DNA from: Mariniflexile maritimum
GTDB lineage: Bacteria > Bacteroidota > Bacteroidia > Flavobacteriales > Flavobacteriaceae
Assembly: GCF_009746565.1 (NCBI RefSeq)
Contig: NZ_WRPN01000001.1
Coordinates: 62,001 to 126,000, forward strand
Length of the DNA: 64,000 nt
Reading direction: 5' to 3'
The notes beneath the pieces were generated by a model. It was not told the origin of the DNA and made no database searches. It worked only from the letters and a program-made list of their open reading frames with translations. How positions within the stretch are numbered: position 1 is the first letter of the stretch; every line of letters starts with the position of its first letter. Made by a program: the position numbers and the translations under genes. Below, piece by piece: positions 1-64,000 of this stretch.

Positions 1-910
1 TGTTTTTATTTTGGCTTATATTTACGGTTTGTATGGCATCGTAAACCATTCCAATCATCAAGTTTACATTGTTTCTGCGCCAATCTTCAATGGTTGCAAT
101 TTTTGTTGGATTGTTTTCTAAATAGGTTTTAGCATCTTGCGGTGTTACTTCCATACCTGAATAGGGATAGAAATAATCGTCAAAGTGAATCCCATCTACA
201 TCATATCTATTGGCAATGTCCTGCACAACCCTTACAATATAATTTCTAACTTCCGGAAGACCCGGATTTAGCATTTTTAGCGATAAGGCCTTGTCCTTGG
301 CATTTAATCGCGCTTGGAACGTCCATGTTGGGTGCAAATTGGCCACGTTATTTGGAGCTAAATCCATGGTTGGGGTTTGCTTCACTCGATACGGATTTAA
401 CCAAGCGTGCAAATCCAAACCACGGGCATGGGCTTCTTTAACGGCAAATTCCAAGGGGTCCCAAAATGGGGTGGGCGCGGTTCCCTGTGTGCCGGTTAAC
501 CAATACGACCAGGGGTCGATTGTAGAGGCGTATAAGGCATCACTCTCTGGTCGAACCTGTAAGAACACGGTATTGTAACCGTTTGCTTTTATATCGTTTA
601 AAATGGCCAATAACTCTGCTTGTTGGGCAGCGGGTGAGGCATGACGGTTTGTAGGCCAGGACAAATTGGATACCGAAGGCAAAAAAACACCTCTTAAATC
701 TACTTTTGGGGTTGGATTTTTAAATGCTGCCCCATGAAAGGCTGTTGTTTTTAAATTGGTAGCATCTGTTCCAGGATTTTCAACCAATGCATTGTTAGAT
801 ACTGCTTTTTCAATCAGGTTAAAGGCAGGTAGGGGCGCCGTAATGCCTTTACCTACTTGCGCGTGTAACGTAATGCAAAAAAGCAGAAAGTATGGGGCAA
901 ACTTTTTCAT
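1..910 (-). CDS. Secreted family 10-type glycosyl hydrolase-like protein (GHL10), 3' end beyond window
   Basis: The minus-strand frame opens at an ATG ending at base 910 and runs off the left edge, giving 303 residues without a stop. It starts with a signal peptide (MKKFAPYFLLFCITLHAQ). A GHL10-type TIM-barrel begins near residue 71 with DLRGVFLPSVSN and includes NGYNTVLFQVRPESDALY, HAWLNPYR and DGIHFDDYFYP, which are hallmarks of the PF02638 family. Members are thought to act on glycans or peptidoglycan, but the substrate here is unknown. A TAnnTTTG element lies 42 bases upstream of the start. The carboxyl part and any further domains are outside the window. Confidence 0.88.
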   Translation of the reverse strand, partial: MKKFAPYFLLFCITLHAQVGKGITAPLPAFNLIEKAVSNNALVENPGTDATNLKTTAFHGAAFKNPTPKVDLRGVFLPSVSNLSWPTNRHASPAAQQAELLAILNDIKANGYNTVFLQVRPESDALYASTIDPWSYWLTGTQGTAPTPFWDPLEFAVKEAHARGLDLHAWLNPYRVKQTPTMDLAPNNVANLHPTWTFQARLNAKDKALSLKMLNPGLPEVRNYIVRVVQDIANRYDVDGIHFDDYFYPYSGMEVTPQDAKTYLENNPTKIATIEDWRRNNVNLMIGMVYDAIQTVNISQNKN

Positions 911-1373
911 GTTAATTTTAAAAATAAATTTTTGCTATCATTTTTCAATTTCCAAATTTACTGCTGAAACTCCCTTGTTTTACGAGGTGTTTATTGATTT
1001 TTAAACCGAAAAATCGATAACAAAGCGTAAATTTATATAATTTACACATACGAAAGGATGGAATGATAAAAAAAGTATAGACTAAAAGCGTATTTTTCGG
1101 ATTAAAGGCATCTTCCATCTACGGATTTACTATTTTTTAGGGGTTTCATGGTTTTTAGTACCATTTCAAAATTACATTTTAAAACAGTACTTTTTTATTT
1201 AAAAATACGATATTTGTGCTGTGAATATGCGCAAGGGATTGAAGCGGCATCCTTTTTTATGTGTGTTACAAACGTTTAATGTAAAACCACAAACACCACA
1301 CATAAAAAAGATATAGCGAAAAGCCCGACCTTGTTTTCAAGGATGCGCCCAAAAAATTAAAAAATAACGGATT
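911..1373. other. Intergenic region, no gene seen
   Basis: This is an A+T-rich stretch between a divergent pair of genes. Apart from the minus-strand TAAATTTG element at 953-960, no convincing reading frame, RNA gene or hairpin terminator was found. A frame crossing 756-1004 on the plus strand is the reverse of the hydrolase gene and has no protein-like character. Confidence 0.5.
953..960 (-). promoter_or_regulatory. -7 promoter element of the GHL10 gene
   Basis: Read on the minus strand the bases are TAAATTTG, a perfect match to the Bacteroidota -7 consensus TAnnTTTG, about 42 bases upstream of the start codon. No convincing -33 TTG is seen at the usual distance. Confidence 0.45.
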
Positions 1374-1556
1374 ATGGCAATGAACAAGAACACAGTGTTA
1401 GCATGGGCAACCTGGATTATGGTATTTGTAGGATTGGGCTTGATAGCCTTAGGCGCTTTTAGGTATTATGAAGTGGCCGGTTATGGCTTTGCGGCCGTGG
1501 GCATAGGTTTCTTATCGGTGGCCTGGGTTTTTAATGCCCTTAAAGGAAGGGTTTAG
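1374..1556 (+). CDS. Small membrane protein, CAL67264-like family
   Basis: This 60-residue protein has two hydrophobic segments (about residues 10-28 and 35-55) joined by a short FRYYEVAGYG link, so it is probably a small inner-membrane hairpin. It resembles a short flavobacterial family found next to ettA. ATG at 1374 or 1380 (MNKN...) would both work, and no ribosome-binding site decides between them. It lies 50 bases upstream of ettA on the same strand and may be co-transcribed. The function is unknown. Confidence 0.72.
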   Translation: MAMNKNTVLAWATWIMVFVGLGLIALGAFRYYEVAGYGFAAVGIGFLSVAWVFNALKGRV

Positions 1557-1606
1557 CGAATTCCTGTAATTCATACCTCGTAACTCGTAAATCAAAAAAA
1601 ATCACT

Positions 1607-3298
1607 ATGTCCGACGATAAAAAAGTAATTTTCTCCATGTCTGGTTTAACCAAGACGTACCAGGGTGCCAATACACCCGTTTTAAAAAATATTTATCTAA
1701 GTTTTTTTTACGGAGCCAAAATTGGCATTTTGGGGCTAAATGGTTCCGGTAAATCCACCTTGCTTAAAATAATTGCTGGAATTGATAAAAACTACCAGGG
1801 CGATGTCACGTTTTTGCAAGACTACACCGTTGGTTATCTGGAGCAGGAACCGCATCTTGATGAAAGTAAGACCGTTATGGAAATTGTAAAGGAAGGTGCT
1901 GCGGAAACCGTTGCCATTCTTGATGAATACAACAAAATAAACGATATGTTTGGTTTGGAAGAAGTGTATTCCAACCCCGATAAAATGGAGAAGTTGATGA
2001 ACCGTCAAGCGGAACTTCAAGATAAAATTGATGCCTCCAACGCCTGGGAGCTAGATACCAAACTGGAAATTGCCATGGATGCCCTAAGAACACCCGATGG
2101 CGATAAAAAAATAAGTGTGCTTTCGGGTGGTGAACGCCGTCGTGTGGCTTTATGCCGATTGCTGCTTCAAGAGCCCGATGTGTTATTGTTGGATGAGCCA
2201 ACCAACCATTTGGATGCCGAATCGGTACATTGGTTAGAGCAACATTTGGCACAATACAAAGGAACGGTAATTGCCGTAACCCACGATAGATACTTTTTAG
2301 ATAACGTGGCGGGTTGGATCTTAGAGTTGGATAGGGGCGAAGGCATTCCGTGGAAAGGAAATTACTCATCGTGGTTGGACCAAAAATCGAAACGATTGGC
2401 GCAGGAAAGCAAAACCGCCTCCAAACGTCAAAAAACCTTGGAACGCGAGCTGGAATGGGTACGCCAAGGCGCCAAAGGTCGCCAAACCAAACAAAAAGCA
2501 CGTTTGCAAAATTACGATAAGTTGTTAAGCCAAGACCAAAAACAGCTGGACGAAAAATTGGAAATATACATTCCCAACGGCCCTCGTTTGGGCACCAATG
2601 TTATTGAAGCTGTTGGTGTTAGCAAAGGCTTTGAAGATAAGTTGCTTTACGAAGATTTAAACTTTAAATTGCCACAAGCAGGTATTGTGGGTGTTATTGG
2701 GCCCAATGGTGCTGGAAAAACAACCATTTTCAGGATGATTATGGGCGAACAAACCCCCGATAAAGGCGAATTTATTGTGGGCGATACGGCAAAAATAGCT
2801 TATGTAGATCAAGCACATTCCAATATTGATCCCGAAAAAACCATTTGGCAAAATTTTAGCGACGAGCAAGAACTTATTTTAATGGGTGGCAGGGAAGTAA
2901 ATTCCAGAGCGTATTTAAGCCGATTTAACTTTTCGGGCGGCGAACAGAACAAAAAAGTAAGAATGCTTTCTGGCGGCGAGCGTAACCGGTTGCATTTGGC
3001 CATGACACTTAAAGAAGAAGGTAACGTATTGCTTTTAGACGAGCCTACCAACGACCTAGATGTAAACACCTTACGTGCCTTGGAAGAAGGTTTGGAAAAC
3101 TTTGCAGGGTGCGCGGTTGTGATATCGCACGATAGATGGTTTTTAGATAGAATCTGTACACATATTTTGGCCTTTGAAGGCGATTCGCAAGTATATTTCT
3201 TTGAAGGTAGCTTTAGCGAATATGAAGAAAATAAAAAGAAACGTTTGGGTGGCGATTTAACCCCAAAACGCATTAAGTATAAAAAATTGGTTCGCTAA
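1607..3298 (+). CDS. ettA: Energy-dependent translational throttle protein EttA (ABC-F)
   Basis: This 563-residue soluble ABC-F ATPase has two ATP-binding cassettes. The first Walker A is GLNGSGKST (residues 43-51), followed by signature LSGGERRRVALCR and Walker B LLLDEPTNHLD. The second domain has GPNGAGKTT, LSGGERNRLHLAM and LLLDEPTNDLD. A charged arm-like linker (KSKRLAQESKTASKRQKTLERELEW) lies between them. EttA binds the ribosomal E site and gates the first elongation step according to the ADP/ATP ratio. The length is close to the family norm (about 555), and a good hairpin terminator follows the stop codon. Confidence 0.95.
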   Translation: MSDDKKVIFSMSGLTKTYQGANTPVLKNIYLSFFYGAKIGILGLNGSGKSTLLKIIAGIDKNYQGDVTFLQDYTVGYLEQEPHLDESKTVMEIVKEGAAETVAILDEYNKINDMFGLEEVYSNPDKMEKLMNRQAELQDKIDASNAWELDTKLEIAMDALRTPDGDKKISVLSGGERRRVALCRLLLQEPDVLLLDEPTNHLDAESVHWLEQHLAQYKGTVIAVTHDRYFLDNVAGWILELDRGEGIPWKGNYSSWLDQKSKRLAQESKTASKRQKTLERELEWVRQGAKGRQTKQKARLQNYDKLLSQDQKQLDEKLEIYIPNGPRLGTNVIEAVGVSKGFEDKLLYEDLNFKLPQAGIVGVIGPNGAGKTTIFRMIMGEQTPDKGEFIVGDTAKIAYVDQAHSNIDPEKTIWQNFSDEQELILMGGREVNSRAYLSRFNFSGGEQNKKVRMLSGGERNRLHLAMTLKEEGNVLLLDEPTNDLDVNTLRALEEGLENFAGCAVVISHDRWFLDRICTHILAFEGDSQVYFFEGSFSEYEENKKKRLGGDLTPKRIKYKKLVR

Positions 3299-3324
3299 GG
3301 TTCCGTGAAAGGTTAAAGAAAAAA

Positions 3325-3350
3325 TCCTGCTTATTTGCAGGACTTTTTTA
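3325..3350 (+). terminator. Rho-independent terminator after ettA
   Basis: The inverted repeat TCCTGC-TTATTT-GCAGGA is followed by CTTTTTT. It lies 26 bases after the ettA stop codon. The next gene is convergent, so it may also limit transcription from that side. Confidence 0.75.
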
Positions 3351-3358
3351 TGTTTAAA

Positions 3359-3604
3359 TTATTGGTCGCCGTACATGTGGCCTTCGGTGAAATCTTTATA
3401 AGTATCCACCTGTTTGGCCATGTCTTCGCTTATTTTATCCAAGCGTTCGTTTTCCTTTTTCAGTTTATATGATTTTATAACGCCCAAAATAAGGAGTATC
3501 GAAAAAAACACCACTACAATTATTAGTACGGTTACAATCGTTTTCTGGCTTATAAGAAAAAACGATAATAGCTGATTTAAGGAGATAGGTAGTAAAGGCA
3601 TCAT
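3359..3604 (-). CDS. Small single-pass membrane protein with charged tail
   Basis: This is an 81-residue frame convergent with ettA. One strong transmembrane segment (TIVTVLIIVVVFFSILLILGVI, about residues 21-42, shown in part) is followed by a lysine/glutamate-rich, coiled-coil-prone tail (KKENERLDKISEDMAKQVD). I recognise no family. The coding pattern and the ettA terminator just outside its stop support a real gene. The first ATG pair at 3604/3601 is used, and an internal TTG start cannot be excluded. Confidence 0.55.
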   Translation of the reverse strand: MMPLLPISLNQLLSFFLISQKTIVTVLIIVVVFFSILLILGVIKSYKLKKENERLDKISEDMAKQVDTYKDFTEGHMYGDQ

Positions 3605-3845
3605 GAATGCAAAATTTGTTTAATAGCAATTCAAATATACTATATTTTATTTAGTAAGCAATTATAAATGAAAATATTAAACAGTGTTTTGTAAGATAAT
3701 TGCACAGAAAATTACTTTTTATAAACTTACTGCCTGAATGTATTTATTGAACAATTTAGTTGATAAGTTACAGGTGCCTAAGTGCATTTTAATAATAATT
3801 TTTACGACATTGCCTTACCAGTTTGAAAGCCTTTAAATAACCATT

Positions 3846-4430
3846 ATGGACTTAACATATTTAAAAAACATAAAAACCGAACTTCTTTCCAATTACTATT
3901 ACATCCTAAAAAAAGTAACCTTCGATTATAAACTCCGAAACGGTAAATGGGTAACCCAAATACGTGAATGTTATGATAGGGGCGATGGGGCCGGTATTTT
4001 GCTTTATAACAAACAAAAAGGCACCGTTGTTTTAACCCGTCAGTTTAGAATGCCTACCTTTTTAAATGATAACAAAAGCGGTTTTTTGGTTGAAATCTGC
4101 GCAGGCATGTTGGATAAGGACAACCCAGAAGCCTGCATTATTAGAGAAACGGAAGAAGAAGTTGGTTATAGGCTGAAAACCGTAAAAAAAGTATTTGAAG
4201 CTTATGCATCGCCTGGGGTACTAACAGAAAAGATGCATTTTTTTATTGGCGAATATACCGATGCCATGAAAGTGCATGAAGGCGGCGGTTTGGAAAGTGA
4301 GCATGAAGACATTGAGGTTTTGGAATTGCCTTTTACAGAAGCGGTTTCGATGCTTAATAACGGGCAAATACACGATGCGCGAACCATTATTTTATTGCAA
4401 TATGCCCAAATACATAAGTTGTTGGGTTGA
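3846..4430 (+). CDS. nudK: NUDIX hydrolase, GDP-mannose pyrophosphatase NudK-like
   Basis: This 194-residue NUDIX enzyme follows the E. coli NudK layout closely. It has RECYDRGDGAGILLYN near residue 40, then TVVLTRQFRMPTF, and the NUDIX box CAGMLDKDNPEACIIRETEE continuing EVGYRL around residues 90-115. Downstream are SPGVLTEKMHFF and EDIEVLELPF. NudK hydrolyses GDP-mannose and related nucleotide sugars to GMP and sugar phosphate, needing divalent metal bound by the box glutamates, all of which are present. It is a single cytosolic enzyme gene, convergent with the arginase-fold gene. Confidence 0.88.
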   Translation: MDLTYLKNIKTELLSNYYYILKKVTFDYKLRNGKWVTQIRECYDRGDGAGILLYNKQKGTVVLTRQFRMPTFLNDNKSGFLVEICAGMLDKDNPEACIIRETEEEVGYRLKTVKKVFEAYASPGVLTEKMHFFIGEYTDAMKVHEGGGLESEHEDIEVLELPFTEAVSMLNNGQIHDARTIILLQYAQIHKLLG

Positions 4431-4442
4431 GCACACAGCCTT

Positions 4443-5462
4443 TTATGAGTTGTGCACTTTTATAAAATCGGTTATTAAATAAGTAATAAGCTTTCCTATT
4501 TGTTCTTCGTTTTCTTTGGTTGGTGCGGCTTCACAAATGTGCAAATAGTGAACGGTATCCTGTTTTGAAAAAAAGTTAACGAAACTGCGAGCTTTATTAA
4601 CGCTAAACCCGCTGGGGGTCATGGCGCTACTGGGTATGTTTTCAATGGCATCGCAATCAACCTCAACACCAAAAGGGGTACCGTTCATGTGTTTTAGGGC
4701 GCGCTGTAATTCTTGTTTAAATTTTAGTTCTTTGCCCACTTCCAAATCTTCAAACAAGGTGTACTTAACTAATTTGAATTTTTTCAGCGATTTAAACAAT
4801 TTATCCGACGTATAGTTTTTGTGCACCCCAAAAACAAAATAATTTTTCAAGAATCCTTCCGCGTATGCGTAACTAAAACCGTTGCCATTATGCCGTCCTT
4901 CTTCAGGATAAAAATCTGGTTGGGCATCAAAATTAATAACATTTATGGGTTTTTTTAAGGCTAAACTGGTGCCTTTAATGCAACCGTAGGCGTTATTATG
5001 GCCACCTCCAATTACAATGGGTATTTTTCCCGCCGAAACAATTTGTTCAACTATGTAAGTAACGTGTTTGTCAATTTTGCCAACAATTTTTCGGGCTTTT
5101 TTGATGCTTTTTGGTTCGTTTTTGTCTAATTCTGAAACCATCTGCATTTCTTCGCTAAAATCCAGATGGCCTAAAACCAACACCTTGTTTGCCCTTGTAA
5201 ATTCGTTATTCTGTATGTTCAATAGTACCTTCAGCGTAGCTTCCCATGCCTTTGAGGTGCCTTGTGTTCCGTAGTTGGCATACACGCCCACATCTTCAGG
5301 CAAGCCAATTATAACGTGCGTAACATCCAAATTAATAAGTTGGTCGTATATATGTGAAATGCTGGTTAATATTTTAATATGTTCACCAAATTTGGATTCG
5401 CCTGGGCGTTTGTTTAATAGTGCATTTAGCGTAGTGTTGTTAAATAAAACCAGTTTATCCAT
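4443..5462 (-). CDS. Arginase-fold protein, formimidoylglutamase-like, with altered metal ligand
   Basis: This 339-residue ureohydrolase-fold protein shows the flavobacterial formimidoylglutamase pattern: VIIGLPEDVGVYANYGTQGT, VIGGGHNNAYGCIKG, GRHNGNGFSYA, EVDCDAIEN with SSAMTPSG, and YLHICEAAP. Arginase-family enzymes hold a dinuclear Mn centre through GG-H, D-A-H-x-D and D-x-D. Here the first His and the DxD aspartates are present, but the middle motif reads NFDAQPDF, with Gln in place of the expected His. The function may be hydrolysis of N-formimidoyl-glutamate in histidine degradation, or a changed activity. No other hut gene is nearby. Confidence 0.78.
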   Translation of the reverse strand: MDKLVLFNNTTLNALLNKRPGESKFGEHIKILTSISHIYDQLINLDVTHVIIGLPEDVGVYANYGTQGTSKAWEATLKVLLNIQNNEFTRANKVLVLGHLDFSEEMQMVSELDKNEPKSIKKARKIVGKIDKHVTYIVEQIVSAGKIPIVIGGGHNNAYGCIKGTSLALKKPINVINFDAQPDFYPEEGRHNGNGFSYAYAEGFLKNYFVFGVHKNYTSDKLFKSLKKFKLVKYTLFEDLEVGKELKFKQELQRALKHMNGTPFGVEVDCDAIENIPSSAMTPSGFSVNKARSFVNFFSKQDTVHYLHICEAAPTKENEEQIGKLITYLITDFIKVHNS

Positions 5463-5578
5463 AAAGAGTACATAAATTTTGAATATTAAAAATACATCAT
5501 TATTTATTTATGGCATTAAAAATAATAAAGTATTACACAAAACATTAAACATTTAAAAAAGATTAAAAACAAGTAACT

Positions 5579-6463
5579 ATGGAAAACAACAAAAACAGTA
5601 TGGGCCTAAAAGTGGCATTGGGAATTGCATTGGTTCTATTTTTAGGCACTGCATTTTACACCATGAATTTGTACAAAAGCAGTGAAAAAGTGCAAAACGA
5701 CCTAACAGAACAAAAACAATTGGTAATGAACGATTTGAACGCGATGGCAAAACAATACGATATTGCCATAAGCGAAAATGACGTTGCCAATAAGGATTTA
5801 ATCGAGGCCAGAGCCCGTATTCAGGACTTGATAGATTCATTAAAAATTTCTGAAACCAATGTAAAAAGCTTATGGAGCTACAAGCAAAAATTTATTTCGC
5901 TACAAAAAGAAATGGATGTTTTGCTAGCTGAAAATGATAAGCTGAAAGTAGAGAACTCATACTTGGCAACCTCGTTGGACAGTACACGGGTACGTTTGGA
6001 AGAGCGCACCATTTTTACCGATTCGTTATTAATACAAAACAATGCACTGGCCGAAGTGGTTTCAAATGCTGCGGTACTGGGTGCTGTAAACATGAAAGGT
6101 TTTGGGGTTATTGAAAGAACCTCGGGTAAATTTATTCCAACAGAAAGGGCAGGACGTACCGATAAAATTCGGGTTTGCTTTACGGTTCCTAAAAATAAAT
6201 TGGTTAAATCGGGCGACCAAGAATTATATGTACAGGTTATAGACCCAAAAAACAATACCCTAGGCATGAACGAACAGGTTCGATTTGGCGATAAAACCTT
6301 AAATTATAGCATTGTAAGTAAGTTTAATTATGAAAATGCAAGTTTGGATATTTGTGAGTTTGTTAGCCATAAAGGAAAAGCCGATTTTCAAAAAGGACGT
6401 TATATTGTAAACGTTTTTAACGCCAAAGATTTGGTTGCTACCTCCGAGTTCACTTTAAAGTAA
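5579..6463 (+). CDS. Membrane-anchored coiled-coil protein, unknown function
   Basis: This 294-residue protein has an N-terminal membrane anchor (VALGIALVLFLGTAFYTM, about residues 12-29). A long predicted coiled coil follows from about 31 to 165 (DLTEQKQLVMNDLNAMAKQY, LQKEMDVLLAENDKLKVENS). The carboxyl 120 residues look like a compact beta domain (RTDKIRVCFTVPKNKLVKSG, ELYVQVIDPKNNTLG). The layout suggests a periplasmic protein held in the inner membrane. I recognise no named family. It is a single-gene unit, divergent from the arginase-fold gene and followed by a strong terminator. Confidence 0.75.
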   Translation: MENNKNSMGLKVALGIALVLFLGTAFYTMNLYKSSEKVQNDLTEQKQLVMNDLNAMAKQYDIAISENDVANKDLIEARARIQDLIDSLKISETNVKSLWSYKQKFISLQKEMDVLLAENDKLKVENSYLATSLDSTRVRLEERTIFTDSLLIQNNALAEVVSNAAVLGAVNMKGFGVIERTSGKFIPTERAGRTDKIRVCFTVPKNKLVKSGDQELYVQVIDPKNNTLGMNEQVRFGDKTLNYSIVSKFNYENASLDICEFVSHKGKADFQKGRYIVNVFNAKDLVATSEFTLK

Positions 6464-6483
6464 ACTATATAACACTTATTGCT

Positions 6484-6516
6484 AGGCCTCAGGTTGTTAC
6501 CTGGGGCTTTTTTTTT
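6484..6516 (+). terminator. Rho-independent terminator
   Basis: A 9-bp stem GCCTCAGGT-TGTT-ACCTGGGGC (one wobble pair) is followed by nine T. It lies 22 bases after the stop codon of the coiled-coil protein. Confidence 0.85.
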
Positions 6517-6692
6517 GCTGTATTTAAGGTTTTTAGTGGCTTTTTTTTTGTGCTTCGGGTAAATTGCTTGGTATTTCTGGACTTATTGCTGCTTTTTATT
6601 GCAACTAAACAAATTTATCTGCAAATGATGGATAATTTAATTGCCAAAAGTGAAGAAGCCGTAGTTTTGGTTGCTAAACCAGTTGTTATTTT

Positions 6693-7277
6693 ATGACCGA
6701 AACCGAGTACCACGCCCATTTTTTGAACGGTATAAGCACGATTCCAGAAGATGCCTTTTCAGAGATTTTAAAAATCGCGAAATTAAAGGATTATAAAGCC
6801 AACACCCAAATAGTAAAATTAAATGAAACGCCCTCAAAGGTGTATATGTTGGTTTCTGGTATTGTTAGATGCTATTTGAGCACCGAATCGGGCAAAGAGT
6901 TTAATAAAAATTTTTTTCTGCCAATTAGTTTTTTCGGTTCCTTAACGGCCTTGTTAAAAAAACAACCGTCTTTATTTGTTTTTGAAGCGCTTTCTGACTG
7001 TCGGGTGTATGAAGTTCATTATGACAAGCTTATGCTTTTAAGCAAGAAACATAAATCGGTCAATATGCTGTACTCCAAGGTTTTAGAATCTGTATATGTA
7101 GCTTATGAAAAACGCCTCATAGAGCTAATTTCCTTAGATGCCACCGAACGTTATTTGGAAATGCGAAAACAAATAGCACAAATTGACGACCTTATTCCGC
7201 AGTACCATATAGCTTCCTATTTAGGGATTACTCCGGTACAATTAAGTAGGATTAGAAAAAAAATAGATGGGTGTTAA
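6693..7277 (+). CDS. Crp/Fnr-family transcriptional regulator
   Basis: This 194-residue regulator has an N-terminal cyclic-nucleotide-binding-type beta-roll (about 20-130: SKVYMLVSGIVRCYLSTESG, FFGSLTALLKKQPS). The C-terminal winged-helix region is short (QYHIASYLGITPVQLSRIRK, 170-190). The cAMP-binding RTA-type residues are not evident, as in most Bacteroidota members, so the effector is unknown. A 23-codon upstream frame (6625-6696) overlaps its start in an ATGA arrangement. It is convergent with fumC, with a shared terminator between them. Confidence 0.85.
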   Translation: MTETEYHAHFLNGISTIPEDAFSEILKIAKLKDYKANTQIVKLNETPSKVYMLVSGIVRCYLSTESGKEFNKNFFLPISFFGSLTALLKKQPSLFVFEALSDCRVYEVHYDKLMLLSKKHKSVNMLYSKVLESVYVAYEKRLIELISLDATERYLEMRKQIAQIDDLIPQYHIASYLGITPVQLSRIRKKIDGC

Positions 7278-7371
7278 CAAATGTTAATATCAAAAAAAAA
7301 CATAAATTATATATTTGACCGATTTCCTGTAAATCTTAACTAAACTAAGAAGGATTGATAGCTAACTAACC

Positions 7372-7409
7372 AAAAAAAAAACAGGTAAATATTTTTACCT
7401 GTTTTTTTA
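7372..7409. terminator. Bidirectional terminator between crp-type gene and fumC
   Basis: A perfect stem ACAGGTAAA-TATT-TTTACCTGT is flanked by A8 on the left and T7 on the right, so it can terminate both converging transcripts. Confidence 0.88.
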
Positions 7410-7429
7410 TTTATGGTTTTTTGTTAGAT

Positions 7430-8827
7430 TTATTTTAAACTACCAACCATATCCTCGGGTTTTACCCAAGCATCATAATCTTCCGCAGTTACATAGCCTA
7501 AATTTACGGCCTCTTCTTTCAGGGTAGTGCCGTTTCTATGTGCGGTATTAGCAATTTCGGCAGACTTATAATATCCTATTTTAGTGTTTAGGGCCGTTAC
7601 CAACATTAAGGAGTTGTTCAATAATTTTTTAATAACCTCATGGTTGGGTTCTATGCCAACGGCACAATGTTCATCAAAACTAGCGCAGGCATCGCCTATA
7701 AGTTGCGCAGATTGCAAAATGTTGGCGGCCATAACGGGTTTAAATACATTGAGTTCATAATGGCCTTGCAAACCGCCCACCGAAATGGCAACATCGTTTC
7801 CAATAACCTGGGCACAAACCATGGTTAACGCCTCACATTGGGTTGGATTTACTTTTCCGGGCATGATGGAACTACCGGGTTCGTTGGCAGGAATGATAAT
7901 TTCACCAATGCCGCTTCGTGGGCCCGATGCCATCATTCTAACGTCGTTGGCTATTTTATTTAAAGAAACCGCCAGTTGTTTTAAAGCACCGTGTGTTTCA
8001 ACCAGGGCATCATGTGCTGCCAAGGCTTCAAATTTGTTGGGTGCCGACACAAAAGGAAGTCCTGTAAATTCGGCAATATATTCCGCTACCCGTTTGCTAT
8101 AGCCTTTGGGAGTGTTTAAACCGGTACCTACGGCGGTTCCGCCCAATGCCAACTCGCTTAAGTGGGGCAAGGTGTTGTTTAACGCTTTTAATCCATAATC
8201 CAATTGCGCCACATAACCAGACAGCTCCTGTCCGAGCGTTAGTGGTGTGGCATCCATTAAGTGTGTGCGTCCAATTTTAACAACCGATTTGAAGGCTTCC
8301 GATTTTTTCTTCAAGGTATCGCGTAATTGCTTGACCCCTGGAATGGTTGTTTCTACAATTTTCTTATATACCGCTATATGCATGCCGGTAGGAAAGGTAT
8401 CGTTGGACGATTGCGATTTGTTAACATCATCATTGGCCTTAATTACTTCTTCACCTTCGCCCACTTTTTTGCCCGCAAGCTGTTGCGCTCGGTTGGCTAT
8501 AACCTCATTGGCATTCATGTTACTTTGCGTGCCAGAGCCCGTTTGCCAAATAACCAACGGAAACTGGTCGTCGTGTTTGCCCGCTAAAATTTCGTCGCAA
8601 ACGGCAGCTATTAAATCGCGTTTTTCAATAGGTAAAACGCCCAATTCGCAATTGGTATAAGCGGCCGCCTTTTTTAAATAGGCAAAACCATAGATAATTT
8701 CCAAAGGCATAGAGGCTGAAGGCCCTATTTTAAAATTGTTTCTTGAGCGTTCTGTTTGTGCGCCCCAAAGTTTATCGGCAGGTACCTTAACCTCGCCCAT
8801 TGTGTCCTTTTCTATTCTAAATTCCAT
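7430..8827 (-). CDS. fumC: Class II fumarate hydratase
   Basis: This 465-residue cytosolic fumarase of the TCA cycle interconverts fumarate and malate. The family signature [15 protein letters not shown] is intact (about 317-331). [36 protein letters not shown] and [10 protein letters not shown] are also present. Length and ends match class II, iron-independent fumarases. It is transcribed towards the shared terminator as a single gene. Confidence 0.97.
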
Positions 8828-9068
8828 ATATTCTTATTGTTTTTATTGTTTATTGTGGCTTGTACTGCATGTACTTTTTGTTATAATCTTGAGATTTTAT
8901 TGGCCTATTTTTTAAAGTTACAAAGTTAGTTGTTTTGATATGTTTATTATTATGATATATGTTAGTTTTTATAAGTTTTTTAACAGCTATATGTTTTAAT
9001 AACCTCCAAAAAATGGTTAACTTAGCACTTATTGAAAATCAATTATTTAACACTTTAATTACATCACT

Positions 9069-9704
9069 ATGGCAACAATTAGATTAGGGGACACGGCACC
9101 AAATTTTACGGCAATGTCCACCGAAGGAATTATTAATTTTCACGAATGGTTAGGAGATAGTTGGGGGATATTGTTTTCGCATCCAGCGGATTACACCCCA
9201 GTATGTACCACAGAATTGGGAACGGTAGCAAAATATAAACCTGAATTTGATAAAAGGAACGTAAAGGTTGTTGCGTTAAGTGTAGATGGGGTTGATTCGC
9301 ACCACGGATGGGTTAAGGATATTAATGAAACACAGCATACAACGGTTAATTTCCCGATAATTGCCGATGAAGATAAAAAGGTTTCCGAACTTTATGATAT
9401 GATTCATCCAAACGCCAGCGATAAATTTACCGTTCGCTCTGTTTTTGTAATTGGTGATGATAAAAAAGTAAAGCTAATAATTACCTATCCCGCTTCAACA
9501 GGCAGGAATTTTGATGAACTATTGCGGGTTATCGATTCTTTACAGCTTACGGCCTACCACAAGGTAGCAACTCCCGCAAACTGGAAAAACGGTGACGATG
9601 TTGTGATCGCTCCTGCGGTTACCAACGAGCAAATCCCATCGTTATTCCCAAAAGGGCATAAAGAAATAAAACCCTATTTACGAATGACGCCACAACCTAA
9701 TTAA
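9069..9704 (+). CDS. Peroxiredoxin, 1-Cys (Prx6) type
   Basis: This 211-residue thiol peroxidase has the active-site motif HPADYTPVCTTELG around residue 37-50 (Pro, Thr and peroxidatic Cys present). The long C-terminal domain of the Prx6 group follows (PANWKNGDDVVIAPAVTNEQ, SLFPKGHKE, YLRMTPQP). A second conserved resolving cysteine is absent, as expected for 1-Cys enzymes. It detoxifies hydroperoxides in the cytosol, with an external reductant. The start ATG is clear after a 240-base intergenic gap. Confidence 0.93.
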   Translation: MATIRLGDTAPNFTAMSTEGIINFHEWLGDSWGILFSHPADYTPVCTTELGTVAKYKPEFDKRNVKVVALSVDGVDSHHGWVKDINETQHTTVNFPIIADEDKKVSELYDMIHPNASDKFTVRSVFVIGDDKKVKLIITYPASTGRNFDELLRVIDSLQLTAYHKVATPANWKNGDDVVIAPAVTNEQIPSLFPKGHKEIKPYLRMTPQPN

Positions 9705-9764
9705 ATAGGTTTATATTTAAGACAATTAAAAGCATGGTAGCAGTTATTGCTATGATGCTTTTTT

Positions 9765-10736
9765 TTATGCAGATAAAAATTTGTTTCTGTAATCGACAGG
9801 TGTCATATCGGTTACTTTTTTGAAAACATCCCTAAACGATTTCGTGTCGTTGTAACCAACATCATACATTACTTCGTTTACGGTTTTTCTGCCATGTTCC
9901 AATGCTTTTTTGGCCGCTTCAATTTTTACGCGCTGAATGTACTCTAAAATAGTGTTTGATGTTGCTTTTTTAAAGCGACGTTCAAACGTGCGTCGTGCAA
10001 GGTTGCACTTTTCACAAAGCGCATCAACGGTTATTTTTGTATTAAAATGTTTTTCAATGTAGTTTTGGGCCTCAAGAATTTCTAAATCCTCGTGTGCTTT
10101 TTGTCCTTTAAACATCATAAAAGGCGATTGGCTTTCTCTATCAATATCAATCATAAACCCTTTCGATGCCATAATGGCGGTTTCCCTACCCGCATATTTT
10201 TCAATTAAATACACCATTAAATTGGTAAATGAATAGGCGCCACCACTGGTATAGATACCGTTAGATTCGGTTATAATCTTATCGTCCATCAATAGTACTT
10301 CCGGAAACATTGCCCTAAATTCATTCGCATACTGCCAATGTGTCGAGCAAGGTTTTCCGTTAAGTAAACCAGATGCGGCTAAATAAAACGTACCAATGCA
10401 AAAACTAACCAGTTCGGTACCTTTGTTGTAGTGGTTTATTAGCCACGGCAATAGTTCGGCGTTTGTTTTTAAATTCGCTTCCAAATCGCCATGAATAGCA
10501 GGAATAATAATTAAATGGGTATGTTCAACATCTTTAATTAAACGTTGCGGCTTTATACTAAACAGTCCGTTTGTTTGGGTGGAAGTTTGTTCAATGCCCA
10601 CAAGTTCTACATCAAATAGCGGTGTTTTGCCCAATTGCTGGTAATAACTGTTTACCCAGTTGAACATTTGGTAGGCGCCTTCAATATTTACCATACTATA
10701 ATGTCCTTTAGGAACATAAATTGAAATATGTTTCAT
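9765..10736 (-). CDS. GlxA-type AraC-family regulator (DJ-1/PfpI domain plus HTH)
   Basis: I place the start at the ATG ending at 10736 (MKHISIYVPKGHYSM), giving 323 residues. A longer frame to 10805 would contain the promoter. Residues 1-180 form a DJ-1/PfpI-type glutaminase-like domain (HLIIIPAIHGDLEA, VSFCIGTFYLAASGLLNGKP with a nucleophile-elbow Cys, STHWQYANEF). The last 100 residues are an AraC DNA-binding domain (CEKCNLARRTFERRFKKATS, VMYDVGYNDTKSFRDVFKK). It is divergent from the VOC genes and may control them. The ligand is unknown. Confidence 0.9.
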   Translation of the reverse strand: MKHISIYVPKGHYSMVNIEGAYQMFNWVNSYYQQLGKTPLFDVELVGIEQTSTQTNGLFSIKPQRLIKDVEHTHLIIIPAIHGDLEANLKTNAELLPWLINHYNKGTELVSFCIGTFYLAASGLLNGKPCSTHWQYANEFRAMFPEVLLMDDKIITESNGIYTSGGAYSFTNLMVYLIEKYAGRETAIMASKGFMIDIDRESQSPFMMFKGQKAHEDLEILEAQNYIEKHFNTKITVDALCEKCNLARRTFERRFKKATSNTILEYIQRVKIEAAKKALEHGRKTVNEVMYDVGYNDTKSFRDVFKKVTDMTPVDYRNKFLSA

Positions 10737-10756
10737 AATAGCGATTTGTTTTTTAT

Positions 10757-10787
10757 CAAAACTAATCTTTTTAATTGTCGCAATCAA
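10757..10787 (-). promoter_or_regulatory. Promoter of the GlxA-type regulator
   Basis: The minus strand reads TTG, a 20-base spacer, then TAGTTTTG (10757-10764), fitting the Bacteroidota -33/-7 promoter. It lies inside the longer possible frame and so supports translation from 10736. Confidence 0.6.
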
Positions 10788-10834
10788 CCCTTTATATTGT
10801 CGCATTTACACATTCGGTCTAAAAGGTATATTGC

Positions 10835-10842
10835 TAACTTTG
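10835..10842 (+). promoter_or_regulatory. -7 element for the VOC operon
   Basis: TAACTTTG matches TAnnTTTG and lies about 100 bases before the first VOC gene, in the divergent region shared with the regulator. A good -33 partner is not seen. Confidence 0.45.
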
Positions 10843-10943
10843 TGTAAGTAAGCAGTTGGTGAAGACGTTTCATTGAAAAACATCTCGCCTTTTTTCAGGT
10901 TAGAACAATAAATTAAAATAGTTACAACAAAAAATAAATCATT

Positions 10944-11360
10944 ATGGCACGACAATTTTGGTTCAACCTTCCAGTAAAGGATATTAACCGTTCCAAGCAA
11001 TTTTATAGAGGTATTGGTTTTAAGGAAAACGAGATGCACAAAGATGCAAACCATTTGGCTAGTTTTTATGTAGATGATAACAAAACCGTAATGATGTTGT
11101 TTCCTGAAGCCGATATACAGCATTACGCAGCAAACCCCGTTACCGATACCACCAAAAGCACTGAAGTATTGCTTAACATTGATGCACAAACCAAAGAAGA
11201 AGTAGATGCCATGGTAAAAACCGTAGAAAGCGCAGGCGGAACGGTTTATACCCAACCCAACGAGGTTGATGGCTGGATGTACGGTTTAGGATTTATGGAT
11301 CCAGATGGACACCGTTGGGTCATGCTGCACATGGATATAACAAAAATGCCAAAACAATAA
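10944..11360 (+). CDS. VOC-family (glyoxalase-like) protein
   Basis: This 138-residue protein has the paired beta-alpha-beta-beta-beta VOC fold: FWFNLPVKDINRSKQFYRGI at the start and GLGFMDPDGHRWVMLHMD at the end. The terminal E of the usual DPDGHxWE is V here. Such proteins include dioxygenases, isomerases and antibiotic-binding proteins, so the reaction cannot be named. It is first in a plus-strand run of VOC, PhnB-like VOC and SRPBCC genes. Confidence 0.85.
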   Translation: MARQFWFNLPVKDINRSKQFYRGIGFKENEMHKDANHLASFYVDDNKTVMMLFPEADIQHYAANPVTDTTKSTEVLLNIDAQTKEEVDAMVKTVESAGGTVYTQPNEVDGWMYGLGFMDPDGHRWVMLHMDITKMPKQ

Positions 11361-11379
11361 ACCTTAAAACTTTAAAACT

Positions 11380-11823
11380 ATGTTATTTATCAATCCGTAC
11401 CTTATCTTTAATGGAAATTGCGAAACCGCATTTCTTTTCTACAAATCTGTTTTTGGGGGCGATTTTACCCATATCGGGCGTTTTAGCGAGATGCCAAAAG
11501 AAGACGGTTGCGCTGAACCAATGCCAGACGAATTTGGAAACCGCATTATGCATGTATCTCTGCCAATAGGGAAAAATAGTCTTATGGGAAGCGACAGCAA
11601 CCCAAGTATGGGTGAAGCCATTGTTGGACAAAACGTAAATATTTCCATTACAACCGATACCAAGGCAGAAGCCGATAGGTTGTTTGCGGGCCTTTCTGAA
11701 AAAGGAAAAGTAACCATGCCCATGCAAGATACCTTTTGGGGAGATTACTTTGGTATGACCGAAGACCAATTTGGAATTGAGTGGATGATAAGCTACAATA
11801 AAGACTATCAAATACCAGCGTAA
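11380..11823 (+). CDS. PhnB-like VOC-family protein
   Basis: This 147-residue VOC protein is of the PhnB/3-demethylubiquinone-methyltransferase-like group: NPYLIFNGNCETAFLFYKSV, FGGDFTHIGRF, HVSLPIGKNSLMGSD, and DTFWGDYFGMTEDQFGIEWM at the end. It lies 19 bases after the first VOC gene and is probably co-transcribed with it. A catalytic role is possible but unproven. The length is normal for the group. Confidence 0.87.
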   Translation: MLFINPYLIFNGNCETAFLFYKSVFGGDFTHIGRFSEMPKEDGCAEPMPDEFGNRIMHVSLPIGKNSLMGSDSNPSMGEAIVGQNVNISITTDTKAEADRLFAGLSEKGKVTMPMQDTFWGDYFGMTEDQFGIEWMISYNKDYQIPA

Positions 11824-11871
11824 TAACCTTATATACGAGGAATTACAATAAAGAATTAAAACCTTCAGCAG

Positions 11872-12312
11872 ATGTTAAAAAAAATCCACTTCAAAGTAAG
11901 TATTAAGGCTTCAGCAGAAAAAACATGGAATATTCTTTGGGACGATGCGACCTATCGTGCTTGGACCAGTGCTTTTAGCGAAGGTTCACATGCGGTTTCA
12001 AATTGGAAAGAAGGAAGCAAAGTATTGTTTTTAGATGGTAACGGTAGTGGGATGTTCAGTAAAATCCACAAACTCATACCACATGCCTTTATGGGGTTTG
12101 AGCACCTGGGAATTATTAAAAATAACGAAGAACAACCACAAGATGAATTCACCAAAACCTGGGCTGGAGCTCGGGAAGATTATACGCTAACCGAAAAGGA
12201 CGGTGTTACCATTCTTGAGGTTCTTTTGGATTCGGATGAAGAATTTGAACACTATTTTAGTAACACCTTCCCGAAAGCCCTTCAATTGGTTAAACAATTA
12301 GCAGAACAATAA
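11872..12312 (+). CDS. SRPBCC (START/AHSA1-like) domain protein
   Basis: This 146-residue protein has the helix-grip fold pattern: KIHFKVSIKASAEKTWNILW, DDATYRAWTSAFSEGS, TKTWAGAREDYTLTEKDGVT, and a C-terminal amphipathic helix (FSNTFPKALQLVKQLAEQ). AHSA1-like members bind hydrophobic ligands or act as co-chaperones, and the ligand is not predictable. It is third in the VOC run, 48 bases after the previous stop. Confidence 0.85.
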   Translation: MLKKIHFKVSIKASAEKTWNILWDDATYRAWTSAFSEGSHAVSNWKEGSKVLFLDGNGSGMFSKIHKLIPHAFMGFEHLGIIKNNEEQPQDEFTKTWAGAREDYTLTEKDGVTILEVLLDSDEEFEHYFSNTFPKALQLVKQLAEQ

Positions 12313-12327
12313 CATAAAACTAAGAAA

Positions 12328-12426
12328 ATGGTACACCAACTTTTTGTTAATCTTGGGGTTGAAGATTTAGACGGCCACCAATGTGAAGTTTTTTTTATGG
12401 ATGAACGTAAATTTCCAAGCGAATAA
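12328..12426 (+). pseudogene. Collapsed VOC-family gene remnant (internal deletion)
   Basis: A 32-codon frame starts MVHQLFVNLGVEDL and goes straight into DGHQCEVFFMDERKFPSE. The first part is the normal start of a VOC protein (compare FVNLPVKDL) and the second the normal end (DPDGHxWEVFYMD). About 90 residues between them are missing. This looks like an in-frame internal deletion of a third VOC gene in the run. A real small protein cannot be excluded. Confidence 0.6.
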
Positions 12427-12432
12427 CATGCT

Positions 12433-12642
12433 ATGGTTGAGGTTTTTAAAACTAATATTGATAACGAATTATTGGCCAATGCAGTGTTATATGAGTTAAC
12501 ATTGTATATGCCCCACTCGAAAATCAATTTTGATTTAGAAGATTGCGATAGTATTTTGCGCATTGAAAATAACAAGGTAAACCTCGATTTGGTGATAGGT
12601 ATAGTTAACAATAAAGGATGTTATTGCGAGCCCTTGCCCTAA
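12433..12642 (+). CDS. Small conserved alpha/beta protein, unknown function
   Basis: This 69-residue protein (MVEVFKTNIDNELLANAVLY, SKINFDLEDCDSILRIENNK) resembles a small Bacteroidota family with an HMA-like ferredoxin fold but without the CxxC of HMA proteins. A CYCEPLP end carries two cysteines. It follows the VOC remnant by 6 bases and closes the run. The function is unknown. Confidence 0.6.
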   Translation: MVEVFKTNIDNELLANAVLYELTLYMPHSKINFDLEDCDSILRIENNKVNLDLVIGIVNNKGCYCEPLP

Positions 12643-12741
12643 TAAATCTTAAAAACTATGTTAATAAATTTTAATTTGATATTGTGTAACAAGAAGCTTT
12701 GCATTATATTTGCTTAATATTTTTAACAGATACTTACAACA

Positions 12742-12918
12742 ATGTTTGATTTTGACCAATATTTAGGATTCTTAGCTTTTTTAACCATCTTGACCATTGG
12801 GTTTTGGTTAATGATTTTTTTAATAACCTTTGTAATACCTTATTGGATTGGAGGTGCTTTGATGGAGCGTTTAAAAGAGATTAGGGCAGAAAAAAAGGCC
12901 AAACGTCAAAATTCATAA
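12742..12918 (+). CDS. Small membrane protein
   Basis: A 58-codon frame begins MFDFDQYLGFLAFLTILTIG. It has about 40 hydrophobic residues (one or two membrane segments) and a strongly basic tail (MERLKEIRAEKKAKRQNS). A clean terminator follows 25 bases after the stop, supporting a real transcript. I know no functional family. Confidence 0.6.
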   Translation: MFDFDQYLGFLAFLTILTIGFWLMIFLITFVIPYWIGGALMERLKEIRAEKKAKRQNS

Positions 12919-12943
12919 AGAAAATAAATAGATATTTAAAAAA

Positions 12944-12974
12944 GGGAAGCTAAAATTTAGTTTCCCTTTTTTTT
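12944..12974 (+). terminator. Rho-independent terminator
   Basis: GGGAAGCTAAA pairs with TTTAGTTTCCC (one wobble), followed by nine T. It lies just after the small membrane protein. Confidence 0.85.
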
Positions 12975-13375
12975 TATGGTAATCTGGTTGAAAATGGTTG
13001 CCGGTTTTTTTCAAAAACATTTTATAATTCATCGTTGGCAACTGGAATCCCAGGATTATGGAAAGAACAGTTTTTACTTTGGGGCATCAAACCATTAACG
13101 AATTAGAAACAGAAATGTGTAGCTAAATTCCAGCCGCTTAAATCTCGCATTTAATTGTCCAACTTTTTTGTTGCTAACACACTATTTATTTAACGCCCTA
13201 TTGGTAGGGATAATTTACCATCGCTGTATGTATTTGTTAACCATATTATAACCATGGTACATACATGTTATAACCACGCTATAACCTTATCAATTTTTTA
13301 TATATTAGCAAGTATCTTAAAGCGAGTTACGGTTGTAGTCATGCATGATGTTAAACAGGTATAAAATTATTTATT
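12975..13375. other. Intergenic region with weak repeats, no gene seen
   Basis: No protein-like frame was found. The right part has an inverted pair TGTATGTA/TACATACA around 13223-13264 and several ATAACC-type direct repeats just upstream of the next gene, which may be operator-like. They are short enough to be chance. Confidence 0.35.
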
Positions 13376-14116
13376 ATGGCAAAGCAAAAAGGCATTTTAC
13401 CATTGGTGGGAACCCTTGGAGGCATTAATTTCTATTATTTGAATGGAAAACCTGTTGCCAGAAAATCAGGAGGTGGCTTTAGTGGTAAGGCCATAAAAAC
13501 AAAAGCCAGTATGCAACGTGTACGCGAAAACGGGCGTGAGTTTGGACATTGTTCTGGAGTCAATAAGGTTTTTAGACAGGCTTTAAGACCTTTTTATATA
13601 GGATATACCTTTACACATTTCCATAGTAGGCTGATGGGCTTGTTTACCACATTAAAGGATTTGGACCTTATACATGAACGTGGAAACCGTGTGGTAGCGA
13701 TGGGGCTAAACACTGCTGAGGGTGCGATCGTGTTAAAACAGTTTCATTATACGCCCGATTGCGATGTGCGCCAGGTTTTGCCTTTTAATTTTGCCGTAGC
13801 CGCAAATACCTTTGCTTTAAGCATTTCTGAATTTGATGGTAAGCGCGTTAAATTTATTGCAGGCGCTACCCATATAAAACTCATGTATGGTGTTTTGGAC
13901 TTTAATTTCGACACACTAGCTTTTGATTTGCATTTGGCTACACCGGTGGTACTTGATAAAGACGCCAATATTAGCAATGTATTATTAACACCCAACAGCT
14001 TGCCCCTTGGTATTGGGACGCCTCTTAGCGTTTTGGGCGTGCGCTTTTATCAAGCCATTGATGGGGTTTTGTATGATTTACAAGCTAAAAATGCCCTAGG
14101 GTTTGTGGTGGTGTAG
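13376..14116 (+). CDS. Conserved flavobacterial hypothetical protein
   Basis: This 246-residue protein starts MAKQKGILPLVGTLGGINFY and continues LNGKPVARKSGGGFSG and MQRVRENGREFGHCSGVNKV. This N-terminal pattern is typical of a flavobacterial family of unknown function that often occurs in several copies. The rest is a beta-rich region (ISEFDGKRVKFIAGATHIKL, FDLHLATPVVLDKDANI). It has no signal peptide or membrane segment. It lies next to the tracrRNA/cas9 region, but a link is not shown. Confidence 0.65.
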   Translation: MAKQKGILPLVGTLGGINFYYLNGKPVARKSGGGFSGKAIKTKASMQRVRENGREFGHCSGVNKVFRQALRPFYIGYTFTHFHSRLMGLFTTLKDLDLIHERGNRVVAMGLNTAEGAIVLKQFHYTPDCDVRQVLPFNFAVAANTFALSISEFDGKRVKFIAGATHIKLMYGVLDFNFDTLAFDLHLATPVVLDKDANISNVLLTPNSLPLGIGTPLSVLGVRFYQAIDGVLYDLQAKNALGFVVV

Positions 14117-14235
14117 GCTTCTCTAAATTTTTTAACCAGTCCGTATCCATTTTTTACTGCTGTTGGGTTTATAAAGTTATCCAAACAAAAATGATGATGA
14201 TCTACTGCTCATTTTCTGGTTTCTGAGTTATATAA

Positions 14236-14326
14236 AATGAAAAGTCCCACCGAAGCAGGACTAAAGATTTTCATCTACGGCATATAGCCTTATTGTGATA
14301 AGATTAAAGATTAGAATAAAATTTTC
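14236..14326 (-). ncRNA. tracrRNA candidate B (distal cassette)
   Basis: On the minus strand, an anti-repeat (14292-14316) matches 21 of the first 25 bases of the CRISPR repeat as its complement. Repeat positions 9-10 mismatch, forming a typical 2x2 bulge. Then come CACAATAAGG, a nexus hairpin GGC-TATAT-GCC (14279-14289), a tetraloop hairpin AGAT-GAAA-ATCT, and a terminator AGTCCTGC-TTCG-GTGGGACT followed by TTTTCATTTT. Two G-U pairs in the terminator exist only on the minus strand, fixing the orientation. The ends are estimated from the promoter and the terminator. Confidence 0.85.
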
Positions 14327-14332
14327 ACAAAA

Positions 14333-14364
14333 CAAATATAATAAAATTTGAATAAATACAACAA
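14333..14364 (-). promoter_or_regulatory. Promoter of tracrRNA candidate B
   Basis: The minus strand reads TTGTTG, an 18-base spacer, then TATATTTG (14333-14340). This is a full Bacteroidota promoter placed 16 bases before the anti-repeat. Confidence 0.65.
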
Positions 14365-14454
14365 AAAAGTAAGAAAATAATTTGCTTTTTTGTAAGTTTA
14401 TGTCTGTTGAAAAATTGACAAAATTGACAAGGATTTAAGGTTAAACCATTCCTT

Positions 14455-14576
14455 AAAACAACGAACCTCCAATAAAATTGGAGGCTCTAATTAGGTCACC
14501 TTTCGGTTCAATCCCACGGTTCACTTGATAACAAGGACCTTATTGTGATTTGATTAAAGCAAATGTAAAAAAATAA
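14455..14576 (-). ncRNA. tracrRNA-like candidate A (cas9-proximal cassette)
   Basis: On the minus strand, an anti-repeat (14542-14559) pairs without interruption with the first 18 bases of the repeat (two G-U pairs, no bulge). The same CACAATAAGG junction follows. The rest differs from candidate B: a GGTCCTTG-TTAT-CAAGTGAACC-type hairpin, ACC-GAAA-GGT, and a perfect terminator stem CCTCCAAT-TTT-ATTGGAGG (14466-14484) with a T-rich tail. Promoter, anti-repeat and junction have the same spacing as in B, offset by exactly 250 bp. It may be a second tracrRNA or a regulatory derivative. Confidence 0.65.
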
Positions 14577-14582
14577 TTGATA

Positions 14583-14590
14583 CAAATATA
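14583..14590 (-). promoter_or_regulatory. -7 element of tracrRNA-like candidate A
   Basis: The minus strand reads TATATTTG, identical to the element of candidate B, and ends only three bases before the cas9 ATG. A -33 box would fall inside the cas9 coding region and is not well formed. Confidence 0.5.
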
Positions 14591-14593
14591 AAA

Positions 14594-17500
14594 ATGAATA
14601 GAATAAAACTTGGTTTAGATTTAGGAACCAATAGTATTGGTTGGTCAGTTTTAGAAAAACAAGAAGGAGTATATGATTTTTTTAAAAAAGAAGACGAAAA
14701 TGGAGAATTAATCCCATCTAAAGGCAGTTATATTTTTTCAAAAAGCGTTGACGCAAATGAAAACTCAAAAGCCTCTGAAAGGCGAGGATTCAGAGGTGCA
14801 AGACGAAGAATTGATAGAATTCGTTTGAGGAAAATTGCCACTTTGAAAGTTCTTGACGAATTTGGTTTGTGTCCAAAATTTAAGTCTGGTGAATTAAATA
14901 GATGGAAAAATAAGAAAATTTATCCTTGTGAAAATGGTGATTTTATTGATTGGCAACGAACTGGAAAAAAGAATGGAAACAGCCAAACAGAGAAACTAAG
15001 ACAACCTTATTATTTAAGGTATTTAGCTGCTACTAAACCAGGAATGATGGATACAAATGATGGAAAATCGCAACTTGGCAGAGCTTTTTATCATTTATCT
15101 CAAAGAAGAGGTTATTTATCCAATTCAGAAGAAGAACAATCTGACGATAAAATTGATTTGTTTAAATCAGGTGTTTTAAACTTACTTGAAAAAGTTGCTA
15201 ATTCTGTATCATTTAAAGAAGAGTTAGAAGTTATATTTGACCAATATAAGAATGATAAAAAAGTAAAGAGTTTAAACAACGTTATTAATAAAGAACTAAA
15301 AAAAGAAATTGTTTTTGAAAATATAAAATCATTTGTCAAATCAGAATTTGAAAAACCTGAAAATTTAGGAAAAGTAATGGCAGGAATTGGAGAACTTTCA
15401 AAAGAGATGAAAGGATTTCCAACAATGGGGTGTTATTTTTATTCAATTTACAATAGAATAAATAAAGATACGGGATTAATAAATAGAATTAGAGGAAGAT
15501 ATACACATAGAGAAGATCATTACGAAGCAGAATTTAATTATATATGTGAAATTCAAAAAATTATAGGAGATTTAAAAGATAAATTACATAATGCTATTTT
15601 TTATCAAAGACCATTAAAAAGTCAAAAAGGATTAGTAGCAAAATGTACACTAGAACCCAAACGAAAAAGAATTGCTTTATCGCATCCATTATTCGAAGAG
15701 TTTAGAATGTGGGAATCCATTAATAGAATCAAGATTAAAAGAGAATTTGATGATAAATTAGATTTTCTAAATAAAGAAGAAAAAGAACTAATAAAAAATG
15801 AGTTTTCACAAATAACCGATTTTGAGTTTGGTAAAATTGCAAATAAATTAAGCAATGGACTGCCTTATAATTATATTAAACGACCAGAAGAAGTTTTTAT
15901 AAAAGGAAAAACCGACAAAGATTCAGAAATAGAAGCTGTTATAAGTTTTAATTTTCCGATGGATAAGAAATTTTCTGCTTGTCCAACTATTTCAGCTTTA
16001 AAGAAAATTATTGGTGCCGAAAAATATAGCACAATGCCACTTTTAAATTCTGGACATAAAGATGAAAAAGGAAAGAAGCAAATAAGTATTGAAGATGTTT
16101 GGCATTGTTTACAAATGGATAGTTTTGGTTCAAAAGATAAGAAAACTGTTAGAGAAGAGTTTGCAAAAAATCATTTGCAACTTGATGAAAAAGGAATTGA
16201 AAATCTTGTAAAGATAAAATTAGTCAAAGGTTATGGAAGTTTAAGCAAATCTGCTATAAAGAAAATAATTCCTTTTTTGGAAAAAGGTGAAATTTATACA
16301 AATGCGGTTTTCTTGGCTAATATTACAGAAGTTTTAGGAAGAAAAATTTCAGAAGTTGAACAAAATCAAGTTTCTGAAATCATTAAAAAATCATTAGAGA
16401 ATTTCAGAATAGAAAAACAAAATAAAGGAATTGTAAATAATTACATTTCCAAATTTAAAGATAATCGAGAAAATTCATTAGGAAACAATGAATTAAGCAT
16501 TAATGCTTTTAAAAAGGAATTAGATTATGAAATTGCTAATTGGATTGGAGAAGTTCAATTAGGTTCAATGAAAAAAGAAGAAGTTTCAAAAATTACGGAA
16601 ACTTGTTGGAACTTGTTTTTTGAAGCTGCATGCGATAAATTACCTAAAGATGTAAACTATCTCACAGCGAAAACAATTCCAATTTTTATTGAAGAAGGAT
16701 TAAGACGAGTTTTTCCAAACGATAAAATTGATGTTACTAAATTATATCATCCATCAGCAATGGAAGCATATCCAAAAGCAGAAAAAAAATTAGGTAATCC
16801 TGAAATAACCTCAATAAAAAATCCTGTTTTTGATAGAGCAATGCATCAAGTTAAGCGACTATGCAATGAATTAATCAGAAAAGGTTTGGTAGATAAAGAA
16901 ACCGAAGTTAATCTTGAAGTTGCAGGAGAAATTAATAGTGCAAGTTACAGAAGAGCTTTGACTATTTGGCAAAAAGAACAAGAAGAAATAAGAACTTGGG
17001 CTAGAGAAAAAATTATTGAATGTTATCCAGAAGAAGATAGAAAAAATAAAATACCAACAGATACTGAAGTAGCTAAATATATTTTATATAGTGAGCAAAA
17101 TGGAAGATGTTTATATACTTCTGAAACAATTACACCAAGAGATTTTTTGAATAAACAAACCATTTATGATATTGAGCACACAATTCCAAGAAGCAAAAAC
17201 AATGATAATTCTTTAAAAAATAAAACCTTAGCAAATTATGATTTCAACAGGAATTATAAAAAAGCAATTCTTCCAGGTTTGATAAATGTAAATTATAAAG
17301 GTGAGCAAATTTATAAAGAAACTATTTTATTAAACAGAAACGAGCATTTAAAATCATATTCTTTTGTTGGGAAAAAACCAAACATGAATATTGTATGGAA
17401 TGTTTCATTAAGTGATTTAAAATTTGAATATAAAAAATTCAAAAATGCAGCAAAAGCTATAACTGATGCAGTTGCTCATGATGAGGTAATGAAAATGGCT

Positions 17501-18907
17501 CATTACACCAAAATGAAATTAGATTATTTACGAGAAAAATATAGAAATTTTGAAATTGAAGAAATCAATAATCAATTTACAAATGCGAACCTTGTTGATA
17601 CAAGAATAATCACAAAATACTCTAGAGCATATTTGAACTCCTATTTCAATAAAGTAAATGTAGTTAATGGAAAAATAACAGACACTCTGCGAAAAATTTG
17701 GGGACTTCAAGGAGAAGAAGATGTTAAAGATAGGAGTAATCATATCCATCATTGTATTGACGCAATTGTGGTAGCTTGTGTAGAGAAAGGGACTTCAAAT
17801 AGAATTTCTGAATTATATCACAAATATGAAAATGATTATTTTAGGGGAAATTCTAATCCCAGAATTAGCTCAAAGGAACCAATGAAAAATTTTGTTGAGC
17901 GAATGAAGAATTTGCACAAAGAAGTTTTGGTTTATCACAAACAAACCGATAGAATTAAACCACTCTTAATAAACGCTCAAAAAGAAAATACAAAAAAATT
18001 AAATTTAAGAGGAAGACTCAATAGTCAAAACCCATATGCACATATTAAGAAGGATGGTGAGTTAATTTTTGCACAAAGAGAAAAGGTTTCAAATATAACA
18101 GTTAAAGATATTCAAGAAAATATAGTTGATGAAGGAATAAAAAAACGAATCTTGAATTTTACAAAAGATTTTAATATAGAGGAATTTGTTAAAGAAAGTA
18201 ATAAGTTGGGTTATATAATTCTTCCAAAGTATTATGATGAAGAAAAGAATAAAGATATTAGTGAAATGATTATTAAAAGATTGAGATTAAAATCATCAAA
18301 ATCAAATTTAAAAAATTATAAAGAAGTAAGGAAAATAGATAGAAATCAAACTATAGATAAATATGGTAAGTTGAAATATGGTCATAAATTTGACTTTTAT
18401 TTCGACAAGGATTCTTATACAAATTATGAAGCAAGAATTTATGGTGATTTAATTCCTGATAAGCCCGGAAAAAAGACACCATTTACAAATAGAAATTCAA
18501 ATCTTATAAATAACTATAATATTGTAAAAAATGATTTCCCAGTAGAATTAAATAAGCCAATTTTCACATTGCATCAAGGTGATATGTTTATAGTTTTTAA
18601 TAATAATCCTGAAGAAATTGAATGGAATAATAATATAGATTTACAACATAGGCTATTTAAAGTTGTTAAGTTTACAGAAGACAAAGAAAAAGGAGAAATA
18701 AAACAAATAATTTTTTCAAGACATAATTATGCATTAGGTGATGTAGATTCTGCAATTTCTACATCTGAAAATGAGTTGTATAACTTATCAGGTGTTGTAT
18801 TAAGAAAAAGTGTATCTTCTTTACGAGTTATACCTGCAAAAATCGATGCCTTAGGTAAATTAGATGTAACTTTTAGTAAAGATTTTATAAATTCAAGAAA
18901 TAATTAA
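14594..18907 (+). CDS. cas9: CRISPR-associated endonuclease Cas9, type II-C
   Basis: This 1437-residue Cas9 has complete catalytic motifs. RuvC-I is LGLDLGTNSIGWSVLE (Asp9). The Arg-rich bridge helix is RRGFRGARRRIDRIRLRKIA (about 63-82). RuvC-II is VNLEVAGEIN (Glu775). HNH is YDIEHTIPRS (His862), and RuvC-III is HIHHCIDAIVVA (His1053, Asp1056). It is RNA-guided and cuts DNA matching a spacer. No csn2 or cas4 is present, which with the long Bacteroidota-type protein indicates subtype II-C. The gene is visibly more A+T-rich than its neighbours, suggesting transfer. No obvious plus-strand promoter of its own was found. Confidence 0.97.
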   Translation: MNRIKLGLDLGTNSIGWSVLEKQEGVYDFFKKEDENGELIPSKGSYIFSKSVDANENSKASERRGFRGARRRIDRIRLRKIATLKVLDEFGLCPKFKSGELNRWKNKKIYPCENGDFIDWQRTGKKNGNSQTEKLRQPYYLRYLAATKPGMMDTNDGKSQLGRAFYHLSQRRGYLSNSEEEQSDDKIDLFKSGVLNLLEKVANSVSFKEELEVIFDQYKNDKKVKSLNNVINKELKKEIVFENIKSFVKSEFEKPENLGKVMAGIGELSKEMKGFPTMGCYFYSIYNRINKDTGLINRIRGRYTHREDHYEAEFNYICEIQKIIGDLKDKLHNAIFYQRPLKSQKGLVAKCTLEPKRKRIALSHPLFEEFRMWESINRIKIKREFDDKLDFLNKEEKELIKNEFSQITDFEFGKIANKLSNGLPYNYIKRPEEVFIKGKTDKDSEIEAVISFNFPMDKKFSACPTISALKKIIGAEKYSTMPLLNSGHKDEKGKKQISIEDVWHCLQMDSFGSKDKKTVREEFAKNHLQLDEKGIENLVKIKLVKGYGSLSKSAIKKIIPFLEKGEIYTNAVFLANITEVLGRKISEVEQNQVSEIIKKSLENFRIEKQNKGIVNNYISKFKDNRENSLGNNELSINAFKKELDYEIANWIGEVQLGSMKKEEVSKITETCWNLFFEAACDKLPKDVNYLTAKTIPIFIEEGLRRVFPNDKIDVTKLYHPSAMEAYPKAEKKLGNPEITSIKNPVFDRAMHQVKRLCNELIRKGLVDKETEVNLEVAGEINSASYRRALTIWQKEQEEIRTWAREKIIECYPEEDRKNKIPTDTEVAKYILYSEQNGRCLYTSETITPRDFLNKQTIYDIEHTIPRSKNNDNSLKNKTLANYDFNRNYKKAILPGLINVNYKGEQIYKETILLNRNEHLKSYSFVGKKPNMNIVWNVSLSDLKFEYKKFKNAAKAITDAVAHDEVMKMAHYTKMKLDYLREKYRNFEIEEINNQFTNANLVDTRIITKYSRAYLNSYFNKVNVVNGKITDTLRKIWGLQGEEDVKDRSNHIHHCIDAIVVACVEKGTSNRISELYHKYENDYFRGNSNPRISSKEPMKNFVERMKNLHKEVLVYHKQTDRIKPLLINAQKENTKKLNLRGRLNSQNPYAHIKKDGELIFAQREKVSNITVKDIQENIVDEGIKKRILNFTKDFNIEEFVKESNKLGYIILPKYYDEEKNKDISEMIIKRLRLKSSKSNLKNYKEVRKIDRNQTIDKYGKLKYGHKFDFYFDKDSYTNYEARIYGDLIPDKPGKKTPFTNRNSNLINNYNIVKNDFPVELNKPIFTLHQGDMFIVFNNNPEEIEWNNNIDLQHRLFKVVKFTEDKEKGEIKQIIFSRHNYALGDVDSAISTSENELYNLSGVVLRKSVSSLRVIPAKIDALGKLDVTFSKDFINSRNN

Positions 18908-19112
18908 AAAACTTACATTTGTAAATTATGAATGAATCAAAACTGGCAAAAGGACAAATATAAAAAATCCTAACAAAATTGGATAAGGTTGAGAAAATTG
19001 GTTTTAGTACTAAAACTAAAGAGTAACTTTTAATTGAGATAAAAAGAAAATTAGGATTGAAATAAATTTTGAAAAAGTTCTTTGACATAAAATTTTCATA
19101 ATCTTAAACAAC

Positions 19113-19169
19113 CAAACCACAACGGAAAATCTTCCGATTTTCTGACAACGGATTTTCCGTTGTGGTTTG
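19113..19169. repeat. 19-bp perfect inverted repeat at the array's left edge, overlapping the first CRISPR repeat
   Basis: The left arm 19113-19131 (CAAACCACAACGGAAAATC) is the exact reverse complement of 19151-19169, which is eight flanking bases plus the first 11 bases of repeat 1. Inside it, GAAAATC (19125-19131) can pair instead with GATTTTC (19136-19142), giving a competing short hairpin. In a leader transcript the arm would mask the anti-repeat-pairing end of repeat 1. Confidence 0.85.
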
Positions 19170-19392
19170 ATTAAAGATTAGAAAACACGATATTATACCG
19201 TCCATGGTACTGTATTAATGTCCTGTTGTGGTTTGATTAAAGATTAGAAAACACGATATTCATCTTAAAACAAAAAAATCAATAATAATCGTTGTGGTTT
19301 GATTAAAGATTAGAAAACACGATATTAACTATGGACTACACAACCAGCAGAAAGGCGTTGTGGTTTGATTAAAGATTAGAAAACACGATATT
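19159..19392 (+). CRISPR. Type II-C CRISPR array, 4 repeats and 3 spacers
   Basis: Four identical 36-nt repeats start at 19159, 19225, 19291 and 19357. They begin GTTGTGGTTTGATTAAAG and end AACACGATATT. The three spacers are each 30 nt: 19195-19224, 19261-19290 and 19327-19356. The direction is inferred from the tracrRNA candidates, whose anti-repeats complement the 5' half of the plus-strand repeat, so crRNAs should be plus-strand. No degenerate terminal repeat marks the trailer. The array is small and perfectly homogeneous. Confidence 0.97.
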
Positions 19393-19445
19393 AGTTGGTG
19401 TGTTACCTTCTGATATTTAGGTGTTTATTGTCAAAATATCGTGAT

Positions 19446-19499
19446 AAAAATGCTTCTTTTTTGCAATGATAAGGCAAGATTGAGGCATTTTTTATTTTT
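19446..19499. terminator. Stem-loop terminator downstream of the array
   Basis: AAAAATGCTTC (19446-19456) pairs with GAGGCATTTTT (19482-19492) with one wobble. An inner TTGC/GCAA stem lies in the loop, and a T-rich tail follows. It would end the plus-strand array transcript before the REP elements. Confidence 0.65.
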
Positions 19500-19541
19500 A
19501 AATTATTTTAATATTAAATTTTTTCGTTAATTTTTGTGTTT

Positions 19542-19691
19542 GTAGGGACAGGTCGCGACCTGTCCGTACGTGGATATTAGATGTTTTGTTTTTGTGATTC
19601 GGGTAGGTGGACAGGTCGCGACCTGTCCGTACAGGATTGATTGATGTTTTGTTTATGTGATTCGGGTGGGTGGACAGGTCGCGATCTGTCC
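19542..19691. repeat. Tandem REP-like palindromes (three copies, 63-bp period)
   Basis: The 20-base palindrome GGACAGGTCGCGACCTGTCC occurs at 19546-19565 and 19609-19628. It recurs with one change at 19672-19691. Each is followed by GTAC, and the copies sit in 63-bp units sharing GATGTTTTGTTT and GTGATTCGGGT. They lie immediately upstream of the Y1 transposase gene, the standard layout of REP/RAYT systems. Confidence 0.9.
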
Positions 19692-19727
19692 GTACAGAAT
19701 CAATCATTATAATTTTTTGAATAAATA

Positions 19728-20279
19728 ATGAAAAACAGGAAAAGAAATCGAATGGCAGGTTTTGATTATACCAGCAATCATGTTTATTTCGTTACGGTTT
19801 GTGTTCAGAACAGGTTATGTTGTTTTGGTTCCGTAATTTCCGAAGGGGCAGGTCGCGACCTGTCCGTACAAAATCCCCATGATAAAAATCCCCATGATTT
19901 GCCACAAAATTATAAAATGCAATTAAATCAATTCGGATTAATTGTTGAAGAAAAAATAAATTGGTTAGAACAGCACTATCTGTACGTTGAAATCCATAAT
20001 TATGTTGTTATGCCAAATCATATTCACATTCTATTGGAAATTAACAGCACAAAAATTAGTGGTTTAGATGTGAAAATTAAATCGCTATCAAGCATAATTG
20101 GCGCATTAAAAACCACTTCTTCAAAGGAAATTCATTTGAAGGGTTTAAATGATTTCAGCTGGCAGCGTTCCTTTCACGATCATATTGTAAAAAACGAACC
20201 ATCCTACTTAAATATAGATAATTACATAAGCCTAAACGCCAAAAACTGGTATAAAGATGTTTTTTTTAATCAAAATTGA
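19728..20279 (+). mobile_element. REP-associated tyrosine transposase (RAYT, Y1_Tnp)
   Basis: This 183-residue single-strand DNA transposase of the IS200/IS605-like Y1 superfamily has FDYTSNHVYFVTVCVQNR at the start. The HUH motif is VVMPNHIHILLEI (about 102-114). The region SWQRSFHDHIVKNEPSYLNI with DNYISLNAKNW holds the likely catalytic Tyr. RAYTs recognise and mobilise REP palindromes. Residues GAGRDLSVQ (about 41-49) are encoded by a fourth copy of the palindrome at 19846-19865. The start follows the REP block by 36 bases, and the stop is 5 bases from the end of convergent cas2. Confidence 0.9.
19846..19865. repeat. REP palindrome inside the transposase reading frame
   Basis: GGGCAGGTCGCGACCTGTCC differs by one base from the upstream REPs and is followed by the same GTACA. 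It is translated in frame as part of the transposase. Confidence 0.9.
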
Positions 20280-20284
20280 ATTTA

Positions 20285-20614
20285 TTAAAACAATTCCAAT
20301 TGGGTTGGTGGCGCTTCTTTGGGCACTTCTGCACGACCCCAAAAATTCATGATGTGTCCAAATTGTTTGTCGGTTATGCGCAAAACGCTCACTTTTCCCA
20401 GAGGAGGCAATAATTTTTTAATGCGCTTTTCATGTACATCGGCACTTTCGCCACTTGCACAATGCCGTATGTAAACAGAATATTGCATCATGGCAAAACC
20501 ATCCTTTAACAGGTTTTTTCTAAAGCCTGAAGCCGTTTTTCTATCTTTGGCGGTATCGGTTGGCAAGTCAAAAAAAACAAATAACCACATAATCCTATAC
20601 CCATTTAGTTCCAT
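20285..20614 (-). CDS. cas2: CRISPR-associated endoribonuclease/integration factor Cas2
   Basis: The start is set at the ATG ending at 20614 (MELNGYRIMWLFVFFDLP), giving 109 residues. This is the usual Cas2 length, and it overlaps the cas1 end by 10 bases. Longer starts reach deeper into cas1. The fold markers FVFFDLPTDTAKDRK (conserved Asp after the first strand), MMQYSVYIRHCASG and KVSVLRITDKQFG are present. With Cas1 it forms the complex that inserts new spacers. It is convergent with the transposase gene. Confidence 0.93.
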   Translation of the reverse strand: MELNGYRIMWLFVFFDLPTDTAKDRKTASGFRKNLLKDGFAMMQYSVYIRHCASGESADVHEKRIKKLLPPLGKVSVLRITDKQFGHIMNFWGRAEVPKEAPPTQLELF

Positions 20615-21489
20615 AGTTTTGGATACTTGATTTTTTTGCGCTCGCCACTGTAGCATTGTTGCAGTGAACTAGCCGTTTTTTGTAGCGCTACCATCAACGG
20701 ACTTTTTTCTGTTTTAAAATATACGGTTCTGGTAAGTACTTCCAACAACATAGATTTTATTTCGGTTGTTAATTCTTGTTCGTCATAATGCTGCATGATG
20801 GTATAAACCGCTTCATCAACCAGGGGCCTAAAGGGTTCCATAATGTCGTCGGCCAAGGCAAAGGCATTATATTTGCTTTTATGGTGAATGCCCAAGGTGT
20901 TTAACAAACCACTGCCCGATAGGGCACGGGCGGTTGCAGCCCTTAATATGGCATAGCCGTAGTTTAGGAAATTATTTGGATAATCGCCAAGGCGCTCTCT
21001 TTTGAAGTCTGTTTCAAAAAACGATTTCCAATAAAAACTGGCAGCAACCCCTTCCATATTTGAGGAATCGCCACTTAATACTTTACTGGCCAGATACTCA
21101 AATTTATTTTCGGTACCTGTAATGGTTTTAAGAAGCAAGCCTTGATTTGTTATTTTTTCTATAACCGTTTGTTGCCATAATTGTTTTTTTAAAGGAACAC
21201 TGGCATCAATTTGGTACTTAAAAATTTCCTGTTGGATGTGGTGGCTGTTTAAATTTAATAACATGCCATTGGGAAGGTGTTTTTCATCGCAAAAAATACA
21301 AGCGCAATTATTATTGATTAATTTGTTGAGTGCCGGCATGCTTATATAAACCTCGTGATGGTCGATTATAACATATCCAATATCTTCTATGGGGATGGTT
21401 CTGTTTTTGGTTTCAGAAGAAATTACAAGTTGCTCGTTGGAAGTGGTTATAGCGCACTTATTCGTGAAAAAGAGTGTCTTTTTGATCAT
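20605..21489 (-). CDS. cas1: CRISPR-associated integrase Cas1, type II
   Basis: This 294-residue Cas1 has the metal-binding residues in place: Glu146 in NMEGVAASFYW, the His in LGIHHKSKYNAFALADD (about 202) and the Asp pair 214-215. PFRPLVDEAVY follows. It nicks the repeat ends and joins protospacers during adaptation, together with Cas2. The cas1-cas2 pair points towards cas9 and the array and is separated from them by the REP/RAYT insertion. Adaptation therefore appears intact at sequence level. Confidence 0.96.
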   Translation of the reverse strand: MIKKTLFFTNKCAITTSNEQLVISSETKNRTIPIEDIGYVIIDHHEVYISMPALNKLINNNCACIFCDEKHLPNGMLLNLNSHHIQQEIFKYQIDASVPLKKQLWQQTVIEKITNQGLLLKTITGTENKFEYLASKVLSGDSSNMEGVAASFYWKSFFETDFKRERLGDYPNNFLNYGYAILRAATARALSGSGLLNTLGIHHKSKYNAFALADDIMEPFRPLVDEAVYTIMQHYDEQELTTEIKSMLLEVLTRTVYFKTEKSPLMVALQKTASSLQQCYSGERKKIKYPKLWN

Positions 21490-21849
21490 GGTTAATTCTT
21501 AAATTTAGGTATGGATTTCCCAATGAATATAAATGCAGCAGGAACACTTAAATATAATAAAATTCTTGCTATATAAGTTGAAAAATGAAATGTTTTTAAT
21601 ATAAAGTAATCAGAAGCACCTACATTTTTACCTCAATTTGTATTTAAAATGCGTGTAATATGGCAATTGAATGGGTTTTGCACACAATTAAGAAGGATAA
21701 CAAACGGGTTTTTTATTGAAAAAATGAACAGTTTACCATAAAAAATGGACTGAGTATTTACTAAATCCTTAAATTTGGAACTTCGTTGGTAAATAATATT
21801 TTTACTTCAAAAGAACCACCTACCAACGAACATTTTAAATAGCAAACCA
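21490..21849. other. Divergent intergenic region between cas1 and the PLP-fold gene
   Basis: No gene was seen. It contains a plus-strand TAAATTTG element (21770-21777) and a 10-bp inverted repeat TTCGTTGGTA/TACCAACGAA (21782-21791 and 21821-21830) in the predicted leader of the downstream gene. On the cas1 side TAAATTTA (21498-21505) is close to the -7 consensus. Confidence 0.5.
21770..21777 (+). promoter_or_regulatory. -7 element for the PLP-fold gene
   Basis: TAAATTTG matches TAnnTTTG and sits 73 bases before the ATG. It is immediately followed by the inverted repeat at 21782-21830, which would form a stem-loop in the leader. Confidence 0.45.
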
Positions 21850-23925
21850 ATGACAAATAACGCACTTATTGAAAATCAATATAGAAGAACCAGCTTGTTC
21901 GAAAAAGAAAACGTTAATTATTTAGTGCGTGTTTTAAAACGATTCAATACGGTTCCTAAGGTAAACAACATCAATATTATTACGTCAACCAGCGAGCCTA
22001 ATGTGTTTAAAATCGTGCCAAATAAATCGATTGTAATTGGTTCGTTATTTTTGGCGCAACCGGTATTGGCCTTGGTTTATCTTCGGTATGGTATAGAATG
22101 GCAACTGTGGTACAAAGCTTTAAACAACGAAAAACAGCATACGGTTTTATGCGATTTGGCTGCCCTTGAGGTAACCCGTATTTTTTATAGATTGTTGCCT
22201 AAAACCGATAAAGAAAAGCTGGAAAACCTCCATTATTTTTTAATTGATTTAATAAAAAATAACAACGATTTTACTGCGGAATATGTATTAAAGCACAACG
22301 ACCTGCAGGCTTTCCATGGGTTAAACAGTGCCCACAATGTGTTTAACGACGCTTGGAAACCCATTATTGAAAATTTGGCAAAACCAACCGAATACTTACT
22401 TATGTCTGGGGGCGATTTGAGGTTGAATATTGATGAAATTGAACTGTTGAACAAATATGGATGCAGGCCGTTCCCTAGGCCCGATGCTTTTACCTTCGCC
22501 TCATCAACAGCCACCAGCGTGTCCAATTTCGCGTTCGATAAAACTGATAAAGTAAGAAGCATATTAATTAGAAACAGCCTAAAAAACGGTTTTAAAAATG
22601 CTACTATCGAATTTTCGGAGTTACTAAAAGATACCCTAAAAAAAATATTGAGGTTGAATGATGAGTGTGAAATTATCTTTTCACCATCCGGCACCGATTC
22701 TTCCCTTCAAATTGCGGCCATTACCCAAATAATTTCAAAAAAGGACATTACGCACGTTTTAGTTGCTTCCGATGAAACGGGTAGCGGTGTGCCCGCAGCA
22801 TTAAAAGGCTGTCATTTTGAAAACACAACGGCTTTAAATTATCCGGTTAAAAAGGGCGATAAAATTGAGGGCTTTCGGGATATCGATTTGATAAAAATTC
22901 CTTTTAGGGATGAAAACGGTGCTTTAAAAACCACCCGTCAATTGGATGATGAGGTTTTTAATGCCATTTCAAAAACGTATGCCTTGGGTAGGCACGTGGT
23001 GCTGCATACCATGGATCAATCGAAGTTAGGCTATCAATCTCCCAGCGAACAATTGATGCAAACTTTAGGCAAACAAAAAAACGCATCCATACAAGTTATT
23101 GTTGATGCCGCACAACTTAGACTGGACCCGGCCGACATACAAAAGTATTTGAACAAAGGCTATATTGTAAGCATTACGGGAAGCAAATATTTTACAGGGC
23201 CTCCATATTCGGGAGCATTAATTTTGCCCAAAAGTGTTAGTAAATTAATCCGTTCGGCAAAAAATACCTTGCCAGAAGGTTTAACCCAATATTACAATCA
23301 TTCCGATTGGCCAACCTCGTGGTGCTGTTCAAATAATTTATCCGAAGGCTATAATTTTGGCTCCTATATGCGTTGGAACGCGGCCATTGTTGAAATGGAA
23401 CGGTATTTTAGAACACCTATTTTATATAGAAACATGGGCATTGAAATGTTCTGTAATTTTGTTGAGGATTCCATAAACGATGCCACTTTTTTAGAACCTA
23501 TTTATGCTGATGAAGCAAAAACGGATAACTATCATAGTAAAGAATTTGGATTAAGGAACATCCGTACCATTTTCCCTTTTTTTATCCTAAAGAACAACAA
23601 AGTACTTTCGGTTGACGAAGTAAAAAAGCTCTATACACTGTTAAATTCCGATTTATCCGAACATTTTCAGGATGCTCCTTTAGAAATCGTGAGGCTTGCT
23701 GCCCAAAAATGCCATATTGGTCAGGCGGTAAACGTAAAATACAATAATGCTGTTGAAAGTGCTATTTTAAGAATAAGTTTGGGTGCGAGGGTTATTTCCG
23801 AAAGTTGGGTAAACCGCGATATAAGCCTGTTTTTTAGAAATATTGAAACTCAAATGAACCAAATTACCATCATCATTAAAAAGATAGAATTGATTCTCGG
23901 TCATCCCAAATTATTGAATAACTAA
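21850..23925 (+). CDS. Large PLP-dependent-fold enzyme of unknown function
   Basis: This 691-residue protein has a middle and C-terminal part that looks like a fold-type-I PLP enzyme. IIFSPSGTDSSLQIAAI is the phosphate-binding region. VIVDAAQLRLD holds the PLP-ring Asp (about 419), and SITGSKYFTGPPYSGALILP holds the likely Schiff-base Lys446. About 200 N-terminal residues (RTSLFEKENVNYLVRVLKRF, VLALVYLRYGIEWQLWYKAL) match nothing I recognise. The C-terminal domain includes RISLGARVISESW. It may be a transaminase, decarboxylase or lyase. It is divergent from cas1 and shows no evident pathway partner. Confidence 0.75.
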   Translation: MTNNALIENQYRRTSLFEKENVNYLVRVLKRFNTVPKVNNINIITSTSEPNVFKIVPNKSIVIGSLFLAQPVLALVYLRYGIEWQLWYKALNNEKQHTVLCDLAALEVTRIFYRLLPKTDKEKLENLHYFLIDLIKNNNDFTAEYVLKHNDLQAFHGLNSAHNVFNDAWKPIIENLAKPTEYLLMSGGDLRLNIDEIELLNKYGCRPFPRPDAFTFASSTATSVSNFAFDKTDKVRSILIRNSLKNGFKNATIEFSELLKDTLKKILRLNDECEIIFSPSGTDSSLQIAAITQIISKKDITHVLVASDETGSGVPAALKGCHFENTTALNYPVKKGDKIEGFRDIDLIKIPFRDENGALKTTRQLDDEVFNAISKTYALGRHVVLHTMDQSKLGYQSPSEQLMQTLGKQKNASIQVIVDAAQLRLDPADIQKYLNKGYIVSITGSKYFTGPPYSGALILPKSVSKLIRSAKNTLPEGLTQYYNHSDWPTSWCCSNNLSEGYNFGSYMRWNAAIVEMERYFRTPILYRNMGIEMFCNFVEDSINDATFLEPIYADEAKTDNYHSKEFGLRNIRTIFPFFILKNNKVLSVDEVKKLYTLLNSDLSEHFQDAPLEIVRLAAQKCHIGQAVNVKYNNAVESAILRISLGARVISESWVNRDISLFFRNIETQMNQITIIIKKIELILGHPKLLNN

Positions 23926-24037
23926 GCGATTTTCCGAAAGCCAGTTCCTAATTAAAAACAATACGCAGTACAAAATACTGAAGCACATGAAACCCCTGAT
24001 TTATATGGAAATTTTCAGGATGCCTGCAAAAACCGCT

Positions 24038-24045
24038 TAAATTTG
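24038..24045 (+). promoter_or_regulatory. -7 element for the PAP2 gene
   Basis: TAAATTTG followed by GAGCATC matches TAnnTTTG, 41 bases before the ATG at 24086. Confidence 0.45.
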
Positions 24046-24085
24046 GAGCATCATCAATCAATACCTTAACACCTATTTAGTAAAA

Positions 24086-24655
24086 ATGATAGAACAACTT
24101 TTACAGTACGACACAAAATTGTTTTTGTTTTTAAACAACTTGGGTTCGCCCACCTGGGATGCTTTTTGGTTGGTGGTAACGTACCGGTTTACGTTTATTC
24201 CGCTATATGTTTTTTTATTGTACTTGCTATACAAAAAATATGGCCTAAAAAGCTTGCTTATTTTTGTAGTGGTTATTGCGGTTATGATTACGTTTACCGA
24301 CCAAATAACCAATGTTTTTAAGCGTGCTTTTGAAAGAACCCGCCCTTGCGGCGTTAACGAGTTGGCCGATAACATACGGTTTGTGGTTGGGCATTGTGGA
24401 AAGTACGGATTCTTTTCCGGGCATGCTTCAAACTCTATGGCTACGGCTGTTTTTGCGGGTTTAATGTTGCGCCCTTACTATAAGAACCTGATATTTATCT
24501 TGCTTTTTTGGAGTGCTATGGTAGCATACAGCAGAATTTATGTAGGGGTGCATTATCCGTTGGATATTTTATGCGGTTTTATGTTCGGGGCATTATCGGG
24601 CTATTTGTTTTACAGAGTGGCCAACTATTTTAATGGGCGTTATGCTAGGGCTTAA
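24086..24655 (+). CDS. PAP2-family lipid phosphatase
   Basis: This 189-residue membrane phosphatase has about five membrane segments and all three PAP2 motifs: KRAFERTRPCG, FSGHASNSMA and SRIYVGVHYPLDILCG. It probably dephosphorylates undecaprenyl pyrophosphate or phosphatidate at the outer face of the inner membrane. Its last codons overlap the end of the convergent lipid-kinase gene by 4 bases, placing three lipid-phosphate genes together. Confidence 0.92.
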   Translation: MIEQLLQYDTKLFLFLNNLGSPTWDAFWLVVTYRFTFIPLYVFLLYLLYKKYGLKSLLIFVVVIAVMITFTDQITNVFKRAFERTRPCGVNELADNIRFVVGHCGKYGFFSGHASNSMATAVFAGLMLRPYYKNLIFILLFWSAMVAYSRIYVGVHYPLDILCGFMFGALSGYLFYRVANYFNGRYARA

Positions 24656-25545
24656 ATGGCCGCTAAACAGATTACCGATAAGGCTTTTTCTAATACCGAA
24701 ATATCAATAATTTTATTTTTTATAATTAAAAATTCACCGTCAATCTGAACTTGGAATACAGGTTTGTCTTTTGATATTTTCACATGGTTTGATTGATAGG
24801 TTTTAACCTCTTTTAAGAAGGTATGGCGTTTTATAAACATTAACAATGTGAATAGCACAATTTTAAGACTGCTTAGTTTCGGCACGATTAGAATGTCCAG
24901 TTTACCATCATCCAGTAGTGCTTTTGGCGTTAAACTTACATGGTAGCCCATTTCATTTGAATTTGAAATAAAAATTAAAAAAGGCTTGTGTATAAAGGTT
25001 TTACCGTTTAGGTTGGTTTCCACTTCAGTAAGTTTGCTATTTGCGTTTTTAAGTGATTTTATTGTGGCTTTAATATAGCTTGCAATGTTTCGTTCGTTGG
25101 AAGCTTCATAGTTTTTTATTACCTGGGCATCAAAACCAATGCCGGTATTGCTGAAAAAATAGTGCTGGTTTAACTTACCTACATCAATTTGTTTGGTGTC
25201 CTGTTTTTTTATTAATTCGATGGCTTTATCGATGTTTTTAGGGATGTTCAAATTGGATGCCAGTCCGTTTCCAGAACCAATGGGGATAATCCCTAAAGGA
25301 ATCGTACTATTTACCAAACAAGATGCCACTTCGTTTATGGTACCATCGCCACCACAGGCCACAATAACATCGGCCTTTTCAAGAATGGACTCTTTTGTGA
25401 GTACAATAGCGTGTTTTTTATAGCAGGTTGGTTTAATAACAAAAGTGTAATCTTCTTTGTTAAAATACTTGTTTAGTATGGATAAATCGAGGCTATTATT
25501 GCCTTTACCAGCAATAGGATTTAAAATGAAATGTATTTGTTTCAA
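24652..25545 (-). CDS. Diacylglycerol/lipid kinase family protein
   Basis: This 297-residue kinase has FILNPIAGKGN at the start, VIVACGGDGTINEVASCLVN (GGDGT nucleotide-binding motif) near residue 57, and PLGIIPIGSGNGLASNLNIP. It belongs to the YegS/DgkB type that phosphorylates diacylglycerol or related lipids. It starts at TTG (bases 25543-25545): a stop codon lies two codons upstream in the same frame and no ATG would keep the N-terminal motif. That stop ends the upstream LTA-synthase-like gene, so the two are tightly coupled. Confidence 0.92.
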   Translation of the reverse strand: MKQIHFILNPIAGKGNNSLDLSILNKYFNKEDYTFVIKPTCYKKHAIVLTKESILEKADVIVACGGDGTINEVASCLVNSTIPLGIIPIGSGNGLASNLNIPKNIDKAIELIKKQDTKQIDVGKLNQHYFFSNTGIGFDAQVIKNYEASNERNIASYIKATIKSLKNANSKLTEVETNLNGKTFIHKPFLIFISNSNEMGYHVSLTPKALLDDGKLDILIVPKLSSLKIVLFTLLMFIKRHTFLKEVKTYQSNHVKISKDKPVFQVQIDGEFLIIKNKIIDISVLEKALSVICLAAI

Positions 25546-25548
25546 TAG

Positions 25549-27528
25549 TTATCTTTTTAATTTAAGTCCTCCGTTTCGATACATATAATCGGCCACTTGG
25601 TAAAAAGAAATGGTTTCTTCAAGCATTTTTGTATCGATGTCTTTGGATATTAAGTTGTCGTTATCTGTTTCCCACACAAAATAATTGGCAATAAACTGGT
25701 CGCTAAGTACCATTAATTTTTTATCCTTTAAGAGTCCCAGATTTCTGTAATTGCCAATAAAGGCGCGTTCGTCTTCTTTTTGCATTTGCATAATATCCTT
25801 GCCAAACAAATTAGAGGTATAATCCCAATTTAAAAGGCCAAAAAGAGTGGGGAACATGTCTATTTGCGAACTTAGCTTTTCTATTTTTTGTGGTGCCACA
25901 TTTTGTAGGTTCACGATCATGGCAGGAATACGGTATTTATCAATGTTCAGGCTCCATCGCCCTGCGCTACTGGCACAGTGGTCGGCCATGATCACAAAAA
26001 CGGTATTGTTGTACCAAGGTTTTGTTTTGGCTTGCTTTAAAAAGTTGCCAATGGCGTAATCGGTATATTTAATGCCACCGTTTCTGCCCGAGCCCGATGG
26101 AATGTCAATTTTGCCTTCGGGGTAGGTAAAAGGTCGGTGGTTTGAAGTGGTCATAATAAAGTTGAAAAACGGCGCTTCGTTAAGAGCGGCCTTATCGGCT
26201 TCTTTCAGCACTTTATTGTAAATATCTTCATCGCAAACGCCCCAAGCGTTTTCAAAGGTTACTTCATCATCATTGATATTGGTACGTTTCGTTTTAATTC
26301 TGGAATCCAATAAAAAACCTCTGCCTCTATCGATTATATTAAAGCCGTTGCCGCCAAAATAGGTATTCATATTGTCAAAATAACCATCGCCCCCATAAAA
26401 AAAGTTGCGTTCGTAGCCTTGTTCCTTGAATATTTCGCCAATGGTAAATAAATTGGTGTTGTTGTCGCGTTTTACAATGCTTCTTCCCGGGGTTGGTGGA
26501 ATGGAAAGGGTTATGGCTTCCATGCCCCGTACGGTGCGTGTGCCCGTTGCGTACAAATTGGTGAAAAACAGACTTTTATTGGACAAGGAATCGAGTGTGG
26601 GCGTTACATTCAAATCGCCCCCCAACGAATTAAGAAAAGAGGCACTTAAACTTTCAATGCAAATAAAAATAACATTGGGTTTTTTTGTGGGGCGCAAAAT
26701 GCTATCGGAATGGGTGATGGTTCTAAAAAGATCCTTGTTTTCAGGATTTATAAATTCGCTATTTGGGGTTTCCAGTTTTTGTTTAACTAGGGTAAAGGCC
26801 TTGTTGGTATCGATGGTTTTATAAAATTCGGTGTACGATAGTTGGTTGCTTCTAAAAGCCGCAAAAAAAGAATAAATGCCCGTTTTTGCAATTTCGTCGT
26901 TGTATCGGTTTTTAAACTGTTCGGCATCTTCGTTTTTTACAAATAGGGCAAAAATGGCAGCAATAACAATAATGAAGGCTGAAGGGATTAGTTTTTCCTT
27001 GAAAACAGTTTCATTATTGAACGTGTCCTTAAAAATATGTTGTTTGTGGGTAATAAAGAGCAATAATGAAAGCACCACCAAAATAGCGCTTAACAATAAA
27101 GGAATGGGGTACGATTCATTAATGTTTTTAACCACTTCAAAGGTATAGATTAAATAATCGACTGCTATAAAGTTGAAGCGTCTTTGGAATTCGTCCCAAA
27201 AGGTAATTTCGGCAAAGAACGAAAACAAGAAAATAAGCAACCCCAGCGCATAACCAAAATAGGTGATGAGCCTATCGAAAAGAGACCCATAAAGTTTTTT
27301 TGGAACGAGCAATAAATAAATAACGTAGGGCAGTGCAAAAAAAGAAACCGTACCTAAATCGAACAAGAGCCCAATGATGAAGGTGTTTGCCAAAACGAAC
27401 AAGGAATTGTCTGTTTCGTGGAAGCTTGATTGTAAAAAGTATATCCTGATTATGAATGAAAACAGGAGAAATGTTAAAATAAAGGCCCTGAGTAATTTGA
27501 AACGCTTAGGGAAAATTTTGTTCCGCAT
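25549..27528 (-). CDS. LTA synthase-like membrane sulfatase (phosphoglycerol transferase family)
   Basis: This 659-residue protein has about five N-terminal membrane segments (to about residue 210). The periplasmic alkaline-phosphatase-fold domain follows: VIFICIESLSASFLNSLGGD, NLYATGTRTVRGMEAI with the candidate nucleophile Thr, FFYGGDGYFDNM, and VFVIMADHCASSAG with the metal-binding DH. Relatives transfer phosphoglycerol or phosphoethanolamine from lipids to cell-envelope glycans. A downstream lipid kinase would recycle the diacylglycerol released, which fits the coupling. Confidence 0.92.
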   Translation of the reverse strand: MRNKIFPKRFKLLRAFILTFLLFSFIIRIYFLQSSFHETDNSLFVLANTFIIGLLFDLGTVSFFALPYVIYLLLVPKKLYGSLFDRLITYFGYALGLLIFLFSFFAEITFWDEFQRRFNFIAVDYLIYTFEVVKNINESYPIPLLLSAILVVLSLLLFITHKQHIFKDTFNNETVFKEKLIPSAFIIVIAAIFALFVKNEDAEQFKNRYNDEIAKTGIYSFFAAFRSNQLSYTEFYKTIDTNKAFTLVKQKLETPNSEFINPENKDLFRTITHSDSILRPTKKPNVIFICIESLSASFLNSLGGDLNVTPTLDSLSNKSLFFTNLYATGTRTVRGMEAITLSIPPTPGRSIVKRDNNTNLFTIGEIFKEQGYERNFFYGGDGYFDNMNTYFGGNGFNIIDRGRGFLLDSRIKTKRTNINDDEVTFENAWGVCDEDIYNKVLKEADKAALNEAPFFNFIMTTSNHRPFTYPEGKIDIPSGSGRNGGIKYTDYAIGNFLKQAKTKPWYNNTVFVIMADHCASSAGRWSLNIDKYRIPAMIVNLQNVAPQKIEKLSSQIDMFPTLFGLLNWDYTSNLFGKDIMQMQKEDERAFIGNYRNLGLLKDKKLMVLSDQFIANYFVWETDNDNLISKDIDTKMLEETISFYQVADYMYRNGGLKLKR

Positions 27529-27617
27529 GGTCGTGGGTTTAGTGTTGTTGGGTTTTTATGAGCACATCACAAATTTACTAGGCTTCCTTGTTAAAACTTG
27601 TAAATTTAGTGTGAAAA

Positions 27618-28172
27618 TTATTTAAGGGGTACAGCAATTTTTACGTTGTCCCAAGCCATGGTTAATTTTAAACTGTCGGTTGAATTATCAAAAGCTATGG
27701 TAAACTGTTCCACATGGGTATCCAATTTTTTTACAGGAACATCAATGTCTATCACGTCGTAGTTGGGGTCCCACATGGGCTTCATTTCCGAATTTACCCC
27801 CCACGGATATTGTTTTGAATTGAAGATTACGGTCCATACGCTGTCTTTGGGCACTGTCCATAAGGTGTATTTTCCAGCGGGCAGGGGGTTGCCTTCTATG
27901 GAAAGCGGTTTGTTGGTCTCAAAAGTGGTGGCTTCGTTGGCACCGGTACGCCATACCTGGTTGTAAGGCACTAAACCACCAAAAATTACGCGTCCTTTTT
28001 TGAAGGGCCGGTTATAGAACACCTTCATTTTTAAATCGTTAAGTTCAAATTTTACGGTGTCTTTTGGACTTAACCGTGTTTCAAAAATATTTTCAACAAA
28101 CGTAGAGTATAAAAACAAGCCTAAAGCAAAAATGGACAAAAGAATTAAGGTACGTTTTAAAAAGGTGTTCAT
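27618..28172 (-). CDS. DUF2911 domain-containing protein
   Basis: This 184-residue protein has an N-terminal membrane anchor or signal (LILLSIFALGLFLYSTFVEN). The DUF2911 domain follows: VFYNRPFKKGRVIFGGLVPY, QVWRTGANEATTFETNKPLS and AGKYTLWTVPKDSVWTVIFN. The family is common in Bacteroidota, secreted or envelope-attached, and has no known function. It is transcribed as a single gene away from miaA. Confidence 0.9.
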   Translation of the reverse strand: MNTFLKRTLILLSIFALGLFLYSTFVENIFETRLSPKDTVKFELNDLKMKVFYNRPFKKGRVIFGGLVPYNQVWRTGANEATTFETNKPLSIEGNPLPAGKYTLWTVPKDSVWTVIFNSKQYPWGVNSEMKPMWDPNYDVIDIDVPVKKLDTHVEQFTIAFDNSTDSLKLTMAWDNVKIAVPLK

Positions 28173-28350
28173 AAATTCGAGGTTATTAGGGTATAAAGAT
28201 ACTTTAAAAGTAATAATTTCTAAAAATGCAAACGAACATTTGCATCGTTTTGTTTTATTGGCTCAAAATAAATATATTTTTTGCAACATCTTTCTTTATA
28301 TAACGCTTTTTTTGCATTTATTAAATTTAATGCCAATGGGTTAATTAATG

Positions 28351-29268
28351 TTAGGCTGTGTTTATTTCTTCCGTAATCGCTTCAATTATTTGGTTTAGGG
28401 GCGTTTCATAATCAAACCAAAGTGTGTTTTCATCTCTTTTAAACCAGGTGAGTTGGCGTTTTGCAAAGCGCCTCGAATTCTTTTTTATTTCTGAAATTGC
28501 AAAATCGAGAGTCCATTCACCTTCTAAATAATTGAATAATTCTTTGTAACCAACGGTATTTAAGGCATTTAGGTTTTTGTGGGGTAATAATTTTTTGACT
28601 TCATCCAGCAAACCTGCTTCCATCATCAAATCAACACGTTGGTTGATGCGCTTGTAAATGGTTTCCCTTTCGGCGGTTAATCCTACGGTAATGGTTTTAA
28701 AATTTCGTGATGTACTTTTTTTGTTTAAAAAGGATGAATACGGTTTTCCCGTTCCTAAGCAAATTTCCAAAGCACGGATAACCCGATGCGGATTCGCAAT
28801 TTCGATGTTTTTAAACGAGGTTTTATCTAAAATCTTCAATTGGTTTTGTAGGTGAAGAAGGCCTTCGGTTTCTAATTGCGTGTTTAAATTTTCACGAATG
28901 GATGCATCAATTTCAGGAAAATCGTCCAATCCTTTCGTAACCGCATCAACATACAGTCCTGAACCGCCAACCATGATGACTATTGGGTGTTTTTTGAACA
29001 GTTCTTTTAAAATATCCAAGGCATCTTTTTCAAAAGCACCTACACTGTAAAGTTCCTGGATGGATTTATGGTGGATGAAATGGTGCTTTGCTGCCGCTAG
29101 TTCTTCGGCTGTTGGAGCCGCTGTTCCAATGTGCATTTCCTTAAAAAACTGTCTGGAATCGGCCGAAATGATTTCCGTATTAAAATAATGCGCCAATTTG
29201 ATGCTTAGTGCCGTTTTCCCGATAGATGTTGGGCCTACAATGGAAATAAGGATATTTTCAGGCATCAT
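28351..29268 (-). CDS. miaA: tRNA dimethylallyltransferase MiaA
   Basis: This 305-residue enzyme adds a dimethylallyl group to A37 of tRNAs reading UNN codons. The P-loop SIVGPTSIGKTALSIKLAH is at residues 8-26. DSRQFFKEMHIGTAAPT, GGSGLYVDAVTKGLDDFP, NPHRVIRALEI and KRQLTWFKRD are all intact. Two adjacent ATGs (ending at 29268 and 29265) are possible, and the first overlaps the stop of the upstream ion-channel gene. The two form one operon. Confidence 0.96.
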   Translation of the reverse strand: MMPENILISIVGPTSIGKTALSIKLAHYFNTEIISADSRQFFKEMHIGTAAPTAEELAAAKHHFIHHKSIQELYSVGAFEKDALDILKELFKKHPIVIMVGGSGLYVDAVTKGLDDFPEIDASIRENLNTQLETEGLLHLQNQLKILDKTSFKNIEIANPHRVIRALEICLGTGKPYSSFLNKKSTSRNFKTITVGLTAERETIYKRINQRVDLMMEAGLLDEVKKLLPHKNLNALNTVGYKELFNYLEGEWTLDFAISEIKKNSRRFAKRQLTWFKRDENTLWFDYETPLNQIIEAITEEINTA

Positions 29269-30095
29269 TTATGTAATTTATGGCCGCATTTTCGGCAATA
29301 TTCCGCATCGCTCAAAATAATATCGGCACCACAATTTTCGCAGGCACTGTTTGTTAAATTGGGTGTTTTTTCTTTTGAAGCCGTGTATTCTGCCGAAACA
29401 ATACCCGTTGGCACCGCAATGATGCCATAACCAATAATCATAATAAACGTTGCGAGTATTTGCCCTAGGGTGGTTTGTGGTGTAATATCGCCAAAACCAA
29501 CCGTTGTTAGTGTTACGATACACCAATATATACTTTGCGGAATGCTCTTGAACCCGTTTTCTGGCCCTTCAATAAGGTACATAACCGTGCCCAGTATAAT
29601 GGAAATAATAAATATGAAAAATATAAAAATGAATATTTTTGAACGACTGTTTTTGAGTGCTCTAACAAGGTTGTTCGATTCGCCAACAAACCGAATAAGT
29701 TTCAGGATTCTAAAAACCCGTAAAAGCCTTAGCGCCCTAAAAACCGATAAAAAATGAGTATCTACAATGAAATAAGAAATGTATTTTGGAAGTGTAGAAA
29801 GTAAATCGACAATGCCATAAAAGCTAAAGATGTACTTTCTTGGTTTGCTAACGCTTATAATTCTTAAAATGTATTCAATTGTAAACAAGATGGTTATGAC
29901 CCATTCTGAAATATTAAAAAAATCATGATACTTATTATCCAGTGATTTTACACTTTCAAGCATCACAATAACAATACTGTAAATGATGGCGAACAACAGG
30001 ATGATATCAAATAGTTTTCCTGCTGGCGTATGGGTGCCATAAATGATTTCGTGTATTTTAGCTCGCCATGAGCTTAATTTTTTTGGTGATTTCAT
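29265..30095 (-). CDS. Voltage-gated-type potassium channel with C-terminal zinc ribbon
   Basis: I prefer the ATG ending at 30095 (MKSPKKLSSWRAKIHE, 276 residues), because a TTG three codons upstream overlaps a TATTTTTG promoter element. It has six membrane segments. S4 is RALRLLRVFRILKLIRFVGE with regularly spaced arginines. The pore filter is VTLTTVGFGDITPQ (TVGFGD, K+-type). A zinc-ribbon tail CENCGADI...YCRKCGHKL carries four cysteines. It conducts K+ across the inner membrane, and the ribbon may be regulatory. It is first in the operon with miaA. Confidence 0.92.
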   Translation of the reverse strand: MKSPKKLSSWRAKIHEIIYGTHTPAGKLFDIILLFAIIYSIVIVMLESVKSLDNKYHDFFNISEWVITILFTIEYILRIISVSKPRKYIFSFYGIVDLLSTLPKYISYFIVDTHFLSVFRALRLLRVFRILKLIRFVGESNNLVRALKNSRSKIFIFIFFIFIISIILGTVMYLIEGPENGFKSIPQSIYWCIVTLTTVGFGDITPQTTLGQILATFIMIIGYGIIAVPTGIVSAEYTASKEKTPNLTNSACENCGADIILSDAEYCRKCGHKLHK

Positions 30096-30138
30096 AAGTT
30101 GCAAAAATAGTGAAAGATTTACTATCCAATGGCTTTAA

Positions 30139-31503
30139 TTAATTGAAACTGATAACTTTTACCTGTTTGTTTCGCCTTAAATAACTTTGGATGATGTGTT
30201 GTGTATCCCTATTGTTTTGCATGGGCGTGATGATGGATTCCAAAACCTCGATATTATTTATTTGATAATTCAAATTGAAAAATCCCAAGCCTTTAAACAC
30301 GCCGTTTTCTATTAAAATGGCACTGCGCTCGTCAATATCGCGCCCTCTATCAATAATAACCATGTTTTTATTTCTGAAACTATGTTTATTGATTAATGTT
30401 TGAACACGGCCGTTGTACGATTCAGGTGCTTCTTTTTCAATACAGGCCCCATCGCAGGTTTTTATATCGTAATTAAAACAACTTGTTTTGGTTTTATACA
30501 AACCTGCTAATTTTTGGCATAACTTGTAATCTTCCACAGCTTTTATTATAAAACTTTTTCCGCTGTCCCTGGTGGTAAAGGTGGTTATGGGGTTTTTGCG
30601 TAAATCGGCCACATCCATTTTTAGGTTTATATAGCCCTTTTCATCCATAAAACTATACAAAGCATGGGTGAAAACAGTGCGGCGCAACGCCCTGTTATAA
30701 ATGGGTTTTATCTTCTTTATTTCCTCGCTTTCTTTTAGTAGTGCTACCAATTCACTGCCCGTTGCTTCATAGGTTACGGCTGAAACGAGCGCTTGTATTT
30801 TTTTTGATTTTTGATTGGTACTCGTAAAATGTTGGTTGATGCGTTTTTTTATGTTGTTGCTTTTGCCAATATAAATAATCTCGCCATCTTCTTTATGAAT
30901 GTAATAAACGCCTGTTATGGAAGGCAAACCAGCAATAATGTCCAAATGTTTAGGTTCCATTTGAAGCTTCGGATTTAACCTGATGGATTCTTTAATGATG
31001 TTTTTTGAAGTATCTTTTGCCAACAGCATTTGGAACAGCTTTACGGTTGCCAAGGCATCGCCCGAAGCACGGTGCCTGTCGGATACGGGAATACCAAGTG
31101 CGCGTACCAACTTGCCCAAACTGTAGGAATCTTGTCCGGGAATTAAATCTTTTGATAGTTCGACCGTACAAAGCGACGGACGCACGTATTCAAACCCCAA
31201 ACGCCTAAATTCCGTACATAAAATACGGTAATCAAATTGGGCGTTGTGGGCCACTAAAATACAATCTTCGGTAATCTCAACAATTCGTTTTGCAACCTCA
31301 TAAAATTTTGGCGCATGGCGAAGCATGCTGTTGTTAATGCCCGTTAAGTTTACCACGAAGGGCTGTATGTCGCGCTCCGGATTGATAAGGCTGATAAACT
31401 GATCGATAACTTGATGTCCGTCAAATTTATAGATGGCAATTTCAGTAATACCTTCTTCATTGTACTTTCCGCCCGTGGTTTCTATGTCTAGTATTGCGTA
31501 AAT
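30139..31503 (-). CDS. DnaQ-like 3'-5' exonuclease fused to a GIY-YIG nuclease; apparent ATT start
   Basis: The frame reads I-YAILDIETTGGKYNEEG from an ATT codon at 31501-31503. Homologues start MYAILDIETTGG, and no ATG, GTG or TTG occurs upstream in frame. A GTG start at 31356 would remove Exo motif I (Asp6/Glu8). DEDDh motifs: DIETTG, HNAQFDYRIL, and RHRASGDALATVK. The GIY-YIG domain follows near residue 205 (TGVYYIHKEDGEIIYIGKSN) with a Cho/UvrC-type tail (CDGACIEKEAPESYNGRVQT). It probably acts in DNA repair. Immediately upstream lies a 15-bp minisatellite. Confidence 0.85.
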   Translation of the reverse strand: MYAILDIETTGGKYNEEGITEIAIYKFDGHQVIDQFISLINPERDIQPFVVNLTGINNSMLRHAPKFYEVAKRIVEITEDCILVAHNAQFDYRILCTEFRRLGFEYVRPSLCTVELSKDLIPGQDSYSLGKLVRALGIPVSDRHRASGDALATVKLFQMLLAKDTSKNIIKESIRLNPKLQMEPKHLDIIAGLPSITGVYYIHKEDGEIIYIGKSNNIKKRINQHFTSTNQKSKKIQALVSAVTYEATGSELVALLKESEEIKKIKPIYNRALRRTVFTHALYSFMDEKGYINLKMDVADLRKNPITTFTTRDSGKSFIIKAVEDYKLCQKLAGLYKTKTSCFNYDIKTCDGACIEKEAPESYNGRVQTLINKHSFRNKNMVIIDRGRDIDERSAILIENGVFKGLGFFNLNYQINNIEVLESIITPMQNNRDTQHIIQSYLRRNKQVKVISFN

Positions 31504-31602
31504 GGTGTTTGTTGTTAAGGTGTTTGTTGTTGAGGTGTTTGTTGTTGAGGTGTTTGTTGTAGAGTTGTTTGTTGTTAAGGTGTTTGTTGTTGGGTTGTTT
31601 GT
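31504..31602. repeat. 15-bp minisatellite at the start of the exonuclease gene
   Basis: About 6.5 tandem copies of GGTGTTTGTTGTTRA (plus strand) start at 31504, 31519, 31534, 31549, 31564, 31579 and 31594. The array is a multiple of three and in frame with the nuclease. On the minus strand it would encode Thr/Asn-rich repeats (LTTNT, STTNT) directly before the ATT codon, but the frame has no usual start codon. Confidence 0.9.
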
Positions 31603-31643
31603 TTTTTTAACTTAACAATTCCGCGACAATTGTCCCAACGTTT

Positions 31644-32312
31644 TTAATTGTAATTCCGTTCGCCAAAAATACTGCTTCCTAACCGCACCATGGTACTTCC
31701 GCTTGCAATGGCCAACTGGTAATCGCCACTCATGCCCATACTAATGGTTTCTGGTTGAAAGTTAAAAGTTTTTAAAGGTTTTAAACCATCGAAAATGAAT
31801 TTTAACAGGGTAAATTCTTTTTTAATTTGAACCTGGTCATCGGTAAAGGTTGCCATGCCCATGACGCCTACAATCTTGACATGTTTTAATTCTGAAAAGG
31901 CTTTCGATTGAATAATCCCTGAAGCTTCTTCAGCAGTCATTCCAAATTTAGAATCTTCCGAAGCTATTTTTATTTGAAGCAAGCAATTAATAATGCGTTC
32001 GTTTTTTTTTGCTTGTTTGTTTATTTCTTCCAACAGTTTATAGTCATCAACCCCATGGATAAGGCTTACAAACGATGCCATGTACTTTACCTTGTTTTTT
32101 TGTACGTGCCCAATCATGTGCCATTCTATGTTGTTTGGCAGCACATCATATTTATCGACCATTTCCTGTATTTTATTTTCACCAAAAACACGCTGACCCG
32201 CATGGTAGGCTTCTAATATGGCACTAATGGGTTTGGTTTTTGAAACGGCAACCAGTGTAACGTGCTTAGGTAAGGTCGATTTTATATGTTGAAGGTTTTG
32301 TGCTATACTCAT
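31644..32312 (-). CDS. YggS/PROSC-family PLP-binding protein
   Basis: This 222-residue single-domain alanine-racemase-fold protein has VAVSKTKPISAILEAYHAGQ with the PLP lysine near 25. FGENKIQEMVDKY, IEWHMIGHVQKNKVKYMASF, GVMGMATFTDD and ISMGMSGDYQLAIASGSTMV with R-LGSSIFG complete the family signature. It buffers PLP and affects amino-acid homeostasis in the cytosol. A minus-strand TAGCTTTG element lies 30 bases upstream. Confidence 0.95.
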   Translation of the reverse strand: MSIAQNLQHIKSTLPKHVTLVAVSKTKPISAILEAYHAGQRVFGENKIQEMVDKYDVLPNNIEWHMIGHVQKNKVKYMASFVSLIHGVDDYKLLEEINKQAKKNERIINCLLQIKIASEDSKFGMTAEEASGIIQSKAFSELKHVKIVGVMGMATFTDDQVQIKKEFTLLKFIFDGLKPLKTFNFQPETISMGMSGDYQLAIASGSTMVRLGSSIFGERNYN

Positions 32313-32341
32313 AGTTTCGTTTTCAATCGTAGTAGTAATCG

Positions 32342-32349
32342 CAAAGCTA
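32342..32349 (-). promoter_or_regulatory. -7 element for the YggS gene
   Basis: The minus strand reads TAGCTTTG, matching TAnnTTTG, 29 bases upstream of the start codon. Confidence 0.45.
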
Positions 32350-32369
32350 AAAATTGCGACCGCTACTGT

Positions 32370-33260
32370 TTACTTAATAAATTGATTCGCCATTTTTTCC
32401 GCTTTTCGGCTTTCAGAATAATCATAAAAACCTTCCCCCGATTTTATGCCTAATTTACCGGCAGTTACCATGTTTACCAACAAGGGGCAGGGGGCATATT
32501 TTGGGTTTTTAAAACCAGTGTACATCACATTTAAAATGGATAAACATACGTCCAGCCCAATAAAATCGGCCAGTTGCAATGGGCCCATGGGGTGTGCCAT
32601 TCCTAATTTCATAACAGCATCAATTTCAGCAACCCCTGCAACGCCATTGTAAAGCGTTTCAATCGATTCGTTTATCATGGGCATTAATATGCGGTTGGCC
32701 ACAAACCCAGGGTAGTCGTTCACTTCAACAGGCGTTTTGCCTAATGTTTTTGATAGTTCCATGATGGTTTTGGTTACCTCATCACTGGTATTATAACCCC
32801 GTATAATTTCAACCAATGGCATTATGGGAACGGGGTTCATAAAATGCATGCCAATAACTCGTTCTGGCCTTTTTGTTGCACTTGCTATTTGGGTAATTGA
32901 AATGGAGGAAGTATTACTGGCTAAAATGGTGTTTTTAACACAAACATCATCAAGTTGCTTAAAAATTTTTAGTTTTAAATCGCTGTTTTCGGTAGCTGCT
33001 TCCACGACCAAATCGGCATGTTTTATGCCATCATCTAGCTTGATAAACGTTGAAATGTTTTTAAGCGTATTTTTTTTTTGTACTTCGGAAATGGTTTCTT
33101 TGGCAACCATTCTGTCTAGGTTTTTTGTGATGGTTTCAATGCCTTTTTTTAGTGAAACCTCGCTAACATCAATAAGATTTACTTTAAATCCGTTTTGGGC
33201 AAAAGTATGCGCTATACCATTTCCCATAGTGCCTGCACCAATAACTGCGATGTTTTTCAT
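32370..33260 (-). CDS. 3-hydroxyacyl-CoA (3-hydroxybutyryl-CoA) dehydrogenase
   Basis: This 296-residue NAD-dependent dehydrogenase begins IAVIGAGTMGNGIAHTFAQN (Rossmann GxGxxG). It continues ASNTSSISITQIASATKRPE, RVIGMHFMNPVPIMPLVEII (catalytic His in the HFMNP motif) and NDYPGFVANRILMPMINESI. It ends with EGFYDYSESRK. It oxidises 3-hydroxyacyl-CoA in fatty-acid or butyrate metabolism. It is a stand-alone enzyme rather than part of a fused FadB. It lies downstream of the Gfo/Idh/MocA gene across a repeat-bearing spacer. Confidence 0.94.
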   Translation of the reverse strand: MKNIAVIGAGTMGNGIAHTFAQNGFKVNLIDVSEVSLKKGIETITKNLDRMVAKETISEVQKKNTLKNISTFIKLDDGIKHADLVVEAATENSDLKLKIFKQLDDVCVKNTILASNTSSISITQIASATKRPERVIGMHFMNPVPIMPLVEIIRGYNTSDEVTKTIMELSKTLGKTPVEVNDYPGFVANRILMPMINESIETLYNGVAGVAEIDAVMKLGMAHPMGPLQLADFIGLDVCLSILNVMYTGFKNPKYAPCPLLVNMVTAGKLGIKSGEGFYDYSESRKAEKMANQFIK

Positions 33261-33272
33261 GTGATAAGATTA

Positions 33273-33370
33273 AAGTTAAAAGTTAGAAGTTAGAAGTTAG
33301 AAGTACGAAGTTAAAAGTTTGAAGTAAAAAGTATTAAATTAAAAGTTTTAGGTTTCAAGTTCAAAGTTTT
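33273..33370. repeat. Degenerate AGTTAGA-type heptamer repeat
   Basis: AAAGTTAGAAGTTAGAAGTTAG-like units degrade rightwards into AAAAGTTTGAAGTAAAAAG and then AGGTTTCAAGTTCAAAG. The last block recurs at 35264-35279 beside a second heptamer array. It is intergenic and untranslated, and appears to be a dispersed flavobacterial repeat. Confidence 0.7.
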
Positions 33371-33406
33371 ACAAATTCGTTGTTCATTTATCGTTGTTCG
33401 TTATTC

Positions 33407-34369
33407 TTATTTAAAGCAAGCGATAATTTGTGTGGCAACGCGTAATGCTTCAGTGCCATCGTGAAGTGTTACCACGGGTGCTCGATTGTTGTTTATGGCA
33501 TCGGCAAAGGCGTTTAATTCATCTAAAATGGAATTATTGTTTGCCACATCGGGGTTGTCAAAATAGATTTGCTTTTTCACGCCTTCGGCATTTTGCAGCA
33601 CCATATCAAAATCGCCCGGGTTTTCTGGGGCATCTTTCATTTTAACCACTTCGCATTTTTTATCCAGAAAATCTACCGAGATGTAAGCATCTTTTTGAAA
33701 AAAACGGGCTTTGCGCATTTTTTTAAGTGAAATCCTGCTGGCCGTTAGGTTGGCCACACAGCCGTTTTCAAACTCGATTCGGGCGTTGGCAATATCGGGT
33801 GAATTGCTTATAACAGCGACCCCACTGGCACTGATGTTTTTTACTTTCGACTTTACGACGCTTAAAATAATGTCGATGTCGTGTATCATTAAATCCAGAA
33901 CCACGGGCACATCGGTACCGCGCGGGTTGAATTCTGCCAATCGGTGCGATTCGATAAACATCGGGCTTTTTATTTCATCCTTTACTGCCAAATATGCCGG
34001 GTTAAAACGTTCAACATGACCTACTTGACCGCGTAAATTGTGTTTGGCCAACAGTTCGCGTATGTGTTCTGCTTCTTCAACGGTATTGGTAATGGGCTTT
34101 TCAATAAATATATGTTTTCCTTTTGCGATGGCTTTTTTTGCGCACTCGTAATGCGATAGGGTGGGCGTTACAATATCAACCACATCAACCGCATCAATAA
34201 GGGCATCAATGGAATTGAAAAATTTATAGCCAAATTCTGCCTCCACCTTTTTTCCGTTGGCTTCATCGGCATCGTAAAAACCTATGAGATTGTAATTTTC
34301 CGATTGTTTAAGGAGTTTTAAATGAATTTTACCAAGGTGGCCAGCACCAAGTACACCAGCTTTTAACAT
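33407..34369 (-). CDS. Gfo/Idh/MocA-family oxidoreductase
   Basis: The start is set at the ATG ending at 34369 (MLKAGVLGAGHLGKIHLKLL, 320 residues), because an ATG seven codons upstream falls in the -7 promoter element. The Rossmann motif GAGHLG is followed by DVVDIVTPTLSHYECAKKAI, GKHIFIEKPITNTVEEAEHI (the EKP motif) and GQVGHVERFNPA. The C-terminal GFO domain includes VVLDLMIHDIDIILSVV. It is an NAD(P)-dependent sugar or cyclitol dehydrogenase of unknown substrate. Confidence 0.92.
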   Translation of the reverse strand: MLKAGVLGAGHLGKIHLKLLKQSENYNLIGFYDADEANGKKVEAEFGYKFFNSIDALIDAVDVVDIVTPTLSHYECAKKAIAKGKHIFIEKPITNTVEEAEHIRELLAKHNLRGQVGHVERFNPAYLAVKDEIKSPMFIESHRLAEFNPRGTDVPVVLDLMIHDIDIILSVVKSKVKNISASGVAVISNSPDIANARIEFENGCVANLTASRISLKKMRKARFFQKDAYISVDFLDKKCEVVKMKDAPENPGDFDMVLQNAEGVKKQIYFDNPDVANNNSILDELNAFADAINNNRAPVVTLHDGTEALRVATQIIACFK

Positions 34370-34387
34370 AATTGTTTCTGTTTTCAA

Positions 34388-34395
34388 CAAAAATA
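34388..34395 (-). promoter_or_regulatory. -7 element for the Gfo/Idh/MocA gene
   Basis: The minus strand reads TATTTTTG, matching TAnnTTTG, 18 bases upstream of the preferred start and overlapping the alternative upstream start at 34390. Confidence 0.5.
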
Positions 34396-34562
34396 AGATT
34401 TTAGTTTTAGATTTAAGAAATTAGACCTAAGAAAATAGAAAATAGCAAAGGACTAAATGTGATGAAAAACAGGAATGTTTCAACAAATGAAAAAAGTTTA
34501 AACCACTTCATTTTGTACTTCATATAGTTTGACTAATTTTAGCCATACAAACCACACCACCA

Positions 34563-35204
34563 TTGAAAGACACGTTTAAACATAAAGGATTACGGCAACA
34601 GTTAGTTAGCATATTGAAAAACAAGGGAATAACCGATAGCCATGTGTTAAGCGCCATTGGCAACGTGCCACGGCATTTGTTTATGGATTCGGGATTTTTG
34701 GACCATGCGTACCAAGACAAGGCCTTTCCTATTGCTGCCGACCAAACCATTTCACAACCTTATACCGTAGCGTTTCAAACCGAACTGCTAAAGGTTAAAA
34801 AAGAAGATAAAATTCTTGAAATAGGCACGGGAAGTGGCTATCAAACGGCCGTGTTGTGTGAGTTAGGGGCTAAGGTTTATAGCATTGAACGGCAACTGGA
34901 GCTGTTTAAAAAAACGAGCGTGTTTTTGCCAAAATTAGGGTATCGGGCCAAGAAACTTATTTTTGGCGATGGTTATAAAGGTTTAAAGGAAGAAGCCCCT
35001 TTTGATGGTATTATTGTTACCGCGGGCGCACCTTATGTGCCAAAACCGCTGTTGAGCCAGTTGAAAATTGGGGGTAGGTTGGTGATTCCGGTAGGCGAGG
35101 AGGTGCAAATTATGACGCTTTTTATTAGGAACGGCGACAAGGAATTTGAGCAACATGAATTTGGCGAATTTAGGTTTGTGCCACTACTTGAGGATAAGAA
35201 TTAG
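34563..35204 (+). CDS. pcm: Protein-L-isoaspartate O-methyltransferase
   Basis: This 213-residue SAM-dependent enzyme begins repair of isoaspartyl residues in damaged proteins. Family motifs: VPRHLFMDSGFLDHAYQDKA, AADQTISQPYTVAFQTELLK, ILEIGTGSGYQTAVLCELGA (SAM site), DGIIVTAGAPYVPKPLLSQL and LKIGGRLVIPVG. The start is TTG at 34563 (MKDTFKHKGLRQQLV), and the next ATG would delete conserved residues. A TTTTG-N18-TAATTTTA sequence ending at 34541 is a possible promoter. Confidence 0.95.
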   Translation: MKDTFKHKGLRQQLVSILKNKGITDSHVLSAIGNVPRHLFMDSGFLDHAYQDKAFPIAADQTISQPYTVAFQTELLKVKKEDKILEIGTGSGYQTAVLCELGAKVYSIERQLELFKKTSVFLPKLGYRAKKLIFGDGYKGLKEEAPFDGIIVTAGAPYVPKPLLSQLKIGGRLVIPVGEEVQIMTLFIRNGDKEFEQHEFGEFRFVPLLEDKN

Positions 35205-35211
35205 GGAACTT

Positions 35212-35280
35212 TTGAAGTTGAAAGTTAGAGGTTAGAAGTTAGAAGTTAGAGGTTAGAAGTTAAGGTTTCAAGTTCAAATT
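35212..35280. repeat. Second AGTTAGA-type heptamer repeat
   Basis: Imperfect GTTAGAA/GTTAGAG units are followed by AAGGTTTCAAGTTCAAAT, the same end block as at 33350-33366. It lies between pcm and the convergent NTF2-like gene. Confidence 0.7.
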
Positions 35281-35322
35281 TCTGAGTTCGTTAATCGTTA
35301 ACCATAAATCGTCAATCAATCC

Positions 35323-35877
35323 CTACTGCTTATTTCCATGTGGTAAATAGGCTCTTGGAATGGGGTTCCTCCAGGTTTCATTGTCCCAAATAATGGATAT
35401 AATCCACCAGCGTTTGCCATCGTTAAGCAGCTGAAAGCTATTAATACCGCGCATGGTAGGTTCGGCGTCGGTTTTATTATGGACCGCTTCAAACGTACTA
35501 AATACATGGGCAATGTTACCAAACGCATCCACCGTTCTATGTATTTCGTTTTCAATAAACCCCATATCGGTCATCCATTTTCCGGAACTTTTAATATAAT
35601 CGTCTGGTTTCATATAGCGAACCTGGAACTTATATTCATCATCTTTTCCAGACGTAATCAATTTGGCTTCAGGATGAAACAACAACTTGAATAGTGCCCA
35701 ATCTCTTTTTTTGCCTTTTTCGCCCGAAATTGCTGTGTAAAACGATTGGATGGTAGCGTCTATACTCGCTACGTTTTCCGAATAGTCTTTTGCGGGTTCA
35801 TTATCTTTTTTCTTTTCTTGCGATTGGTTCGAGATGCTTATAAGAGCAATTAAAATGGCCAACAAGGTTTTCTTCAT
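35323..35877 (-). CDS. Secreted NTF2/SnoaL-like protein
   Basis: This 184-residue protein has an N-terminal signal peptide (KKTLLAILIALISISNQSQ) and an NTF2-like cone fold: ASIDATIQSFYTAISGEKGK, FKLLFHPEAKLITSGKD, VSTFEAV-like strands, and INSFQLLNDGKRWWIISIIW. Proteins of this type are envelope proteins of uncertain activity. It is 19 bases downstream of smpB on the same strand, so the two may be co-transcribed. Confidence 0.82.
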   Translation of the reverse strand: MKKTLLAILIALISISNQSQEKKKDNEPAKDYSENVASIDATIQSFYTAISGEKGKKRDWALFKLLFHPEAKLITSGKDDEYKFQVRYMKPDDYIKSSGKWMTDMGFIENEIHRTVDAFGNIAHVFSTFEAVHNKTDAEPTMRGINSFQLLNDGKRWWIISIIWDNETWRNPIPRAYLPHGNKQ

Positions 35878-35896
35878 AATGTATTGATGCTGAAAT

Positions 35897-36355
35897 TTAT
35901 TTGAAGTTTTTTTTAACGCGGTCCAAATCGCGTTTGTTGTCGCGGTCTTTTATGGTTTCGCGTTTATCGAACAATTTCTTGCCTTTTGCCAAGGCAATAT
36001 CCAATTTAGCAAAGCCTTTTTCGTTTATGAACAGCCGCAACGGAATAATGGTAAGCCCAGAACTCTGAACTTCTTTATGCAGCTTTTTAAGCTCTCGTTT
36101 GCTTAACAACAACTTGCGCTCTGCCTTTGGGCGGTGGTTGTAATAATTGCCAAACGCATATTCCTCGATGGTGGCGTTAATAACAAAAAGCTCGCCTTTT
36201 TCGTTAAATTCACAAAAGCTCTCGGCAATGGAGGCTTTACTGCTTCGTATCGATTTTATTTCGGTACCCGTTAGCACGATGCCAGCGGTGTACTTATCTA
36301 AAATCTCAAATAGAAAGCGCGCTTTTTTATTCTGTATGTTGATGTTTTTTTGCAT
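35897..36355 (-). CDS. smpB: SsrA-binding protein SmpB
   Basis: The start is set at the ATG ending at 36355 (MQKNINIQNKKARFLFEILD, 152 residues). A longer frame to 36385 contains the promoter. Core motifs: YTAGIVLTGTEIKSIRSSKA, IAESFCEFNEKGELFVINAT, KAERKLLLSKRELKKLHKEV and ALAKGKKLFDKRETIKDRDN. SmpB carries tmRNA to stalled ribosomes for trans-translation. The ssrA gene itself is not in this window. Confidence 0.96.
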   Translation of the reverse strand: MQKNINIQNKKARFLFEILDKYTAGIVLTGTEIKSIRSSKASIAESFCEFNEKGELFVINATIEEYAFGNYYNHRPKAERKLLLSKRELKKLHKEVQSSGLTIIPLRLFINEKGFAKLDIALAKGKKLFDKRETIKDRDNKRDLDRVKKNFK

Positions 36356-36361
36356 GCCGCA

Positions 36362-36392
36362 CAAAATTACAACAACAATTATCAATTAACAA
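36362..36392 (-). promoter_or_regulatory. Promoter of smpB
   Basis: The minus strand reads TTG, a 20-base spacer, then TAATTTTG (36362-36369). The -7 element lies only 6 bases upstream of the ATG, implying an extremely short leader. Confidence 0.6.
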
Positions 36393-36437
36393 TAATAATT
36401 AACAATTGCTCCTTGCCAATTTAAAACAGTGTTTTTA

Positions 36438-36467
36438 TTGACTTCAAACAAAACATTTGTATTTTTG
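36438..36467 (+). promoter_or_regulatory. Promoter of lpdA
   Basis: TTG (36438-36440), a 19-base spacer and TATTTTTG (36460-36467) fit the Bacteroidota promoter. Transcription from about 36474 leaves a leader of about 30 bases before the ATG at 36505. Confidence 0.6.
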
Positions 36468-36504
36468 AGGTTCAAAATTGATAAACGAATCTCAAAAATA
36501 TATT

Positions 36505-37905
36505 ATGAATTCATACGATGTAGCCGTAATAGGCTCGGGCCCTGGGGGTTATGTTGCAGCCATTCGTTGCGCACAATTAGGCATGAAAACGGCCATTATA
36601 GAAAAGTACAGCACCCTTGGCGGTACCTGTTTAAACGTGGGCTGTATCCCTAGTAAAGCACTTTTAGATTCGTCGCACCATTATGAAGATGCGGTAAAGC
36701 ATTTTGAGGAACACGGTATTGAAATTCCTGGGGATATAAAAGTGAACCTAGAGAAAATGATTGCCCGTAAACAGGCCGTAGTGGACCAAACCACTGGCGG
36801 TATCGATTTTTTAATGAAGAAGAATAACATCGATGTCTATCAAGGTTTGGGAAGCTTTAAAGATGCTACACACATAAGCATTTCTGGTGAAAAGACCATA
36901 GAAATTGAAGCAAAAAACACCATTATCGCTACTGGAAGCAAACCTTCAAGCCTGCCGTTCATTAAGCTTGATAAAGAACGGGTTATCACTTCAACCGAAG
37001 CCTTAAAACTAACCGAAATCCCCAAGCACCTCATCGTTATTGGTGGTGGCGTTATTGGTTTGGAATTGGGGCAGGTTTACAAACGTTTGGGCGCCGAGGT
37101 ATCGGTTATCGAGTTTATGGATCGCATCATTCCAACGATGGATAGCGGACTTTCAAAAGAACTTACCAAAGTATTAAAGAAACAAAAGTTCAGCATCAAT
37201 ACATCGCATAAAGTAAAATCTGTTGAGCGCAAAGGCGATGAAGTTATCGTAAAGGCAGATGATAAAAAAGGCAATGAAATCGAATTTAAGGGTGATTACT
37301 GTCTAGTATCCGTTGGCAGAAAACCGTTTACCGATGGTTTAAACGCTGAAGCTGCGGGTGTAAAAATAACTGAAAGAGGCCAAATTGAGGTGAACGACCA
37401 TTTAAAAACCACGGCCAAAAACATTTACGCTATTGGCGATGTGGTGAAAGGCGCGATGTTGGCCCACAAAGCTGAAGAAGAAGGCGTATTTGTTGCCGAA
37501 ACCTTGGCGGGACAAAAACCCCATATCGATTATAATTTAATTCCGGGTGTGGTTTACACGTGGCCAGAAGTGGCTGCCGTAGGTAAAACCGAAGAACAAC
37601 TTCAAGAAGCAAAAATAGAGTACAAGGTAGGCTCTTTTCCCATGCGCGCTTTGGGCAGGAGTCGTGCCAGTATGGATTTGGATGGCTTTGTTAAAATTTT
37701 GGCAGACAAACAAACCGATGAGATTTTGGGCGTACACATGATTGGCGCACGAGCTGCCGATATGATTGCAGAAGCTGTTGTTGCCATGGAGTTTAGAGCC
37801 TCTGCCGAAGATGTATCGCGTATAAGTCATGCACATCCAACATTTACGGAAGCTATTAAAGAAGCTGCTTTAGCGGCCACAGGCGATCGGGCGTTGCATG
37901 TTTGA
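36505..37905 (+). CDS. lpdA: Dihydrolipoyl dehydrogenase (E3)
   Basis: From ATG 36505 the product is 466 residues (MNSYDVAVIGSGPGGYVAAI). An upstream ATG at 36478 would add nine residues that are not part of the fold. The redox disulfide motif GGTCLNVGCIPSKALLD has Cys42 and Cys47. LIVIGGGVIGLELGQVYKRL binds NAD, IYAIGDVVKGAMLAHKAEEE is the second FAD motif, and ISHAHPTFTEAIKEA carries the catalytic His-Glu. It regenerates lipoamide for pyruvate and 2-oxoglutarate dehydrogenase complexes. Confidence 0.97.
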   Translation: MNSYDVAVIGSGPGGYVAAIRCAQLGMKTAIIEKYSTLGGTCLNVGCIPSKALLDSSHHYEDAVKHFEEHGIEIPGDIKVNLEKMIARKQAVVDQTTGGIDFLMKKNNIDVYQGLGSFKDATHISISGEKTIEIEAKNTIIATGSKPSSLPFIKLDKERVITSTEALKLTEIPKHLIVIGGGVIGLELGQVYKRLGAEVSVIEFMDRIIPTMDSGLSKELTKVLKKQKFSINTSHKVKSVERKGDEVIVKADDKKGNEIEFKGDYCLVSVGRKPFTDGLNAEAAGVKITERGQIEVNDHLKTTAKNIYAIGDVVKGAMLAHKAEEEGVFVAETLAGQKPHIDYNLIPGVVYTWPEVAAVGKTEEQLQEAKIEYKVGSFPMRALGRSRASMDLDGFVKILADKQTDEILGVHMIGARAADMIAEAVVAMEFRASAEDVSRISHAHPTFTEAIKEAALAATGDRALHV

Positions 37906-37910
37906 TTAAT

Positions 37911-37933
37911 TATTGCGGCGACGGGAATTGAAC
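37911..37933 (-). other. tRNA 3'-end-like fragment (possible integration scar)
   Basis: The minus strand reads ACGTTCAATTCCCGT followed by CGCCGCA. This resembles a tRNA T-arm (with part of its 5' stem strand lost) plus the 3' acceptor strand and discriminator. No complete tRNA can be folded around it. It lies between lpdA and the MNT/HEPN genes and may be an attachment-site remnant. Confidence 0.35.
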
Positions 37934-37972
37934 GTAAAAGCTAAATTCAAAAAAAAAACTTACATTAGCATT

Positions 37973-38308
37973 ATGAATTTAAAGGACTCCATAAAACATA
38001 AAATGGCAGATTTTTTGATGCTATGTAAATCGCACAATGTCAGTAAATTATATGCTTTTGGGTCTTCCATAACCGATAAGTTCAATGAACAGTCTAGCGA
38101 TATAGATTTACTGATTGAAATAGATTATGACGACCCCATTGAACGCGGGGAAAATCTTATGAATATTTGGGATAAGTTTGAGCAGTTCTTTCAAAGAAAA
38201 GTAGATTTATTGACGACTACTTCCATTAAGAATCCTATTCTAAGAAAAAGTATTGATTCTACAAAAATTTTAATTTATGATGGAAAAGAGCAAAAAATAT
38301 CTATCTGA
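37973..38308 (+). CDS. MNT-domain nucleotidyltransferase (MntA-like antitoxin)
   Basis: From ATG 37973 (MNLKDSIKHKMADFL) the product is 111 residues. It shows the minimal nucleotidyltransferase motif FGSSITDKFNEQSSDIDLLI (GS, eleven residues, DxD), then a downstream acidic residue region KVDLL. MntA-type proteins AMPylate the partner HEPN toxin and so neutralise it. It overlaps the HEPN gene by 32 bases, the standard operon order for this type VII toxin-antitoxin system. A longer upstream start is unlikely. Confidence 0.87.
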   Translation: MNLKDSIKHKMADFLMLCKSHNVSKLYAFGSSITDKFNEQSSDIDLLIEIDYDDPIERGENLMNIWDKFEQFFQRKVDLLTTTSIKNPILRKSIDSTKILIYDGKEQKISI

Positions 38309-38606
38309 TATTTTAATGGCTATCGACTTGATAGAACACTTCACAGTTGACATTCCAGATTTTGACACGTACCAAACGGATTTAAAAACCCAAAGCGCTG
38401 TAGAAAGACAATTAGCAATTATTGGAGAAGCTTTAAATCAACTTAAAAAAACCGAAACAGATTTAGAAATTGCCAATGACAAACAAATAATTGGATTTAG
38501 AAATAGATTGATTCATGCATACGATAGCATCGATAATTCAATAGTTTGGGCAATTATATATCGCCATTTGAAAAAGCTAAAAGAAGAAATAAAAGCATGG
38601 GAATAA
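38277..38606 (+). CDS. HEPN-domain toxin (HepT-like)
   Basis: This 109-residue all-helical HEPN protein has the RNase motif in FRNRLIHAYDSID (R-x4-H-x-Y). HepT toxins cleave RNA, and the Tyr is the site AMPylated by the MNT partner. Two ATGs in tandem (38277, 38280) are possible. KSAVERQLAIIGEALNQL-like helix residues (TQSAVERQLAIIGEALNQLK) support the family. The pair is probably an accessory defence or stability module. Confidence 0.9.
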   Translation: MMEKSKKYLSDILMAIDLIEHFTVDIPDFDTYQTDLKTQSAVERQLAIIGEALNQLKKTETDLEIANDKQIIGFRNRLIHAYDSIDNSIVWAIIYRHLKKLKEEIKAWE

Positions 38607-38770
38607 AAAACCTAAAGTCATCAAACCCCTGAATAATCAATTGATTTTTTTGGCTTCTTAGGGAAATCTTCTTAAAGTTTACAAAAATAGGCTGAAAATA
38701 GTAATAACCACTGTTCTGCCTGTAACGTCGTCGAGAGCTTCATTCGTAGTAGAAAAACCGCTTGCCGCTT

Positions 38771-39550
38771 TCAAAACAACTCATTCAAAACCTTAGCTAA
38801 ACGTATGCCTGCTTTTTGCAGTTGGGTGCGAAGATTTTCAAAGTTGTCGTAGTTGTAGTTATAACGTAAATTTTCGTTAGGTTTAACGTTGGCATATACA
38901 TTTCGGGTTAGTTGGTGGGTATCGTTCACCCAATCAACCAAGGTGCCTTTTTGTATGGCTTTTACTTGGTTTTTGTTTAGTGCATTGGCATTGTTTGCAA
39001 GTTCGCTGTAACTCATGCCATAGCTATCAATCATGTCGCCATCCCATACAGCGTGCAAGTTGGAATCCTTATAAAACCACTGCACCTTAAAGTCGTTTCC
39101 GCCTTTGTCTTCTGCTAGACCAACGTGCATGGGCTGGTGTAAATCGCCCATAAAATGAATCAGTAATTTTAGGTAAAATGCCTTATCATCATCGCTCGAC
39201 GCATCATTTTTAATAACCTCCAAACAATGGTTTATGCCCGTTACCAAATCGCCATTAGGGTTTTTTTCAGAAGTTTCATAGTCCGATTCTAAAGGTATGT
39301 TTATATAGTGCCAGGTGTAGAATTTGTTATAACGTTTATCCGATTTTATTTCATCACCATACGTGGAAACAAAATCGAGCGATTGGTTGTTGAGTAGTTT
39401 CTTTATTTTTCTTTTGGTACTCGATTTTAAATATTGGGAAGCAATTTTTCCAACCACACGGTGTCCGGTTGCGCTCCAATCTTCCGAAGCCTGTAACTGT
39501 AAAGGGGATGATACCAAAAGGATCATGGCAATAACAAATAATCGTTTCAT
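38771..39550 (-). CDS. Secreted S1/P1-type nuclease
   Basis: This 259-residue zinc nuclease has a signal peptide (FVIAMILLVSSPLQLQA). The mature N-terminus begins near EDWSATGHRVVG, whose Trp and His are Zn ligands in this family. Further ligands lie in KFYTWHYINIPL, LLIHFMGDLHQPMHVGLAED with KGGNDF, and SNLHAVWDGDMI. It degrades single-stranded nucleic acids outside the cytoplasm, probably to recover phosphate and nucleosides. It is a single gene. Confidence 0.93.
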   Translation of the reverse strand: MKRLFVIAMILLVSSPLQLQASEDWSATGHRVVGKIASQYLKSSTKRKIKKLLNNQSLDFVSTYGDEIKSDKRYNKFYTWHYINIPLESDYETSEKNPNGDLVTGINHCLEVIKNDASSDDDKAFYLKLLIHFMGDLHQPMHVGLAEDKGGNDFKVQWFYKDSNLHAVWDGDMIDSYGMSYSELANNANALNKNQVKAIQKGTLVDWVNDTHQLTRNVYANVKPNENLRYNYNYDNFENLRTQLQKAGIRLAKVLNELF

Positions 39551-39579
39551 TTTAAAAAATATTGAATTTATGGTTTGAG

Positions 39580-40062
39580 CTAATTATCCAGTTTCTTTAC
39601 AGTGCTTTTTCGTAATACCAACATGGGCAGTGAAATGCCTATGGCTATGGAAATTAATATAAAAAACATGGTAAAACCGTTTGAAAATATGGAATCGATA
39701 AGCAGTAATTTTTTTGCGGGGTCCTTTTCAATGAAAATAAAATTCATGACCGATAACACGGTTTCATAGGCAAAATATCCGGGAATCATGGGGATAACCG
39801 GCGGAATACAGAATACCACGGGCGGATGGTGTATTTTATGGGCAGTAGGCATGCTAACCACGGCCACAAAAAGTACGGCTATTAACGTTGCCAATACAAT
39901 GTGCACCTCCAATTTTATTAAACTGAATTTTATTAAACCAGCCAAAAACCCCAAAACAAATACGGTAACTATGGTGCTTTTTGGAATGTTGAACAAAATG
40001 CCAAACCCTAAAGCGGCGATACCCGACCAAATGGCAACTTCTATTAAATGCACGTACATCAT
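39580..40062 (-). CDS. Threonine/serine exporter ThrE-like, C-terminal subunit (DUF3815)
   Basis: This 160-residue membrane protein has about five segments (SGIAALGFGILFNIPKSTIV, IPPVIPMIPGYFAYETVLSV). It corresponds to the C-terminal half of ThrE exporters. It follows the N-terminal-half gene by 2 bases, so the pair encodes a split exporter. Transport of threonine and serine is the family role; the true substrate here is inferred only. Confidence 0.86.
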   Translation of the reverse strand: MMYVHLIEVAIWSGIAALGFGILFNIPKSTIVTVFVLGFLAGLIKFSLIKLEVHIVLATLIAVLFVAVVSMPTAHKIHHPPVVFCIPPVIPMIPGYFAYETVLSVMNFIFIEKDPAKKLLLIDSIFSNGFTMFFILISIAIGISLPMLVLRKSTVKKLDN

Positions 40063-40064
40063 TA

Positions 40065-40832
40065 TTAATTTAATTTAAAAATAAGCATGGTTACAAATAG
40101 CCCCAAGGCAATGGCAAGAACCGTCATAAGGCCCGTTGTAAACCTAACCATGCCGTTTATAATGTTGTTGTCCAACAAATCGGTGAACGAATTTATTAAG
40201 GCCACACCGGGCACCAAATACAAAATGGAGGTAGCCAAGGCCGATTGCGGGTGCGAACCAATTTGGAACAGCACGCCAAAACCAGCAATTAATGAGGCAA
40301 TAAACGACCCCAAAACAATGCGCATATAAACATTGAATTTTTCTTTGTGGGTTAATTGAAAAATCAACAACCCAATAAATGTGCTTATAAACGCTACCAA
40401 CATGTTTATATAATCGCCTTTAAAAATATTGCAAAAACCAGCACCCGCTAAACTTACGGCTATCAGTACCGTTATTTTTGAATAGCGTTTTTGGTTTTTA
40501 ATGGCCTCCAGTTCTTTTTCAATATGTTCCAGGGTCCAATCTTCGGTTACGGCATCCCAACTTATTTTGCTAATGGCAGAAATGATGGAAAAGTTTATGG
40601 CATGTGGCGGAATGTTCTTAACCCGTGTACAGGTTCGGGTGGTGTCTTCTTCATACAAGGTCATGATAATGCTTTTATGGCTTATGAAACAGGATGTTTT
40701 AAAGTTAAGTACAGAAGCAAAACGATTGATGGTTAAGTTTACCCGAATGGTATTGGCGCCAGAAACCATAAGCAGCGAAGCCGTTTCTAAAAGCAGGTTG
40801 GTGGCCTTTATTAATTCTTTTGAAGAATCCAT
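40065..40832 (-). CDS. Threonine/serine exporter ThrE-like, N-terminal subunit (DUF1212)
   Basis: I use the ATG ending at 40832 (MDSSKELIKATNLLLETASL, 255 residues), because the longer frame to 40874 overlaps the -7 element at 40857-40864. The soluble part has LLMVSGANTIRVNLTINRFA and a DUF1212 pattern. Five membrane segments follow (ITVLIAVSLAGAGFCNIFKG, LYLVPGVALINSFTDLLDNN with the conserved PG). It pairs with the DUF3815 subunit immediately downstream. Confidence 0.88.
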   Translation of the reverse strand: MDSSKELIKATNLLLETASLLMVSGANTIRVNLTINRFASVLNFKTSCFISHKSIIMTLYEEDTTRTCTRVKNIPPHAINFSIISAISKISWDAVTEDWTLEHIEKELEAIKNQKRYSKITVLIAVSLAGAGFCNIFKGDYINMLVAFISTFIGLLIFQLTHKEKFNVYMRIVLGSFIASLIAGFGVLFQIGSHPQSALATSILYLVPGVALINSFTDLLDNNIINGMVRFTTGLMTVLAIALGLFVTMLIFKLN

Positions 40833-40856
40833 AATTTTAAACGCAAATGATAGCCG

Positions 40857-40864
40857 CAAATTTA
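40857..40864 (-). promoter_or_regulatory. -7 element for the ThrE-like pair
   Basis: The minus strand reads TAAATTTG, 24 bases upstream of the preferred start. Confidence 0.45.
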
Positions 40865-40926
40865 ACCCTTTCAACGTTTAAAACCCATACATTTCAACAT
40901 AAAAATTTATAAGTGAAAAACTTTGC

Positions 40927-40934
40927 TATTTTTG
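40927..40934 (+). promoter_or_regulatory. Candidate -7 element for the ECF sigma operon
   Basis: TATTTTTG matches TAnnTTTG, 73 bases before the TTG at 41008. A second match, TACCTTTG, lies at 41003-41010 and overlaps that start codon, so either the start or the element there is wrong. Confidence 0.4.
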
Positions 40935-41007
40935 CTAACTATTTGTGACTTCTTACAAAATTTAGGGTCATAAATAATATTAACAACTAAACTAGCGCAA
41001 GCTACCT

Positions 41008-41580
41008 TTGAAAACCCTCAATAACAACAACAGGTTGACCGATGAAGACTTGGTAAAAGCGATCGTAAGCACGAACGATACCTTGCTTTTCGAGACTTTG
41101 TACGATAGGTATGCCACATTGGTGTTTAATAAATGTTATGGGTTTGCAAAAGATGAAGACGAAGCCAAAGATTTAACGCAAGATGTGTTTTTAAAACTAT
41201 TTGTTAAGTTGGCAAGCTTTAAGGGAACCGCTAAATTTTCTACTTGGTTGTATGCCTTTACCTATAACCATTGTGTAAATTATGTTACAAGGAACACCGC
41301 TAAAAAAATTGAGAAGCAATCGGTTGACTATACCGACATAGAAGACCTTTCGGATGTAGAGGACGAAAGTAATTTTCTAACCATGAAAGTAGATAAATTA
41401 CAGGCAGCTTTAGAACTGATACCGCCCGACGATAAAATGATTTTATTGTTGAAATACCAAGATTTTCTTTCGGTAAAAGACATTGAGAGTGTTTTGGGTA
41501 TTGGCGAAAGTGCTGTTAAAATGAGGCTTAAGCGTGCCAAAGACAAGCTTATTGCTGTATATAACGAGATGTATAACTAA
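41008..41580 (+). CDS. ECF-type RNA polymerase sigma factor
   Basis: This 190-residue sigma-70 family factor has region 2 LFETLYDRYATLVFNKCYGF, AKDLTQDVFLKLFVKLASFK and FSTWLYAFTYNHCVNYV. Region 4 has LIPPDDKMILLLKYQDFLSV and IGESAVKMRLKRAKDKLI. Translation from TTG 41008 (MKTLNNNNRLTDEDL) is plausible, but a TACCTTTG element covers that codon, and TTG codons 10 and 15 are alternatives. No classical anti-sigma follows; the small downstream protein may play that part. Confidence 0.9.
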   Translation: MKTLNNNNRLTDEDLVKAIVSTNDTLLFETLYDRYATLVFNKCYGFAKDEDEAKDLTQDVFLKLFVKLASFKGTAKFSTWLYAFTYNHCVNYVTRNTAKKIEKQSVDYTDIEDLSDVEDESNFLTMKVDKLQAALELIPPDDKMILLLKYQDFLSVKDIESVLGIGESAVKMRLKRAKDKLIAVYNEMYN

Positions 41581-41768
41581 TGGAAAATCCGTTTAAACAT
41601 ATAAACCAGCCCCTTAAAGAGGTTCCACCAGAACTTAAGGCTAAGGTCATGCACGATATTGCCATGGCTAAGTTGCTTATGGATTTGGCGACGTTATTTT
41701 CATACAACATCGGCCACGTTATTGATTCAGTTATTAATAGTAGAAAAAATAAAAACAACCAACCCTAA
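41580..41768 (+). CDS. Small protein of the sigma-factor operon
   Basis: This 62-residue protein (MENPFKHINQPLKEVPPELK, VMHDIAMAKLLMDLATLF) overlaps the sigma-factor stop by one base (TAATG). It has an amphipathic or weakly hydrophobic helix and a basic tail. The tight coupling suggests a function linked to the sigma factor or to the channel that follows. No family with a known function is recognised. Confidence 0.7.
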   Translation: MENPFKHINQPLKEVPPELKAKVMHDIAMAKLLMDLATLFSYNIGHVIDSVINSRKNKNNQP

Positions 41769-41780
41769 CATTACATTAAC

Positions 41781-42608
41781 ATGGAAAAAGCAACGCAGTG
41801 GAAAGCAATAGCAATGGAATCCTTAACCAAAGTATGGTTTGAAATATCAAGCATATTCCCAAATATTATAGGAACGCTTGTTGTTTTATTTTTTGGATGG
41901 TTATTTGCAAAATTGGCGGTACGGCTTATTAAAAAGGTGCTTACCCTAGCCAAGGCCGATAAACTGGATGAAAAAATTAACGACATTGAGATTGTTGAAG
42001 GCAAAAAACTAAACTTCAACACCATTAAAATAGTTTCACTTTTTGTAAAGTGGCTTATTTATATCATGCTATTAATTATGGCATCCGATATCTTGGGCTT
42101 AAAAATAATATCACAGCAAATAAGCGACTTTTTAGGGTATTTGCCTAAGTTGTTCGCTGCTTTTGTAATATTTACCATTGGGTTATTGGCAGCCAATTTC
42201 ATTAAGAAAAGCTTAAAATCATTTTTTGAATCGATGGAATTGTCGGGTTCAAAAATCATTAGCCAAATTGTGTTTTTTATACTTCTGATTTTTATTTCTA
42301 TAACCGCCCTAAATCAGGCAGGAATAGATACCCAGATTATAACAAGCAATGTAACCATGATTCTGGCAGCCTTTCTTTTGGCATTTGCACTGGCATTTGG
42401 TTTTGGTGCCCAAAAAGTGGTAGGCGATTTATTAAGAACATTTTATGCCCGTAAAACCTACGAAATTGGACAGATAATTGAATTCAATGGTGTAAAGGGT
42501 GAAGTGGAATCTATTGATGGGATTACTGTAACCTTAAAAACCGAAAAAGGTAAATTTATTGTACCTATTAAAGATATTGTAGAGAGCCAAGTACGTGTGC
42601 AGGATTAA
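41781..42608 (+). CDS. Mechanosensitive ion channel family protein (MscS-like)
   Basis: This 275-residue channel has four membrane segments, including IIGTLVVLFFGWLFAKLAVR and MILAAFLLAFALAFGFGAQK, the latter like the pore helix of MscS. A small beta domain follows (GQIIEFNGVKGEVESIDGIT, KFIVPIKDIVESQVRV). It probably releases solutes on osmotic downshock. It lies 12 bases after the small protein in the ECF operon, suggesting envelope-stress control. Confidence 0.87.
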   Translation: MEKATQWKAIAMESLTKVWFEISSIFPNIIGTLVVLFFGWLFAKLAVRLIKKVLTLAKADKLDEKINDIEIVEGKKLNFNTIKIVSLFVKWLIYIMLLIMASDILGLKIISQQISDFLGYLPKLFAAFVIFTIGLLAANFIKKSLKSFFESMELSGSKIISQIVFFILLIFISITALNQAGIDTQIITSNVTMILAAFLLAFALAFGFGAQKVVGDLLRTFYARKTYEIGQIIEFNGVKGEVESIDGITVTLKTEKGKFIVPIKDIVESQVRVQD

Positions 42609-42832
42609 CTTTAAGTTAGGGTTAAATTTGGTTGGTTACCTTGCATCTCGAACCGCTCTCTACATCTTATCATCCCTTTTCCATCTTGATAGTTTTCTGG
42701 ATGAAACAGGGATTTTTTTTATTGCCCATAAAAAGCGCATAGTTAAGTTATTTTCAAATAAAAAAACAATAGTTTCGTTTAAGCGTTAATAAATGCCATA
42801 ACACGCACAATGTTGCCAACCAATCCAACTAA

Positions 42833-43582
42833 ATGAGATACCCCTGTTTATTAAGCATTATTCTGCTAGCCACGTTTTTTTCAAACAGTCAAAATACCAC
42901 ATCAGATTCTCTTCAACATGTTAAAAACCCAGCAATCAAGACCAAAGATTTCATCATACCAACCCTATTGATAGGTTATGGCGTAGTTGGGCTTGAAAGT
43001 CATGCCCTTAAAAGTGCAAATGCGGAAATAAGTGAAGAAGTGCACGAACATATTGACGATAAATTTACGATTGATGATATAGCGCAGTACACCCCTTTTT
43101 TAAGTGTCTATGCCCTAAATTCATTGGGTATCCAAGGTAAGCACAATTTTAAGGATCGCACCATTATTTTAGGTAGCGCTTACCTTTTAATGGCAGGAAC
43201 TGTGAATGTTTTAAAACATACCGCCCCAGTAGAACGGCCCGATGGTACATCAACAAACTCATTTCCATCGGGGCATACGGCCACGGCATTTATGGGTGCC
43301 GAATTTTTATATCAGGAATATAAAGAGGTCTCCATTTTATATGGTATAACGGGGTATGTTATTGCAACCGGTACCGGTTTTTTCAGAATGTATAACGATA
43401 GGCATTGGCTTACCGATGTGGCAGCCGGTGCGGGTATAGGGATATTAAGCACCAAAATTGCTTATTGGGTACATCCGTTTATTGCAAAGCATATTTTTAA
43501 GGATAAAGCATCCGTAAACGGAATGGTCATGCCTTTTTATAACGGTAAGCAAAGTGGTTTGGGTGTTGTCGTTGCCTTTTAA
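42833..43582 (+). CDS. PAP2-family phosphatase with signal peptide
   Basis: This 249-residue protein has a signal-like start (CLLSIILLATFFSNSQ), a long N-terminal region and the three PAP2 motifs: KHTAPVERPDG, NSFPSGHTATAF and RMYNDRHWLTDVAAG. It probably dephosphorylates a lipid phosphate or a nucleotide in the envelope. The PAP2 protein at 24086 is shorter and not closely similar. The 224-base gap before this gene shows no clear gene; its 64-codon frame is unconvincing. Confidence 0.88.
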   Translation: MRYPCLLSIILLATFFSNSQNTTSDSLQHVKNPAIKTKDFIIPTLLIGYGVVGLESHALKSANAEISEEVHEHIDDKFTIDDIAQYTPFLSVYALNSLGIQGKHNFKDRTIILGSAYLLMAGTVNVLKHTAPVERPDGTSTNSFPSGHTATAFMGAEFLYQEYKEVSILYGITGYVIATGTGFFRMYNDRHWLTDVAAGAGIGILSTKIAYWVHPFIAKHIFKDKASVNGMVMPFYNGKQSGLGVVVAF

Positions 43583-43776
43583 GTGGCAACTTCTGCGTTA
43601 ACGGAACTGTTTTTTTAAATGTTTTATGCTAATTTGGGTTTTGGGTGTTAATGTTGGCATTTAAGATGATTTTTTTTTAACGGTGGTTCGCTTTTTGGAA
43701 ACGTTATAAGAAAAAAAATAGTCATTCATAAAACAACCTAAAGCCTTACCAACATCTTGTTAAAAACTCCGTTTAA

Positions 43777-45486
<1,710 letters not shown>

Positions 45487-45521
45487 ACTTTGGACAATTA
45501 ATTGATTACTAACACGACCCA

Positions 45522-45551
45522 GACCTCACTGGTTTATAAACCGGTGGGGTC
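45522..45551 (+). terminator. Long stem-loop between pyrG and yidC
   Basis: GACCTCACTGGTT pairs with AACCGGTGGGGTC (two G-U pairs on the plus strand). No T-run follows (CTTAATAAAT), so it may be an attenuating or RNA-stabilising hairpin rather than a classical terminator. Confidence 0.5.
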
Positions 45552-45565
45552 TTAATAAATAAACT

Positions 45566-47464
45566 ATGGAAGAAAAAAAATTAGACATCAATTCGGTAAT
45601 AGGTTTTGTGCTTATTTTCGGTATTTTAATGTACATGCTCTGGCAAAACCAACCCACGCCCGAACAGCTAAAAGCGCAAGAAAAGGCCAAACAGGAACAG
45701 GTTGCAAAAGAAAGTAAAGCTACTAAACAAGACCAAACCAAGGTTGTTACTCCAGAAGACCTTTCTGCAACTGGCTTGACCGATTCATTGAAATTAGCAA
45801 ATTTAAAAAACAAATGGGGCGCCTTTGCTTATGCTGCATCCAAAGCATCGCCAAACCAGACCGTGGTTGAAAGCGATTTGCTAAAGCTTACATTTAATAA
45901 CAAAGGCGGGTATCTTTCAGAAGTAAAACTAAAAAAACATACCGATTTTAATGATAACCCCATCTATCTTATTAAAGATAACAATGCTTCCTTCAACATT
46001 AATTTCGGAACAACCGATAGCAGGATTCTCAATACCAAGGATTTATATTTTGAACCAACCGTAACCAAAAATGGCGATTTAACGGTGGTTTCAATGAAAT
46101 TGAAAGTGTCTGAAACCAAATTTTTGGAATACCGTTATGAATTGAAACAGGGCGATTATATGATGGGCTTCACCGTGCGGTCCCAAGGATTGAGCGATGT
46201 TTTAAACAGTTCGCAGCCCATTAATTTAGACTGGGACCTGAAAACCTACCGTCATGCCCAAAGCATTTCGTATGAAAACCGATATACCGAAGTGGTTTTT
46301 GAATATGAGGGTGGTAAGGACGATTATTTGGGGCAACGTGCCGAATCTGAAGATACCGGAAATGAGGTAACCTATGTTGCCTTTAAACAGCATTTTTTCA
46401 CCTCTATTTTATTGGCCGACACCCCATTTAAAACAGGAACGTTTAAGTCGAAGAACTTAGTACAGAATGAAGATGTCGATACACTTTTTACCAAGGCATT
46501 TTCGGCCAAGTTCCCGTTAGAGCTTGCAGGTGGTGAAATTAACAAATCAATGGATTGGTACTATGGCCCCAGTGATTTTAAGATTTTAAACAAATACGAT
46601 AGAAATTTAGATGAAGTAGTGCCTTTGGGTTGGGGTATTTTTGGATGGATAAACAAATACATGTTCATTCCCTTGTTCGCTTTCCTAGGAAGCTTTTTAC
46701 CTTACGGCATCGCCATTATTGTTATGACGATATTGATCAAATTATTAATGTCGTTTGTGCAATACAAGCAGTTTTTATCGCAAGCGAAAATGAAAATTTT
46801 AAAGCCAGAATTGGATGCCATTCGCGAGAAGCATAAAGACAATAAAATGAAAGCGCAACAAGAAACCTTGGCGCTTCAAACAAAAGCGGGCGCAAGCCCA
46901 ATGGCAGGTTGCATCCCTGCATTGGTACAATTGCCCGTATTTTATGCGCTGTTCCAGTTTTTCCCATCGGCGTTCGATTTGCGCCAAAAAAGCTTCCTAT
47001 GGGTTAAGGATTTGTCGTCCTATGACACTATTGCGGAATTACCGTTCAAAATCCCATTCTATGGCGACCACGTAAGTTTGTTCCCCATATTGGCATCGGT
47101 GGCCATTTTCTTTTACATGCGCTTAACAACAGGCGACCAAATGGCTTCGCAACCAACAGCAGATGGCATGCCCGATATGGCTAAAATGATGAAGTACATG
47201 ATGTACTTTTCGCCAATTATGATGTTGTTTTTCTTTAATAATTATGCCTCTGGATTGAGTTTGTATTACTTTATTTCAAACTTAATTAGCATTGGAATCA
47301 TCTTAGTGATTAAAAATTATATTCTTGACGAAGATAAAATCCATGCCCAAATTCAAGAAAATAAGAAGAAGCCCAAAAAGGAAAACCGTTTCCAGAAAAA
47401 AATGGCTGAAATGATGGAACAGGCAGAACTACAAAAACAAGCCCAACAAAAAAAGAAAAAATAG
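45566..47464 (+). CDS. yidC: Membrane protein insertase YidC
   Basis: This 632-residue insertase has a first membrane segment VIGFVLIFGILMYMLWQNQ, then a long periplasmic beta-sandwich domain to about 350. The conserved membrane core follows: LPYGIAIIVMTILIKLLMSF, AGASPMAGCIPALVQLPVFY and MMLFFFNNYASGLSLYYFIS. The tail is strongly basic (KKPKKENRFQKKMAEMMEQA), as in ribosome-binding YidC proteins. It inserts and folds inner-membrane proteins alone or with Sec. Confidence 0.97.
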   Translation: MEEKKLDINSVIGFVLIFGILMYMLWQNQPTPEQLKAQEKAKQEQVAKESKATKQDQTKVVTPEDLSATGLTDSLKLANLKNKWGAFAYAASKASPNQTVVESDLLKLTFNNKGGYLSEVKLKKHTDFNDNPIYLIKDNNASFNINFGTTDSRILNTKDLYFEPTVTKNGDLTVVSMKLKVSETKFLEYRYELKQGDYMMGFTVRSQGLSDVLNSSQPINLDWDLKTYRHAQSISYENRYTEVVFEYEGGKDDYLGQRAESEDTGNEVTYVAFKQHFFTSILLADTPFKTGTFKSKNLVQNEDVDTLFTKAFSAKFPLELAGGEINKSMDWYYGPSDFKILNKYDRNLDEVVPLGWGIFGWINKYMFIPLFAFLGSFLPYGIAIIVMTILIKLLMSFVQYKQFLSQAKMKILKPELDAIREKHKDNKMKAQQETLALQTKAGASPMAGCIPALVQLPVFYALFQFFPSAFDLRQKSFLWVKDLSSYDTIAELPFKIPFYGDHVSLFPILASVAIFFYMRLTTGDQMASQPTADGMPDMAKMMKYMMYFSPIMMLFFFNNYASGLSLYYFISNLISIGIILVIKNYILDEDKIHAQIQENKKKPKKENRFQKKMAEMMEQAELQKQAQQKKKK

Positions 47465-47468
47465 TTTG

Positions 47469-47496
47469 AAGCTGCCGTAACTGGCAGCTTTTTTTA
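47469..47496 (+). terminator. Rho-independent terminator after yidC
   Basis: AAGCTGCC-GTAACT-GGCAGCTT forms an 8-bp perfect stem followed by TTTTT, beginning 4 bases after the stop codon. Confidence 0.9.
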
Positions 47497-47569
47497 TATA
47501 CAATTTGAAGCTTTTAATGACGTTTATATAGTCATGATCAAAAGAAATCAATTTAAACAAACGTTTTTT

Positions 47570-48271
47570 ATGAAAACTGTAAGTACCTTTTTGTTGCTAG
47601 TCGTTTCTACAATGGTTTTTTCACAAGAGACCAATCAAATAGATGCCAACGGTAAACGCCATGGTATCTGGAAAAAAACCTTCGACAACAGTCCTATTTT
47701 AAGATATGAAGGCACATTTTTTCACGGAAAGGAAATAGGGCTTTTTAAATTTTATAAAAACCTAAACAATAAAGCGGTTTTAACGGCTACAAAAGAGTTT
47801 GACCAAAAAAATTCCAAGGCCTATGTTAAGTTTTTTGCCTCTACGGGAAAACTTATCAGTGAAGGAACCATGGATGGTAAAAAATATATTGGCACCTGGA
47901 AATACTACCAAAAAGACAGTGATGCACTATTAACGCTCGAGCATTATGATGCCTTTGGAAACTTACATGGCGAACGGTTGGTGTATTATCCAAACGGTGA
48001 AATAGCCGAGAAACAATTTTATAAAGCGGGCAAATTGGATGGGGTTTCCGTAGTGTTTTCTGATAAAAAAGTGTTGCTAAGTGAAGTAGTGTATGCAAAT
48101 GATGAATTGCATGGATATTCAAAATACTTCTCACCAAAAGGTGAATTGGTTGCGGAAGGTCTTTATAAAAACGGTAAGAAAGAAGGTGTTTGGAAATATT
48201 ATGAAAATGGCCGGCCCACCGAAGAAAAAAACTTTTCAAATATGCCCAAATACATAAAAAAAACTCCTTAA
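47570..48271 (+). CDS. Secreted MORN-repeat (YwqK-like) protein
   Basis: From ATG 47570 (MKTVSTFLLLVVSTMVFSQE) the product is 233 residues with a clear signal peptide. At least five MORN-type repeats follow, for example GKRHGIWKKTFDNSPILRYE, GYSKYFSPKGELVAEGLYKN and GKKEGVWKYYENGRPTEEKN. The family is often labelled YwqK antitoxin-like, but no toxin is adjacent and the secretion signal makes that role unlikely. The terminator stem begins inside the last codons. Confidence 0.85.
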   Translation: MKTVSTFLLLVVSTMVFSQETNQIDANGKRHGIWKKTFDNSPILRYEGTFFHGKEIGLFKFYKNLNNKAVLTATKEFDQKNSKAYVKFFASTGKLISEGTMDGKKYIGTWKYYQKDSDALLTLEHYDAFGNLHGERLVYYPNGEIAEKQFYKAGKLDGVSVVFSDKKVLLSEVVYANDELHGYSKYFSPKGELVAEGLYKNGKKEGVWKYYENGRPTEEKNFSNMPKYIKKTP

Positions 48272-48292
48272 TTTCTTAAGGAGCCCTTTTTC
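48260..48292 (+). terminator. Terminator overlapping the MORN gene stop codon
   Basis: CTCCTTAA-TTTC-TTAAGGAG is followed by CCCTTTTTC and preceded by an A-run. The TAA of the left arm is the stop codon. Confidence 0.8.
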
Positions 48293-48349
48293 ATAGACAA
48301 TTTTTATTAGAAATTGACTACTGCTATTAATCTATCTAAACAAAACAAA

Positions 48350-49312
48350 TTAATTCAATTTAGGAAGGATTACTTTATCAATTACGTGTATCACGCCATT
48401 AGCTGCCTGCACGTTTACTGCAACTATTTTGCTCACCCTATTGTTGGCATCGGTTAAAGTAGCACCTCCGGTAGTTTTAGCGGTTATTACGCCACCCAAA
48501 GTTGTAATGGCCATATTGTTTGTTAAGGCAGTTGACTGTACATTGGCCCCTGCAACAACGTGCATATTTAAAGTAGCCGATAAAGTAGCCGTTGGTATGG
48601 CGGCCAAATTAGCAACACCTAGTTCGGTTAATAAACTTCCAAACGCTGCATTGGTTGGCGCGAACACTGTAAACGGCGCAGGAGCGACAGATTTAGACAA
48701 GGTACTAACATAAGTAAATGAGGATTCCCTGGTTAAAGCCGCAACTAGTGTAGAGAACGATGGATCGGCGGTTGCAAAGGTTACTACGGTTGGTAAACCT
48801 ATTACGGCATCAACAACATGTATTACACCGTTTGTAGCATTAATATCTGGAGTTGTTACTTTTGAAACACCATTCAAATTTACACCACCTGTTGTATTAA
48901 TAAACATACTTAAATTTAATTGGGTATCGCCATAAGTGGCCAGGGTATTTACATAACCAGTGGTTAAACCAGCAGACATGTTTTTACCAGCAACCACATG
49001 GTTTAACAATACTTGTTTTAAAACATTTACCGGTACAGCATTCAAGTTTGCAAAATTGTTTGCTGTTAAAAATGCTTGAAATGCTGCATTGGTAGGCGCA
49101 AATACGGTATAGGCACCAGGGCTATCCAAAGTTTCTACCAATCCTGCACGATCTAAGGCCGCTACTAAGGTTTCAAATCCAGGGGTTGCAGCAGCAATTT
49201 CTGCAATGGTTTCTGGTTGTTTTACGGGGTCGTCATCATCACTACATGATACTGTTGCAAACAAAGCAAATGCAATTAATGAGAGCTTACTGATAAATTT
49301 GATCTTTTTCAT
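48350..49312 (-). CDS. Lipoprotein with two fasciclin domains
   Basis: The start is set at the ATG ending at 49312 (MKKIKFISKLSLIAFALFAT, 320 residues). The signal ends in TVSCSDDDD, a lipobox Cys followed by Asp residues, so it is probably a lipoprotein. Two FAS1 domains follow, each with the TVFAPTNAAF motif (APGAYTVFAPTNAAFQAF-type at about 75 and PAPFTVFAPTNAAFGSLL at about 215). Each ends with a GVIHVVDAVIG or GVIHVIDKVIL strand. The role is likely surface adhesion. Confidence 0.93.
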   Translation of the reverse strand: MKKIKFISKLSLIAFALFATVSCSDDDDPVKQPETIAEIAAATPGFETLVAALDRAGLVETLDSPGAYTVFAPTNAAFQAFLTANNFANLNAVPVNVLKQVLLNHVVAGKNMSAGLTTGYVNTLATYGDTQLNLSMFINTTGGVNLNGVSKVTTPDINATNGVIHVVDAVIGLPTVVTFATADPSFSTLVAALTRESSFTYVSTLSKSVAPAPFTVFAPTNAAFGSLLTELGVANLAAIPTATLSATLNMHVVAGANVQSTALTNNMAITTLGGVITAKTTGGATLTDANNRVSKIVAVNVQAANGVIHVIDKVILPKLN

Positions 49313-49339
49313 TTTATATAGTTTTATAAATTTGTTTAA

Positions 49340-49371
49340 CAAAAATACAAAAACTTTAAACAAAATATCAA
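49340..49371 (-). promoter_or_regulatory. Promoter of the fasciclin lipoprotein gene
   Basis: The minus strand reads TTG, a 21-base spacer, then TATTTTTG (49340-49347), 27 bases upstream of the preferred ATG. The longer frame to 49363 would overlap it. Confidence 0.55.
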
Positions 49372-49466
49372 ATTTTTGTTTAAAGTTTTGTTAAAAAAAT
49401 TAAACAATATAAAATCCTATACTTAAAACCCTTTGAAACTTAACCTATTTCATCCTATATAATTTA

Positions 49467-49474
49467 TATATTTG
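49467..49474 (+). promoter_or_regulatory. -7 element for mnmA
   Basis: TATATTTG matches TAnnTTTG and ends 16 bases before the ATG at 49491, implying a very short leader. Confidence 0.5.
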
Positions 49475-49490
49475 CACAATAAATTATATA

Positions 49491-50678
49491 ATGAAACGGG
49501 TAATAATAGGACTTTCAGGAGGGGTTGATTCGAGTGTAGCAGCTTATTTATTAAAGCAGCAAGGGTACGAGGTGATTGGTTTGTTTATGAAAAACTGGCA
49601 CGATGATACGGTTACTATTTCAAATGAATGTCCGTGGTTGGAAGACAGTAACGATGCCATGCTGGTTGCGGAAAAGTTGGGAATTCCGTTTCAAACAGTC
49701 GATTTAAGCGAAGCTTATAAAGAGCGCATTGTCGATTATATGTTTAAGGAATATGAAAAGGGCAGAACGCCAAACCCCGATGTGCTCTGTAACAGGGAAA
49801 TAAAGTTTGATGTGTTTATGGATATTGCCCTTGAACTTGGAGCCGATTATGTGGCTACGGGCCATTACTGTAGAAAGGGCATCATCCAAAAAGAAGGGAA
49901 AGTATTCTACCAATTGCTTGCTGGCGTTGATGACAATAAAGATCAATCTTATTTTTTATGTCAATTATCGCAATCACAATTGGCTAAATCCTTATTTCCA
50001 ATAGGCGCATTAACCAAACCTCAAGTCCGCGACATTGCACTGGAACTGGATTTGGTTACGGCAGGGAAGAAAGACTCACAGGGCCTATGCTTTATTGGTA
50101 AGGTAAAGTTGCCCGATTTCCTTCAACAGCAATTAAAACCAAAAACGGGCGATATTGTTGAAATACCCAAAAACCATCCTATATACAACAAGGTTTCAAT
50201 CAAGTTCAGTTCCAAAGAAGATGAGCTTGCCTATTTGTCGCGCAAATTAGACTACAAAATGGAATACGGAACCATCGTAGGAAAGCATCAAGGTGCCCAC
50301 TATTTTACAAAAGGGCAACGCAAAGGGTTGGCGGTTGGCGGCACTTTAGAACCGCTTTTTGTGATTGATACCGATGTTGAGGAAAACGTTATTTACACGG
50401 GCCAAGGTAAGGAACATCCTGGATTGTTAAAAAAAGCCCTGTTTGTTGCCAACGAAGAATTACATTGGATTCGTGAGGATTTGGCTTTACAAATAGGCGA
50501 AACCATGGATGTTATGGCAAGAATCCGCTATCGGCAACCCCTGCAAAAAGCCCTGTTGCATAAAGTAGCTTCAGGATTATATGTAGAATTTGAAACTTTA
50601 CAATCTGCCATAACCGAAGGACAGTTCGTGGCATGGTATTTAGAGGATGAATTAGTTGGATCTGGTGTAATTTACTAA
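49491..50678 (+). CDS. mnmA: tRNA-specific 2-thiouridylase MnmA
   Basis: This 395-residue enzyme thiolates U34 of tRNAs for Lys, Glu and Gln. The PP-loop is [20 protein letters not shown] at residues 4-23. The catalytic cysteines lie in [15 protein letters not shown] (about 102) and [20 protein letters not shown] (about 200). [16 protein letters not shown] and [12 protein letters not shown] are family-typical. The subtilase gene follows after 25 bases on the same strand and is probably co-transcribed. Confidence 0.97.
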
Positions 50679-50703
50679 CTTAGGCCATTAAAATTGCTAT
50701 AAT

Positions 50704-52320
50704 ATGAAGAAAAGATTATTATTAGTTATGCTCGTGTGCTCTCATTTCACACTTTTAGCGCAAGAAGATGCCTGGGTTTATTTAAAAGATAAAGCAACAA
50801 CCATTGCCAATATTTCTAGTTTAACAGATATATTAACCGCAAAAGCAATAGCGAGAAAAAATGCCCATAATGTCCCTATTGACGATCGCGATATTCCAGT
50901 AAATCCTGCGTACATTTCACAACTAAAATCTGCAACTGGCATTACCGTAATGGCGAAATCGAAATGGTTCAATGCGGTACACGTTAGGGGCAGCGAAACC
51001 GATATTAAAAATTTACCCAGCAGTTTTCCGTTTATAGAGCGCATCGATTTTGCCAACAAAAGTTTAAACCTTAATAAACCCGTTAAGCAAAAAACGCCAA
51101 CAAAAACAGAAAGCACCCTCGAAACATTTAATTATGGTACTGCTGCCAATCAAGTGGAAATGATTCATGCCAACCAGTTGCATTTGTCAAATTACACAGG
51201 TGCGGGCATGACGGTTGCTGTGATGGACAGTGGCTTTCCCGGGGTAAACACCCTAAGTGCTTTTGAAAGATTGCGAACGGTTGGACAGGTAATGGGCACC
51301 TACGATTTTGTTGGTAAAGATGAAGATGTTTATACCAATACTACCAGCAGTCATGGTACTTTGGTTTTAAGCACCATGGCAGGTTACATTGAAAATCAAT
51401 ACGTTGGCACCGCTCCAGATGCATCGTATTATTTATTTGTAACCGAGGATGATGATAGCGAAAACCCCGTAGAGGAGAGTTATTGGGTTGAAGCCGCTGA
51501 ACGTGCCGATAGTTTGGGCGTAGATGTTATTAACACCTCTTTGGGCTATACTACTTTTGACAATGAAAATTATAACCACACAACTGCCGATATGGATGGC
51601 AATACCACCTTTATAACCAAAGGCGCTAACATTGCTTTTGAAAAAGGGATGTTGTTGGTAAATTCGGCAGGGAATGATGGCAATAAACCTTGGCAAATAG
51701 TAGGTGCGCCTGCCGATGCAGCGGGAGTTTTTACAGTAGGCGCAGTAACGGCAGCCGGTAATTATGCAACCTTTAGTTCAATTGGAAGTGCCTTTCAATC
51801 TGTACACAAGCCCGATGTGGTAGCCCAAGGGGAGGGAAGTTACGTTATTTTAGAAAATGGCGCTATCGAAACACGCAGCGGTACTTCATTTAGTGCGCCA
51901 ATTATGGCTGGAGGTATGGTTTGTTTATGGCAAGCCCTACCCAATAAAACAAATGCCGAAATCATGCAGTTGGTACGTCAGTCGGCTTCAATATTTAGCT
52001 ATCCCACTTATGCTTTGGGTTATGGTATTCCAAATTTGCAATTGGCACTCAATTTAACATTAGGCGTTGCGGGCGATGATTTCAACACCAGTGTAAAGGT
52101 GTTTCCAAACCCAGTAAAAGAGCATCTGTATTTTAAAATGCCTTCAAATGAAACGTTCTTAAAAGTTATGGTATTTGATATGCTTGGGAAACAGGTTCTG
52201 CATCATTCTGTGGATGCCGTTACCAATCAATTAGATGTTTCATCCCTTTCAAAAGGACTCTATCTTTTAAAAATTCATTCAAAAAACAACGCAGCAACGT
52301 TTAAAATCATCAAACAGTAA
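50704..52320 (+). CDS. Secreted S8 subtilisin-like protease with type IX secretion sorting domain
   Basis: This 538-residue protein has signal peptide RLLLVMLVCSHFTLLAQ and a pro-region to about 145. The catalytic triad is Asp175 (VAVMDSGFPG), His217 (SSHGTLVLSTMAGY) and Ser395 (RSGTSFSAPIMAGG), with the oxyanion Asn in VNSAGNDGNKPW. The last 75 residues form a Por-type sorting domain (VKVFPNPVKEHLYFKMPSNE, VFDMLGKQVL, LSKGLYLLKIHSKN). It is exported through the T9SS, supporting a gliding or predatory flavobacterial lifestyle. Confidence 0.95.
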   Translation: MKKRLLLVMLVCSHFTLLAQEDAWVYLKDKATTIANISSLTDILTAKAIARKNAHNVPIDDRDIPVNPAYISQLKSATGITVMAKSKWFNAVHVRGSETDIKNLPSSFPFIERIDFANKSLNLNKPVKQKTPTKTESTLETFNYGTAANQVEMIHANQLHLSNYTGAGMTVAVMDSGFPGVNTLSAFERLRTVGQVMGTYDFVGKDEDVYTNTTSSHGTLVLSTMAGYIENQYVGTAPDASYYLFVTEDDDSENPVEESYWVEAAERADSLGVDVINTSLGYTTFDNENYNHTTADMDGNTTFITKGANIAFEKGMLLVNSAGNDGNKPWQIVGAPADAAGVFTVGAVTAAGNYATFSSIGSAFQSVHKPDVVAQGEGSYVILENGAIETRSGTSFSAPIMAGGMVCLWQALPNKTNAEIMQLVRQSASIFSYPTYALGYGIPNLQLALNLTLGVAGDDFNTSVKVFPNPVKEHLYFKMPSNETFLKVMVFDMLGKQVLHHSVDAVTNQLDVSSLSKGLYLLKIHSKNNAATFKIIKQ

Positions 52321-53262
52321 ATGCCCAATAGAATTACGGAGTTATTCAATATAAAATATCCCATTATCCAAGCAGGTATGGTTTGGAATAGTGGTTGGAA
52401 ATTGGCGTCGGCAGCAAGCAATTCGGGCATTTTAGGATTATTAGGTGCCGGTTCCATGTATCCGGAAGTACTGCGCGAGCACATCCAAAAATGTAAAAAA
52501 GCTACCGAGAACCCGTTTGGGGTAAATGTACCTATGCTGTATCCAAACGTTCAGGAACTTATGGATATTATTGTTGAAGAAGGCGTTAAGATTGTGTTCA
52601 CTTCCGCAGGAAATCCTAAAACGTGGACAACGTGGTTGCAACAGCGCGGTATTACCGTGGTTCATGTTGTTAGTAGTGTTGCATTTGCCCTAAAAGCCCA
52701 AGAAGCGGGCGTTGATGCCGTTGTTGCCGAAGGGTTTGAGGCCGGTGGCCATAATGGGCGCGATGAAACTACGACCTTAACCTTGATACCTATGGTGAGG
52801 GAGCACATACATATTCCGTTAATTGCAGCGGGTGGTATTGCTACCGGAAAAGCCATGTTGGCAGCCATGGTGTTGGGAGCAGATGGGGTACAAGTGGGAA
52901 GTAGGTTTGTGGCTAGTGAAGAAAGTTCGGCACACGAAGCATTTAAAAAAATGGTGGTTGCAGCCAAAGAAGGCGATACGCAACTTACTTTAAAAGAATT
53001 AGCGCCAGTACGATTATTGAAAAACAAATTTTATAATGATGTGCAGGAACTTTATAAACAAACACCAACGCCCGAGCAATTAAAGGAGCTGTTGGGTAGG
53101 GGACGTGCCAAAAAAGGGATGTTTGAAGGTGATTTGGTTGAAGGAGAGCTGGAAATAGGACAAATTTCAGGGTTAATACACGATATTAAACCAGTTGCTC
53201 AAATTGTTGCGGATATGGTACAGGAGTTTGAAATGGCAAAACAACAAATTTCTAAAATATAA
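52321..53262 (+). CDS. Nitronate monooxygenase / FabK-like flavin oxidoreductase
   Basis: This 313-residue TIM-barrel flavoprotein begins at the base after the protease stop. Motifs: YPIIQAGMVWNSGWKLASAA, NPFGVNVPMLYPNVQELMDI, DAVVAEGFEAGGHNGRDE, PLIAAGGIATGKAMLAAMVL and GADGVQVGSRFVAS. The members oxidise nitronates or reduce enoyl groups. The HNGRD segment is typical of the 2-nitropropane dioxygenase-like group. The substrate is unknown. Confidence 0.92.
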   Translation: MPNRITELFNIKYPIIQAGMVWNSGWKLASAASNSGILGLLGAGSMYPEVLREHIQKCKKATENPFGVNVPMLYPNVQELMDIIVEEGVKIVFTSAGNPKTWTTWLQQRGITVVHVVSSVAFALKAQEAGVDAVVAEGFEAGGHNGRDETTTLTLIPMVREHIHIPLIAAGGIATGKAMLAAMVLGADGVQVGSRFVASEESSAHEAFKKMVVAAKEGDTQLTLKELAPVRLLKNKFYNDVQELYKQTPTPEQLKELLGRGRAKKGMFEGDLVEGELEIGQISGLIHDIKPVAQIVADMVQEFEMAKQQISKI

Positions 53263-53378
53263 ACAGTTACTTATCTGGTTTTGCATAATATGAAACTTCC
53301 ATAACCAGATTTCGTTACCCATTGGAATAACTAGTATGGAAGAACCATGTGACCGGTAAAATACAACAATAGAGACAC

Positions 53379-54239
53379 ATGAAAGAAATCATCAAACCTG
53401 TTTTAAAAAAGATAGCTTCCTTTTTCAATTTTACGTTATCAATCAGACTTTCTGGAAACTATTTTAGAATCCCCATTATGGGCGGATTGGGATATGCTAA
53501 CGTTAAGATGGAAGAAAAATGGATGATTGTTTTAATTAAAAACATATTAAAAATGGAGTCTTCTAAATTTGTTGATGTTGGTGCCAATATCGGGCAAACA
53601 CTTTTGAAATTAAGAAGTATTGATGAAGACATAAATTATATTGGTTTTGAGCCAAATCCTAGTTGCAATCATTATTTGCAAAGATTAATTAAGCGCAATG
53701 CAATCAAAAATGTGACGATATTGCCGGTTGGAATTTCAACAAAAACCGAAATAGGTGCGCTTCACTTTTACGAAGATAATGTAACCGATAGTTCAGCGTC
53801 CATTCTTAGTAATTTCAGGGAAAATAAAATTTTGCATAAAGCGTTTATTCCCTTATTTAATGTAGAAACCTTACTGAATACAATTGATTTCGATAAAATT
53901 TCTATTCTTAAAATTGATGTTGAAGGCTCTGAACTTGAAGTTTTACAAAGTTTTAAAAAGCAAATACATGACAGTAACCCATTTATATTAATGGAAATAT
54001 TGCCTGTTTATGATGAGTTGAAAAATAGTATTAGGTTTCATAGACAAAATAACATTAAAGCCATATTGGATGAACTGAATTATTCAATATTTAGGATTAA
54101 GAAAAATAAAAATAAACTTTTAGGATTATCAAAAATTGAAAATTTTGGAGTACACTCTAATTTGAATGATTGTGATTATGTTTTTGTTCCAAACATTAAA
54201 TCAGATAAATTTACAGATTCATTTAAAGTTTATTTGTAA
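53379..54239 (+). CDS. FkbM-family methyltransferase
   Basis: This 286-residue SAM-dependent methyltransferase has the SAM site KFVDVGANIGQTLLKLRS, then YIGFEPNPSCNHYLQRLI, and the FkbM mark ILKIDVEGSELEVLQSFKKQ with LMEILPVYDEL. FkbM enzymes O-methylate small molecules or glycans. The gene is strikingly A+T-rich compared with both neighbours and stands alone, so it may have been acquired by transfer. The substrate is unknown. Confidence 0.9.
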   Translation: MKEIIKPVLKKIASFFNFTLSIRLSGNYFRIPIMGGLGYANVKMEEKWMIVLIKNILKMESSKFVDVGANIGQTLLKLRSIDEDINYIGFEPNPSCNHYLQRLIKRNAIKNVTILPVGISTKTEIGALHFYEDNVTDSSASILSNFRENKILHKAFIPLFNVETLLNTIDFDKISILKIDVEGSELEVLQSFKKQIHDSNPFILMEILPVYDELKNSIRFHRQNNIKAILDELNYSIFRIKKNKNKLLGLSKIENFGVHSNLNDCDYVFVPNIKSDKFTDSFKVYL

Positions 54240-54279
54240 AAAGATACTTTTTAATCGATAAAAAGCAATCGCTAAACCT

Positions 54280-54287
54280 TACTTTTG
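54280..54287 (+). promoter_or_regulatory. -7 element for the MATE gene, 4 bases from the ATG
   Basis: TACTTTTG matches TAnnTTTG and ends 4 bases before ATG 54292. The transcript would be leaderless or nearly so. Confidence 0.5.
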
Positions 54288-54291
54288 CCGG

Positions 54292-55668
54292 ATGCAATTA
54301 AAAAATTACACCAAAGAGTTTAAATATAATTGGCAGCTCGCAGCACCTGTTATGCTGGGTATGTTGGGCCATACATTTGTAGGTTTTATAGATAACGTGA
54401 TGGTAGGGCAATTAGGTACTGCCCAACTTGCTGCGGTATCCTTGGGTAACAGTTTTATGTTTATTGCCATGTCTTTGGGCATTGGGTTTTCAACGGCTAT
54501 TACACCGTTAATTGCTGAAGCCGATGCGGAGCATGATTTTGAAAAAGGAAAATCGACCTTTAAACACGGCCTTTTTTTGTGTACCGTTTTAGGCGTTTCC
54601 CTTTTTTTACTGGTGCTTTTGGCAAAACCGCTTATGTACTTCATGAAGCAACCTGTTGAAGTAGTAGAATTGGCAATTCCGTATCTTGATTTGGTGGCAT
54701 TTTCATTATTACCGCTTATTGTTTTCCAGGGCATTAAGCAGTTTAGTGATGGGCTTTCCATGACGCGCTACCCTATGTACGCAACCATATTGGCCAATAT
54801 CCTAAACATTGTATTTAACTATGTGCTCATATTCGGAAAATTTGGATTTCCCGAACTTGGTATTGTTGGTGCTGCTTACGGTACGCTAATTTCAAGATTT
54901 GCCATGGTGTGGTATTTGTGGGCCTTGCTTCACAAGAAAGAAAAATCGAAAGCATTTGTTGCCCAAATCAAATTTTTTGTTCTCGATAAATTAATGCTAA
55001 AAAAACTGCTTAGTTTGGGGTCGCCCAGTGCGATGCAGATGTTTTTTGAGGTGGGTGTATTTACGGCGGCCATTTGGATGAGCGGGTTGTTGGGAAAAAA
55101 TCCGCAGGCGGCAAACCAAATAGCCCTAAATTTAAGCTCTATGACCTTTATGGTGGCAACCGGTTTTAGCGTAACCGCCATGATTCGTGTTGGCAATCAA
55201 AAAGGATTGCAAAATTATGTGAATTTACGGCGTATTGCCTATTCCATATTTTTATTGGGCATCATCATGGCATTAATTTTTGCGTTTCTGTTTTTTATAT
55301 TCCATAACCAACTTCCAAAACTGTATGTCGATTTTGATGACGCCAAAAATCTGGCCGATAACACCGAAGTTGTCGGCATCGCTTCAAAATTATTGATTGC
55401 CGCGGCCATTTTTCAATTAAGCGACAGTATTCAAGTGCTAGTTCTGGGTGCGTTACGGGGTTTACAAGATGTAAAAATACCCACAATAATCACTTTTGTT
55501 TCATATTGGCTTATCGGTTTTCCAATAAGCTGGTTTCTTGGGAAGGAAACCGCTTACGGAAGTTTTGGTATCTGGTTGGGCTTATTGGCCGGCTTAACAA
55601 CTGCCGCCATTTTATTGTATATACGCTTCAATTATCTTACTAAAAAACTCATATTGACCAACAGTTAG
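54292..55668 (+). CDS. MATE-family multidrug efflux transporter
   Basis: This 458-residue protein has twelve membrane segments in two bundles. LAAPVMLGMLGHTFVGFIDN with VMVGQLGTAQLAAVSLGNS is the N-terminal MATE signature. The second half has GSPSAMQMFFEVGVFTAAIW and NQIALNLSSMTFMVATGFSV. It exports cationic drugs or metabolites by Na+ or H+ antiport (DinF/NorM-like). It is probably transcribed alone, and a small acidic-protein gene follows after 46 bases. Confidence 0.94.
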   Translation: MQLKNYTKEFKYNWQLAAPVMLGMLGHTFVGFIDNVMVGQLGTAQLAAVSLGNSFMFIAMSLGIGFSTAITPLIAEADAEHDFEKGKSTFKHGLFLCTVLGVSLFLLVLLAKPLMYFMKQPVEVVELAIPYLDLVAFSLLPLIVFQGIKQFSDGLSMTRYPMYATILANILNIVFNYVLIFGKFGFPELGIVGAAYGTLISRFAMVWYLWALLHKKEKSKAFVAQIKFFVLDKLMLKKLLSLGSPSAMQMFFEVGVFTAAIWMSGLLGKNPQAANQIALNLSSMTFMVATGFSVTAMIRVGNQKGLQNYVNLRRIAYSIFLLGIIMALIFAFLFFIFHNQLPKLYVDFDDAKNLADNTEVVGIASKLLIAAAIFQLSDSIQVLVLGALRGLQDVKIPTIITFVSYWLIGFPISWFLGKETAYGSFGIWLGLLAGLTTAAILLYIRFNYLTKKLILTNS

Positions 55669-55714
55669 CAAATAAAATCTATTAACCAACAACCACAAAA
55701 ATCCACAAAAAACC

Positions 55715-55942
55715 ATGGCACTACCTAAATTTATTCTTGGTGATAACACCGACTTTCCAAATGCTATTTATGTAATTCATACCGAATTCCCACGATTTAT
55801 AATCAACCTTGAAAACGACGAACTGGAGTGGTTTGAGGATTTTGACGATGAGGATGAAAACGAATTGGTATCGGAAACCGAAAGCATGATTAAACTGGCA
55901 ACCGAGTTTTACGACCGTGAAATATTGAAATACGAAGAGTAG
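55715..55942 (+). CDS. Small acidic conserved protein
   Basis: This 75-residue soluble protein is very acidic in the middle (LEWFEDFDDEDENELVSETE). The start is ordered-looking (MALPKFILGDNTDFPNAIYV, HTEFPRFIINL). It is a conserved flavobacterial protein type with no known function. It may belong to the MATE transcript. Confidence 0.75.
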   Translation: MALPKFILGDNTDFPNAIYVIHTEFPRFIINLENDELEWFEDFDDEDENELVSETESMIKLATEFYDREILKYEE

Positions 55943-55992
55943 TAACTTTCTTGTAGGCCTTAATTGGATGCTTCATCTGGTTAAAATCAGTA

Positions 55993-56904
55993 TTAAATTT
56001 TAACGTGGGTGGCCTTTCGTTTGCTCAATTGGCTCTTAAAGTTTGGGATGTTAAAAATAATTACAGAAATTCCAATAAGGCTGAAGCTTAGTCCTTGTAA
56101 AAAACCAATGTGCTCCTTAAAATAAAAAACTGCCAGTAGAAAGTTGATAATAGGGTTTAGGTAGATGAAAATACCTACTACCGACGAATTAAGTCCTTTT
56201 AAAGCATAAATATTTAGATACATGGGAACGATGGTAAACACCAAAGCAATTAAAACAATAATGGCATAGAAAAAGCTTGTTTTTTCAATATCAGAAATAT
56301 AAATAGGAACAAAGGGAAGCAATAATACAACAGCAACACCTATTTGCAGGGTTAACACCATAAACCTATCAATTTCTTGGTTTTTTCTTTGCAGAACTAA
56401 ATAAATGGCATAAGTAAAAGCAATGATCATGCTGTAAAATAAGTCGGTGAAATTTCCAAGCGACAATATTAAACAGCTTACCAAACTTAAAAAAACCGAA
56501 AACCATTGAATTTTGAAGAGCCTTTCCTTTAAAATGAAATAGGCCAATACCATGGTTAAAATAGGGCAAATAAGATATGCCAACGAGGTGGCACTTACGC
56601 TTACATGGTTCATGACATAAATAAAAATAAACCAGTTAAGCGCTAAAAACAATCCGCTTAAAAGGTTTACAATCCATACTTGCCGTTTTTTGTTTTTTGA
56701 TAGGGTTTGGTAAATCTTGATATTTTTTTTTAAAACTTTGGGGCGTAAAACCAACGAAACCAACAACATGATACTTACCGATATGAGTGCACGGAAAATT
56801 AAGATATCAAATGCAGGAAACGCATCGAGCGATTTAAGGACCAAGCTAAAAAAGCCCCAAATGGTAAAAGCTGTTATAACTGCCAGATAGTATTTGTAAC
56901 GCAT
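55993..56904 (-). CDS. EamA-family drug/metabolite transporter (RarD-like)
   Basis: From the ATG ending at 56904 (MRYKYYLAVITAFTIWGFFS) the product is 303 residues with ten membrane segments in two EamA halves. ALNWFIFIYVMNHVSVSATS with LAYLICPILTMVLAYFILKE ends the first half, and SSVVGIFIYLNPIINFLLAV with FYFKEHIGFLQ ends the second. An upstream ATG at 56931 lies inside the TACATTTG element. The substrate is unknown. Confidence 0.9.
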   Translation of the reverse strand: MRYKYYLAVITAFTIWGFFSLVLKSLDAFPAFDILIFRALISVSIMLLVSLVLRPKVLKKNIKIYQTLSKNKKRQVWIVNLLSGLFLALNWFIFIYVMNHVSVSATSLAYLICPILTMVLAYFILKERLFKIQWFSVFLSLVSCLILSLGNFTDLFYSMIIAFTYAIYLVLQRKNQEIDRFMVLTLQIGVAVVLLLPFVPIYISDIEKTSFFYAIIVLIALVFTIVPMYLNIYALKGLNSSVVGIFIYLNPIINFLLAVFYFKEHIGFLQGLSFSLIGISVIIFNIPNFKSQLSKRKATHVKI

Positions 56905-56928
56905 GGAAATTTCTTTATAAGAAAGGTG

Positions 56929-56936
56929 CAAATGTA
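56929..56936 (-). promoter_or_regulatory. -7 element for the EamA transporter
   Basis: The minus strand reads TACATTTG, matching TAnnTTTG, 24 bases upstream of the preferred start. Confidence 0.45.
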
Positions 56937-57025
56937 TCTAATATAAAGTGCGTTTAATACTATTTTTTATAAAATAAGAACAAAATTAGCTAACATCCCA
57001 TATAACATCAAACAAAAATTTCGCT

Positions 57026-57241
57026 TCAAGGGGCGTTATCCCCATTTACGGGATAACCTAACGAAACGAGCATTTTTTTTGCTTCCGCCAGAACATTTTC
57101 ATTTTTATGTTGAATCGCCACAGATTGGCTATCGGTAGTTACCGAAACAGCTTCAACACCATTTAAACCTGATAGGTTGGTGGTAATGGTATGGGCGCAA
57201 CCTTGGCATTTTATGTTTTGCACCTTGAGCGTTGTTGTCAT
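57026..57241 (-). CDS. Heavy-metal-associated (HMA) domain protein
   Basis: This 71-residue CopZ-like protein has IKCQGCAHTITTNLSGLNG, with the metal-binding CxxC near residues 12-15, and the beta-alpha-beta-beta-alpha-beta layout (VEAVSVTTDSQSVAIQHKNE). It probably handles copper or another soft metal. Its start overlaps the stop of the DUF2892 gene (ATGA), so the two are translated together. Confidence 0.92.
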   Translation of the reverse strand: MTTTLKVQNIKCQGCAHTITTNLSGLNGVEAVSVTTDSQSVAIQHKNENVLAEAKKMLVSLGYPVNGDNAP

Positions 57242-57444
57242 TTTTTTAATTTACAAGTGTTTATGCCTAAAAGCGTATAAAGTGGACAAAAACTAACAAA
57301 ACTGGTTACTAAGAACACAATAGCCAATGCCATTAGTATATAGGCCAAAGTGCCTTCTATAACATTGAAATAATACAATAGCGCAATAAGTATGGCAATG
57401 AAAACGCGAATGCCTTTGTCGGTACTTCCCATGTTTTTTTTCAT
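57238..57444 (-). CDS. DUF2892 (YgaP-type) small membrane protein
   Basis: This 68-residue protein has MKKNMGSTDKGIRVFIAILI, a second membrane segment and the ending FCPLYTLLGINTCKLKK. The pattern is that of the DUF2892 membrane domain found free or attached to rhodanese in YgaP. It overlaps the HMA gene by 4 bases and lies 94 bases downstream of the YeeE/YedE pair, in a sulfur- or metal-related cluster. Confidence 0.88.
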   Translation of the reverse strand: MKKNMGSTDKGIRVFIAILIALLYYFNVIEGTLAYILMALAIVFLVTSFVSFCPLYTLLGINTCKLKK

Positions 57445-57538
57445 AATATGGCTGTTAAGTTAAACGGTATCCTTGGTTTTTCAACCAATTCAAATTTACA
57501 AAAACGAAAGCACTTTATGGCAACCTTTGATCTTAAAA

Positions 57539-57940
57539 TTAATGGGGCAATTTATTTTTCAAAATGCCGTACACAAAAGTGCCCAACATGGCTGCGGCTA
57601 TAACCACCGCCATGCTTAAAACACCGGTGCCCAATAAAATATATAGTGGCCCGGGACAGGCTCCAATTAAGGCCCAACCCAACCCAAAAATAGTACCGCC
57701 AATAATATAACGGGTAAAACCGTTTTCTTTTTTTGGTACTAAAATATTCTTGCCCTTAATGCCTTTTTTTGAAAGTTGAAGAAACAAAATCCCGGTTATG
57801 ATGGCAGTTCCTATAATACCATACATGTGAAAGGACTGAAACCTGAACATCTCATATATACGGTACCAAGAAACAGCCTCCGATTTTACGAGGACAATTC
57901 CGAAAAAAACACCAATTATCAAAAATTTTAAATAGTTCAT
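57539..57940 (-). CDS. YeeE/YedE-type sulfur transporter, C-terminal-half subunit
   Basis: From the ATG ending at 57940 (MNYLKFLIIGVFFGIVLVKS) the product is 133 residues with four membrane segments. GTIFGLGWALIGACPGPLYI holds the conserved Cys in a GACPGP motif, comparable to the thiosulfate-conducting Cys of TsuA. It is 4 bases after the other half-transporter gene, so the two subunits probably form one channel. The cargo is a sulfur compound such as thiosulfate, by inference from the family. Confidence 0.87.
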   Translation of the reverse strand: MNYLKFLIIGVFFGIVLVKSEAVSWYRIYEMFRFQSFHMYGIIGTAIITGILFLQLSKKGIKGKNILVPKKENGFTRYIIGGTIFGLGWALIGACPGPLYILLGTGVLSMAVVIAAAMLGTFVYGILKNKLPH

Positions 57941-57944
57941 AAGC

Positions 57945-58502
57945 TTAAAAAATAAGAGGTAAAATAAAATTGGCCATGATAAGGCCGCCAATAAAAAAGC
58001 CAATAACCGCTACCAGCGAAGGCTTTTGCAAACTGCTAAGCCCACTAATGGCATGTCCGGAAGTGCAACCATCGGCATAACGCGTTCCGAAGCCAACCAA
58101 AAAACCTCCAATAATTAAAATCAAGAGCCCTTTTACAGAGAAAACCACTTCCCAATCAAAAATTTCAGCAGGTACTAAATGCGCGCCAATATTATCAAAA
58201 CCAAGATTTTTAAGTTCCTTTACCGTTTCAGGGTTTAAATTCGTGGTGCTTTGGTTTGACAGATAATGGCTTCCTATGTAGCCACCAATAATGGCACCTG
58301 CAACTACCACCAAGTTCCATGAATGTTCTTTCCAATTAAATTTAAAAAACTCTGAAACTTTTCCTGCACCCGCTATGGTACACATTGTTTTTAGGTTTGA
58401 CGACATGCCGAAAGTTTTTCCAAAATAAAGCAACAGTGCCATAACGGTAGTAATCAACGGGCCAGAAACATACCACGGCCAGGGGTTTAAGATAATGTCC
58501 AT
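57945..58502 (-). CDS. YeeE/YedE-type sulfur transporter, N-terminal-half subunit
   Basis: This 185-residue protein has about five membrane segments. GGFLVGFGTRYADGCTSGHA with ISGLSSLQKPSLVAVIGFFI carries the family's GCTSGH motif with its conserved Cys. It is first in the minus-strand cluster with the second half, DUF2892 and HMA genes. A minus-strand TACTTTTG element lies 39 bases upstream. Confidence 0.9.
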   Translation of the reverse strand: MDIILNPWPWYVSGPLITTVMALLLYFGKTFGMSSNLKTMCTIAGAGKVSEFFKFNWKEHSWNLVVVAGAIIGGYIGSHYLSNQSTTNLNPETVKELKNLGFDNIGAHLVPAEIFDWEVVFSVKGLLILIIGGFLVGFGTRYADGCTSGHAISGLSSLQKPSLVAVIGFFIGGLIMANFILPLIF

Positions 58503-58541
58503 ACAGGTTTATTTAATTAATGGTATCAATAAAATTAACTC

Positions 58542-58549
58542 CAAAAGTA
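58542..58549 (-). promoter_or_regulatory. -7 element for the YeeE/YedE operon
   Basis: The minus strand reads TACTTTTG, matching TAnnTTTG. It lies back to back with the tRNA-Arg promoter. Confidence 0.45.
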
Positions 58550-58573
58550 ATGAAATACAAAATTGAAAAAAAA

Positions 58574-58605
58574 TTGGTAGAGTTTTAATAAAAATATTAT
58601 ATTTG
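58574..58605 (+). promoter_or_regulatory. Promoter of tRNA-Arg
   Basis: TTG (58574-58576), a 21-base spacer and TATATTTG (58598-58605) lie 13 bases before the mature tRNA 5' end. Confidence 0.65.
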
Positions 58606-58618
58606 CACCCACAAAAAA

Positions 58619-58692
58619 GGCCTCGTGGCGCAACTGAATAGCGCACTTGATTACGGCTCAAGAGGTTACTGGTTTGAATCCAGTCGAGGTCA
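58619..58692 (+). tRNA. tRNA-Arg (anticodon ACG)
   Basis: All arms fold: the acceptor GGCCTCG/CGAGGTC (one G-U), D stem GCGC/GCGC, anticodon stem CTTGA/TCAAG with loop TTACGGC (anticodon ACG), and T stem ACTGG/CCAGT with loop TTTGAAT. The discriminator is A and CCA is not encoded. ACG should be read as inosine-CG after TadA action, decoding CGU, CGC and CGA. Confidence 0.95.
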
Positions 58693-58703
58693 CGAAAAAA
58701 ATT

Positions 58704-58733
58704 AAAGCTTCCAAGAAATTGGGAGCTTTTTTT
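58704..58733 (+). terminator. Terminator after tRNA-Arg
   Basis: AAAGCTTCC pairs with GGGAGCTTT (one wobble) around a short loop, followed by a T-run. Confidence 0.85.
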
Positions 58734-58937
58734 GTGGTTTAAATTAAGAAAAACATATTTGCCACTGAAATTATTCAAAATTTTGGAGTAACTGAACTTA
58801 AATAAAACACATATAATCAATATAAATTGTACTTGCAAGTTTTTTAAAATGTATAGGAAAATATCCATTTGTTAATTGAAAATCAACCTAAAGGCAATAC
58901 AAAAACATGAAGATGTTCAATATTTTAAAATAGTATC

Positions 58938-60743
58938 TTAAAAATTAGGTTTAATATCCTTTAATTCTTTTATTGAAATTGTAAAAACACTGCCATGTCT
59001 AGCACCTGTTGGAAACTGTATTTTATCTGAAATATCCTCCCAAGTTTTTAAATCCTTAGATTGGATGGCCCCGTAATTTTTTTCGGTATATTTATCAAAA
59101 TAGACAATCCAATTGCCGTCAAGTTGAATGGCGGTAGGCCCTTCTGCCCAATAGTTTCCCGTAATAGGTTCGCTGGCTTTGGTAAAGGGGCCCGTTAGGT
59201 GGTCGCTATAAGCTACCCTTAAATTCTTCTGTACCGGATTTTTGGTTTCATCTTTCAAGAACATCACGAATTTATTGCCATGTTTTTGAATGCTGGCATC
59301 AATCACATTGAATCCGGGATCGTATAACAATTGGGTTTTGCCAAACGTTTTGAAGTCTTTTGTAACCGTGTAATACATCCTATGGTTGTAGCCGTTATCT
59401 TCGGTAGATTGGGTTTCCGGAAATTTCCCCTCAATAGTTGAGGCCCAATAAATCATATATTCTTTTGAAGTTTCATCAAAGGTTATTTCTGGAGCCCAAG
59501 TGTTCCGTGTGCCTTTTTCGTGTTCCATCACCGGGATGAATTTTTGTTCGGACCAATTAATTAAATCTTTTGAGGAGGCATAACCAATGCCTTTATCGGT
59601 CCAACTCACCGTCCAAACCATGTGGTACAAACCATCGCCGCCTTTTATAATACAGGGGTCGCGCATTAGTTTATCCTTGCCAACTTCGGGTGTTAAAAAA
59701 GAGGTGTCGTTTTTTAAGGCTTCCCATTTATAGCCATCTTCACTAAAGGCCAAATGCAAACCGTCTTCACCGTTTCCCTTAAAATAGGAGAACATGTAGA
59801 TTTCCTTTTCAGGAATAAAGTTGTTGGCAATCAGCCAGTTTTCACACGCTTTTGGCCAATTAAGGTGTGTGCCAAACCTGCCCAAGCCAAAACCATGCCC
59901 GCCATTTTCATATATGTGCATTTCGGCAGGTACTTTGTGTTTTTTTAAGGCTAGGTAATAGTTGATGCTATTTTCAACAGGTACGGCGCCATCATCGGTA
60001 GCATGAATCAAAATAGTTGGCGGTGTATTTTCATCAACCTGTTTTTCATTTGAATATTTTTCAATGAATGCTTCGGAAGGATTTTTTCCCAACAGACTTT
60101 CTTTTGAACCTTGGTGCGTGATGCCATCTTCCATAGAAATAACGGGATAGATCAACATGGAGAAGTCGGGGCGCGCACTGGTTCCATCGGAAGCATAAAC
60201 CGTATCATTATAACGTGTAGATGCGGTTGAAGCTAAATGCCCACCGGCCGAAAAACCAATAATGCCAATTTTATTGGGGTCTAAATGCCATTCCTTTGCA
60301 TTTCTTCTCAAGGTTCTAATAGCCTCTTGTGCATCTTGAAGTGGCCCGATGGTTTTGTCTTCCATAATAAGATCACTTGGCAACCTGTACTTCAAAACAA
60401 AAGCAGAAATGCCTATGGCGTTTAACCATTCGGCAATTTTATCACCTTCTTTATCATGCGACAAAACGGTATAACCACCGCCGGGACAAACAATTACCGC
60501 CGTGTTTTTTGAATTGTTGTTGTTTGCCAAAAAAACCTTGAGCGTGGGTTCTGTAACTTTTCTAATGGCGTTTGGGTTGCCGTTGTCATCTAACCTGAAT
60601 TCTTCTTTATAAGTTTCATTTTCGATGGCTCCCGGAACGTTTTTCCATAGGGCAATTTCTTTATTTTGAGAAGTAGATGTTTGAGCGAATAGCACTAATG
60701 ATACTCCTATAATTAATATTTTTATGGCTTTGTTCATTCTCAT
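58938..60743 (-). CDS. Bifunctional carbohydrate esterase (alpha/beta hydrolase) - GH43-like hydrolase fusion
   Basis: This 601-residue secreted protein starts with a signal peptide (ILIIGVSLVLFAQTSTSQ). Residues about 30-300 form an alpha/beta-hydrolase of the xylan-esterase/BD-FAE type: VIVCPGGGYTVLSHDKEGDK, GIIGFSAGGHLASTASTRYN (nucleophile Ser) and ENGGHGFGLGRFG (catalytic His). Residues about 315-600 form a five-bladed GH43-like propeller: MRDPCIIKGGDGLYHMVWTV, TWAPEITFDETSKEYMIYWA and NYWAEGPTAIQLDGNWIVYF. It sits downstream of the GH105 and GH106 genes and is probably for glycan deacylation plus side-chain removal. Confidence 0.9.
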   Translation of the reverse strand: MRMNKAIKILIIGVSLVLFAQTSTSQNKEIALWKNVPGAIENETYKEEFRLDDNGNPNAIRKVTEPTLKVFLANNNNSKNTAVIVCPGGGYTVLSHDKEGDKIAEWLNAIGISAFVLKYRLPSDLIMEDKTIGPLQDAQEAIRTLRRNAKEWHLDPNKIGIIGFSAGGHLASTASTRYNDTVYASDGTSARPDFSMLIYPVISMEDGITHQGSKESLLGKNPSEAFIEKYSNEKQVDENTPPTILIHATDDGAVPVENSINYYLALKKHKVPAEMHIYENGGHGFGLGRFGTHLNWPKACENWLIANNFIPEKEIYMFSYFKGNGEDGLHLAFSEDGYKWEALKNDTSFLTPEVGKDKLMRDPCIIKGGDGLYHMVWTVSWTDKGIGYASSKDLINWSEQKFIPVMEHEKGTRNTWAPEITFDETSKEYMIYWASTIEGKFPETQSTEDNGYNHRMYYTVTKDFKTFGKTQLLYDPGFNVIDASIQKHGNKFVMFLKDETKNPVQKNLRVAYSDHLTGPFTKASEPITGNYWAEGPTAIQLDGNWIVYFDKYTEKNYGAIQSKDLKTWEDISDKIQFPTGARHGSVFTISIKELKDIKPNF

Positions 60744-60805
60744 CTAGAAATTTAAATTAGTCCCAATAAAGTTAAAATTTCACTGGGACTAACCTATTAA
60801 AACAA

Positions 60806-61930
60806 TTATTTCATCCTATAAATCTCAGCTCCAGCCAATAAAAAACACCCTAAACCATAATCCTCAAAATCCGGAATTTTATCGTACGATAGTGGTTGCC
60901 CATCCTTTGGCTCTTTTCCGGTAGATTGTAAATAGCCCAAAAAGCCATTATCATGTAAAGCCTCTTTGGTCATGGCATTCCACGCTTTTTCAATTACGGG
61001 CAAATATTTTGCTTTATCTAAAATACCATTGTTAATGCCATACGCCATGCCGTAAACAAACAAGGCGGTGCCAGAGGTTTCCTTGCCGCCAAAATGTTTG
61101 GGGTCGTGTAGGCTTACGTTCCAAAAACCATCTTTTCTTTGAATTGGGATGAGGGCTTCTGCCATCGCTTTTAAATCGTTCACATATTGCTCCCTGTGTG
61201 GCGCATCCTTTGGGATTATTGACAAGGTTTTTGCCAATGCCGCAATCACCCAACCATTACCACGGCTCCAATAAGCATCTTCACCATTGGGTTCTGTATA
61301 AGGCGGATCGAAGTCGGCATCGCGCCACCAAAGGCCGTCTTTTGGGTTATATAGTCCGTTATCGCCATGTTTGTCCCGAGTAAACATATACATATCGTAC
61401 ATTTTTTCATAATACCGATGGTCGTTTTCCAGAACCCCCAATTTTGCAAAAACGGGCATGCCCATTTGTATGGCATCTATCCACGACCAATCATCCAATT
61501 GAGGCGTGTTCAACAACATGTTTATGCACGCCTTTGTATTTTTTAGTTTTTTGGCGTCCGGTTCTAAATTGTACAGATCAATATAGGTTTGTGCCGCGCA
61601 ATAATTATCGGCATTTCGGGTAGTATTTCCACCATTAAATCCCCATTTATGAAATTCTGCCCAAGCATACGCATAATCGTAATAAGCCTCTTTTGGGTAA
61701 ATGTCATGCAATGCCATCAACCCTTCGTAATACACCCCACGGGTCCAGATATGGCTGGGGCGTTCTTTATTGGTTACGATGGTTTTGCCCACATCGGGCC
61801 ATTTTTCCATAAAGTATTTGTTGGCCAGTTCCATTTGGGCCAACACCTCTTTTTTGTTAAAAGGTTGTTGGGCAAAACTTATGGACGTTATGATAAGGCT
61901 TAAGCTTAAATACAATATATTTTTTTTCAT
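60806..61930 (-). CDS. GH105-family unsaturated uronyl hydrolase
   Basis: This 374-residue secreted enzyme has a signal peptide (ILYLSLSLIITSISFAQ). It is an alpha/alpha-barrel with family motifs: HIWTRGVYYEGLMALHDIYP, NADNYCAAQTYIDLYNLEPD with the catalytic Asp, EDAYWSRGNGWVIAALAKTL and HDPKHFGGKETSGTALFVYG. GH105 enzymes hydrate and release the 4,5-unsaturated uronic acid left by polysaccharide lyases. Its place between the rhamnosidase and esterase-GH43 genes points to rhamnogalacturonan- or ulvan-like substrates. Confidence 0.94.
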   Translation of the reverse strand: MKKNILYLSLSLIITSISFAQQPFNKKEVLAQMELANKYFMEKWPDVGKTIVTNKERPSHIWTRGVYYEGLMALHDIYPKEAYYDYAYAWAEFHKWGFNGGNTTRNADNYCAAQTYIDLYNLEPDAKKLKNTKACINMLLNTPQLDDWSWIDAIQMGMPVFAKLGVLENDHRYYEKMYDMYMFTRDKHGDNGLYNPKDGLWWRDADFDPPYTEPNGEDAYWSRGNGWVIAALAKTLSIIPKDAPHREQYVNDLKAMAEALIPIQRKDGFWNVSLHDPKHFGGKETSGTALFVYGMAYGINNGILDKAKYLPVIEKAWNAMTKEALHDNGFLGYLQSTGKEPKDGQPLSYDKIPDFEDYGLGCFLLAGAEIYRMK

Positions 61931-61946
61931 TGTGAATTGATTAGCG

Positions 61947-64000
61947 TTATTTAATTTGTTTTAATGGCGTTATGGAAATAGGCCCCAATAATCCGGAAGG
62001 CATCGGGCGCCATTTGGTAGCATCAAATGTTTCGTAATCTTTGTTTACCATATTTATTTCGTAGAAAATTTTCCATGCTTCACCCCGCATTTCCTTGGCG
62101 CGAATTCTATTGGCCGGTAAATTGGTGACCTGTATTTTCAGCTCGTTTTTTCCTTTTTTAAGTGGCCCTAAATGGATGCTGAACGGTACCGACCAAACCG
62201 TTCCGATATCATTTCCGTTAAGCCAAACCTTGGCACTTTCCCGAACATCGCCTAAATTCAAATGCCAATTATCGGCTTCCATATTTGGGGCATCAAATTG
62301 TAAGGTATAAGTTGCGGTTCCCGAAAAGGCTTCGGCTTTGTCACTTAAATTTGTCCAAGATTTTAAGGTATCCATTTTTGCTGAAGGCGGCAATTCCGGG
62401 CCTCCTTTTTCAAAAACAAGCGTCCATTCGCCTTCTAAAGGAATTGGTTTGTTGGCTGCTTCGTAATATTTCCAATCTTGTTGCGATTTTGTGTTTTCAG
62501 TTTTAAGAAGGAACGATTGCCCAGGTTCTAAGCGAAGCTTTACCAAGGTGTTTTTATCTGTTTTTTTAACGGTGGCGTTACCATAAGCTTTGGTTAAAGG
62601 GTTTAAAATCAATACCTCTTTATTGGCAATTGCTAATGGAATAAAATCATCTATTACTTTAGATGTATGATTTACTAAGTAGTATATTTTTTCGCCATCA
62701 ACATCTCTTCTAATAAATTTCAAGCCCGTTTTAACCAAGGTTTCTGGGTAAACATGGGCAATTTCCAAATCTTGAAATAAGTTTGAAGTGGGGTTTACAA
62801 GGTCCTGATTGTTTGAAATGGCAGCCAACATTTTTGAGGTTTGGGCTTCGTAATCGTGAAAACCCGGTATGGTTTGTGGCAACCCTCCAAAAATAATGTT
62901 GGCGCCTTCCTTTTTTAGGGCGATCAATTTTTCCAAGGTTTTTAATGGCATTTTTTCGCATGGCGGAATTACCAGCGATTTGTAAGTACCGCCCGGTAAA
63001 ACAATACGTCCGTTTCTAGCAGTGGCCTGCGCTATGAATTTATCGGAAATAAAATCGACACCATAACCGTTTTCCATTAATTTTTTTGTTGTGCTGTAAA
63101 ATGGTGTATTGTGCAACCATTCATCCAGTGAATGGATTTTAAATTGAAAAAACAAATTACCTCCTAAATTTTTGCCCCAAGTATCGTAAATGGGCCAGTA
63201 AAGTAAGGTTTCGTTATCCGGCTTTCCTGTTTGAAGCATCGATTGGCAATTTGCTATATATGAAAATAGGGCAGACGCATCTTCCCATATAGTGTTGGTA
63301 GCATTAAAATTGACCGATGCGTAGAATTTCCAACCTGGCCATACCGCTTCTTTTGGTGAATACGTTGAACCATGCAAAAACACATGGTTGATGCCATTTA
63401 GCAATAAATCCTCAACCTCTGGCTTGCATTGTGATAAAGCCGTTTTAAAATGGTCGCGCAACCATGTAAAGGTTTCTGAGGAGGTAAGTTGTTTGCCTGA
63501 AATATGTGCCGCCGATGATGAGAATTTAAGCATCACAGGATCAGCATCGCCTTCCCTAATATCTTCCGCATCGCGCCTAAACCCGGGGATGTCGTACGGC
63601 ATAGAGCCGAAGGTTTCACATTCCGGAATGTCGGCTGAGGCATATAAATCCAACAAATTCCCGGGCGAGCCATGTGCCTGCAATTTTGTTTTGAGGTTTT
63701 TGGAATGGGCCCATGCCGTCCAGGGCATATCAAATTTATTCAGCAATAAATCGGATATGGTTTCCCTGTAATCGCTTTTTATCCTGTTGCTTATTGGCCC
63801 GTCCTCCTTGTTCAAAAGCTGTGGCATGTATTTTTTTAAATCGTAACCACGGCGTTCTTCAAATTCCTGAAAAAATTGGGGCGTAAAATCGGTGCCATAC
63901 ACTTCGTAGCTGTCATTAAAAATGGCCCTGGGTTGGTTTTCAATCGTTTGAAAAGCTTTGTTGAAAGGTTGCACGTAAGCGTTTAAGGCCTCGGTTGAAT
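61947..64000 (-). CDS. GH106-like alpha-L-rhamnosidase, N-terminal part beyond window
   Basis: The minus-strand frame stays open to the right edge, so at least 684 residues are visible and the start is missing. A GTG at 63974 is not the real start. Visible parts include NDSYEVYGTDFTPQFFQEFE, KTKLQAHGSPGNLLDLYASA, DIPECETFG and GINHVFLHGSTYSPKEAVWP. A C-terminal galactose-binding-like sandwich follows (AKVWLNGNDIGTVWSVPFSI). The pattern fits the large GH106 family, which removes alpha-L-rhamnose in plant and algal glycan breakdown. Confidence 0.88.
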   Translation of the reverse strand, partial: STEALNAYVQPFNKAFQTIENQPRAIFNDSYEVYGTDFTPQFFQEFEERRGYDLKKYMPQLLNKEDGPISNRIKSDYRETISDLLLNKFDMPWTAWAHSKNLKTKLQAHGSPGNLLDLYASADIPECETFGSMPYDIPGFRRDAEDIREGDADPVMLKFSSSAAHISGKQLTSSETFTWLRDHFKTALSQCKPEVEDLLLNGINHVFLHGSTYSPKEAVWPGWKFYASVNFNATNTIWEDASALFSYIANCQSMLQTGKPDNETLLYWPIYDTWGKNLGGNLFFQFKIHSLDEWLHNTPFYSTTKKLMENGYGVDFISDKFIAQATARNGRIVLPGGTYKSLVIPPCEKMPLKTLEKLIALKKEGANIIFGGLPQTIPGFHDYEAQTSKMLAAISNNQDLVNPTSNLFQDLEIAHVYPETLVKTGLKFIRRDVDGEKIYYLVNHTSKVIDDFIPLAIANKEVLILNPLTKAYGNATVKKTDKNTLVKLRLEPGQSFLLKTENTKSQQDWKYYEAANKPIPLEGEWTLVFEKGGPELPPSAKMDTLKSWTNLSDKAEAFSGTATYTLQFDAPNMEADNWHLNLGDVRESAKVWLNGNDIGTVWSVPFSIHLGPLKKGKNELKIQVTNLPANRIRAKEMRGEAWKIFYEINMVNKDYETFDATKWRPMPSGLLGPISITPLKQIK

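Follow-up and report, generated by a model that had tools for sequence, protein, structure and literature searches.

The window analysed here is a stretch of 64,000 nucleotides from Mariniflexile maritimum, and it carries a CRISPR–Cas locus whose cas9 gene (14594..18907, plus strand; 1437 aa) encodes a protein with RuvC and HNH motifs that is named Cas9 by NCBIfam and belongs to what we call the dual-tracrRNA clade. Downstream of cas9 lies a CRISPR array with four 36-nt repeats, GTTGTGGTTTGATTAAAGATTAGAAAACACGATATT, and three spacers (19159..19392, plus strand), followed by cas2 (20285..20656, minus strand; TIGR01573) and cas1 of the resident adaptation module (20605..21489, minus strand; TIGR03639). 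At 19110-19172 an inverted repeat with 22-nt arms that are 95% complementary brings together the end of the leader and the beginning of the first repeat; similar hairpins are proposed in PMC12080349 to silence the extraneous crRNA of II-C arrays. Copies of a palindrome, GGACAGGTCGCGACCTGTCC, occur between the array and cas2 (19546-19875 and 19728-20279), adjoined by a gene that resembles REP-associated tyrosine transposases, though its 54.5 bits fall short of the curated cut-off of 80, and the same palindrome is present near the distal tracrRNA-like unit of a related locus, L012. A Flavo-1 RNA (RF01705) scores 59.1 bits at 1223-1334.

Upstream of cas9, two tracrRNA-like units are encoded in tandem on the minus strand, unit A (14455-14559) next to the gene and unit B (14240-14316) further away. 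The original prediction had proposed such a pair from the letters of the window, and both units are indeed seen in the sequence and conserved in relatives. Unit B has a promoter box TATATTTG (14333..14340) 43 nt upstream of its junction, a bulged anti-repeat (14292..14316) that forms 23 bp with repeat positions 1-25 around a 2x2 internal loop (-28.4 kcal/mol), a GGC-TATAT-GCC nexus (14279..14289) and a terminator hairpin with a T run (14240..14262). A bulged anti-repeat, an GGCTATATGCC nexus and a terminator are what single-tracrRNA loci possess, and the prediction of a canonical II-C tracrRNA is thus upheld: unit B is of the ordinary bulged type of Bacteroidota. Unit A was predicted to have an 18-base anti-repeat without a bulge and a different fold, and this too is what we find. 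Its promoter box of the -7 type, TACATTTG (14560..14567), precedes an unbulged anti-repeat (14542..14559) that forms 18 bp with repeat positions 1-18 (-22.3 kcal/mol), a nexus hairpin GGTCCTTG..CAAGTGAACC (14518..14539) and a terminal hairpin GAGCCTCC..GGAGGTTC with the tail GTTGTTTT (14455..14487). Both units share the junction CACAATAAGG, at 14538-14547 in unit A and 14288-14297 in unit B, 250 nt apart in the window; it occurs six times in the 3.66-Mb genome, two of these at this locus, and a backward control gives three matches.

Scanning a collection of species genomes with six peptides of the window Cas9 yielded six related loci (L007-L012) with Cas9 proteins 57-86% identical to it; L007 is the locus of Flavobacterium daejeonense DSM 17708. 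Both units are present in all six of these closest Cas9 relatives found, which together with the window make seven dual loci; rather than being absent from all close relatives, the outcome that the original prediction had named as adverse to it, unit A recurs in every one. Two other signs by which a tandem cassette was to be recognised did not hold up. The offset between A and B, given as 250 bases in the original prediction, ranges from 146 to 322 over the seven loci (250 in the window, 239 in L010, and 174, 159, 306, 146 and 322), and is therefore peculiar to the window genome, while the outer TATATTTG at unit A (14583-14590), said to be shared by the two units, has no counterpart in the six relatives. 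What is conserved is a TAnnTTTG box abutting the anti-repeat of unit A in 7/7 loci, 20 nt upstream of the junction (21 in L009), where mononucleotide shuffles lead one to expect 0.003-0.006 such boxes per locus at 20-22 nt. In each of these loci, moreover, 45-50 nt separate unit A from the start codon of cas9, and among the window, L007 and L010 it is 82-94% identical, compared with 17-54% for the stretch between A and B in the same three loci. At unit B, a box lies 43-45 nt upstream in the window, L009, L010 and L012, and no TAnnTTTG box was found near the unit in L007, L008 and L011; boxes of the kind seen at 14333-14340 are common to many single-tracrRNA loci. In L010, where unit B lies 285 nt upstream of cas9, the GGCTATATGCC nexus is replaced by a stronger hairpin, TCCGCC-ACG-GCGGA, and the junction is altered too; the anti-repeat of this unit matches L010's own changed repeat.

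The features that define a type II-C tracrRNA are found in unit A across the dual loci: an anti-repeat that forms 15-18 bp with the array's repeat in 7/7, a nexus hairpin and a terminal hairpin. The nexus hairpin lies at the same place in the single-sequence folds of all seven A units, directly 3' of AATAA, and its inner sequence differs from locus to locus. In the terminal hairpin, AGAGCC...GGTTCGTT, three of the ten pairs show changes in both bases in one or more sequences, and one G-U pair is invariant; on the opposite strand this pair would be A-C, which identifies the minus strand as that of the RNA. In L009, two positions of the unit A anti-repeat have changed together with the repeat in a compensating manner, and the nexus of unit A, GGCTATATGCCGAAGG, is B-like, so that units A and B are probably related. 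The TAnnTTTG box corresponds to what we take to be the -7-type box of the Bacteroidota promoter consensus; if that rule holds, the predicted start of the unit A RNA lies a few nucleotides past the box, inside the anti-repeat. For unit A to be transcribed, bound by Cas9 and able to support cleavage, as a tracrRNA would be, the one sign in the sequence is this conserved promoter-like box.

How widely unit A occurs was assessed by comparing 42 oriented loci, with L044 dropped where the script found no cas9 start; 28 of the loci were comparable single-tracrRNA loci. All 28 carry a bulged CTTAT-type unit, with the cas9 start codon 78-177 nt away in 26 and about 416 nt away in two, and unit A was found in none of them. 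With a covariance model of unit A, the seven dual loci, its training set, scored 68-127 bits, and nothing else in the 50 sources scanned, the 28 single-tracrRNA loci among them, scored above 29.8 bits; some of the weak matches of 20-30 bits are to B units, whose anti-repeat end is shared with unit A. In L058, a second junction match with one mismatch at 52 nt was taken for chance. Scanning whole genomes with the same model found unit A in 7/8 genomes, the exception being G821, the one clade member added by protein searches of whole genomes (the genome sets overlap); its Cas9 is 54% identical over most of the protein, and its single short bulged unit lies 59 nt from the start codon. A second match to the model, at 30.1 bits, lies in the window's genome outside the window. 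In viral contigs, neither a match to the unit A pattern nor a relative of the window Cas9 was found; in plasmids, 46 records matched this Cas9, with identities under 60% throughout and no match covering more than 80% of the query. Tandem tracrRNA-like units are also seen in a different Cas9 clade with the repeat GTTGTGAATTGCTTTCAG (L042:8942-9160; L043:8803-9010; L044 5312 and 5057, minus strand), where the second unit has a self-complementary TTCACAATAAGGATTATTCCGTTGTGAA core that is kept in L044 despite a decayed anti-repeat.

The histories of Cas9 and Cas1 disagree at these loci, and such disagreement is the criterion for Cas9 shuffling in situ. In a Cas9 tree of 42 rows, built with a quick method whose program warns of long branches, the seven dual Cas9 proteins and that of G821 form a single clade with full support, set on a long branch, with no clear order of L009 and G821; it follows that unit A may either be a gain that postdates the split of G821 or have disappeared from G821. 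The Cas1 tree comprised 32 rows (six dual loci, G821 and 25 others), the ten of the 42 oriented loci that had no Cas1 hit being left out, among them L010, which gave no Cas1 hit on its piece and is thus absent from the Cas1 analyses and the Mantel comparison. Here, the Cas1 proteins of the six dual loci are scattered among those of single-tracrRNA loci: the window pairs with L051, L012 with L085, L011 with L050 and L008 with L087, while L007 falls within a larger clade and L009 groups weakly with G821. A single Cas1 clade for the six dual loci is rejected (p-AU 2e-27), and six label changes are needed. Unit A follows Cas9 rather than Cas1 in five well-supported contrasts; in the Mantel comparison of six loci, the correlation of unit A distances with those of Cas9 (r 0.31) is no higher than with those of Cas1 (r 0.46), and the comparison, in which unit B was included as well, singles out no partner for unit A.

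Two dual loci still contain a clear remnant of an older cas9. Between L012 and L074, a stretch of 1568 nt with 78.5% identity ends at position 2477, beside the 3' end of unit A at 2479, and homology resumes 15 nt past the cas9 stop codon, at 85% over 304 nt; aligned with L085, a larger piece of the same locus as L074, L012 reads unit B, then the first 17 codons of a cas9 of the single-tracrRNA type (MTKILGLDLGTNSIGWA), then unit A. Likewise, L009 and L078 share 252 nt, with 88.5% identity, that cover unit B and approximately the first 20 codons of the old cas9, and the homology returns at the cas9 stop codon, at 80% onward. The dead cas9 5' ends between A and B in these two of the seven dual loci resemble the other Cas9 type and not the present one, and they still align closely to the donor type, for which reason both swaps look recent. 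L010 shows a collinear alignment over a shorter piece, a candidate short trace. In the window, a candidate trace of an old cas9 5' end at 14424..14440 (plus strand) matches at 13/17 nt, and 52 of 500 shuffles are as good; it is not claimed. Taken together, the breakpoints, which are direct evidence at two loci, and the trees, which bear on five or more, indicate that cas9 was exchanged along with unit A at approximately the boundaries of the gene.

We therefore consider it probable that the two tracrRNAs are of different origin and that a cassette of unit A and cas9 repeatedly replaced the resident cas9, as argued by one Cas9 clade set against scattered Cas1 proteins, by the lack of unit A in the single-tracrRNA loci and by the dead cas9 ends. 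The two units and their conservation, the linkage of A to the Cas9 clade, the conflict between Cas9 and Cas1 and the two dead ends can all be read from the sequence itself; from these we infer that both RNAs would be transcribed and would both load this Cas9. According to this model, a foreign cas9 would arrive together with a short tracrRNA of its own, unit A, placed some 45-50 nt ahead of the start codon, and the replaced piece would extend from near the 5' end of the old cas9 to about its stop codon in II-C loci of Bacteroidota. Since that piece would roughly coincide with the old cas9, the resident unit B, the array and cas1-cas2 would stay in place.

What the two RNAs might do is suggested by how they pair. 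Across a panel of 13 distinct repeats, which includes one apparently misparsed repeat (L093) that was left in, a unit's own repeat is the best match for unit B in 7/7 loci and for unit A in 2/7, and the mean loss of pairing energy on going from the own repeat to the panel is 2.7-6.1 kcal/mol for unit A and 6.6-12.8 kcal/mol for unit B. Unit A would pair chiefly with the first 15 nt of the repeat, a nearly constant stretch, and so fit many arrays. Its transcript, starting inside the anti-repeat, would need no 5' trimming and could serve as a ready-made scaffold, and the long bulged duplex of unit B would direct RNase III processing of pre-crRNA. A division of labour along these lines, with unit A as a portable, pre-trimmed generalist and unit B as the array's specialist for RNase III maturation, is a tentative idea that we regard as possible and do not favour strongly. 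It is important to point out that unit B is as much a resident as the repeat; the fit of unit B to its own repeat is thus no proof of selection after the swap and may predate it.

Several other readings of the pair deserve consideration. The original prediction had offered dual guide pools, a decoy or Cas9 autoregulation as possible meanings; the comparative data favour replacement of cas9. Unit B could be a leftover of the displaced cas9, used at each swap as the left arm in homologous recombination, while A alone does the work; its position outside the swapped piece, the three loci without a TAnnTTTG box near B and the recent look of the swaps in L012 and L009 agree with this, but B is kept, and is best fitted to its own repeat, in all seven loci, and in G821, whose Cas9 falls in this clade too, the sole unit is B-like, which means that this Cas9 type is probably able to use one. 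On balance we think it unlikely that B is a mere relic. We also think it unlikely that unit A is a regulator, whether it sequesters crRNA or Cas9 as a decoy or acts as antisense RNA on the cas9 leader. The fixed distance of A from the cas9 start codon would make it antisense to any leader transcribed through it, and A is unbulged and short; yet it retains a nexus-like hairpin and the tracrRNA junction, and the plus strand showed no conserved TAnnTTTG box that could serve cas9, nor can a cas9 promoter be named. Spacer matches to the cassette, considered as a sign of self-regulation, were rejected: at 78% identity or more, one of 784 spacers matches, the same as for reversed controls (1/784), and at 74% the counts are six versus nine. 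One spacer of L012 matches its own unit A promoter at 24/30 nt in register with TAnnTTTG, and reversed spacers score similarly.

An origin of unit A by duplication of B within the locus, with no exchange, would account for the common junction and the B-like nexus of unit A in L009, but it would leave unexplained why close Cas1 relatives with another Cas9 have no unit A and why A and B are separated by 5' ends of foreign cas9 genes; we judge it very unlikely, and the two units may instead be related at greater depth. Hardly credible is a scaRNA-like RNA from the plus strand of unit A, whose repeat-like stretch (14542-14559) would pair with tracrRNA B: two signals, the promoter box and the G-U pair that never varies in the terminal hairpin, point to the minus strand, the would-be guide coincides with the variable nexus, and a plus-strand TAnnTTTG box is absent from the 700 nt upstream in the window, with none conserved.

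Replacement by a cassette of unit A and cas9 builds on a process that has been described. In Flavobacteriales II-C systems, Cas9 shuffling in situ is reported to leave cas1 genes that are close kin next to cas9 genes that are only distantly related (PMC12669027), and the same combination is found at the present loci; the available text mentions neither a tracrRNA that moves with cas9 nor a locus with two tracrRNAs, both of which are seen here. Like ordinary type II-C tracrRNAs, units A and B have an anti-repeat, a nexus and a terminal hairpin and are divergent to cas9; unlike them, they occur two per locus, and none of the seven A units has a bulge, their promoter box lying directly against the anti-repeat. 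The tracr-L and tracr-S forms of Streptococcus pyogenes also provide two tracrRNA forms for one Cas9, but, according to PMC11417352, they derive from one gene with two promoters and the long form is a natural single guide, whereas here there are two separate genes and unit A lacks a guide part. An assignment of unit A to tracr-L was rejected, as a guide and a repeat-like part are absent upstream and the promoter box abuts the anti-repeat (the start site being predicted). The scaRNA, described in PMC6199352 as carrying a repeat-like part that pairs with tracrRNA, is likewise an extra, repeat-related small RNA unit near a type II locus; unit A differs in that its minus strand, the one marked by box and G-U pair, holds an anti-repeat and not a repeat-like part, and it was not classed as a scaRNA. 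No natural two-tracrRNA locus and no tracrRNA travelling with cas9 were recognised in the open-licence literature, and an earlier description is possible. Within that literature, the exchange of cas9 is a known process; the novelty lies in the passenger tracrRNA and in the pair that results.

For the annotation of such loci, our results carry a warning: the tracrRNA that best matches the repeat of an array may not be the original partner of its cas9, and a mismatch in origin between tracrRNA and cas9 matters for the design of guide scaffolds for new Cas9 enzymes. The locus offers a natural test of one Cas9 using two scaffolds, in which processing and targeting may be split between two tracrRNAs. 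If the division of labour is true, a cassette of cas9 and unit A could spread among arrays whose repeats differ. A Cas9 that comes with a tracrRNA of its own could pass from one CRISPR locus to another even where the resident scaffold is possibly unfit for it.
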